The position numbers and the translations under genes are program-made. Positions 1 to 28,064 of a DNA stretch of 28,064 nt are shown piece by piece. Numbering within the stretch: position 1 is the first letter of the stretch; every line of letters begins with the position of its first letter. This stretch comes from a virus. The stretch lies in the IMG/VR virus record IMGVR_UViG_3300013018_000012, positions 1 through 28,064 of that record, one strand, 5' to 3'. Under the pieces are notes generated by a model, which was given only the letters and a program-made list of their open reading frames with translations, did no database searches and was not told the DNA's origin.

Positions 1-384
1 AGAAATTATACTAACCGTGATGGAGATAGAGATGTTGATTTTATCAATATCGTGACCTGGAGGGGGCTGGCAGAAAATTGTGCTAGGCACCTGGGAAAAG
101 GGAGACTCGTTGGAGTAGATGGGAGTCTGCAGATTAGAAAGAGCCAAAATAACAACAGAACTTATATAAATCCTGAAGTAAATGCAGATAATGTTCGATT
201 CCTGGACTTTGCAAATGATAACAATCAGAGAAAAAATTCACAAGCTAAAGGAAATAAGCAGCAAAGTAATAATCAGGGACCGGGCCAGCAATCTAATGGC
301 AAAAACCAACAGAGTAACGGCCAGCAAGTAAATGAACAGTATAACGATAACTTTGAGGGGGATGATTTCGATGTTCCGTTCTAA
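1..384 (+). CDS. ssb: Single-stranded DNA-binding protein, 5'-truncated by window edge
   Basis: The frame is open from base 1, so the first part of the gene lies outside the window; 127 residues are visible. They match the second half of a bacterial/phage SSB OB fold: DVDFINIVTWRGLAENC, then a GRLVGVDGSLQIR strand, then a stretch ending DNVRFLD. A long Gln/Asn/Gly-rich linker follows (about 70 residues, GNKQQSNNQ-type composition). The tail is acidic, ending DDFDVPF, the usual SSB tip that binds replication and repair partners. The protein coats single-stranded DNA during phage replication and recombination, which fits the nuclease genes downstream. An internal ATG or GTG near base 50 would cut the fold and is not a credible start. 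Confidence 0.93.
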   Translation, partial: RNYTNRDGDRDVDFINIVTWRGLAENCARHLGKGRLVGVDGSLQIRKSQNNNRTYINPEVNADNVRFLDFANDNNQRKNSQAKGNKQQSNNQGPGQQSNGKNQQSNGQQVNEQYNDNFEGDDFDVPF

Positions 385-610
385 GCAAAACCCAAAACCA
401 ATATATATAGTGCTAGATTATCAAAAAAGAGCCGGTGAAAAACCAGTAATATATTCTATGGGAATAGTAAAAGCTGGAAATTCCTATAAAGCAAAAATTA
501 AGTATGCGAAAAGAATAGATAAAAAAGAATGTGAAGCTGCTAGATTTACAACTGTTAGGCCAGAAGAGGTAGGTTTTGTATCTCTTTGGGATTTAAAAAA
601 TCCGAATTAA
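371..610 (+). CDS. Small phage protein of unknown function (79 aa)
   Basis: I do not recognise the family. I chose the ATG at 371 because GAGGGG (355-360) sits 10 bases upstream; the earlier in-frame ATGs at 332 and 362 are badly placed. The start overlaps the last 14 bases of ssb, so the two are probably translationally coupled. The product is basic (MFRSKQNPKPIYIVLDYQ... ending LWDLKNPN) with alternating short strands and no membrane segment or cysteine cluster. Its place directly behind ssb suggests a replication-module accessory role, but that is inference only. Confidence 0.7.
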   Translation: MFRSKQNPKPIYIVLDYQKRAGEKPVIYSMGIVKAGNSYKAKIKYAKRIDKKECEAARFTTVRPEEVGFVSLWDLKNPN

Positions 611-625
611 ATAGAAGGTGTTGAA

Positions 626-757
626 ATGAACTCAAAAGTAATCAGAAAAAAGTTTGGAATACTTATCATAAACGGAATCAAAATGAGGTCACCGACAACA
701 ATAGAACATGATCGCCCGGGCCAGCTAAAAATAATCTATATACCAGAAAAAGTTTAA
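626..757 (+). CDS. Small basic protein of unknown function (43 aa)
   Basis: A short open frame starts at an ATG behind AGAAGGTG, with spacing of about 6 bases, and ends in TAA. It encodes MNSKVIRKKFGILIINGIK, then a section containing HDRPGQLKIIYIPEKV. The RPGQ codons carry one copy of the GCCCGGGCCAGC motif that recurs in this early region. Codon use is like its neighbours and the ribosome binding site is good, so I think it is expressed. The family is unknown. It could be read as two beta-hairpins. Confidence 0.55.
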   Translation: MNSKVIRKKFGILIINGIKMRSPTTIEHDRPGQLKIIYIPEKV

Positions 758-775
758 GAATTTTTGTGCCCGGCA

Positions 776-863
776 TTGGAGGATTGGAGCAATAAAAAAT
801 GTTTACTTTCTCTAATTCTAACAGTTGAGTGGGCTCCAACTAGACATTGCTCCAATTTTCCAG
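776..863 (+). promoter_or_regulatory. Structured leader with competing hairpins before the 875 gene
   Basis: Bases 776-793 can pair with 846-863 as an 18-pair stem that includes an 11-bp perfect core (ATTGGAGCAAT / ATTGCTCCAAT). The stem ends one base before the AAAGGAGG ribosome binding site at 864-871. The loop holds a second hairpin (823-829 with 834-841, one bulged C). The strand TTGGAGC (784-790) can pair with either of two GCTCCAA copies (833-839 or 849-855), so two exclusive folds exist. This arrangement resembles an attenuator or a translational switch for the gene starting at 875. No known riboswitch class was recognised. Confidence 0.45.
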
Positions 864-874
864 AAAGGAGGCAG

Positions 875-1135
875 ATGAAAGATTATTATATTTGCGAGAT
901 AAAAGATTGTGATGAACAAATCAGAAAAGGAACGCTTTGCCACTATCACAGCTCAATAACTAACCGGCCATGTGCCTGGTATTATCATAAAGAACTAGGG
1001 ACAGCTGCAGTTGAGTGGTGTGATAAGAAAGTAGAAAGGTTTGATGATGTTAACTGCGAAGGATGTAAAGACTATATAGATCCGAAAGATGGAATAAAAA
1101 TAATTGAGAGACTAACTGGCCTTAATCAAGGGTGA
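875..1135 (+). CDS. Small Cys/His-rich protein, probable zinc binder (86 aa)
   Basis: I placed the start at the ATG behind AAAGGAGG (864-871); upstream in-frame TTG codons would run through the structured leader. The N-terminus reads MKDYYICEIKDCDEQ, followed by TLCHYH, giving a C-x4-C ... C-x-x-H arrangement typical of a small zinc finger. A second cluster (EWCDKK ... NCEGCKDY) adds three more cysteines. There is no membrane segment. The family is not recognised; many phages carry such small zinc-finger proteins in their early regions. The TGA stop is fused to the GC-rich junction motif at 1133-1149. Confidence 0.7.
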   Translation: MKDYYICEIKDCDEQIRKGTLCHYHSSITNRPCAWYYHKELGTAAVEWCDKKVERFDDVNCEGCKDYIDPKDGIKIIERLTGLNQG

Positions 1136-1149
1136 TGGCCCGGGCCAGC
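1134..1149 (+). repeat. GC-rich junction motif, fullest copy (GATGGCCCGGGCCAGC)
   Basis: This is the longest copy of a GC-rich element with a 10-bp palindromic core, GGCCCGGGCC (1137-1146). Related copies occur at 279-290, 714-725, 1296-1304, 2411-2423, 2713-2723, 3152-3160 and 3515-3524. In three of them (1133, 2411 and 2713) the TGA stop codon of the preceding frame is its first three bases, followed by TGGCCCGG. It stands out against AT-rich surroundings. The function is unknown. Confidence 0.6.
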
Positions 1150-1165
1150 AGGAAGGAGCAGAGAA

Positions 1166-1321
1166 ATGAAGAAATGCCCTGAATGTGGAGTAATGTATGC
1201 AGAAGAAGATGGTAGAGGAGGTGTCTGCCGTAGATGTTATGAAAGACAGCAAACTGGAAGTATGGAAAAAGACATGAGTTGGTTTGCCCAACGAGCGGGC
1301 CAGCCTGAAAAGAAATTTTAA
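1166..1321 (+). CDS. Small zinc-ribbon protein (51 aa)
   Basis: The ATG at 1166 lies behind GGAAGGAGCAG. The product begins MKKCPECGVMYAEEDGRGG and continues with VCRRCYER, so it has two CxxC knuckles (C4/C7 and C21/C24) at the distance expected for a rubredoxin-like zinc ribbon. The C-terminal half is polar and ends QRAGQPEKKF; the AGQP codons again carry the CGGGCCAGC motif. It could be a nucleic-acid-binding or adaptor protein, but no specific family can be named. Confidence 0.65.
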   Translation: MKKCPECGVMYAEEDGRGGVCRRCYERQQTGSMEKDMSWFAQRAGQPEKKF

Positions 1322-1334
1322 GCTAACTGGAAGC

Positions 1335-1388
1335 TAAGACCTTAAGAACTTAAGATCTTCCCCCGGCCGGTCTTGAACTGAGGTCTTA
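1335..1388 (+). promoter_or_regulatory. Second candidate RNA leader with alternative pairings
   Basis: TAAGACCT (1335-1342) is perfectly complementary to AGGTCTTA (1381-1388). Its inner part AAGACC (1336-1341) also matches GGTCTT at 1369-1374, so two pairings compete. A further small hairpin CTTAA-GAAC-TTAAG occupies 1341-1354. The stretch lies in the gap between the 51-aa zinc-ribbon gene and the gene at 1426. No T-run follows, so a simple terminator is unlikely. Regulation of the downstream gene is inferred, not shown. Confidence 0.3.
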
Positions 1389-1425
1389 TTAAACAGAGAG
1401 CGATATATTAGAGGGTGAAAATTAA

Positions 1426-1590
1426 ATGAGCAAAATCAAGAAAAGAATACCTTGCCCAAATCCATATTGTGATCCAGAAGAAGGTTGTTGTATTTGTGAA
1501 TATACAAATCATATCTATGTATTTGTAGAAAATAAAGATGATGAAGTAAAATTTAATTTTGATGTTGAAGGAGGCGGAAATGATATTTAG
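1426..1590 (+). CDS. Small Cys-rich protein (54 aa)
   Basis: The ATG is preceded by GAGGGTG. The N-terminal half carries a compact cysteine cluster (IPCPNPYCDPEEGCCICEY: C10, C15, C21, C22, C24), likely binding one zinc ion. The C-terminal half is acidic and strand-forming, ending EGGGNDI. The last 11 bases overlap the start of the HNHc nuclease gene, and the ribosome binding site of that gene (GAAGGAGG) lies inside this one, so the two are probably coupled. The family is unknown. Confidence 0.65.
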   Translation: MSKIKKRIPCPNPYCDPEEGCCICEYTNHIYVFVENKDDEVKFNFDVEGGGNDI

Positions 1591-2413
1591 ATGCAGCTTA
1601 AAAAAATGGAAGACTAGAAAAAACTCAGGAGTAGTAAGCCTGATCATAAAAGATATACCAGATGGATTTGATAAATTTGAAGATAAACCATTAATTGTGA
1701 ACTTCAATCAGATGGCCCTGGCCTCAGCTAAAATCAAAAATATAGAACAGTTGGCTAATGGAGATCATGAAGTTATATTGATAACTGGGAAAGACAGTAA
1801 AAGGATTTTGATTAATGTTGGACCAAAATTCAAAGAGATGGAAGAAATCAGAGTTAAATTTGAGATAAATGAAAAAGAGCAGAAAAGATTAATGGAAATG
1901 ATAACTGACAACCAGAGAAAGAAAGCATTTGCAGTCATTAAAGATATGGGTGACTCAATAGGTTATGAAAAGATGGAGATGAAAGAGGCCCTGATTATGA
2001 GGTTTGCTGAGGTTTCGGAGCATGGGGAAATAAGTCTATCAGATTGTTCTAAGACTGCTGCAGCTGATTTTATTGATTTTTCGATAAGGTTAGGTTATGA
2101 GTTGGGAGTGCAGTGGGAAGAAAACCCCAGAAAGAGATTAGACAGCTTAGATAGATGGTTAAGGATGTGCCTGGATAAGAAAATATGTGCTGTCAGTACT
2201 AAGCCAGGTAAAAACTACTATATAGACAATTCAGGCGAGATAGTCCATGTTCATCATGGTAATAATATTGGAATGGGAAGAAACAGGCAAAAAATTGATG
2301 ACAGTGAGTTGGAGAAAATATGTTTATCGGCTGAATACCACTATATAGCTCACAAAATGGGCTGGGAATCATTCAAAAAGAAGTATCATGTTTATGCTAT
2401 TGTTTATCCTTGA
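1580..2413 (+). CDS. Putative HNHc-type nuclease of the phage replication/recombination module (277 aa)
   Basis: The C-terminal third matches the 'putative HNHc nuclease' family of Firmicute siphophages (HNHc_6). It has CAVSTKPG, then VHVHHGNNIGMGRNRQKID with the His pair at residues 225-226, then a later AEYHYIAHKMGWESF segment, and the family's closing FKKKYHVYAI. The N-terminal part (about 1-95) looks like a separate beta-rich domain, followed by a helical linker. I chose the ATG at 1580 because GAAGGAGGCGG ends 2-3 bases before it; the upstream ATG at 1559 lacks a site. In related phages this gene sits among ssb and recombination genes, as here. Its substrate is not known from sequence. 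Confidence 0.82.
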   Translation: MIFRCSLKKWKTRKNSGVVSLIIKDIPDGFDKFEDKPLIVNFNQMALASAKIKNIEQLANGDHEVILITGKDSKRILINVGPKFKEMEEIRVKFEINEKEQKRLMEMITDNQRKKAFAVIKDMGDSIGYEKMEMKEALIMRFAEVSEHGEISLSDCSKTAAADFIDFSIRLGYELGVQWEENPRKRLDSLDRWLRMCLDKKICAVSTKPGKNYYIDNSGEIVHVHHGNNIGMGRNRQKIDDSELEKICLSAEYHYIAHKMGWESFKKKYHVYAIVYP

Positions 2414-2421
2414 TGGCCCGG
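2399..2421 (+). repeat. Direct repeat, copy 1 (C-terminus plus stop of HNHc nuclease)
   Basis: This 23-bp segment encodes the last IVYP residues, the TGA stop and the following TGGCCCGG. It is repeated at 2701-2723 with a single difference (T/G at the twelfth base). Confidence 0.75.
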
Positions 2422-2440
2422 GCAATGAAAGGAGATAATA

Positions 2441-2680
2441 ATGCCTGATTTAAAAGTTTATTGTACTAAAGATTGGTATTTAAGTTATATGATCACTGGC
2501 AGAGTTATAGCATGTAGTCCAGGCACCAGAAATGAATTATTGCTTGAAGATAGAAAAACACATGATGATTTGAATGTTAGACTTTCTATCGACAAGAAAA
2601 GCCATAAAATAAGCAAAATTGATAAAGAGTGGTTAGGCTGTGAACCTGAGGGGAATTGGTATGACATTATAAGGAGATGA
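2441..2680 (+). CDS. Hypothetical protein (79 aa)
   Basis: The ATG at 2441 follows GAAAGGAGATAATA. The protein (MPDLKVYCTKDWYLSYM ... GNWYDIIRR) looks like a small soluble beta-rich domain with a central charged segment (LLLEDRKTHDDLNVRLSI). No family is recognised. It lies between the two copies of the 23-bp direct repeat, so the block 2422-2700 could have been inserted or moved as a unit. Confidence 0.65.
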   Translation: MPDLKVYCTKDWYLSYMITGRVIACSPGTRNELLLEDRKTHDDLNVRLSIDKKSHKISKIDKEWLGCEPEGNWYDIIRR

Positions 2681-2685
2681 ATATT

Positions 2686-2715
2686 ATGGAGAAGTTTGGA
2701 ATTGTTTATCCGTGA
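2686..2715 (+). CDS. Nine-residue open frame MEKFGIVYP: leader peptide or gene remnant
   Basis: An ATG lies 9 bases behind AAGGAG (2671-2676) and the frame ends in TGA at 2713-2715. Its last four residues, IVYP, and stop duplicate the end of the HNHc nuclease gene, so it looks like the scar of a deleted or recombined copy rather than a functional gene. A short leader peptide remains possible because the ribosome binding site is good. Confidence 0.3.
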   Translation: MEKFGIVYP

Positions 2716-2723
2716 TGGCCCGG
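2701..2723 (+). repeat. Direct repeat, copy 2
   Basis: This matches 2399-2421 at 22 of 23 positions. It ends in the GGCCCGG motif just before the ribosome binding site of the VRR-NUC gene. Confidence 0.75.
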
Positions 2724-2740
2724 TAATTTGAGGTGAAATA

Positions 2741-3136
2741 ATGACAGAGAGAATGAGTGCTGCAGAATATAGAAAAAAGAAGGATCTATCAGAATATGAT
2801 GAGCAAGTTAAGTTAGCAAATTATTTGGATATGAAAGGCTATTTGTGGTGCCATGTACCTAATGGAGGAAACAGAGATGCTAAGACCGGCAGGAAAATGA
2901 AAATGCAGGGAGTTAAGCCGGGCGTGCCTGATGTACTGATATTTGATGATCCAACTTCTGAATATACTATGAACTTTAGTGGAATAGCAATCGAATTAAA
3001 AAAAGCTAATGGAAAACCGTCAGATGTTAGAGAATCGCAAAAAGAATGGTTAAAAGCTTTAGAATGGAGAAACTGGCAAACTAAAATTGCTTTCGGAGCT
3101 GATGATGCAATTGAGTGGCTTGAAAAATTAGAATAG
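2741..3136 (+). CDS. VRR-NUC domain nuclease (131 aa)
   Basis: This is a single-domain PD-(D/E)xK nuclease of the VRR-NUC family, common in phage replication modules and thought to act on branched or recombining DNA. Visible motifs are E21/Q22 in the first helix, the substrate loop HVPNGGNRDAKTG (38-50), GVKPGVPDVLIF with catalytic D64, IAIELKKANG with E85 and K87, and Q100 in the last helix (SQKEWLKAL). The length is normal for stand-alone phage members. The ATG follows GAGGTGAAATA. It could process recombination intermediates together with SSB and the HNHc nuclease; that link is inferred from position. Confidence 0.9.
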   Translation: MTERMSAAEYRKKKDLSEYDEQVKLANYLDMKGYLWCHVPNGGNRDAKTGRKMKMQGVKPGVPDVLIFDDPTSEYTMNFSGIAIELKKANGKPSDVRESQKEWLKALEWRNWQTKIAFGADDAIEWLEKLE

Positions 3137-3189
3137 AAGAAATTTAGGGCGCTGGCCCGGTAATTAGAAAAAGAAAGGGGTTAATTATA

Positions 3190-3504
3190 ATGAATAGAAG
3201 CGAAATGTTATGTTTTTTAGAGGAACTGCTGGAAGAATCGGCAAAAATGAGTCATAAAACTGGCAAATCATTTTTGGAGGAGGGAATTGATGAACTGCAG
3301 GACAGGTTGGTTGCGGAAGACTATAATAGCAAGCCGATTAGTAATTTAGTTGTCAGAGTGAATGCTGATACTTCAGAAGCTATGACCGAACTGGTTCAAA
3401 TTGAAAGCAAATTAGAGAAAATTAATCAGCTTTTAGAAGAAATCAATGGTAAGTTTAAAAATGAAAATACTATAAAAATAGGAGTTGAAGTTAATGGGCG
3501 ATAG
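3190..3504 (+). CDS. Hypothetical coiled-coil protein (104 aa)
   Basis: The ATG at 3190 follows AAAGGGG. The N-terminal 45 residues form acidic helices (FLEELLEESAKM). Residues about 55-92 form a heptad-like coiled coil (MTELVQIESKLEKINQLLEEI), preceded by the strand LVVRVNADTSEAM. The middle segment resembles the start of phage tail-associated coiled coils, but the location argues for an early gene. Its end overlaps the next gene by 11 bases. The function is unknown. Confidence 0.65.
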   Translation: MNRSEMLCFLEELLEESAKMSHKTGKSFLEEGIDELQDRLVAEDYNSKPISNLVVRVNADTSEAMTELVQIESKLEKINQLLEEINGKFKNENTIKIGVEVNGR

Positions 3505-3952
3505 AAATAAAGGTGCTGGCCCGGGGACCGGGAAAGAATTTCAAGAAAATATGATTGATAAGCTTTTAGATGAAACTAAGGAAATGAAAATATCTAAAGA
3601 AACTAAAATGGTTTTAAAAGAAATAATGACTAAAAAAACTTGCTTAAAGCAATTAGATAGAATTATTAATGAAATTGAAACAATCCATAGAGGCAGACCA
3701 TCTGAAAAGTTTTACTTTTTGCAGGCTTCTTTATTGTTTGCTAAAAAAAATCTTGAAGAAAATACATTTCAATATAGCTTAGAAGATAAAGTGAAAATAA
3801 TAAAAGATGGTCACTTCAAAGGGAAAACAGGGAAAATAATAAAAAGGCGCTTATCAAACTCTGCTACCAACAATTACATCCATTATAAATTAGATAGCAT
3901 GGAACATTATTGGATATTAGAAGATAATTTAGAGGTGGTTGAGTATGCTTGA
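3494..3952 (+). CDS. Hypothetical protein with a KOW/SH3-like C-terminal segment (152 aa)
   Basis: The ATG at 3494 is 10 bases behind AGGAG (3479-3483); a TTG at 3485 is the alternative start. Residues 1-95 are helical and charged. Residues about 97-125 (DKVKIIKDGHFKGKTGKII) match the pattern of a KOW motif, a small barrel that binds RNA or protein in ribosomal proteins and NusG. The N-terminus encodes GAGPGTGKE over another copy of the GCTGGCCCGGGG motif. A nucleic-acid-binding role is plausible but unproven. It overlaps the next gene by 8 bases. Confidence 0.65.
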   Translation: MGDRNKGAGPGTGKEFQENMIDKLLDETKEMKISKETKMVLKEIMTKKTCLKQLDRIINEIETIHRGRPSEKFYFLQASLLFAKKNLEENTFQYSLEDKVKIIKDGHFKGKTGKIIKRRLSNSATNNYIHYKLDSMEHYWILEDNLEVVEYA

Positions 3953-4193
3953 CGAAGCCAGAAAGATATGTGAATATCAAGGAATTAAAACCCATATTCA
4001 AGTGCCGGTTATTTGCCCTCACTGCAACCGGAGGACAATGATATTAGATAGTGTTAAGAATAAAGGCACTTGCATTAGATGCGGAAGAGAGAAACCAATT
4101 AATGAGCTTCTGAGGGAAGAGGAAGCTGATTGGCTGGAAAGACACAAAGGTACCGATATTAAAATGAGGACTAACAGGGGTGATTGCGGGTGA
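3945..4193 (+). CDS. Small zinc-ribbon protein (82 aa)
   Basis: The ATG at 3945 lies 6 bases behind AGAGGTGG; an upstream TTG at 3939 is less likely. Two CxxC knuckles (VICPHCNRRT and GTCIRCGREK) about 22 residues apart form a zinc ribbon, flanked by an N-terminal helix and an acidic helix (ELLREEEADWLERH). It has the look of the small zinc-ribbon proteins found next to phage replication and transcription genes. Its stop overlaps the GTG start of the next gene (GTGA). Confidence 0.65.
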   Translation: MLDEARKICEYQGIKTHIQVPVICPHCNRRTMILDSVKNKGTCIRCGREKPINELLREEEADWLERHKGTDIKMRTNRGDCG

Positions 4194-4426
4194 ATATTGA
4201 AATCATTAAAATATCAGCCAATACTACTGGGTTTATGGTCGGTAGAAAAGAATGCATAACTATTGACTCCTGGAATGTAACTTTTTATTTTGAAAAACAT
4301 TCTAATGAATTAATTACAAAGATTGAGCCAATAACAATTAAAATTAAAGAAATCCCGGATAGTACTGAAGAATTAGAAAAAATAATATTTAATGAGTTCG
4401 CTAAACTATTTCAACAAAAAGGGTGA
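4190..4426 (+). CDS. Hypothetical protein (78 aa)
   Basis: I chose the GTG at 4190 because AGGGGTGATT is well spaced before it and it makes the classic GTGA overlap with the upstream stop; TTG at 4184 is the alternative. The protein has an N-terminal beta meander (VNIEIIKISANTTGFMV) and a C-terminal amphipathic helix (ELEKIIFNEFAKLFQQKG). No family is recognised. Confidence 0.6.
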   Translation: MNIEIIKISANTTGFMVGRKECITIDSWNVTFYFEKHSNELITKIEPITIKIKEIPDSTEELEKIIFNEFAKLFQQKG

Positions 4427-4430
4427 TTGG

Positions 4431-4868
4431 ATGCAGGATTATTATTCAAGAGTAATTAAGGAGCTGCTTAACTACAAAGAATATAAACAGCGATGTGCCG
4501 TAATCAGAATAGAATTAGACGAATTAATTGAGTCAAATCGAGGGGTAAGTTATGAAGGAGTAAACGTTAAAGGCAGCAATGATTTTAGATCAGCTACAGA
4601 AAATGCAGTAATTAATCGAGATGAAAGTGAACTCAAAGAAGAATTAAGAAGTAAAGAGTGCATGATAGCAAAAATTGAAGAAGCTCTAAAGGCGCTAGAC
4701 ACGATAGAAAGATTTGTAGTGGAAAAAAAGTATATGACAGGAAGATTCGAGAAAGATGTGAACATATATACTCACCCAAAATTCGAGTGGGGAAGAAACA
4801 AATATTATGATTTTAAGGACCAGGCAATAGAGAAAATAGCAAGAATTCTCGGATATGCAAAAAAATAA
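4431..4868 (+). CDS. ArpU/RinA-like late-gene transcriptional regulator (145 aa)
   Basis: This has the overall pattern of the phage late regulators grouped as ArpU/RinA/DUF1492. An N-terminal helical half contains the internal coiled coil ELKEELRSKECMIAKIEEAL. A sigma-region-4-like C-terminus follows (ERFVVEKKYM, then FEWGRNKYYDFKDQAIEKI and ARILGYAKK). In Firmicute phages these proteins sit immediately before the packaging genes and switch on late transcription, and the same holds here. The ATG at 4431 follows GGGTGATTG at the end of the previous gene. Three 11-bp tandem repeats begin at its stop codon and are candidate binding sites. Confidence 0.75.
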   Translation: MQDYYSRVIKELLNYKEYKQRCAVIRIELDELIESNRGVSYEGVNVKGSNDFRSATENAVINRDESELKEELRSKECMIAKIEEALKALDTIERFVVEKKYMTGRFEKDVNIYTHPKFEWGRNKYYDFKDQAIEKIARILGYAKK

Positions 4869-4898
4869 ACAGTTAGTAAACAATTAGTAAACATTTAA
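4866..4898 (+). repeat. Three 11-bp tandem repeats (TAAACARTTAG type), candidate regulator operator
   Basis: The units TAAACAGTTAG (4866-4876), TAAACAATTAG (4877-4887) and TAAACATTTAA (4888-4898) follow each other without gaps. The 11-bp period is close to one helical turn, as expected for a protein binding along one face of DNA. The position between the regulator gene and the late genes suggests it is the target of the upstream ArpU/RinA-like protein (inference). Confidence 0.6.
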
Positions 4899-4909
4899 GG
4901 CTTTAAAAG

Positions 4910-4927
4910 ATGATATATTAATATCAT
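4910..4927 (+). promoter_or_regulatory. Hairpin/dyad in the late control region
   Basis: ATGATAT-ATTA-ATATCAT is a perfect 7-bp dyad with a 4-base centre, 12 bases after the tandem repeats. Its AT-rich middle could also act as a -10 element, but no good -35 is visible, which would be consistent with an activator-dependent late promoter. Confidence 0.4.
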
Positions 4928-4972
4928 GGAAAGTATAAGTTTTTTCAATAACTTTCCTCCTTTATTGTTTTG

Positions 4973-5003
4973 CCCGGCTTGTTACCAGACGAGCTGGGTT
5001 TTT
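4973..5003 (+). terminator. Rho-independent terminator after the late regulator
   Basis: CCCGGCTTG (4973-4981) pairs with CGAGCTGGG (4990-4998) as a 9-bp stem with two G-U pairs and an 8-base loop, followed by five T. It would separate early and late transcription. If the regulator works by antitermination, this could be its target. Confidence 0.65.
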
Positions 5004-5055
5004 CTATGCCAAAAACTAATAATTACAGAAATCGTTGTGGGCGTCTGTTGGATAC

Positions 5056-5124
5056 CTCTTTTATAATATACTGCTGCCGGCCAGCCCAGCCGGTTTATAT
5101 TACATATTTGCCAGAGGTGATTTG
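5056..5124 (+). promoter_or_regulatory. Possible late promoter -10 and small GC hairpin in the pre-packaging gap
   Basis: The gap 5004-5124 contains a consensus-like TATAAT at 5062-5067 with no convincing -35 at normal spacing, and a hairpin CCGGC (5077-5081) with GCCGG (5089-5093). The hairpin would be transcribed in the leader of the packaging operon. Nothing else is visible in this gap. Low confidence. Confidence 0.25.
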
Positions 5125-5319
5125 ATGCCAGCCATTATTAGAGGCGATAAGACATGCAGCAAATGCGAAAGTAAATATTTCTCTAAGAGTGCTACTGAAG
5201 ATATGAAAAAACATAAACTTTGCTTTGATTGCATACTTGCTTATCATAGATATATTTTTGCTGATGATAATGAAATAATTAGCCTGGAGGATTGGAAAGA
5301 TGGCAAAGGAATGGGCTAA
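5125..5319 (+). CDS. Small zinc-finger protein (64 aa)
   Basis: The ATG at 5125 follows AGAGGTGATTTG. An upstream in-frame start at 5035 would add a segment running through the hairpin region and has no ribosome binding site. Two CxxC pairs (KTCSKCESK and KLCFDCILAY) make a likely single zinc site. The gene lies first in the packaging operon, and its last 20 bases overlap the HNH gene, whose ribosome binding site is inside it (GGAGGATTGG). The function is unknown. Confidence 0.65.
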   Translation: MPAIIRGDKTCSKCESKYFSKSATEDMKKHKLCFDCILAYHRYIFADDNEIISLEDWKDGKGMG

Positions 5320-5617
5320 AAGTTTTTATAAGAGTAAAGAATGGCAGGAGTGCAGAGAGGCTTATATTGCTGAAGTAAACGGATTGTGTGAAAGATGCTT
5401 GGAGAATGGCAAGGTTAATCCAGGCAAAATAGTTCATCACATTGAATACTTAACTCCTGACAACATTAATGATCCAGAGATTACTCTTAACTTTGATAAC
5501 TTAGAATACCTGTGCTTAGACTGTCATAACGAGGAACATGGAGTAGGAGCAAGTGCGGAGGTAGTTAGACAAGGTTTGAAGTTTAATAAGCATGGAGAAC
5601 TGATTAAGGAGGAATAA
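5300..5617 (+). CDS. HNH endonuclease associated with DNA packaging (105 aa)
   Basis: This is a compact HNH nuclease of the terminase-associated type. The zinc ligands are C30/C33 (LCERC) and C72/C75 (LCLDC). The catalytic region has the pair H46-H47 (IVHHIEYL), N67 (FDNLEYL) and H76/N77/H80 (CHNEEH). The N-terminus has the family's FYKSKEWQECR helix. In HK97-like phages an HNH protein encoded beside the terminase is needed for, or stimulates, cos cleavage by the terminase. Its place here, two genes before the small terminase, supports the same job and suggests cohesive-end packaging. Confidence 0.92.
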   Translation: MAKEWAKSFYKSKEWQECREAYIAEVNGLCERCLENGKVNPGKIVHHIEYLTPDNINDPEITLNFDNLEYLCLDCHNEEHGVGASAEVVRQGLKFNKHGELIKEE

Positions 5618-5620
5618 ATA

Positions 5621-5851
5621 ATGAATAAATTTTTAAGCGATCAAAATAAAAATAGGTTAGAACTTCTATTTACTTATTTGGATTTATTATCAAATACAGA
5701 AGTTGAATCAGAAGCAGATAGGAAGAGAAGAGTTTGTGATGAGATTGAAAAAATTTTAGACATTGAAGAAAAGCCTGAAAGTTATTTAATAAAAGTTAGA
5801 GCCAGTGGTTGCCCTGAAGAAATAGCAAAAGCTTTGGAAGAAAACATGTAG
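5621..5851 (+). CDS. Hypothetical acidic helical protein (76 aa)
   Basis: The ATG follows AAGGAGGAATAA. The protein is mostly helical and acidic (RLELLFTYLDLLSNTEVE, then RRVCDEIEKILDIEEKPE) and ends CPEEIAKALEENM. It has no membrane segment. It sits between the HNH gene and the candidate cos region, in a slot often filled by small proteins of unknown role. The family is not recognised. Confidence 0.6.
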   Translation: MNKFLSDQNKNRLELLFTYLDLLSNTEVESEADRKRRVCDEIEKILDIEEKPESYLIKVRASGCPEEIAKALEENM

Positions 5852-5945
5852 CCCCCCTGTTTTTATCGGGGTGGTGGCTGCTTGGGGACCGAGAGGGGAT
5901 ACACAATTAATACATATCAAGCTCACGAGGGGGGTGTGGTATAAA
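5852..5945 (+). other. Candidate cos (cohesive end) region upstream of small terminase
   Basis: This 94-base gap has GC-rich runs unusual for this genome. CCCCCC and CGGGG can form a small hairpin across a T-rich loop at 5852-5872. GGTGGTGGCTGCTTGGGGACCG and GAGGGG follow, and GAGGGGGG comes near the terminase start. A GC-rich gap of this kind between a terminase-linked HNH gene and a P27-type small terminase is where cos sites of related phages lie. The exact nicks cannot be read from sequence alone. Confidence 0.4.
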
Positions 5946-6335
5946 ATGTCAAATACAGCAGCTAAAAATAACGAGTTTTTAGAAAAAGATAGGCGAGTTA
6001 AAGAAGAAAAAGAAAGATTAAGAGCAATTTTAGAAGATTTAGATATAGATAGCCAGAGAATGGATATAGCAAAGTCATTAATTGCAAATGCAGCATTTAT
6101 GGCCATAACTCTCCAGGACTTGCAGGATGAAATCAATGCTAATGGAGTTGTATCAAAGTATCAGAATGGAGAAAACCAATGGGGTACTAAACAATCTCCA
6201 GAAGCAAGCACCTATATTTCATTAGTTAATAGACATAATGCTGTTATGAAGCAATTGCTTGACTTGTTGCCAAAAGAAGAAGTTACTAATCCCGAAAATA
6301 TTATAGAAAAGTTTGAAGCATCGAGGCCTGATTAA
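5946..6335 (+). CDS. terS: Terminase small subunit, P27 family (129 aa)
   Basis: This protein recognises phage DNA and recruits the large terminase. It has the P27-type layout: a charged N-terminal helix (EKDRRVKEEKERLRAIL), a helical core (MDIAKSLIANAAFMAITLQD), then the family's VSKYQNGENQWGTKQSPE loop and an oligomerisation helix (YISLVNRHNAVMKQLLDLL). I chose the ATG at 5946 behind GAGGGGGGTG; the longer frame from 5871 would translate the GC-rich candidate cos region. The gene ends two bases before the large terminase. Confidence 0.85.
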   Translation: MSNTAAKNNEFLEKDRRVKEEKERLRAILEDLDIDSQRMDIAKSLIANAAFMAITLQDLQDEINANGVVSKYQNGENQWGTKQSPEASTYISLVNRHNAVMKQLLDLLPKEEVTNPENIIEKFEASRPD

Positions 6336-6337
6336 AG

Positions 6338-8167
6338 ATGATAGTTAGATGCTCAGGAACTAAAAACGATGGCAGCAGATGCAGCAGAGAAAAAGAATTT
6401 AATGATAATCCACCAAATGAGTGGAGATGTTGGCAGCACCCTAAAAAAACAAAAGAAAAAACTAAGAAAAACAACAGTAATTATATAAGATATCCTTTGA
6501 GTTATAATCCAATCATTGAATATAATAATAAAATTCAATCTGGCGAAATAATAGCCTGCAAAAAAGTTAAAAAAGTTTATAAAAAACTTGTAGCTGATGT
6601 TCATGACGATCAAAGCCAGTGGGAGTATAGTGCCGGCCACGCTAATCATGCAATTGAGTTTATAGAAAATTTTTGCAAACAATCAAAAGGTAAATGGGGA
6701 GGCCAGGCGCTTAAATTAGAACTCTGGCAGAAGGCTTTTATAGCAGCTATTTTTGGGTTTATTCATAAAACTAACAGAACAAGAAAATATAGAGAAGTAT
6801 TATTAGTCGTTGCCAGAAAGAATGGAAAATCAACTCTTTCATCGGCGATTTCTTTATATCTTCAAGTTGCCGATAATGAACCAGGGGCCGAAATATATGC
6901 GGTTGCTACAAAAGAAAAACAGGCCAAAATAGTATGGTCAGAAGCTAAGAAAATGGTTAAAAAATCACCATTCTTACTGAAAAGCATTAAACCTTTGGTT
7001 AAAGAATTAAAGGGCCGACATAATGATTCAACTTTTGTGCCTCTCGGGTCTGACAGCGATAGATTAGACGGGCTCAATGTGCATGGAGCCTCTCTTGATG
7101 AGATACACGCATGGAAAGACAAGAACCTTTACGATGTTATCAAAGACGGTACATCAGCAAGAGAACAACCTTTAATATTTATGATCACAACTGCTGGGAC
7201 TGTTAGAGAGCAAGTTTACGACCTAAAGTATGATGAAGCAGAAATGATTATTAATGGATTTGATGATCCAGAAGGTTATAAAGACGAAAGATTTTTACCA
7301 ATTATTTATGAGTTAGACAAAAGGTCCGAATGGACTGACAGAAAAAACTGGAGAAAAGCTAATCCAGGGCTTGGTACTATTAAGAAAACCGACAACTTAG
7401 AAACTAAGGTTCATAAAGCACAAAATAATCCTTTATTAGTTAAAAACTTATTAACTAAAGATTTTAATATCAGAGAAACATCTTCTGAAGCATGGTTAAA
7501 CTTTGAAGAATTGAATAATACAGCAAACTTTGATGTTGGGGAGCTAAATCCCCGTTATGGCATCGGAGGAACTGACTTATCCAGCACTACTGATTTAACT
7601 GCAAGTAGTGTTCTTTTTATGCTTCCAGATGATCCGACAATATATTGTTTATCTATGTATTGGCTGCCAGAAGATTTATTAGAGCAGCGTTCCAGAGAAG
7701 ATAAAATTCCTTATGACCAGTGGGTTAAACAAGGTTATATGAGAACCACTCCAGGCAACAAAGTGCATCCGAAATTTGTTACTCGGTGGTATTTAGAGGT
7801 CCAAAATGAATTAGATATTTATATTCCCTGGATTGGTTATGACTCCTGGAGTGCTAATTACTGGGTTGAGGAAATGCAAGGTCATTTTGGTAAAGAAGCA
7901 ATGATTCCAGTTATCCAGGGTAAAAAAACATTATCAGGACCAATGAAACAACTGGGGGCTGATTTAAAAGCTCATAAAATTAATTATGACAACAATCCAA
8001 TAACTAAATGGTGTTTGAGTAATACCTCAGTTGATATAGATAAAAATCTTAATATACAACCCGCAAAGCAGCGTAATCAAAGAAAAAGAATTGATGGTAC
8101 AGCTGCAATGCTTAATGCTTATGTGATACTCCAAGACAAAATGCAAGAGTATGAAAACATGATTTAG
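6338..8167 (+). CDS. terL: Terminase large subunit, Terminase_1/HK97 type (609 aa)
   Basis: This is the packaging motor ATPase and nuclease. The Walker A-like motif is VVARKNGKST (about 157-166), and the Walker B region is ASLDEIHAW with D254/E255. A motif III-type MITTAGT follows. The C-terminal RNase H-like nuclease begins at GIGGTDLSSTTDLTA and has a later GYDSWSANYW acidic motif. The N-terminus is unusual: residues 1-36 hold C5, C15, C31 and H34, which looks like a small zinc finger, followed by a Lys-rich linker before the standard start of the ATPase domain. The start at 6338 is the first ATG after the small terminase. Confidence 0.95.
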   Translation: MIVRCSGTKNDGSRCSREKEFNDNPPNEWRCWQHPKKTKEKTKKNNSNYIRYPLSYNPIIEYNNKIQSGEIIACKKVKKVYKKLVADVHDDQSQWEYSAGHANHAIEFIENFCKQSKGKWGGQALKLELWQKAFIAAIFGFIHKTNRTRKYREVLLVVARKNGKSTLSSAISLYLQVADNEPGAEIYAVATKEKQAKIVWSEAKKMVKKSPFLLKSIKPLVKELKGRHNDSTFVPLGSDSDRLDGLNVHGASLDEIHAWKDKNLYDVIKDGTSAREQPLIFMITTAGTVREQVYDLKYDEAEMIINGFDDPEGYKDERFLPIIYELDKRSEWTDRKNWRKANPGLGTIKKTDNLETKVHKAQNNPLLVKNLLTKDFNIRETSSEAWLNFEELNNTANFDVGELNPRYGIGGTDLSSTTDLTASSVLFMLPDDPTIYCLSMYWLPEDLLEQRSREDKIPYDQWVKQGYMRTTPGNKVHPKFVTRWYLEVQNELDIYIPWIGYDSWSANYWVEEMQGHFGKEAMIPVIQGKKTLSGPMKQLGADLKAHKINYDNNPITKWCLSNTSVDIDKNLNIQPAKQRNQRKRIDGTAAMLNAYVILQDKMQEYENMI

Positions 8168-8178
8168 GAGGTGATTAT

Positions 8179-9372
8179 TTGGGGTTATTTGACAAGATAT
8201 TCGGAGGCGGGAAAACTAATAAAACCACTCAGGCTTTTAAGTTAATCAGTTCATCTAATAATTATTTTTCTCCCTGGTCTGGTGATGTTTGGCAGAACGA
8301 TATAGTAAGGGCTTGTATAAGGCCAAAATCAGATGCAATAGGAAAACTTAATCCAAAACACATTGAGGGAAGTGGCGAAAATATAAAAGTTAATGACAGG
8401 CCAAAGATAAGAGAAGTTTTGCAGAATCCTAATCCTTATATGAGCATGCAGGATTTTCTCTCTAAAATGGTTATTCAAAGAGAGTTAAATCATAATGCTT
8501 TTGCTTATGTAGATAGAGACGATCAACAAAGAGTTGAGGCATTATATCCGATCCCAGCAAGCCAGGTCCAATTAGTTGAACATCAAAATGAAATGTATTT
8601 AAAGCTATGGTTTCAAATTGGAAAGTATGTAGTTGTGCCTTATGAAGATGTTATTCATTTAAGAAAAGATTTTAATGAGAATGACATTTTTGGAGATGGC
8701 CATTATCAAGCTTTGCAAAATTTAATGGATGTAATAACTAATACAGATAACTCAGTCATAAATGCAATTAAAAATGGAGCAGTTATTCGCTGGCTATTAA
8801 AGTTCAAATCAAAGATTAGGCCAGAAGATAAAAAAGTCGAGCTTGAAGAGTTTGTTAACAACTATTTATCTGTTGAAAATGAAGTTGGTGCTGCAGCCAC
8901 AGATCCTTCTTATGATGCAGAACAAGTTGAGCCAAATGACTATGTTCCTAACGCAGCTCAAATGGACCGTTCGATTAAGCGGCTATATGCTTATTTTGGT
9001 GTAAATGAAAACATTGTAATGAATAACTACGATGAAGATGAATGGAATTCCTTTTATGAATCTGAAATTGAACCAATAGCAATTCAGTTGTCTAATGCTT
9101 TCACAAAAATATTTTTTACTAGACGGGAAAGAGGTTACGGGAACGAGATTATTTTTGAAGCTTCCAATTTACAGTATGCTTCGATGAAAACAAAACTTAA
9201 CTTACTAAATATGGTTGACCGCGGAGCATTAACTCCGAATGAATGGAGGCGTGTTATGAACTTAGGGCCAATCAAAGGCGGAGACGAACCAGTTAGACGA
9301 TTAGATACAGCACCAGTAGAAGGGGGTGAATTTGTAGATGACGATACCGAAGAAGATGAAGGAGAAACTTAA
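8179..9372 (+). CDS. Portal protein, HK97 family (397 aa)
   Basis: This forms the dodecameric ring through which DNA enters the head. The TTG start is well supported by AGGAGGTG six bases upstream; no ATG lies nearby. The sequence follows the HK97-type pattern: DIVRACIRPKSDAIGKL near the N-terminus, NPNPYMSMQDFLSKM, then NHNAFAYVDRD, IHLRKDF, the stem/clip region, and a C-terminus with MDRSIKRLYAYFGVNENI and IEPIAIQLSNAFTKIFF. The acidic tail ends DDDTEEDEGET. The last 35 bases overlap the protease gene. Confidence 0.94.
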   Translation: MGLFDKIFGGGKTNKTTQAFKLISSSNNYFSPWSGDVWQNDIVRACIRPKSDAIGKLNPKHIEGSGENIKVNDRPKIREVLQNPNPYMSMQDFLSKMVIQRELNHNAFAYVDRDDQQRVEALYPIPASQVQLVEHQNEMYLKLWFQIGKYVVVPYEDVIHLRKDFNENDIFGDGHYQALQNLMDVITNTDNSVINAIKNGAVIRWLLKFKSKIRPEDKKVELEEFVNNYLSVENEVGAAATDPSYDAEQVEPNDYVPNAAQMDRSIKRLYAYFGVNENIVMNNYDEDEWNSFYESEIEPIAIQLSNAFTKIFFTRRERGYGNEIIFEASNLQYASMKTKLNLLNMVDRGALTPNEWRRVMNLGPIKGGDEPVRRLDTAPVEGGEFVDDDTEEDEGET

Positions 9373-9937
9373 ACAAAATAGAGATTATCGCAATTTTGCT
9401 AGTTTTGAAATCAGAGCTGATGAAGAAAATGAAGAATTGTTTGTTGAAGGGAAAGCCTGCTCTTTTGACGATCCGACAGTTCTCTATTCCTTTAATGGTA
9501 TTGATTACAAAGAGCAAATTGACTCCAGAGCTTTTGAAGATGCCGAAATGGAAGATGTAATCTTTAATTATAACCATGGCGGCAAAGTAGTTGCTAGAAC
9601 TCGCAATGATACTTTGGAACTCAATGTCAAAGAAGATGGGCTTTATGTCAAAGCTAAATTAGATGGCACCGAAGAAGGCAGAAAACTTTATGAAGAAATA
9701 AAAGGCGGATATATTGATAAGATGTCTTTTGCTTTTTCTGTTCAAGAAGATAGTTATGATACCGATGAACATCTGAGGACAGTCAGAAAAGTTAAAAGGC
9801 TTTATGATGTATCAGCTGTTGACATTCCGGCCTATGATTCAACATCAGTTGCGGCTAGATCATTCGAAAAGCTTGAAAAAGAAAAAGAAAAGTTGAAAAG
9901 GAAAAAAAGAAAAGTTAAGTTACTAACAAAAATTTAA
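9338..9937 (+). CDS. Prohead (HK97-type) maturation protease (199 aa)
   Basis: This is a serine protease of the herpesvirus-like/U35 clan that cleaves the capsid delta domain and itself during head maturation. The catalytic residues visible are H80 (VIFNYNHGG) and S130 (DKMSFAFSV). The typical preceding motif is SFNGIDYKEQIDSRAFEDA, and the following one is YDVSAVDIPAYDSTSVAARS. A Lys/Glu-rich C-terminal tail (about 25 residues) is probably removed. The gene overlaps the end of portal; GGGGGTGAATTTGTAG precedes the ATG. Order portal-protease-capsid is standard. Confidence 0.94.
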   Translation: MTIPKKMKEKLKQNRDYRNFASFEIRADEENEELFVEGKACSFDDPTVLYSFNGIDYKEQIDSRAFEDAEMEDVIFNYNHGGKVVARTRNDTLELNVKEDGLYVKAKLDGTEEGRKLYEEIKGGYIDKMSFAFSVQEDSYDTDEHLRTVRKVKRLYDVSAVDIPAYDSTSVAARSFEKLEKEKEKLKRKKRKVKLLTKI

Positions 9938-9952
9938 GGAGATGATTAAATA

Positions 9953-11095
9953 ATGGATAGATTAAAAGAAATTGAAAAAAGATTAGCAGAGATTAGGGAA
10001 AAGTTAACTGCTGAAGATGAAAATGTTGATATTGATGCTTTAGAAAAAGAAGTGAGAGAGCTTCAGGATGAAAAAGCGGACTTAATTGAGAAAGAAAAGC
10101 GCCAAAAAATAGCAAAAAAAATTAAAGATGGTGAAATTGAAGGCAGATTTATTGCAGAAGGCAAAGAAGAGCCTCCAGAAGTTGATAAAGCTGAAAAAAG
10201 AGGCAAGGACTTAATGGAAAAAAGATCTGTTACAGTCAGCACTTCTAATGTTCTATTGCCAGAACATAAAGCTACCGATATTAAGCCGACTTTTAATGAA
10301 GTTTCAAGCTTAATTGATAGAGTTAACATTAAGCCTTTAATGGGCGGAGAAAGCTATGAACAGCCTTATCTAGTTGGTTATGGCGAAGGCGGATACACTG
10401 ATGAAGAAGGATTGCCTACTGATGCTGAGCCTTCTTTTAATTATGCTACAATTAATAAAACTAAAATTACAGCTTATGCTGAAGATACAGAAGAACTTCA
10501 AAAGTTACCTGCAGCTGATTATGATGCAGAAGTAATGAAAGGAATTTCTACTGCGACTAGAAAGAAAATTACTAAAGAAATTCTTATTGGTAATGGAACT
10601 ACTGGTCATTTTGTAGGAATTTTTGATGATGGAGCAACTGCTATTGATGGAGCAACTGATAAATCGATGGCTTCTATCGACGAAAATACTCTTGATGAAA
10701 TTATTTATAGCTTTGGTGGAGATGAAGATGTAGAAGATCAAGCTGTATTAATTTTAAATAAATTAGATTTAAAAGAATTTGCTACATTAAGACATACTGA
10801 TGGTACAAAAGTTTACGATGTAGTTCATAATGGCAATACTGGAACAATTGATGGAGTTCCATATGTTATTAATAGCGCTTGTAATGCTATTTCCGATGGT
10901 GCTGTAACAGCTGGACAGTATTCCATGGCTTATGGTCCATTAAGTAATTACACAATGGCTATTTTCTCTGAAATGGAAGTTAAGCGTTCCACAGATTATA
11001 AATTTAAAGAAGGTATGATTGCTCATAGAGGAGTAGTATTTTCTGGCGGTAATGTTACAGCTAAAAATGGTTTCTTAAGAGTCAAAAAAGGATAA
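9953..11095 (+). CDS. Major capsid protein, HK97 fold (380 aa)
   Basis: Residues 1 to about 75 form a charged coiled coil (MDRLKEIEKRLAEIREKL and on), the delta scaffolding domain. Cleavage by the protease probably falls near residue 90 (LMEKRSVTVS). The rest follows the HK97 capsid fold, with VNIKPLMGGESYEQPYLVG (E-loop/N-arm region), KITKEILIGNG, and the C-terminal MEVKRSTDYKFKEGMIAHRG typical of the P domain. Codon use is more AT-biased and regular than in neighbours, consistent with high expression. A terminator follows immediately. Confidence 0.95.
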   Translation: MDRLKEIEKRLAEIREKLTAEDENVDIDALEKEVRELQDEKADLIEKEKRQKIAKKIKDGEIEGRFIAEGKEEPPEVDKAEKRGKDLMEKRSVTVSTSNVLLPEHKATDIKPTFNEVSSLIDRVNIKPLMGGESYEQPYLVGYGEGGYTDEEGLPTDAEPSFNYATINKTKITAYAEDTEELQKLPAADYDAEVMKGISTATRKKITKEILIGNGTTGHFVGIFDDGATAIDGATDKSMASIDENTLDEIIYSFGGDEDVEDQAVLILNKLDLKEFATLRHTDGTKVYDVVHNGNTGTIDGVPYVINSACNAISDGAVTAGQYSMAYGPLSNYTMAIFSEMEVKRSTDYKFKEGMIAHRGVVFSGGNVTAKNGFLRVKKG

Positions 11096-11112
11096 ATAAT
11101 TAAAAATAATTA

Positions 11113-11140
11113 AAGGGCTGGCAAATGTCAGTCCTTTTTT
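11113..11140 (+). terminator. Rho-independent terminator after the capsid gene
   Basis: AAGGGCTGGC (11113-11122) pairs with GTCAGTCCTT (11127-11136) over 10 bp with two G-U pairs and an AAAT loop, followed by six T. It lies inside the morphogenesis operon, so it probably acts as a partial terminator that lowers expression of downstream genes relative to capsid. Confidence 0.8.
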
Positions 11141-11157
11141 AAGGGAGTGATAAATAA

Positions 11158-11745
11158 ATGAGTTATGTAGCATTGAATCATAAACTTGATAGAAAAGTTA
11201 AAAATGATGCCGGAACTAGCGAAAAACTAAAAGCTATTGCTGAATTAGATTTAGGATTAGTAGAAGCTCAAGACATTGCAGGAGTTTTAGGAACCACTGC
11301 ATTAACTGCTGAAACTCAAACAATTACAGAAAACATCACCGATCCTGATATTCCCAGAAACTTAAAAGTAAAAGCAAATGCAGCAACTGTTGTTGGCAAC
11401 ATTGTAGTTAATGGAACAGACATTGATGATAACGCAATAAGCGAAACATTTGTTCTTAATGGAGATGTAGAAGTTCAGGGAAATAAAGCTTTTAAAACAG
11501 TTACAAGCATTGAGTTGCCTGTTGAAACAAATGCCGGAGCTGATGAGATTCAAGTAGGGGTAGCAAACAAGTTAGGTTTACCTTACAAACTTGAAAGAAA
11601 TACAATTTTAAAAGCTTATCGCGACAACACTCTTGAAGGAACTGCCCCAACTGTTACTGTTGATTCTGCTAATATTGAAAACAACACAGCATTATTAGAC
11701 AGCGCGATGAACGGCACTAATGTTAATATATATCTGATTGTTTAG
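11158..11745 (+). CDS. Putative virion structural protein, possible head decoration (195 aa)
   Basis: The ATG follows AAGGGAGTGATAAATA. Residues about 1-45 are helical (LDRKVKNDAGTSEKLKAIAELDLGL); the rest is beta-rich with low charge (RNLKVKANAATVVGNIVV, then AISETFVLNGDVEVQGN and KAFKTVTSIELP). The position right behind the capsid gene and the Ala/Thr/Asn/Val-rich composition fit a head decoration or other virion protein. I do not recognise a named family, so the role is inferred from context. Confidence 0.6.
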   Translation: MSYVALNHKLDRKVKNDAGTSEKLKAIAELDLGLVEAQDIAGVLGTTALTAETQTITENITDPDIPRNLKVKANAATVVGNIVVNGTDIDDNAISETFVLNGDVEVQGNKAFKTVTSIELPVETNAGADEIQVGVANKLGLPYKLERNTILKAYRDNTLEGTAPTVTVDSANIENNTALLDSAMNGTNVNIYLIV

Positions 11746-11756
11746 GGGGCGATTAA

Positions 11757-12212
11757 ATGGCTCTCTTAGAAGATGTTAAGCCACAATTAAGAATAAGCGA
11801 AACAAATACCGCTTTTAATTCAGAAATAACCGGGCTAATTGAAGCAGCCAAAAGCGATCTTGATACTAAGGGTGTTCTAAAGGTAGATGAAACTGACCAG
11901 TTAACTATCCAGGCTATTGTTTTATATTGCAAAGCTAACTTTGGTTATGACAATCCGGAAGCAGAAAGGTTTTTAAAGATATATGAATCGATTGCAAATA
12001 AATTGTCTCAGCTTAGAGAATATAACAGCTACAAAATAACTATTAATGCTTCTGAGCAATGTGCAGTTATTTTTGATGGAGAAGAAAAAGAAACTGACGC
12101 TTCGGGAGAAGTTATTTTTTATAGCAGGCCAAAGAATAAAGTCGCTTACAAAATTGCAGACGGCGAAATTCAATATACTGATGTTACTGGCGACATAACG
12201 ATAAGTGGGTGA
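11757..12212 (+). CDS. Head-tail connector, gp6-like, with extra beta domain (151 aa)
   Basis: Residues 1 to about 90 fit the gp6/gp15 head-tail connector family: MALLEDVKPQLRISETN, then FNSEITGLIEAAKSDLDTKG, LTIQAIVLYCKANFGYDN, and ERFLKIYESIANKLSQL. It forms the ring under the portal. The last 60 residues (YKITINASEQCAVIFDGEE and on to GDITISG) form a separate short beta domain, resembling the small Ig-like extensions of virion proteins, and make the protein longer than typical connectors (about 90-110 aa). The ATG is behind AGGGGGCGATTAA. Confidence 0.85.
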   Translation: MALLEDVKPQLRISETNTAFNSEITGLIEAAKSDLDTKGVLKVDETDQLTIQAIVLYCKANFGYDNPEAERFLKIYESIANKLSQLREYNSYKITINASEQCAVIFDGEEKETDASGEVIFYSRPKNKVAYKIADGEIQYTDVTGDITISG

Positions 12213-12216
12213 TTGA

Positions 12217-12519
12217 ATGAGATATAACAAAATTATTCATCTTATTTCAACTACAATTACTCAAGACGAGTGGGGAAATGAGATTGAAACTCGAACCGAA
12301 AGAAAAGTCTTTGCAAATGAAAATTCTATTGGATCATCTGAATATTATAATGCAGCTAGCCAGGGATTAAGACCAGAAGTTAAATTTGAAATTCGCTCAG
12401 TTGAATATGATGGCGAGAAAGAAATTAAATTTGATGGAACAATTTATAATATTATCCGCAGCCAAAAGATGGGCGCAAGAACTATTCTCACTTGCGAGAG
12501 GGTGAATGGCGATGTCTAA
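12217..12519 (+). CDS. Head closure / head-tail joining protein (100 aa)
   Basis: This has the small beta-barrel pattern of the phage head-tail joining family (SPP1 gp16/HK97 gp7 type): an N-terminal HLISTTITQDEWGNEIETR strand pair, RKVFANENSIGSSEYYNA, EVKFEIRSVEYDGE, then the barrel-closing FDGTIYNIIRSQKMGARTI and LTCERVNGDV. It seals the connector and gives the tail its docking site. The length is standard. The last 8 bases overlap the next gene. Confidence 0.88.
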   Translation: MRYNKIIHLISTTITQDEWGNEIETRTERKVFANENSIGSSEYYNAASQGLRPEVKFEIRSVEYDGEKEIKFDGTIYNIIRSQKMGARTILTCERVNGDV

Positions 12520-12898
12520 AACAGTTAGCATTGACCAGCTCGCAGATGAAATAGTTAACTCAGTCCAGGATTATACTGAACCTGTTAAAGATGCAATTGA
12601 AAAAGAAACTCGTTCAACTGCTCGTAAAATGAAAAGAGAAATTAAAAGTAATTCTCCTAAAGAAACGGGTGAATATGCTAACGGCTGGAGCTATTCTACA
12701 AGCAAAAAGTACGGGAAAATTGTTATTACAGTATATAACAAAGATAAACCGCAGCTAACTCATTTACTTGAGAATGGACATGCAATTGATGGTGGAACTG
12801 GTAGAGTCGAAGGAATACCGCATATCGGACCGGCTGAGAAGAAATATATTGCTGAGTACCAAAGAAATATTAACAAAATACTAGAGAATGGAGGTTGA
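12512..12898 (+). CDS. HK97 gp10-like tail/neck component (128 aa)
   Basis: This matches the HK97-gp10 pattern: an N-terminal amphipathic region, a Lys/Arg-rich helix (KETRSTARKMKREIKSNSP), KETGEYANGWSYS, and the family signature THLLENGHAIDGGTGRVEG followed by PHIGPAEKKY. It is thought to act at the neck or tail completion. The ATG at 12512 is 9 bases from GAGAGGG; the ATG at 12506 is too close. Confidence 0.88.
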   Translation: MSKTVSIDQLADEIVNSVQDYTEPVKDAIEKETRSTARKMKREIKSNSPKETGEYANGWSYSTSKKYGKIVITVYNKDKPQLTHLLENGHAIDGGTGRVEGIPHIGPAEKKYIAEYQRNINKILENGG

Positions 12899-12902
12899 TT
12901 GA

Positions 12903-13214
12903 ATGATTTATCAAGAATTACTGGCTGAACTCAAAACTTTATACCCAACAGCTTATCGAAAGTTTAAAGAACCTCAATCTCCTCCATTTATTCTAATTGT
13001 TTATCGGTATAACAATGATTTTATGGCGGATAATATTAATTATGTTGGAGTTGAATATTTTAATGTTGAACTATATACAAAAAAGTGGAATCCGCCAGTT
13101 GAAAAAGAAATCGAAAATTTATTTAAAAGTTTAGGGATTGCTTATCAGAAATCACAAGAATTTTTAGACGATGAAGATTTGTATCAGACAGTTTATGAAA
13201 TATCAATAATATAA
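12903..13214 (+). CDS. Probable tail terminator protein (103 aa)
   Basis: This gene lies between the gp10-like gene and the major tail protein gene, where siphophages encode the tail terminator. The protein has the expected small alpha/beta layout: IYQELLAELKTLYPTAYRKF, a short PPFILIVYRYNND strand, VEYFNVELYTKKWNPPVEKE, a helix, and the closing DLYQTVYEISII strand. The length is normal. The assignment rests on fold pattern plus position; no single diagnostic residue is visible. Confidence 0.75.
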   Translation: MIYQELLAELKTLYPTAYRKFKEPQSPPFILIVYRYNNDFMADNINYVGVEYFNVELYTKKWNPPVEKEIENLFKSLGIAYQKSQEFLDDEDLYQTVYEISII

Positions 13215-13227
13215 AGGAGTGAAATTT

Positions 13228-14118
13228 ATGTCAAATAAAGGTACATGGGGATTAAGAAATCTCCACATAGCTTTTAAAGGAGAAGCGCAGGCTGAAAAAA
13301 TTGAAGTTACCGCGGCACCTTCTACAGATGGAGAAATAGAGATTCAAGTTACAGCAGGGACTTTGCTTGGAGCAGATTCTCCTCATTCTGTAGTAGTTCC
13401 GTTAGCAAGTGAAACTCATACTACAGTGAGCAAAGTTGCATCTGCAATTGTCAATGTTTTAAACAATGATGATATCATTAGTCCAGTTTTTGATGCTAGA
13501 AACGATAAAGGTGTTATATACCTTAAAACTAAAGTAGTGCAAGAAAATGATTCTACTTTAGAAATTGCATTCACTGACACGGGAACAACCGGAGCTACAA
13601 TGGGGAGTTCTGCAGCTGTCACTGCTGGAACAACTGGATATGGTAAAGTGAAACAAATCCCAGGGGTTATTAACTTTGCAGCAGATCCAGAAGGTGACAC
13701 AGCTGAATTATTTGGAGATGACACTAAACAACTCGAAGAAGAAACTAACAATGGATACACAGGCTCTATTGAAGCTGGTTTCATCCCTAGAGAAATTCAA
13801 GCTGAAATGCTCGGAAAAACAGTTTTCTCCAATGGAATGATTGTTGAATCCGCAGATGATGAGCCAAAAGAATTTGCTTTAATGGCTCAAATAAACGGAA
13901 ATGAAGAAGATATGAGATTTGTTTTTTGGAGAACTAAAGCTTCTAGACCTTCAAAAGATAATAATACTAATGAAGACTCAGTTACATTTGATACAGAAAC
14001 TCTTAACTTGACAATGTTTGTTGAAGAATCAGCACGCAGAGTCATGGGAGAAATATTCGAAAATGACCCTGGTTATGCCAACTTCTTTGATTCAGTTCCT
14101 TCAACTACTGATGTGTAG
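13228..14118 (+). CDS. Major tail protein, phi13-like, with an inserted domain (296 aa)
   Basis: The tail-tube family pattern is split. GTWGLRNLHIAF (near residue 5) is followed only after about 110 residues by GYGKVKQIPGVINFAADPEG, LFGDDTKQLEEETNNGYTG, SIEAGFIPREIQAEMLG and the C-terminal DSVTFDTETLNLTMFV. The insert (about 20-135, EKIEVTAAPSTDGEIEIQV ... TAGTTGYG) is a Thr/Val/Ala-rich beta domain of the kind found on many virion proteins, likely displayed on the tube surface. The ATG at 13228 is 8 bases behind AAGGAG; a GTG at 13219 is inside the ribosome binding site. Confidence 0.88.
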   Translation: MSNKGTWGLRNLHIAFKGEAQAEKIEVTAAPSTDGEIEIQVTAGTLLGADSPHSVVVPLASETHTTVSKVASAIVNVLNNDDIISPVFDARNDKGVIYLKTKVVQENDSTLEIAFTDTGTTGATMGSSAAVTAGTTGYGKVKQIPGVINFAADPEGDTAELFGDDTKQLEEETNNGYTGSIEAGFIPREIQAEMLGKTVFSNGMIVESADDEPKEFALMAQINGNEEDMRFVFWRTKASRPSKDNNTNEDSVTFDTETLNLTMFVEESARRVMGEIFENDPGYANFFDSVPSTTDV

Positions 14119-14128
14119 GTGATAATTA

Positions 14129-14569
14129 ATGCTGCAGGAAAAGATTAATATATGGGATCATACTTTGGGACTGAGGTTTTCCGCCTTGGTCCCAAAACTT
14201 TACAGAGACAATTTTGACAAAAACTTTTTAGAAGAAGTAGGAAAAGCAGTCGCTAAAGTTGGCGGCATTCAAGAAAAATATAAAAATTATGAAACTGGAG
14301 ATTTTAGAGAAATTAAAAAAGAACAGGATGAAATCAAAAAAATATCTGATGAGCTGCTAGAATTTGTTTATTGTCTCAACAAAGCAGATAATGACATTTG
14401 GAAATTCCCTACTTATGATGAGTGGCTTAATCAATTTGATAAACCGAACTTACTTAATCTTAACTGGCTTGTGGATCTAGTTATAAGATTAGAAGAAAAT
14501 TTCAGTGGTAAAGAATTTGAAGACAATAAAGATGAAAAAAAGAGTAAAAAAAAACTGAAAAAAACATAG
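14129..14569 (+). CDS. Tail assembly chaperone (gpG analogue, 146 aa)
   Basis: The gene lies between the major tail protein and tape measure genes, the fixed place of the lambda G/GT chaperones. The protein is mainly helical (FSALVPKLYRDNFDKNFLEE, then KKISDELLEFVYCLNKAD and NLNWLVDLVIRLEENFSG) and ends in a Lys-rich tail encoded by A-rich slippery sequence (KDEKKSKKKLKKT). It should bind the tape measure protein and recruit tail-tube subunits. A second open frame in the -1 phase runs from the slippery run to 14760, giving a longer GT-like product. Confidence 0.85.
   Translation: MLQEKINIWDHTLGLRFSALVPKLYRDNFDKNFLEEVGKAVAKVGGIQEKYKNYETGDFREIKKEQDEIKKISDELLEFVYCLNKADNDIWKFPTYDEWLNQFDKPNLLNLNWLVDLVIRLEENFSGKEFEDNKDEKKSKKKLKKT
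14546..14554 (+). promoter_or_regulatory. -1 programmed frameshift slippery site (A9)
   Basis: Nine consecutive A bases are read in the G frame as three AAA codons (14546-14554). Two lysine tRNAs can slip back one base without losing any pairing. The -1 frame has a TAA at 14545-14547 and is open afterwards, so slippage must occur within this run (or at the weaker G-A7-C at 14557-14565). Confidence 0.7.
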
Positions 14570-14760
14570 ATAGATTAGACTTATATATATTATCTATTGC
14601 TAAAAGATTGAATTATTCTATCGATGAATTAAATTATATACATTTATTAGATTTTTTAAGATTACAAAGAATTTATTTTGGCGAAGATATTGAAGAAGAA
14701 AAGAAAATATCTGAACCCCAAGGAACTCCGCAAAGTTTCCAAAACCATTTCGGGAGGTGA
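14548..14760 (+). CDS. T domain of the frameshifted GT tail assembly chaperone
   Basis: This -1 frame has no plausible start of its own and is reached by slippage on the A9 run at 14546-14554. Shifting at the end of the run gives a fusion of 142 G-frame residues plus 68 T-frame residues, about 210 aa. The T part reads TEKNIDRLDLYILSIAKRLN, continues with DELNYIHLLDFLRLQRIYF, then an acidic segment (EDIEEEKKI), and ends near FQNHFGR. In lambda the T domain recruits tail-tube protein to the tape measure-G complex. The tape measure ribosome binding site (GGGAGGTG) overlaps its end. Confidence 0.75.
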   Translation, partial: KKTEKNIDRLDLYILSIAKRLNYSIDELNYIHLLDFLRLQRIYFGEDIEEEKKISEPQGTPQSFQNHFGR

Positions 14761-14764
14761 TTAA

Positions 14765-17689
14765 GTGGCTCAGAAAAAAGGTATAACTGTAGAAATTGGA
14801 GCATCGACGAAAGGTCTTGACAAAGCTCTTAAAGATATTCGCTCTCAATCAAGGAAAATTGGCCGGGAATTATACCAGGTTAATCGAGCATTAAAATTCA
14901 ATCCGGACTCAGTAGAACTCTGGGCTCAAAAGCAGGATATTCTCACAGAAAGAGTTGAGCAGACTAAAGAAAAGCTTGATGTATTAAAACAGGCTGAAAA
15001 AGATATGCAGAAGCAATATAAGTCTGGAGATGTTGGAGAAAAGGAATACCGGGAATATCGCAGAGAGCTGATTAAAACTGAAGATCAGCTTGAAAGTTTT
15101 ACAGATGAACTCGAGAAAACCCAAAGAAAAGCGAATGAATTTAGCAGAAAGATGCAAAAAGCTGCGGACGGCATGGAAAAGTTCGGGAATAGAATGAAAG
15201 GAATCGGTGATAACCTTAATACTCATGTCACTTTACCTATTACAGCTGCCTTTTTTGCGCTTACAGAAGGAACAAGAGATTTTAGAAAAGAAGTTTCGAC
15301 TCTTGAAAATAACGCTCGAACTGCAAATGTAAGTATTGATGAAATGCACGGATATATGTCAGATCTTAACGCCGTTACTGGCGAATTAGATTCTAACGTT
15401 GAGGGATTATCCAGTTTGTTAGCTGCAGGTTTCAGAGATGAACAATTATCAAGTGTTATTGATGATATAGCTGGTGCTGTTATACAGTTCCCAGACACAT
15501 TGAAGTTTGAAAATTTATCTGAATCAATCCAGGAAACTATTGGATCGGGACAGTCAGTTGGTCAATTTGATGAAATGCTGTCAAGATTAGGTATTAATTT
15601 AGATGATTTTAATGAAGGGCTGCAGACTGCAAAAGAAAACGGCAAAGCAACTGATTATGTAATGCAGACTCTTGCCAATACCGGACTATCAGATGTATAT
15701 GAGCAGTATAAAGATAATAATGAAGCACTTGTAGAAAGTGCAGAAGCTAATTATGATTTAGAGCAATCTTTAGCTGAATTAGGTGCAGAACTAGAACCAA
15801 TAATGACTCAAATAAAGGAAAATGTCATAGATGTAGTAGATGCTTTCAATGACTTATCAGAAGAAGAGCAAGACATGGTTATTTTTGGTGCAGGAGTGGC
15901 GGCTGCTTTAGGACCAGTATTAAGCATTACCGGAAACTTATCTCTTACATTGAGCTCTTTAACAAATGTAATTAACGGAGCCGGCGGATTAACTGCAGCT
16001 TTAAATCCTTATATGATCGGCGGAGCTGTTATAGTAGGCTTTGGCCTTCTTGCAAAAAGAATTTACGAGGGAAACAAGCAGCTTAAATTTATGGAGCGAA
16101 ATGTTAAATCGCTAAACGAAGCCGAACTTAAAAGAAGAAAAGACCTACTTGAATCTGACATCCAAAAAGAAGAACGGAGATTAGAGGCTCGCAGAAATGG
16201 GGCAAGCGAAGATTCCATAATAGGTGAAAAATATTCTATAAGCGAATCACAAAACAGATTGAATAATCTAAAAAAAGATTTAGATGAGACTGAAAAGGCT
16301 TTGCAAGAAATTGAAGAAACTAACAATGAATTAGAAGAAGTAGATTTATCTGGTGGCGGTGGCGGAGGTTCAACATCTGATCAAAGCGATTACAAAAATT
16401 ACATTGATGAATTAAGAGCTGAAATAGAATCATATAATTTTGAGCAAGAAGTAGAAAATATGTCTAATGACTCAGAAAAAGCCTGGGCTAAATTAGAAAA
16501 TAAAATGTATGGTGAATTTGAAAGAATTGATAATCTCAAAGATGCAACAGCTGAACAAAAAGAAAAATTAAAAGAAATGGTTGAGCAATTCTACAATAAC
16601 CAGTATAAAGATTATCTTGAAGAAGTTAACGAACAGGAAGAAGAGGAAGCAGAGCGCCGCAAAGAGGCTGCTATTGAAAGGGAAGAACAATTGCAAAATG
16701 AGCTTGAGCTTCTCAAAAAAGATGGTAAAGAAAGAGAACTTGCTCAATTAGAGCAGCAGTATGAAGCTGAAAAAGAATTGATGCAGGAAAAAGGCCAGGA
16801 TACAGCCACTCTCACAAAAATTTATCGAGAAAAAAGATTAGATATTATTGAAAAATATAATAAAAAAGAACTTCAACTTGAAAGAGAGAAAATGGAAAAC
16901 CGCTTTGAAATGGGTAAAATATCTGAAACTCAATATCGAAAATATTTAAGAGAGCGTCTAAAACAATATGAAAAAGACACTGATGAATGGCGGCGAATTA
17001 GAGAAAAAATAAATGAAACATTAAAAGCAGAAAGCGATCCTAATGACTTTTCAACTAATCTTGCCAATCTTGGCCGAATGGGAAGAAATGCAGCTACCGG
17101 CTACGATGGCACAAAAGAGCAAGTTCAATCAATCAACTGGATGACTGATGCTTTTGTAGATCTAGGGCTAGAAATTGAAGAAGCTAATCAAAAATTCGTA
17201 GATTGGAAAGATGATCTAGTTACTGGTCTATCAGATGCAATTGCCCGCGGGGAAGATTTAGGAGATGTTTTTGAAAACATTGGTGATCAAATAGCTTCTA
17301 TGGTTATGCAAAAAGCAATTGTTGGTCCTATCGTTGATATTGCTTTAAGTGGAATGAGTTTACCTTCATTTCATGAAGGAGGGTTTGTTAGTCCAAGAAC
17401 AGCTCTAGAAAATATGCAGCGATTCCATACTGGAGGCGGATATGGCCTTAAATCAAATGAACAACCAGCAATATTGGAATATGGGGAAAGAGTTTTAACT
17501 GAAGGTCAAAATAAAATTCTTGAAAGTATGAGCCCTGGAGGTAAAACTGAAATTCATAATCACATTAATGCAATAGATACAAAATCATTTGCTGAATATG
17601 TAAGCAGGAATCCAGAAGCAATAATTAATGTAGTTGGACAAGATATTATGAGAAATGGAAATCTTAGAAAAGCTATTAAGAAATCTTAA
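14765..17689 (+). CDS. Tail tape measure protein (974 aa)
   Basis: This is the longest gene and sets tail length. The GTG start follows GGGAGGTGATTAA. Residues 1-150 form long coiled coils (KGLDKALKDIRSQSRKIGREL and on). About 150-370 is the TP901-type core (THVTLPITAAFFALTEG, then a GELDSNVEGLSSLLAAGF region). About 370-430 holds hydrophobic segments that could insert in the membrane (ALNPYMIGGAVIVGFGLLAK). A six-glycine linker sits near 530, followed by a second coiled coil. The C-terminus has the lambda gpH-like FHEGGFVSPRTA, HTGGGYG and PAILEYGERVLTEG. At roughly 3 bases per unit of tape it implies a tail near 145 nm (0.15 nm per residue; estimate). Confidence 0.95.
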   Translation: MAQKKGITVEIGASTKGLDKALKDIRSQSRKIGRELYQVNRALKFNPDSVELWAQKQDILTERVEQTKEKLDVLKQAEKDMQKQYKSGDVGEKEYREYRRELIKTEDQLESFTDELEKTQRKANEFSRKMQKAADGMEKFGNRMKGIGDNLNTHVTLPITAAFFALTEGTRDFRKEVSTLENNARTANVSIDEMHGYMSDLNAVTGELDSNVEGLSSLLAAGFRDEQLSSVIDDIAGAVIQFPDTLKFENLSESIQETIGSGQSVGQFDEMLSRLGINLDDFNEGLQTAKENGKATDYVMQTLANTGLSDVYEQYKDNNEALVESAEANYDLEQSLAELGAELEPIMTQIKENVIDVVDAFNDLSEEEQDMVIFGAGVAAALGPVLSITGNLSLTLSSLTNVINGAGGLTAALNPYMIGGAVIVGFGLLAKRIYEGNKQLKFMERNVKSLNEAELKRRKDLLESDIQKEERRLEARRNGASEDSIIGEKYSISESQNRLNNLKKDLDETEKALQEIEETNNELEEVDLSGGGGGGSTSDQSDYKNYIDELRAEIESYNFEQEVENMSNDSEKAWAKLENKMYGEFERIDNLKDATAEQKEKLKEMVEQFYNNQYKDYLEEVNEQEEEEAERRKEAAIEREEQLQNELELLKKDGKERELAQLEQQYEAEKELMQEKGQDTATLTKIYREKRLDIIEKYNKKELQLEREKMENRFEMGKISETQYRKYLRERLKQYEKDTDEWRRIREKINETLKAESDPNDFSTNLANLGRMGRNAATGYDGTKEQVQSINWMTDAFVDLGLEIEEANQKFVDWKDDLVTGLSDAIARGEDLGDVFENIGDQIASMVMQKAIVGPIVDIALSGMSLPSFHEGGFVSPRTALENMQRFHTGGGYGLKSNEQPAILEYGERVLTEGQNKILESMSPGGKTEIHNHINAIDTKSFAEYVSRNPEAIINVVGQDIMRNGNLRKAIKKS

Positions 17690-17701
17690 GGAGGTGAGCT
17701 T

Positions 17702-18058
17702 TTGGAAAAGTTTGATTTTAAGTATAAAAAGGCATGGGTTGTTGATATAGTTACTAATACTATTGTTACTCAATTTGAAGGCGGCAAAGAACAGAGGCGC
17801 CCCAAAGGTTTGCCTTATAGGGTTTTCAAACTAGATTTTGATAAAACAGATAACTATAACGATGATGCTCAACAAATAATAAATTTTTTCTATGCCAGAA
17901 AAGGCCAATACGAATCTTTTTTATGGGATTATAAAGATAGCAGCGGAAATATAATTGAAGCTGACATAGAAGTTAGGTTCAATCAAAATAAATTGAGCGA
18001 TGAAGTTTTTGATAACAAAGCTCACTCCTTTTCTATTGAATTGAAGGAGCTGGTATAA
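17702..18058 (+). CDS. Minor tail protein, DUF2460-like / gpM analogue (118 aa)
   Basis: This is encoded directly after the tape measure, as lambda gpM is. The TTG start follows AAGGAGGTGAGC. The pattern WVVDIVTNTIVTQFEGGKE, then GLPYRVFKLDF and INFFYARKGQYESFLWDYKD resembles DUF2460 tail proteins, in which 'FF.AR.G...F...D' is the recurring signature. It probably begins the tail-tip complex that closes the tube. The length is shorter than stand-alone DUF2460 proteins (about 200 aa), closer to gpM. Confidence 0.72.
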   Translation: MEKFDFKYKKAWVVDIVTNTIVTQFEGGKEQRRPKGLPYRVFKLDFDKTDNYNDDAQQIINFFYARKGQYESFLWDYKDSSGNIIEADIEVRFNQNKLSDEVFDNKAHSFSIELKELV

Positions 18059-18898
18059 GTGCCTAGAACACTAAGCCCTGATGTAATTGCAGAAAAAAAT
18101 AAAGATTTTAATTGGCCTATCGAACTCTATCAAATTAAATTAGATGAAGAAACTCTTTATTACGCTATGTTCCCCGAGAATATAGCTTTTTTTGATGAGT
18201 TCGGGAATCAACAAACTTATTATGCAGCTAGTATTAGCAGAAGCAAAATCAAAAAGAATAATAAAACAGCTCCAGATAGTGTGACAGTCACCTTTGATAA
18301 TGTCAATAAAAACTTTTCGGCCTATATTGCTAATACTCAATTCGAGGGTAGAAAAGTAACGATCTGGAAAGTATTTCGAAATCACTTAGACAAATTTGAA
18401 AACAAAATAGAAATGTTCACTGACTCAGTTATCGATTCAATTTCAACTGATGAATATAATTTAACTGCTGAGCTTGTGTCTAATCTTGATGCTTTAGAAG
18501 TCGAATTACCTCGCAGAAGTTACGGGGTTAATTGCAGATGGCCTGGTGGATTTGGTGGAGAAGGTTGCGGTTACAATATCCCAACTTTAAATGGGACCAT
18601 TGACAGCATATCTAATAACAGAATATATGATAGTGCAATGAATCAGCCGGCTGATCGCTGGAAACATGGAATTATAAAGGTTGGAAATGAAAGCAGAAAA
18701 ATAATTTATTCTGCAAGTGGTTTTGTAGATGTTGAATATCCTTTTCAAAATGCTCAGGCGGGCGACAGTTATCATTTAGAAGCCGACTGTGATTTAACCT
18801 ATAACGGTGGTCATGGGTGTAAATACTGGAATAACACTCAGTTTTATGGCGGTTTCTTAGACATTCCAAAAATCAGAAATGTAAGGCGTGTTGATTAA
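18059..18898 (+). CDS. Minor tail protein L-like (gpL/DUF2163 type) with four-cysteine cluster (279 aa)
   Basis: The GTG start immediately follows the previous stop. The N-terminal part resembles gpL/DUF2163 tail-tip proteins (DFNWPIELYQIKLDEETLYY ... DSVTVTFDNVNKNF). The C-terminal region has C159 and C170 (NCRWPGGFGGEGCGYN) and C244 and C254 (DCDLTYNGGHGCKYW), then FYGGFLDIPKIRNVRR. Lambda gpL is known to bind a [4Fe-4S] cluster through four cysteines in the same region, so this protein may do so too. It links the gpM analogue to the gpJ analogue at the tail tip. Confidence 0.85.
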   Translation: MPRTLSPDVIAEKNKDFNWPIELYQIKLDEETLYYAMFPENIAFFDEFGNQQTYYAASISRSKIKKNNKTAPDSVTVTFDNVNKNFSAYIANTQFEGRKVTIWKVFRNHLDKFENKIEMFTDSVIDSISTDEYNLTAELVSNLDALEVELPRRSYGVNCRWPGGFGGEGCGYNIPTLNGTIDSISNNRIYDSAMNQPADRWKHGIIKVGNESRKIIYSASGFVDVEYPFQNAQAGDSYHLEADCDLTYNGGHGCKYWNNTQFYGGFLDIPKIRNVRRVD

Positions 18899-19284
18899 TG
18901 GAGCTAGAAAAGTACTTAGGCAAAGAATATAAGTTTAATGGCCGGGGCAAAGAAGGTTATGACTGTTTAGGATTAGTTGTTGATGTTTTAGCTGATAACG
19001 GAATTATTTTGCCAGATACTGATGGCAGCATTATAGAATCTGATTGGATAGTAAAAGATAAAAACAGACTGCCGAATGGATTGAGTTTATATTGTGATCA
19101 AGTAGATATCAAAAACAAGCAACCCTTAGATGTGGTTGTTTTTTTAGTTGGTGGAATTCCAAGACATGCCGGCGTTTTGATTAATGATTATAAATTTATT
19201 CATATTTTTGACAACTCAAAAGCGAGAATTAGTAAATTTTCAAAATGGGAAAAACGATTGCATAGTATATGGAGAGTGAGGTGA
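18898..19284 (+). CDS. NlpC/P60 peptidase, tail-tip gpK analogue (128 aa)
   Basis: This is a cysteine peptidase of the NlpC/P60 family with catalytic C23 (EGYDCLGLVVDV), H90 (GIPRHAGVLI) and H102 (YKFIHIFD) visible in order. In lambda-like phages the equivalent domain belongs to gpK, which acts in tail-tip assembly and could cut peptidoglycan during DNA injection. The JAMM peptidase half of lambda gpK is absent, as in many relatives. The ATG overlaps the previous stop (TAATG). Confidence 0.93.
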   Translation: MELEKYLGKEYKFNGRGKEGYDCLGLVVDVLADNGIILPDTDGSIIESDWIVKDKNRLPNGLSLYCDQVDIKNKQPLDVVVFLVGGIPRHAGVLINDYKFIHIFDNSKARISKFSKWEKRLHSIWRVR

Positions 19285-19288
19285 GGAA

Positions 19289-22027
19289 ATGGGAGTAGGA
19301 GCATTAGTCGGAATAGCAGCAGGAGCTGCAGCAGCTAGTACTGTTACGGGAGTTACAGTAGCAGCTGGAGCGATGATTGGTTTTAGTGTGGGTAATTCTT
19401 ATGACAACTATAAAGAAGCAAAAGAATTTCAAGAAAGCATGAACCAATCAAAGAATTCGCCAACATATTCATTCGGACCGATAAGCAATACTAAAAGTCA
19501 TCAGATACCAGTACCGGTTGTCTATGGCGAAAATCTTGTTGCAGGAAACATAATCAATCAAAAAATACGCGGTGAAAATGATAATTTAATGGATCTTCAA
19601 GTTGGAATTTCAGAAGGCCCGATTGAATCAATAAAAAAAATTAAAGCTGACGATAAAACAATTAACGCAGAAACCAAATTAGGTTACAGAAAACAATCTG
19701 CCTGGTCGAAAAATGAACGCGGTCAAACATTCCCTTTCCTTGCCCACTATTCGACAACTCTTGACGCTAATAAATTAGAAACATCAGGAACTCCAACTAT
19801 GACCGCAATAATCAAGGGTAGGCATGTAAGAGTTTGGACTGGCAGCAGTTGGGTTACTAAATATAGTAATAATCCCGCGTGGTGTGTTTTAGATTTTATA
19901 AGCAAAATGAGATTTGGTTTTGGTGTTTCTGATGCTTTTATTGATTTAGAAAGTTTCAAAGAAGCTGCAGAATATGCTGATCAGCTTGTCGATGGAGAAA
20001 AAAGGTTTGAATTAGATTTTGCCATTGATGCTAAAAGTTCAGCATTAGACATTCTCAATGAAATGTTATCAACTTTTAGAGCATTTTTAATTTGGTCCAA
20101 TGGAAAATTAAAACTAAAAATTGATAAGCCAGATGTAGCAACTCAAAGCTTTGTATATTCTGATAATGAAGAAACCGACAATATTATTTCTGGTAGTTTC
20201 GCAAGGCGCGGAACATCACGCAAAGAAAGACTTAGAGAAGTAGTCGTTGAATATACAGATCCAGCTGAAAATTTTGAAACTATTGGAGCGAGATTTATTG
20301 ATAATAGTGTTCCTGGAGAATCGATTAAAACCATAACTCTTAATGGTATTAATCGTTTTAGTCAAGCAGGGCGAGAAGCTAGATATTATCAAAAGAAATC
20401 AAAGTTTTGCACTCAAATAATCAGTTTTGGAGCAAGCATAAAAGATATTGAAGCAGAAGTCGGCGATAAAATATTAGTTACCCATAAAAGACCAGGTTGG
20501 GTTGATAAACCTTTCCGAATTATGGAAATAGAAGAAGCCGAAGATCATAATATGACTATTACTGCTCTTGAATATAATGAATCTATTTATACTGATGATG
20601 GAGTTGTGCAGCAGGAGAATTACGGCTCTGAATTTAAGAATCCTTTTGAAGCTCCTAATGAAGTAAATAATCTTTCTGTTTCTGAATACGGTTATACTAC
20701 CATGGATGGGAATTTAATCAGTAATTTAATCGTAGATTTTGATATTCCTGATGATGAAAGAGTTGATCATGCAGTAATTGATTATTCAGAAGATGGTAAA
20801 AGTTATAGAATAGCCGGAGAAACAGAAGCTGACAGCTTTGAAATATCTAATTTAAAAGTTAATTCTCATTATATTGTAAGAGTCCGGACAGTTTCAAAAT
20901 ATAGAGGTATTACAAGTTCTGGAGTTACTTCAAGAAAAATAGTTATATCAGGTAAAGATAATAAACCTGCAGCACCTGGCACCTTCCAAGTCGCTCAAAA
21001 AGGTGCAAAACTAATATTCAAGTGGCAGGAAGTAGATGAGCCAGATGTCTTAGGTTATGAAATTAGAAAAGGAACAGACTGGGATAATGGGGAAGTTCTG
21101 GGGACTAAACTTACTGGAGATAGATGGACATCTGAGAACGAAATTGACGGAACTCATATGTATATGATTAAGACAATTGATAGAGTAAGGCAGTATTCAA
21201 GCAGCTTTACTTCTACAATTTTTGAAGTTTCTGGGACCGGCCAGGAGCTTAACATAATTATCGAAAGAAATGAACTTGATTATATAGACAATGCAACACT
21301 AGATAATATAGACAATATTAACGGCAAGATAGCATTTTTCCACATGTATAATTTAGAAGACTTAGCTGGCTATAATCTTGATGATTGGCCTGATATTCCT
21401 GCTTTTGCAGACGGTTTGCCTGATTATGACTTTAGTGCCGAATATATTACAGAAATTATTGATACAGTCAGAGTTGGCCGGACAGATATAAGACTCAAAA
21501 AAGATTGGTTTTTCCAGGACTTAGGATTAAGTTTATTGAGTTTTCCTAATCGCGGACTTGATGATTTTCCTAATAATAGTTTAGACAATCCGCCTGCTAT
21601 TTATGAAACCGAAACATATGTAAGGTTTTCCGATGATAATGTTGAATGGTCAGACTGGCAGACGTACATGACTGGAGAATATAAATTTAGATATTGCCAG
21701 TTTAAATTTACTTTTCGGCTGGAGACAGAAACTGCTGAATTTGAGCTTAATGAAATTAAACAGTTTTTTGATGTTCCTGACTTAGAGCTAGAAATTGATA
21801 ATCTGTCAGTACCAGTAGGCGGAACAACAATTAATTACAGCGATTACGGAGTAGAATATTATGAAATTCCTAGAGGGTATAATTATTACTTGCTGCAAAA
21901 TGGATCAACAATGAAATATGCTGATTTTCAAAACAAAACTATAGATAGTGTAGATATAGTTATAAAAGATATCAATAATAATGATGTCGGAGGAACTGCA
22001 GAAAAAATTATAATCGAAGGATATTAA
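19289..22027 (+). CDS. Tail-tip attachment protein, gpJ-like, with N-terminal gpI-like segment (912 aa)
   Basis: This is the central tail-tip/host-specificity protein. Residues 1-35 are hydrophobic and Ala/Gly-rich (ALVGIAAGAAAASTVTG), like lambda gpI and unlike the gpJ start, suggesting a fused gpI-type segment. SHQIPVPVVYGENLVAGNI begins the gpJ-type core, and LDFISKMRFGFGVSDAFIDL with LDILNEMLSTFRAFLIWSNG is typical for the family. About 455-555 and 556-655 look like two fibronectin type III domains (NNLSVSEYGYTT..., KPAAPGTFQVAQKGAKLIF...). The last 250 residues are beta-rich and acidic, with similar LDNIDN / LDNPP segments, and probably form a trimeric fiber. ATG behind GTGAGGTGAGG. Confidence 0.9.
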   Translation: MGVGALVGIAAGAAAASTVTGVTVAAGAMIGFSVGNSYDNYKEAKEFQESMNQSKNSPTYSFGPISNTKSHQIPVPVVYGENLVAGNIINQKIRGENDNLMDLQVGISEGPIESIKKIKADDKTINAETKLGYRKQSAWSKNERGQTFPFLAHYSTTLDANKLETSGTPTMTAIIKGRHVRVWTGSSWVTKYSNNPAWCVLDFISKMRFGFGVSDAFIDLESFKEAAEYADQLVDGEKRFELDFAIDAKSSALDILNEMLSTFRAFLIWSNGKLKLKIDKPDVATQSFVYSDNEETDNIISGSFARRGTSRKERLREVVVEYTDPAENFETIGARFIDNSVPGESIKTITLNGINRFSQAGREARYYQKKSKFCTQIISFGASIKDIEAEVGDKILVTHKRPGWVDKPFRIMEIEEAEDHNMTITALEYNESIYTDDGVVQQENYGSEFKNPFEAPNEVNNLSVSEYGYTTMDGNLISNLIVDFDIPDDERVDHAVIDYSEDGKSYRIAGETEADSFEISNLKVNSHYIVRVRTVSKYRGITSSGVTSRKIVISGKDNKPAAPGTFQVAQKGAKLIFKWQEVDEPDVLGYEIRKGTDWDNGEVLGTKLTGDRWTSENEIDGTHMYMIKTIDRVRQYSSSFTSTIFEVSGTGQELNIIIERNELDYIDNATLDNIDNINGKIAFFHMYNLEDLAGYNLDDWPDIPAFADGLPDYDFSAEYITEIIDTVRVGRTDIRLKKDWFFQDLGLSLLSFPNRGLDDFPNNSLDNPPAIYETETYVRFSDDNVEWSDWQTYMTGEYKFRYCQFKFTFRLETETAEFELNEIKQFFDVPDLELEIDNLSVPVGGTTINYSDYGVEYYEIPRGYNYYLLQNGSTMKYADFQNKTIDSVDIVIKDINNNDVGGTAEKIIIEGY

Positions 22028-22039
22028 AGGAGTGATGAC

Positions 22040-22741
22040 ATGTCTCAAGATTTTGATATAAGAACGACAAATAAAGATGGGCTTGATGCTAATGGGCCCG
22101 GTCTTAAACAAGTTTTATATGGCAACTTTTTAGCTATTGTAACTCAATTTGCAGGAGAGACTGCTCCAACCGACACTTATCAGGGAATGCCCTGGTTAGA
22201 CATTTCGGAAGGTTGGGCAAATGCAAAAATGAAGTTTTGGAATGGGTCTGAGTGGGTGCTGCAGAATGAATATAATCCTTATATTAAGGATTTAAGAGTT
22301 TCGAGAGGAACAAAAAACACTCTCTGGGAGCGGCTAGAAGTTGCTCTTAATGAAGACGGAACTATCAAATCTGACCTTGCTGAAAATATGACTGAATGGA
22401 TTGACAGCGCATTAACTGCAACTTATGTAAGCGCTGATACTTTTACAGTGCCTGGTGACTATATAGATACATTCGTCACTAATAGAAAAATCAAAGCAAC
22501 TCTAGACGCAAGCTCAGTTTATTCAGCTGTAGAATCAGCAAATTATGATGGAGTCAATGATGAAACAACTATAGTGCTGTTTGATACAGTGATAGATGCA
22601 ACAATTCAGAAAGTCGAATATGGGCTTGTGAAGGCTGGCCCGGACGGCTCAAATCCAGAAAACAACTTGATAGATGAGACAACAGGCGATATTTACGAGC
22701 TAAAAATGATTGACGGCTCATTAGCAATGGAGGTTAGATAA
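22040..22741 (+). CDS. Putative tail fiber/baseplate protein (233 aa)
   Basis: The ATG at 22040 follows AAGGAGTGATGAC. The N-terminal half contains GMPWLDISEGWANAKMKFWNG, a motif of short fiber or collar proteins that act as adapters. A region of repeated short beta strands follows (TYVSADTFTVPGDYIDTFVT and on), and the protein ends DIYELKMIDGSLAMEVR, a typical fiber C-terminus. It sits between the tip protein and the DGR target, so it may carry or flank the variable protein. The family name is uncertain. Confidence 0.65.
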   Translation: MSQDFDIRTTNKDGLDANGPGLKQVLYGNFLAIVTQFAGETAPTDTYQGMPWLDISEGWANAKMKFWNGSEWVLQNEYNPYIKDLRVSRGTKNTLWERLEVALNEDGTIKSDLAENMTEWIDSALTATYVSADTFTVPGDYIDTFVTNRKIKATLDASSVYSAVESANYDGVNDETTIVLFDTVIDATIQKVEYGLVKAGPDGSNPENNLIDETTGDIYELKMIDGSLAMEVR

Positions 22742-22744
22742 TAT

Positions 22745-23056
22745 ATGAGAGGTTTTTCAAAAGTGCTTAATTCAAGACAGGATTATGAAAATGTGATTAA
22801 TGACTTTGGCTACACACCAAAAGTAAAAAGAGCATACCAGGGGCTGCTAAATACAGCCAAAAAGTATGAGTTCGACAAAGAACTTGCAGCAGAATCTGAT
22901 AGAACTGGCCCTGAGCCTGAGTACAAAGTTATGACTCAGGAAGAAGAGGGAGAAGAAAAGATAGTGCAGTTCAAGCTGGTAGATAATCCAAACGGAAAGA
23001 TATTTAGATTAGGATTTACAGTCGATGAAGTCCAGGAGGTGATTGACCAATGTTAA
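22745..23056 (+). CDS. Hypothetical protein preceding the DGR target (103 aa)
   Basis: The ATG is preceded by GGAGGTTAGATAAT inside the end of the previous gene. The protein is small and soluble: an N-terminal helix (QDYENVINDFGYTPKVKR), a second helix (AYQGLLNTAKKYEFDKEL), an acidic linker (QEEEGEEKIVQFKL) and a short tail (FRLGFTVDEVQEVIDQC). Its end overlaps the variable protein gene by 7 bases, and the ribosome binding site of the variable protein lies in it. A tail-fiber adaptor or assembly chaperone is possible; no family is recognised. Confidence 0.65.
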   Translation: MRGFSKVLNSRQDYENVINDFGYTPKVKRAYQGLLNTAKKYEFDKELAAESDRTGPEPEYKVMTQEEEGEEKIVQFKLVDNPNGKIFRLGFTVDEVQEVIDQC

Positions 23057-24087
23057 GTTTCGTAGGAGCTGATTCACCTTCATTCTACAATTTCAAAGGA
23101 CATATAGAAAAAAGCGCTGCTGATGAAATTACAGTACCGCCTCTGGCCCTGAGGATTGACAGACAAAATCTTAAAAAAGAAACTGATACTATTCTGACAG
23201 CCGCTGACAATGATGGGAGCTTTGCAAGTTTCACTCTTGGTGAAAACTATTATATATATGCGCTGCAACCATCAGCTGATGCTGAGCCCGATTTTGTTAT
23301 TTCAATCAATTCTACTTACCCGGATGGTTATACTGAAAACAATTCAAGAAAAATTGGAGGTTTTCACTACGGGCGTATTAGAACCACTGCTCAAAGATAT
23401 GATGATACTGCTTCAATTGCGGTTAATATACTACCTAATTCAGTATGGTCTCTTAATTATCGACCGGCTTGCGATCCAACCGGAATGGTCAAAGTATCTA
23501 ACTTCTGGGCTGACATATACCTTGCCAGTGAAGGGAGTGGGACTTGGCCAGAAACTGAACTTGTCAGTGAATACAATGCAACTCCAGTGTCAGGAACTGA
23601 AGGTTATAACGATTATGATTTTATTAGAGGTCTTGCTAATGTTGGAAAAAGCAAATTGACCAGGCAAGAATGGTTGATGGCTGCTTACGGTAGCCCGGAA
23701 GGTCATGAAAATGACAATAATGCTGCATGGTCTAGCTCAAGCAACTCAGGCAGAACCGCAACTGGAACTGTAGAACAAGCAGTTTCTTGTTATAACCTAG
23801 TCGATTGTGCTGGTAACCTTTGGGAAAGGCTAGATGAGTATACTTATAGATATACTGGAACTACATCATTTAATTGGTTTGATGTTTTAAACGCGGGGAA
23901 AGACTCTTCGCATCAACACGGAGAAGCCTATATACAAGGAAATCCTTCTATTATTGGGGTCCTCGCCGGTGGCACCTTCAACCATGGTGGCCTCTGCGGT
24001 GCTCGGACGGTCAACTCGCACGGTAACCCGTGGCACGTGATCACTGACATTGGCGTGCGTGGCGCCTGTGCTCATCAGAGTGCCTGA
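23050..24087 (+). CDS. DGR variable protein, C-type-lectin/FGE-like, probable receptor-binding tip (345 aa)
   Basis: This is the target of the diversity-generating retroelement. Start ATG follows CAGGAGGTGATTG. Residues 1 to about 95 are a separate beta-rich domain, probably for attachment to the tail. RKIGGFHYGRIRT, LPNSVWSLNYRPAC, SNFWADIYLASEG, SKLTRQEWLMAAYGSPEG and LVDCAGNLWERLDEY mark the formylglycine-enzyme/C-type-lectin fold used by many DGR proteins such as TvpA. The C-terminal GGTFNHGGLCGARTVNSH and GNPWHVITDIGVRGACAH form the variable region. Nine residues there (309, 312, 314, 315, 324, 325, 329, 331, 333) differ from the template. In BPP-1 the equivalent protein Mtd binds the host receptor; the same is inferred here from the tail context. 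Confidence 0.93.
   Translation: MLSFVGADSPSFYNFKGHIEKSAADEITVPPLALRIDRQNLKKETDTILTAADNDGSFASFTLGENYYIYALQPSADAEPDFVISINSTYPDGYTENNSRKIGGFHYGRIRTTAQRYDDTASIAVNILPNSVWSLNYRPACDPTGMVKVSNFWADIYLASEGSGTWPETELVSEYNATPVSGTEGYNDYDFIRGLANVGKSKLTRQEWLMAAYGSPEGHENDNNAAWSSSSNSGRTATGTVEQAVSCYNLVDCAGNLWERLDEYTYRYTGTTSFNWFDVLNAGKDSSHQHGEAYIQGNPSIIGVLAGGTFNHGGLCGARTVNSHGNPWHVITDIGVRGACAHQSA
23958..24076 (+). repeat. DGR variable repeat (VR), 119 bp
   Basis: This aligns without gaps to the template repeat at 24514-24632 (constant offset 556). 109 of 119 positions are identical. The ten differences are at 23975, 23983, 23989, 23992, 24019, 24022, 24023, 24034, 24041 and 24046; in every case the template has A, and the VR has C (5), G (4) or T (1). 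The last 30 bases are identical and GC-rich, a likely initiation-of-mutagenic-homing segment. The base composition (mostly G+C) differs sharply from flanking DNA. Confidence 0.97.
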
Positions 24088-24088
24088 T
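24074..24088 (+). other. Short dyad at the 3' end of VR, candidate homing signal
   Basis: ATCAG (24074-24078) pairs with CTGAT (24084-24088) around a 5-base loop. It overlaps the last three VR bases and spans the stop codon. It is absent after the TR. BPP-1 needs a hairpin just downstream of its VR for efficient retrohoming; this one is shorter and could be chance. Confidence 0.3.
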
Positions 24089-24137
24089 AATCTGAAAATG
24101 GTTTTTGGTTAGTTTTTGAACTTGAAGGAGTGGTGAT

Positions 24138-24491
24138 TTGGCAGACACAGATGATCTAGTGATATTCAGAAAACATTATGACTTTACTCTTTATTTCTAT
24201 CCAGTAATAGACAACTTTCCAAAAAGAGAAAAATTTGCGATGTGCACCAAATTGAAAAATAAACCCTATAGAATTATGGATTTGATAATAGACGCAAATG
24301 AAACTCAAGGAAGCAAAATAAGGTTTTTAGACAGGATAGATGATGAGTTAAAAAAGCTAAAAGTTCAGATAAGGCTTGCTAAAGACATGCATTATTTATC
24401 AATAAGGAAACATAAAATTGTAGTAAAAAAATTAGACGAAATTGGCCGTCTTCTGGGCGGCTGGATTAAGTCTTGTAAAAATAAAAAATAA
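24138..24491 (+). CDS. avd: DGR accessory variability determinant (117 aa)
   Basis: This is a small, basic, four-helix-bundle protein of the Avd family. It forms a pentameric barrel, binds the RT and template RNA, and is required for mutagenic reverse transcription. The family pattern is clear: helix 1 FRKHYDFTLYFYPVIDNFPK, then REKFAMCTKLKNKPYRIMDL, then the diagnostic IDDELKKLKVQIRLAKDMHY and LSIRKHKIVVKKLDEIGRLL, ending GGWIKS. The TTG start follows AAGGAGTGGTG at 8 bases. Its stop lies 22 bases before the TR, the same order as in BPP-1. Confidence 0.95.
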   Translation: MADTDDLVIFRKHYDFTLYFYPVIDNFPKREKFAMCTKLKNKPYRIMDLIIDANETQGSKIRFLDRIDDELKKLKVQIRLAKDMHYLSIRKHKIVVKKLDEIGRLLGGWIKSCKNKK

Positions 24492-24513
24492 ATTTTACAG
24501 GGCTAAGGGCGTT

Positions 24514-24632
24514 GGTCCTCGCCGGTGGCAACTTCAACAATGGTAGCATCTGCGGTGCTCGGACGGTCAACTCGAACAATAACCCGTGGAACGTGAACAC
24601 TAACATTGGCGTGCGTGGCGCCTGTGCTCATC
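24514..24632 (+). repeat. DGR template repeat (TR), 119 bp
   Basis: This is the invariant template transcribed into RNA and copied by the RT with adenine-specific errors. It contains 26 adenines, of which 10 are changed in the current VR. Read in the VR frame it would encode AGGNFNNGSICGARTVNS, NNNPWNVNTNIGVRGACAH; the asparagine (AAY) codons are the classic DGR targets. No adenine falls in a third codon position. G+C is 68 of 119 bases, against a strongly AT-rich background. Confidence 0.97.
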
Positions 24633-24863
24633 TAAAAATTTATCAGACAGTATGGGGTCAAGGCCTCTGCTGCAGTGTTCAAAAAGATGAACAGGCCTTT
24701 AGTCCTTCCTGAGATACATTTTGTCCCTCCAGGAAAAAATATAAATCACTAATTAGATAGCAAGTAGCGAAATATCGAAAGCTGTCACGATTAGTTATGA
24801 GCTCGCTCTCATTTGAGCGGGCTTGAATATTTCACCCAAATATAGAGAAAGTGGTGATTATTT
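24633..24863 (+). ncRNA. DGR template-RNA 3' spacer, structured, between TR and RT
   Basis: This 231-base gap has no credible gene. Hairpins visible: 24660-24665 with 24694-24699 (AAGGCC/GGCCTT), enclosing 24676-24680 with 24689-24693 (TGTTC/GAACA); 24706-24711 with 24730-24735 (TTCCTG/CAGGAA); and 24801-24808 with 24815-24822 (GCTCGCTC/GAGCGGGC, one G-U). In BPP-1 the spacer after TR folds and primes cDNA synthesis with Avd and RT, so this region is probably part of the functional RNA. No clear promoter was seen for it. Confidence 0.65.
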
Positions 24864-25976
24864 ATTCCTAAGACAGTCAAAAATTTGTTTGAGAAGATAA
24901 CTGATTATCATAACTTGGAAATAGCAACTCAAAATGCTCAAAAGAGAAAAAGATATAAACCAGAAGTGTTAAAGTTTAATTACAATTTAGAGAGAAATCT
25001 TATTGAGATACAAAATGAATTGATGTGGAAAACATATGAACAGGGAAAATACAGACAGTTTTATGTTTATGAGCCGAAAAAGAGACTGATTATGGCCTTG
25101 CCTTTTCGTGACAGAGTGGTCCAGTGGAGCATATATCAAAACCTTTACCCGATATTTGATAAGACATTTTATAGATATAGCGGCGCTTGTCGCAAAGGAA
25201 AAGGAACTCATTTTACTGCATATCAGCTGCAGGACAAGTTAAGAATAATGGACCGCAAGCCAGGGAAAACATATTTTTTAAAAGCTGACGTATCAAAATA
25301 TTTTTATCGGATAGTTCATAAAAGATTATTTCAACTAATCAAAAGGAAAATCAGCTGCAGAGATACATTAGAATTAATCTGGCAGATAATCAAAAGTGAA
25401 GATGGTGAATTTGGCATCCAGTTAGGGGATCACTTCTTTGAAAATGAAAAAATCAAAGGAATTGGCACACCAATTGGTAACCTAATGAGTCAGCTTTTTG
25501 CAAATATTTATCTTGATTTTCTAGATAAGTTTGTAAAACACACTCTAAAAGTTAAATACTATGTTCGTTATATGGATGACTTTGTAATTTTAGGAAAAGA
25601 CAAAAATAAACTTCATACTATTAGACAGGAAATAGAGATTTTTCTTGCTGATTATCTCCAGCTGCAGCTTAACAATAAAACTACCGTCGGCCATGTAGAT
25701 GAAGGGATAGATTTTTGCGGATATGTTTTATATCCGAGTTATAGTAAATTGAGAAAATCAACTAAAAAGAAAATGAAAAAACGATTTAAGTATCTTAACA
25801 AAAAATATTTTGAAGGGAAGGTGGATATCGAGGATATTAATGCCAGTGTTAATTCCTATCTGGGAATTATTAAACACTGCGATAGCTATAATTTAAAAAT
25901 GTCAGTGATAAGTAAATTAGATGATCATATACTGGAACAACTTGATTTAGGCGACCGGTTAAAATTAAAAAGTTGA
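24864..25976 (+). CDS. DGR reverse transcriptase (about 370 aa), probable ATT start
   Basis: This is a retroelement reverse transcriptase that makes mutagenic cDNA from the TR RNA. Motifs in 370-aa numbering: TYFLKADVSKYFYRI with catalytic D142, GTPIGNLMSQLFANIYLD (204-210, where DGR RTs have I/L-G-N-x-x-S-Q instead of Q-G), and YVRYMDDFVILG with YMDD at 236-239. N-terminal KRYKPEVLKFNYNLE and YEPKKRLIMALPFRDRVVQW are typical of the family. The conserved N-terminus (KNLFEKITD) starts before the first TTG (24885). An in-frame ATT at 24864, about 8 bases after GTGGTG, restores PKTVKNLFEKITD and is my choice. The length is normal for the family. Confidence 0.95.
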   Translation: MPKTVKNLFEKITDYHNLEIATQNAQKRKRYKPEVLKFNYNLERNLIEIQNELMWKTYEQGKYRQFYVYEPKKRLIMALPFRDRVVQWSIYQNLYPIFDKTFYRYSGACRKGKGTHFTAYQLQDKLRIMDRKPGKTYFLKADVSKYFYRIVHKRLFQLIKRKISCRDTLELIWQIIKSEDGEFGIQLGDHFFENEKIKGIGTPIGNLMSQLFANIYLDFLDKFVKHTLKVKYYVRYMDDFVILGKDKNKLHTIRQEIEIFLADYLQLQLNNKTTVGHVDEGIDFCGYVLYPSYSKLRKSTKKKMKKRFKYLNKKYFEGKVDIEDINASVNSYLGIIKHCDSYNLKMSVISKLDDHILEQLDLGDRLKLKS

Positions 25977-26036
25977 TGTGATACACAGATAAACAAAAAC
26001 TTTTGCCTTGTAGCGGGGCTGTTTTGAGGTGATTTG

Positions 26037-26411
26037 ATGGAAAGCAAAGGGCACAGTATTGATGATTGCCCCTTAAGAGAAAAAATAGAAGATAATCATG
26101 ATAGATCAAAAGATAACGAAAGAAAAATTAAAGAGCTGATGTCAGGAGACTGGTACTCAAACAAAGAGCTATACAAAATGATACAAAGCTTAACTTCTCA
26201 GCTGACTGAGTTCAATGGAAAATTTGACAAATATAATGGACTAATTGAAGAAAGAAAAAAAGACAGGAAATTACTTAATCAACTTAATGAAAAAGTAAAT
26301 AAAATAGATACTAAAGGAAAAACAAAAAAGGAAATTACTACGAATTGGAGAGAATGGATTGGCTGGGTAATTGCAATTTTATTAGCATTATCAAAACTGG
26401 GGGTTTTTTAA
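26037..26411 (+). CDS. XhlA-like membrane-anchored coiled-coil protein (124 aa)
   Basis: The ATG follows GAGGTGATTTG. The N-terminus is polar (ESKGHSIDDCPLREKIE), then long coiled-coil helices (LTSQLTEFNGKFDKYNGLIE, KLLNQLNEKVNKIDTKG). A single C-terminal membrane segment follows (WIGWVIAILLALSKLGVF). This layout, just before lysin and holin genes, is that of the haemolysin XhlA-like family of phages, which works with the lysis proteins. It could alternatively be a tail-associated protein, but the order argues for lysis. Confidence 0.7.
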   Translation: MESKGHSIDDCPLREKIEDNHDRSKDNERKIKELMSGDWYSNKELYKMIQSLTSQLTEFNGKFDKYNGLIEERKKDRKLLNQLNEKVNKIDTKGKTKKEITTNWREWIGWVIAILLALSKLGVF

Positions 26412-26412
26412 A

Positions 26413-26931
26413 ATGGATAATATTTTTAAAAAAGCTTTTGAAGAAGTAATGGAAATTGAAGGTGGCTATGTTAACCACAAAGATGATCCTGGTGGTGCCA
26501 CTAATTTTGGCATCACAGAAGCAGTAGCAAGAAGAAATGGCTATGAAGGAGATATGAGAGACTTAAAACTGCACCAGGCCAGAGACATCTATTATTATGA
26601 ATTTTGGCTTGACCAGAAATATAACAAAATTAAAAACAGAGATGTAGCAATTGAAATGTTTGATCAGGCAGTAAACATGGGACCTGGCCGAGCTAATAGA
26701 AATTTACAAAAATCTTATAATTTACTTTCTGATAATCAAATTTCAGTTGATGGAGCAATCGGCCCTAATACTTTAAAAGCTGTTAATAGCTGTAATAAGC
26801 CGGTGGGATTGTTTAATCTACTTAATGGCTATCAAATTATGCATTACATTAACCTTGCTGAAAACAGCCAAAAATATAGGTCATTTATTCGTGGCTGGGT
26901 TAATAAAAGAATAGAAATTATAAGGAAGTGA
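26413..26931 (+). CDS. Endolysin, glycoside hydrolase 108 type (172 aa)
   Basis: This peptidoglycan-cutting lysozyme of the GH108 (DUF847) family matches along most of its length. FEEVMEIEGGYVNHKDDPGG carries catalytic E16; TNFGITEAVARRNGY, AIEMFDQAVNMGPGRANRNL and the C-terminal domain VDGAIGPNTLKAV (a peptidoglycan-binding-3-like fold) follow. There is no signal peptide, so export relies on a holin. It starts one base after the previous stop and overlaps the next short frame region. Confidence 0.93.
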   Translation: MDNIFKKAFEEVMEIEGGYVNHKDDPGGATNFGITEAVARRNGYEGDMRDLKLHQARDIYYYEFWLDQKYNKIKNRDVAIEMFDQAVNMGPGRANRNLQKSYNLLSDNQISVDGAIGPNTLKAVNSCNKPVGLFNLLNGYQIMHYINLAENSQKYRSFIRGWVNKRIEIIRK

Positions 26932-26936
26932 CTACT

Positions 26937-27176
26937 ATGGAAGAACAAAAAGTAAATGAAGTTAATCTAAAAGAAGACTCTAATAATAACAATATTCCTG
27001 ACTGGGCAGAGTTTACAGCTACATATCTAATTGCAGCTGTTTGCGTTAGTATGGCTGTAGCTGGTTACATCAGGCAGGATTTAGACGGTTCAATTATTAA
27101 ATGGTTGTTAGGTTTTGGTGTCGTTCTGACTGGCGGCCGTGATGCTATCAAAGCTTTCATTAAAAGAAAGGTGTAA
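26937..27176 (+). CDS. Holin-like small membrane protein (79 aa)
   Basis: The ATG at 26937 lies 10 bases behind AAGGA; a GTG at 26928 is the alternative. The N-terminus is polar and acidic (EEQKVNEVNLKEDSNNNN), followed by two membrane segments (TATYLIAAVCVSMAVAGYI, then WLLGFGVVLTGGRDAI) and a basic tail (KAFIKRKV). This is the two-helix layout of class II holins, which make the membrane hole that lets the endolysin through. It directly follows the endolysin gene. Confidence 0.75.
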   Translation: MEEQKVNEVNLKEDSNNNNIPDWAEFTATYLIAAVCVSMAVAGYIRQDLDGSIIKWLLGFGVVLTGGRDAIKAFIKRKV

Positions 27177-27180
27177 TAAA

Positions 27181-27621
27181 ATGTACCTAATAAAATACTT
27201 GCTTTATATCTTAGAGCACAAATGTAATGTTTTTAAAATCTCAATTAAAAAAGGATATTATTTGCATGCTTTAACTCATGATTTAAGTAAGTTTAGCGGC
27301 AGTGAATTCTTGGCGTATGCTGGTTATTTCTACAAAGATAAGGCAAAATATAAACATCGCTTTGAAATGGCTTGGAGACATCATTATTACAACAATCCAC
27401 ATCATTGGCAGCATTGGCTGGATACAGATGGGAATCCAATAGAAATTCCAGATAAATACATTGAACAAATGATAATTGACTGGGAGGCTATGGGTATCAA
27501 ATTTAATGACACTGCAAAAGAATATTATTTAAAAAATAAAAATAAAATAAAATTAACTCCGCATACAAGAACTAATCTAGAAATAAAATTAAAAGTGGGT
27601 GGTCAAAATGCTAAAAACTAA
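27181..27621 (+). CDS. DUF5662-like phage protein (146 aa)
   Basis: The ATG at 27181 follows AAGGTGTAATAA; a longer frame from 27139 has no ribosome binding site. It has His-rich conserved motifs: HALTHDLSKFSGSEFLAY with H33, D34 and K37, and AWRHHYYNNPHHWQHWL with H67, H68, H74 and H75. This is the pattern of the DUF5662 family found near phage lysis and late genes. The His/Asp spacing suggests metal binding, HD-domain-like, but no reaction is known. Its end overlaps the spanin-like gene. Confidence 0.82.
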   Translation: MYLIKYLLYILEHKCNVFKISIKKGYYLHALTHDLSKFSGSEFLAYAGYFYKDKAKYKHRFEMAWRHHYYNNPHHWQHWLDTDGNPIEIPDKYIEQMIIDWEAMGIKFNDTAKEYYLKNKNKIKLTPHTRTNLEIKLKVGGQNAKN

Positions 27622-27964
27622 GCATAAAATCATATTAATTGTTATTGCTGCACTGTTAGTTATTGGTGCTCTATTTTTTGGAGGTTGGAAGCTGGCTTCT
27701 CTTTTAGGTATCGGAGCTGCAGCTGGTGGGTACAAAGCTGCAAGCAAACAGGTCCAGAAGCAAGCTGATCAGGAAAAAGAAGTAGTTAATGAAGTAGAAA
27801 AGGATATCGATAATAGAAAAGAGAAAGACCAGGAGCTGCAGAAAAAGTCAGAAAATCGCAAAGAAAAAGCTGAGAAACTTAATAATAATCAAAAAAACAG
27901 GCAGAAAAGAGCTGAAAGTTTAGAGGATAGGCTTAATAACCACACAGAAGGTGATAACAATTAA
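27608..27964 (+). CDS. Inner-membrane spanin-like protein (i-spanin, 118 aa)
   Basis: The ATG at 27608 follows GTGGGTGG; GTG at 27599 is the alternative. The N-terminus is a single membrane anchor (LIVIAALLVIGALFFGGWKL) with positive residues before it. The rest is a long charged coiled coil (KQADQEKEVVNEVEKDIDN and on, Asn/Lys/Glu-rich). It is in the Rz-like position, after holin, and its 3' end overlaps a small signal-peptide frame, like Rz/Rz1. If true, the host has an outer membrane. A plain membrane-anchored coiled-coil protein is the other option. Confidence 0.6.
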   Translation: MLKTKHKIILIVIAALLVIGALFFGGWKLASLLGIGAAAGGYKAASKQVQKQADQEKEVVNEVEKDIDNRKEKDQELQKKSENRKEKAEKLNNNQKNRQKRAESLEDRLNNHTEGDNN

Positions 27965-28064
27965 ACGTCTACTTGTATTTTTAATAGTTTTATCTTTGCT
28001 TTTTGTGCCGATTGTTGTCAATGCTCAGGAGTTAGATCCTCCGAAAGAATATGATCAACTCCTG
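27951..28064 (+). CDS. Signal-peptide protein overlapping the i-spanin gene, possible o-spanin, truncated by window end
   Basis: Thirty-eight codons are visible. A hydrophobic signal sequence (KRLLVFLIVLSLLFVPIVV) ends in a VNAQ type cleavage site, followed by ELDPPKEYDQLL. It overlaps the end of the previous gene by 14 bases in another frame, which recalls Rz1 embedded in Rz, and its mature part begins proline-rich. There is no lipobox cysteine in the visible part, so it is not a standard lipoprotein o-spanin. The start is uncertain: GTG at 27951 or ATT at 27960 behind GAAGGTG. Confidence 0.5.
   Translation, partial: MITIKRLLVFLIVLSLLFVPIVVNAQELDPPKEYDQLL

Follow-up and report, generated by a model that had tools for sequence, protein, structure and literature searches.

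Comparison with the closest described systems

More than 30,000 diversity-generating retroelements (DGRs) have been catalogued, and phage DGRs aimed at tail proteins are common (PMC8144416). The locus analyzed here, at positions 23050 to 25976 of a 28,064-base IMG/VR record that is probably a fragment (the window), can be placed beside four DGRs. With the tropism-switching cassette of Bordetella phage BPP-1 it shares the gene order mtd-avd-TR-brt, Avd, the adenine bias between template repeat (TR) and variable repeat (VR), and an Mtd-type target (26% identity over residues 52 to 342), with a reverse transcriptase (RT) about 36% identical. It differs from BPP-1 in that the window phage has another tail type, with a gpJ-like tip, and a Firmicute host, in its longer TR-RT spacer (252 nt, against 144 nt between the annotated TR and brt in BPP-1), and in having no GC-rich hairpin with GRNA loop behind VR.

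The DGR of Chromohalobacter phage YPCBV-1 carries the closest variable protein (VP) in the phage records compared (47% identity, followed by Bordetella Mtd proteins at 26%) and the same succession of small ORFs, VP, Avd, and RT, but its RT is only 35% identical, its phage is of the baseplate kind, and it has a GC-rich hairpin with a GGCA loop. By RT, the nearest member of the phage collection is the DGR of Bacillus phage BalMu-1 (53%), which likewise has an Avd-like ORF and a TR just before the RT, but sits in a Mu-like phage, diversifies another VP with an FRSA-type VR end, and has a CTG array plus hairpin. A second Halanaerobium saccharolyticum DGR (L059) comes from the same host genus and has an RT about 71% identical to that of the window, but its VR is FRSA-type and is followed by a GGGGTGGGC-GATA hairpin-like repeat. 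L059 lies on a second contig of the same genome as the relative L024.

Seen against these systems, the window DGR is a further case of a known DGR type, and its departure is the absence of the GC-rich hairpin behind VR. We read it, with a probability of roughly 0.93, as a complete and recently active DGR of a temperate tailed phage that has a lambda-like tail tip and infects the salt-loving bacterium Halanaerobium. It would bring Mtd-type DGRs to temperate Halanaerobium phages; our literature search found no paper on DGRs in Halanaerobium.

An intact cassette aimed at an Mtd homolog

The sequence establishes the parts and their order: VP, avd, TR, and RT all lie on the plus strand with intact frames. 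A preliminary description had compared this organization with mtd-avd-TR-brt of BPP-1 and called every component intact. The gene order is indeed the same, and the VP proves to be a genuine homolog of Mtd and not only an analog; the claim of completeness holds for VP, avd, TR, and RT at their positions, but no GC-rich hairpin of the usual kind follows VR.

The VP gene (23050 to 24087, plus strand) encodes 345 amino acids. It matches the Pfam mtd_2nd domain (PF21916, E = 5.6e-25) and the PHROG 11262 tail protein family (8.6e-51), and residues 52 to 342 align with the solved BPP-1 Mtd (PDB 1yu4, E = 1.6e-13), including the C-terminal region that holds VR (codons 304 to 342). As an AlphaFold model built on 17 relatives was unusable (pLDDT 30), the C-type lectin fold of the VP rests on sequence homology to Mtd. 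Three plus-strand genes precede the VP. The first encodes a gpJ-like central tail fiber or tip protein (19289 to 22027; PHROG 31, central tail fiber J, 3.3e-84; PF13550), the second is an unannotated ORF (22040 to 22741), and the third is a small ORF (22745 to 23056) whose last 7 nt (23050 to 23056) are shared with the start of the VP. Neither of the two ORFs has a Pfam, NCBIfam, or PHROG match.

From this homology and this position downstream of the gpJ-like gene, we infer that the VP is a receptor-binding tail protein, in agreement with the preliminary description. It could also be speculated that an active DGR diversifies a VP that does not act in attachment but, for example, in surface display on a lysogen. 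The phage family is probably temperate, and surface proteins are frequent among cellular DGR targets (PMC8144416), both of which would suit such a role. The VP is, however, homologous to a proven phage receptor-binding protein and matches a PHROG tail family, and its gene lies directly after the tail-tip genes; we regard a non-attachment role as improbable.

Avd and reverse transcriptase

The ORF at 24138 to 24491 (plus strand, TTG start, 117 amino acids) is Avd, the accessory variability determinant, with a score of 105 bits against a cut-off of 80 for NF033474 (1.8e-30) and a match to Pfam bAvd (PF22296, 1.6e-28). For the ORF at 24885 to 25976 (plus strand, TTG start, 363 amino acids), the top match is the solved RT 8ub7 (2.5e-51), whose chain sequence in the alignment agrees with the BPP-1 Brt translation; it also matches PHROG 1423 (5.6e-132). 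It carries YMDD and the sequence IGNLMSQ, which fits the (I/V/L)GxxxSQ motif that defines DGR-type RTs (PMC3521204).

An ordinary group II intron-type or defense RT beside a chance repeat could in principle present a similar picture, and the top NCBIfam RT model is indeed group_II_RT_mat. Its score of 126.6 bits, however, falls far short of the cut-off of 300, and the SQ motif stands where group II RTs have QGxxxSP. QGxxxSP is present in the intact group II RTs of these Halanaerobium genomes, which form a separate clade (100/100 support, branch length 2.86) in the RT tree; owing to L166, a fourth group II sequence that is a fragment on a branch of length 10 and was disregarded, the formal count does not come to one clade. 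The preliminary description had named the RT phylogeny as a check, and the window RT groups with DGR RTs and apart from the group II RTs of the host genomes. As Avd and an adenine-specific TR/VR pair are also present, we give the group II or defense reading practically no weight; the adenine bias, the sub-cut-off score, and the tree refute it.

Adenine-specific repeats and probable recent activity

VR (23958 to 24076) and TR (24514 to 24632), both on the plus strand, are 119-nt direct repeats with 92% identity, and their homology stops abruptly at either end. All 10 mismatches face TR adenines, which make up 26 of the 119 positions (hypergeometric p = 5e-8), a bias far beyond chance; the VP codons altered are 309, 312, 314, 315, 324, 325, 329, 331, and 333. 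The final 30 nt of the two repeats, compared as an IMH-like 3' end, are identical and GC-rich but not composed of G and C only. Across 98 related loci, 1203 TR/VR mismatches fall at adenines and 49 elsewhere, a biased count, as the finder favors adenine mismatches.

The VR-invariance test proposed in the preliminary description was run on public contigs, which are metagenomic assemblies in which each VR is an assembled consensus. Four contig types have about 5.5 kb in common, with one SNP outside VR and 12 to 18 nt different within it. Contig L004 differs from the window at 16 sites between 22485 and 28064; one of these lies in avd and the other 15 in the 119-nt VR, corresponding to a divergence of about 12.6% in VR versus 0.02% outside. 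Downstream of 22040, contigs G001, G002, G003, and L029 each differ from the window at one site outside VR and at 14 to 18 sites inside. One VR is common to G001, G002, and L029, leaving four distinct VRs, that of the window included, which differ pairwise at 12 to 18 sites. On this near-identical backbone, 21 of the 24 variable VR columns stand at a TR adenine, and TR itself is identical in seven viral contigs whose VRs, where complete, differ.

These comparisons establish replacement of VR in natural populations, with VR varying among near-identical phages while TR stays constant. Because the VRs differ almost entirely at TR adenines, on near-identical backbones with identical TRs, the window DGR has very probably been active recently. 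The evidence for natural activity is clean in that identical genes are joined to different receptor tips, and by analogy with BPP-1 the changes would have been made by the resident RT and Avd through mutagenic retrohoming.

Alternatively, the locus could be a relic in which homing has been lost and the VR diversity is old standing variation that recombination between phages keeps or spreads. Mosaicism is seen in the phage family: in one relative (L030) TR is 100% and the RT DNA 99.8% identical to the window, avd 88%, and the constant region of the VP 84%, and VP and RT parts therefore recombine. A truly dead DGR also exists in H. salsuginis. Yet contigs whose VRs differ by 12 to 18 nt show 100% identity in the constant region of the VP, TR, spacer, and RT, so that import of whole VRs would need breaks exactly at the VR ends with the flanks unchanged. 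The location of the differences at TR adenines and the intact RT, Avd, and TR likewise speak against a relic, which we consider very improbable, and we retain the reading of a recently active DGR.

The dead DGR of H. salsuginis (L025, NZ_FOTI01000043, 7968 to 8402) is broken with its VP and VR intact. A single deletion took most of avd, TR, and the N-terminal half of the RT, fusing the avd start (LADTDD) to the RT sequence DDFVLLGKDK, and its VP tip is now frozen.

A missing hairpin and a CTG array behind VR

Phage DGRs have been described with a GC-rich hairpin of 7 to 10 bp and a GRNA loop, 4 to 34 bp behind VR, which was proposed as a conserved requirement (PMC3240598); a further report finds the hairpin important but not strictly required (PMC12875486). 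A strong hairpin is present in 47 of 60 dereplicated related DGRs, with a GRNA loop in 38 of the 47, versus 3% of shuffles. No GC-rich inverted repeat was found within 180 nt in the window or in its Mtd-type relatives L010, L012, L015, L023, L067, and L069. The best candidate for a BPP-1-like hairpin behind VR, ATCAG-N5-CTGAT, was rejected, being not conserved in L008, L010, L013, and L015. Hairpin-like repeats do occur in L059 and L017, sister DGRs from this host lineage whose VR is FRSA-type. The Halanaerobium Mtd-type family seems to home without a GC-rich hairpin, or to employ another element, and would be an apparently active lineage without a feature proposed as a general requirement. 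The missing hairpin, together with the array described below, gives the locus its value for specialist follow-up; the element itself is of moderate interest.

Directly behind VR, the window family keeps a block (24084 to 24112, plus strand) that aligns in relatives and reads CTG-ATAAT-CTG-AAAA-TGG-TTTT-TGG. In the window, CTG at 24084 and 24092 is followed by TGG at 24099 and 24106, giving two canonical units and degenerate ones. The block is a degenerate CTG array and a candidate target-recognition element, and the window is a weak example of a pattern whose parent form is likely a run of CTG units, mostly AATCTG or AACTG, in steps of 7 to 8 nt.

The pattern was examined in about 98 DGRs fetched by similarity to the window RT, a sample limited to similar RTs, and as it was found by looking, the statistics are exploratory, despite a very large effect. 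The first 55 nt behind VR contain on average 3.42 CTG across 60 dereplicated loci, compared with 1.63 in dinucleotide shuffles. At least three CTG occur behind VR in 47 of the 60, but in only two in the next 55 nt and in two behind TR. Of 150 CTG spacings, 123 are steps of 7 or 8 nt, where about 5 would be expected. Across 96 loci, the density of the form CTG-N4/5-CTG-N4/5-CTG is 14.5 per kb behind VR and 0.02 per kb in the remaining sequence (about 730-fold). Where an Avd-sized ORF separates VR from TR, 48 of 66 DGRs have an array of at least three YTG units; of five DGRs without such an ORF, none has one. No such array occurs behind TR, and 1% of shuffles contain one. The array usually precedes the known hairpin. 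It is lacking in crAss-like phages, Perkons, two archaeal-virus records, Bise, and L157.

BPP-1 keeps CTG-7-TTG within the region called IMH, and by analogy the array may act as an acceptor mark, as IMH does there. It can tentatively be proposed, at somewhat less than even odds, that Avd-type phage DGRs mark their target by an undescribed cis element of three to four CTG (YTG) units, 7 to 8 nt apart, that starts about 5 to 20 nt behind VR, is absent behind TR, and is normally followed by the known hairpin. This would be the general counterpart of the BPP-1 IMH, and the Halanaerobium Mtd-type DGRs, including that of the window, would demonstrate that a degenerate array without a GC-rich hairpin is compatible with continued homing. 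A description of the array was not found in the literature searched, which did not cover Wu et al. 2018 (NAR). Discrimination between VR and TR is only partly understood outside BPP-1, and a simple conserved element would open this problem to direct testing and could also aid the finding of remote targets and the design of DGR tools.

Two other explanations of the array were rejected. As coding sequence it would not account for steps of 7 to 8 nt, which are not multiples of three, and most arrays extend beyond the stop codon. The window sequence suggests pairing of CAG motifs behind TR with the CTG motifs behind VR, but the CAG motifs are missing from several loci that have the array, and there is no covariation.

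Template RNA and proposed mechanism

The TR-RT spacer (24633 to 24884, plus strand) is predicted to form a structured template RNA. Its 252 nt are 91 to 97% identical in relatives whose avd is 77 to 90% and RT DNA about 70 to 99% identical, and it folds better than shuffles (z = -2.73). Nine predicted pairs in several helices have compensating changes on both sides, although these come mostly from one divergent group (L015, L023, and L024) and represent few independent events. An Rfam search gave no match.

Just behind TR, a plus-strand stem-loop flanked by CAGA(AG) and CAGTG (24644 to 24677) recurs in many phage DGRs and probably belongs to the template RNA bound by RT and Avd. The wider idea of one RNA stem-loop conserved across all DGRs was not upheld, as an alignment of 16 sequences gave just a short covarying stem, which is weak.

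On the model of BPP-1, an RNA spanning avd, TR, and spacer would be bound by RT and Avd, and TR would be copied by the RT with misincorporation at adenines. The cDNA would then replace VR and leave TR unchanged, so that the VP tip would be renewed and attachment to host cells altered. It is probably the block at 24084 to 24112 that distinguishes VR from TR as the acceptor, a role that IMH and the hairpin have in BPP-1.

Phage and host context

Upstream of the DGR lie genes for terminase, portal, protease, capsid, major tail protein, tape measure, minor tail proteins, and gpJ, and an endolysin gene lies downstream. Relatives at 72 to 80% RT identity sit in H. saccharolyticum, H. salsuginis, and a Halanaerobiales MAG, which bears out the low-GC Firmicute host suggested in the preliminary description. 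Contig G003, 99.6% identical to window positions 23847 to 28064, carries beside its lysis genes a putative tyrosine integrase (390 amino acids) and a putative CI-like repressor (211 amino acids), both read from their sequences, and on account of these ORFs the phage is probably temperate.

Between 18060 and 22040 the tail genes of the window are strongly diverged from those of G001 and G003, with near-100% identity downstream of about 22040; this point, just before the DGR module, is a recombination boundary. Within the lysis region, positions 27181 to 27621 encode a DUF5662 protein (4.7e-30).

Follow-up and report, generated by a model that had tools for sequence, protein, structure and literature searches.

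The window, that is, the whole 28,064-nucleotide stretch of the virus record analysed here, carries a cassette in which an Mtd-like target gene, avd, the TR, a 252-base spacer holding a structured RNA and a reverse transcriptase gene follow one another in this order. The features assigned are as follows:

23050..24087, plus strand: target gene, encoding an Mtd-like tail/receptor-binding protein of 345 aa; its 3' end is the VR
23958..24076, plus strand: variable repeat (VR), codons 303-342 of the target, a 119-base repeat of the TR
24052..24076, plus strand: 3' end of the VR, a GC-rich stretch plus CTGTGCTCATC, IMH-like; the base after CTGTG is C, as in the TR
24088..24112, plus strand: conserved non-coding block TAATCTGAAAATGGTTTTTGGTTAG 3' of the VR, found in the group alignment at the position of the GRNA hairpin of Bordetella phage BPP-1
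24138..24491, plus strand: avd, accessory variability determinant, 117 aa (Pfam bAvd, E 1.6e-28; PHROG 3206 'Avd protein of DGR', E 5.3e-30)
24514..24632, plus strand: template repeat (TR), identified by 119 identical bases in 6 other contigs and by TR-to-VR tracking
24627..24794, plus strand: spacer RNA directly 3' of the TR, Rfam RT-14-like (46.7 bits, E 2e-4)
24885..25976, plus strand: DGR-type reverse transcriptase, 363 aa (RVT_1, E 5e-22; PHROG 1423, E 5.6e-132)

The target matched Pfam mtd_2nd (E 5.6e-25), PHROG 11262, a tail protein family (E 8.6e-51), and, by sequence match to solved structures, PDB Mtd 1yu4 over residues 52-342 (E 1.6e-13). Its AlphaFold2 model, built on an 18-row alignment, reached a mean pLDDT of 31 and was set aside. 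From the match to Mtd structures and the variable residues in common with BPP-1, the target domain is a candidate for the C-type lectin fold. The window reverse transcriptase matched the solved chain 8ub7, labelled 'Reverse transcriptase' (E 2.5e-51), which we take to be the BPP-1 enzyme. Of the elements by which a diversity-generating retroelement (DGR) is recognized, repeats differing at TR adenines, a reverse transcriptase gene beside the TR and an avd gene were found.

The phage infects Halanaerobium: contig C32 of an H. saccharolyticum genome encodes a protein 100 % identical to its large terminase over 609 aa, and the same contig has a DGR reverse transcriptase. A terminase match was present in 2 of 12 genomes of the genus, and so was a match to the reverse transcriptase. 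The phages are probably temperate, because an integrase was detected in three of the five virus records searched, a set separate from the window. They are also mosaic: over positions 19289-23049, which hold the upstream tail genes, 525 of 3761 bases differ between the window and the sister contigs L023-L026, and from the target gene on (23050-28064) the same sequences are nearly identical outside the VR. H. saccharolyticum MA284_T2 has two DGR cassettes of the reverse transcriptase clade of the window, L040 on C32 and L067 on C6, and only L040 has a target like that of the window. In H. salsuginis ATCC 51327 (L041, 7965-8399) approximately 1.4 kb has been deleted, the TR included, so that the first part of avd runs into the reverse transcriptase gene near the YMDD motif; the VR left behind is frozen, differing from the window TR at 10 A and 2 non-A positions, and the locus is a natural dead DGR. 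A large metagenome survey (PMC8144416) may include these contigs in its data. No published work on Halanaerobium DGRs or 'RT-14 RNA' was found in the literature outside most subscription journals.

The RT-14 match of the window spacer (46.7 bits) is slightly under the Rfam gathering score of 48.1. The Rfam spacer scan covered 11 sources, comprising nine related DGR loci, BPP-1 (L068) and YPCBV-1 (L069). RT-14 was found right 3' of the TR in all nine relatives, four of them above the gathering score, the BPP-1 spacer was assigned to Phage_DGR and that of YPCBV-1 to neither family. RNAalifold applied to an alignment of 10 spacers gave 52 pairs with compensatory changes in 23 (shuffled controls, mean 9.8; slid controls, 1 to 7), although one alignment served both to derive the structure and to score it, which favours the structure. 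The first helix is formed by the 3' end of the TR pairing with the spacer. A further conserved hairpin (helix 8) lies at approximately 24800-24825, past the spacer RNA and ahead of the reverse transcriptase gene, and may be a partial terminator, but the consensus scan did not list it. Complementarity between the DNA 3' of the VR and the spacer 3' of the TR was also considered; the short matches seen by eye came partly from stop codons and this candidate was dropped.

Adenine-directed variation of the VR

Scripted re-alignment of the VR (23958-24076) with the TR (24514-24632) gave 119 ungapped columns with 10 mismatches, and the TR base was A at every one of them (A>C 5, A>G 4, A>T 1). With 26 A among the 119 TR bases, the probability that ten random mismatches all fall on A is 5.0e-8. 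The initial annotation, made from the same stretch, had placed all ten differences at template adenines and had translated them as N309T, N312H, S314G, I315L, N324H, N325G, N329H, N331I and N333D; the position of the differences, the nine substitutions and the statement that every change is non-synonymous were reproduced in full, and its count of 16 unchanged template adenines agrees with 26 minus 10. The further statement on a large possible repertoire needs a slight correction. Twenty-five TR adenines lie upstream of the GC-rich block, corresponding to a theoretical ~10^14.8 proteins, but the usable positions are probably somewhat fewer than 26: the last TR adenine, 24630, is within the 3' initiation region and was unchanged in all five VRs found on the identical TR, as were 24540, 24563, 24570 and 24591. 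The G+C content is 57 % in the TR, 65 % in the VR and 35 % in the phage.

The VR and TR are the sole long repeat family within positions 22700-26500, and no third copy was found in the 28,064-base virus record. Because the two copies are adjacent direct repeats with 92 % identity, an ordinary partial duplication of the gene might be considered, with the copies drifting apart and the adenine bias arising by chance or from host mutation bias. The placement of ten out of ten differences at A argues against it, and the same bias was observed in many further pairs. Among 24 loci examined, 19 had a VR/TR pair (none was found in L007, L009, L021, L022 and L041), and these were reduced to 17 distinct pairs. 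Together they contain 194 differences, 184 at template A; by template base, 184 of 436 adenines and 10 of 1529 other bases were changed. The ten non-adenine exceptions divide equally between the 3' edge of the repeat and the interior of the VR (interior: two in L003, one each in L013, L019 and L020). No meaningful share of the differences was thus at other template bases, as would have contradicted the initial annotation.

The TR is identical over 119 bases in seven contigs, namely the window and six others with complete VRs, and these carry five VR haplotypes, four of which sit in otherwise almost identical 5 kb. The VR of the window differs from those of L018, L003 and L004 at 14, 18 and 15 of 119 positions, respectively, whereas only one base differs among the 4,896 that make up the target outside the VR, avd, the TR, the spacer, the reverse transcriptase gene and 2,088 bases beyond. 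Such nearly invariant flanks, with one TR shared by seven contigs, make a drifting gene duplication extremely improbable. The comparison with related genomes proposed in the initial annotation thus gave the same picture as the window: in the five haplotypes on the identical TR 49 of 51 differences (117 columns compared) are at A, both exceptions being in L003, and 21 of the 26 TR adenines were changed at least once. Its reading of the adenine substitutions as the signature of DGR mutagenic homing is supported by the VR/TR pairs of the relatives and by the presence of the partner genes. The seven contigs with one identical template and five VRs constitute a clean natural experiment, which enables direct study of how adenine rewriting spreads over a receptor-binding surface in the wild.

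The outcome at the second A of AAC and AAT codons was also counted. In 16 pairs of the clade 38 of 51 changes at the second A of AAC were to G and three to C, whereas 7 of 18 changes at the second A of AAT were to C (Fisher p 0.002). The contrast was weaker in nine other phage DGRs (6 of 33 changes to C versus 6 of 13, p 0.07). These counts, set beside the errors profiled for BPP-1 in E. coli (PMC12875486), come from pairs that are not independent and from natural VRs filtered by selection.

Direction of transfer and probable recent activity

Two more distant relatives allowed the source of the VR to be traced. Outside the VR, 160 of 908 target-gene positions in L006 differ from the window, but at all 91 non-adenine VR columns the two agree (chance 2e-8). 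The L012 TR has eight differences from the window TR, and at all six comparable non-A sites where the two TRs differ the L012 VR equals its own TR; the only other non-A VR difference in this locus is the 3' base after CTGTG. Each VR appears to be copied from its own TR, as ordinary drift does not give the pattern of L006 and L012. Judged from these alignments, transfer runs one way, from TR to VR, the VR being variable and the TR constant. The element probably copied its TR into the VR recently, since the VR follows its own TR at non-A sites and near-identical phages differ in the VR. Close relatives with an identical template have differently rewritten copies, so the DGR appears to have worked in nature.

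The same variation could have been left by a DGR that was active in the past and is now inactive, if VR alleles were shuffled between phages by homologous recombination. The mosaicism described above, with a nearly identical cassette behind diverged tail genes, is compatible with this explanation, as are the dead DGR of H. salsuginis, the lack of a BPP-1-type hairpin and the occurrence of the same VR in L003, L005 and L016 from different metagenomes. Such an exchange could have moved nothing but the VR, because around the differing VRs the rest of the target, the TR, the reverse transcriptase gene and the 2,088 bases beyond are identical and the single difference is in avd. The reverse transcriptase, Avd and the spacer RNA pairs are moreover intact and conserved, and we consider an inactive DGR unlikely. 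As a separate observation, the haplotype common to L003, L005 and L016 was recovered from three metagenomes, therefore a given VR can persist or spread. The end of L029 and the start of L007, both from metagenome 3300009575, break inside the VR, a pattern to be expected from a sample with several VR alleles or from an assembly interrupted by the repeat.

Taken with the cassette structure, these data identify the locus almost certainly as a DGR that rewrites the 3' end of an Mtd-like tail gene in a probably temperate tailed phage of Halanaerobium. The kind of system is already known; the DGR of the window is well preserved and probably recently active. By analogy with BPP-1, from which we infer what the enzymes do, that cDNA is primed in the spacer and that the target binds the receptor, the avd-TR-spacer region would be transcribed, and the reverse transcriptase together with Avd would start copying the TR into cDNA from the structured spacer. 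Misincorporation by the reverse transcriptase opposite template adenines would give a mutated cDNA, which would take the place of the VR in the tail gene, the TR staying unchanged. Over repeated rounds rewriting could reach as many as 15 codons in the putative lectin-like domain at the C-terminus, and the phage may thereby sample new receptor specificities.

The 3' end of the VR and its flank

The GC-rich stretch GGCGTGCGTGGCGCCTGTG is present in both VR and TR of the window. A BPP-1-type target site also has a 21-base element whose VR/TR mismatches determine direction. In BPP-1 the first VR/TR difference past the common GC-rich stretch is the base after CTGTG, A in the VR and C in the TR, and the same A/C difference was found in L008, L010, L012, L013, L015, L039 and L040. 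The VR has C at this position in the window, L003, L004, L006, L014, L018, L031 and also L011, and T in L028. The VR and TR of the window diverge only from 24077 on, the A/C difference having been lost in the window lineage. Since the window, L003, L004, L006 and L018 have different VRs on one TR, the base after CTGTG would seem dispensable for further diversification, barring an exchange of VRs by recombination.

Efficient homing was reported to require an inverted repeat, GC-rich and with a GRNA loop, directly 3' of the VR; such repeats were nearly always present, and disruption of the stem caused a more than 1000-fold loss in tropism switching (Guo et al., PMC3240598). The hairpin scan detected no significant GRNA-loop stem within 90 bases 3' of the VR in any of the 21 loci of the Halanaerobium group, three of which have a weak 6-pair stem (p 0.05). 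Such a stem was found in 8 of 12 DGR loci outside the group (p 0.001 or less); the four without it are L019, L020, L071 and L075, although in L071 a stem of 9 pairs closes a 7-base loop. A wider scan for hairpins with loops of 3-6 bases gave no significant hairpin in six group members. DNA folding 3' of the VR was no better than that of shuffled sequences in the four group members analysed (z -0.13 on this strand and -0.84 on the other in the window, 0.37 in L012, 0.42 in L010 and 1.17 in L040), in contrast to BPP-1 (-4.58), L073 (-2.70), L074 (-2.57), L017 (-4.09) and L067 (-3.07); YPCBV-1 was weak (-1.31). In the reverse transcriptase tree the nearest sisters, L067 and L017, have the hairpin, and their targets show no match to that of the window. 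Since these sisters keep it, the tree, in which the fork joining L067 has support of 93/94 and several forks are unresolved, fits a loss of the hairpin within the group.

The absence of the hairpin is unusual for a phage element but not unheard of, because the stem-loop has been described as not strictly required (PMC12875486) and as a requirement of a subset of DGRs (PMC3521204). The block TAATCTGAAAATGGTTTTTGGTTAG (24088..24112) is conserved across the group and present in a single copy in the window. We tentatively propose that the DGRs of this group recognise their target without a stem-loop, and those of the window lineage also without the first VR/TR difference, and yet diversify, with the T/G-rich block after the VR as an alternative recognition site. 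That homing here needs no stem-loop and that another feature of the target, e.g. the TAATCTG block by the VR, substitutes for it, is a refinement of the DGR reading that we regard as possible but doubtful. The contrast between 0 of 21 and 8 of 12 loci, the folding results and the conservation of the block speak for it. On the other hand, 4 of the 12 outside loci also have no GRNA-loop stem, so such loci may not be rare; the block could instead act in avd expression, and PMC3240598 and PMC12875486 describe residual homing of BPP-1 without the stem. If the absence of the hairpin is real, the group tests what a DGR truly needs for target recognition.

Comparison with known DGRs

Close known elements are the two cassettes of H. 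saccharolyticum MA284_T2, L040 and L067, whose reverse transcriptases are 72 and 71 % identical to that of the window and whose VR/TR differences are all at A (13 of 13 and 16 of 16, respectively). L040 has a homologous target and is likewise without the hairpin, whereas L067 keeps a GATA-loop hairpin and its target has no match to that of the window. Among the targets of the phage collection, that of Chromohalobacter phage YPCBV-1 is the most similar (46.7 % over 83 %), and 14 of 14 differences in this phage are at A; in contrast to the window, it retains a GGCA-loop hairpin 3' of its VR, and the two reverse transcriptases are 35 % identical.

The BPP-1 DGR (mtd-avd-TR-brt) differs from that of the window in several respects. 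The window reverse transcriptase is 35 % identical to Brt over 337 aa and the target 27 % identical to its counterpart, the host is Halanaerobium, the spacer matches RT-14 and not Phage_DGR, the downstream GRNA hairpin is absent and the VR has the TR base after CTGTG. Both systems share the gene order, an Mtd-like target with the VR at its 3' end, the TR between the gene in the avd position and the reverse transcriptase gene, changes at template adenines and the CTGTG motif at the 3' end of VR and TR. When 33 codons of the two TRs are aligned without gaps, 9 of the 10 AAY codons of the window fall on AAY codons of BPP-1, whose TR also has 10 (p 2.5e-6). Because of this coincidence the variable surface of the window target is predicted to be homologous to that of BPP-1.
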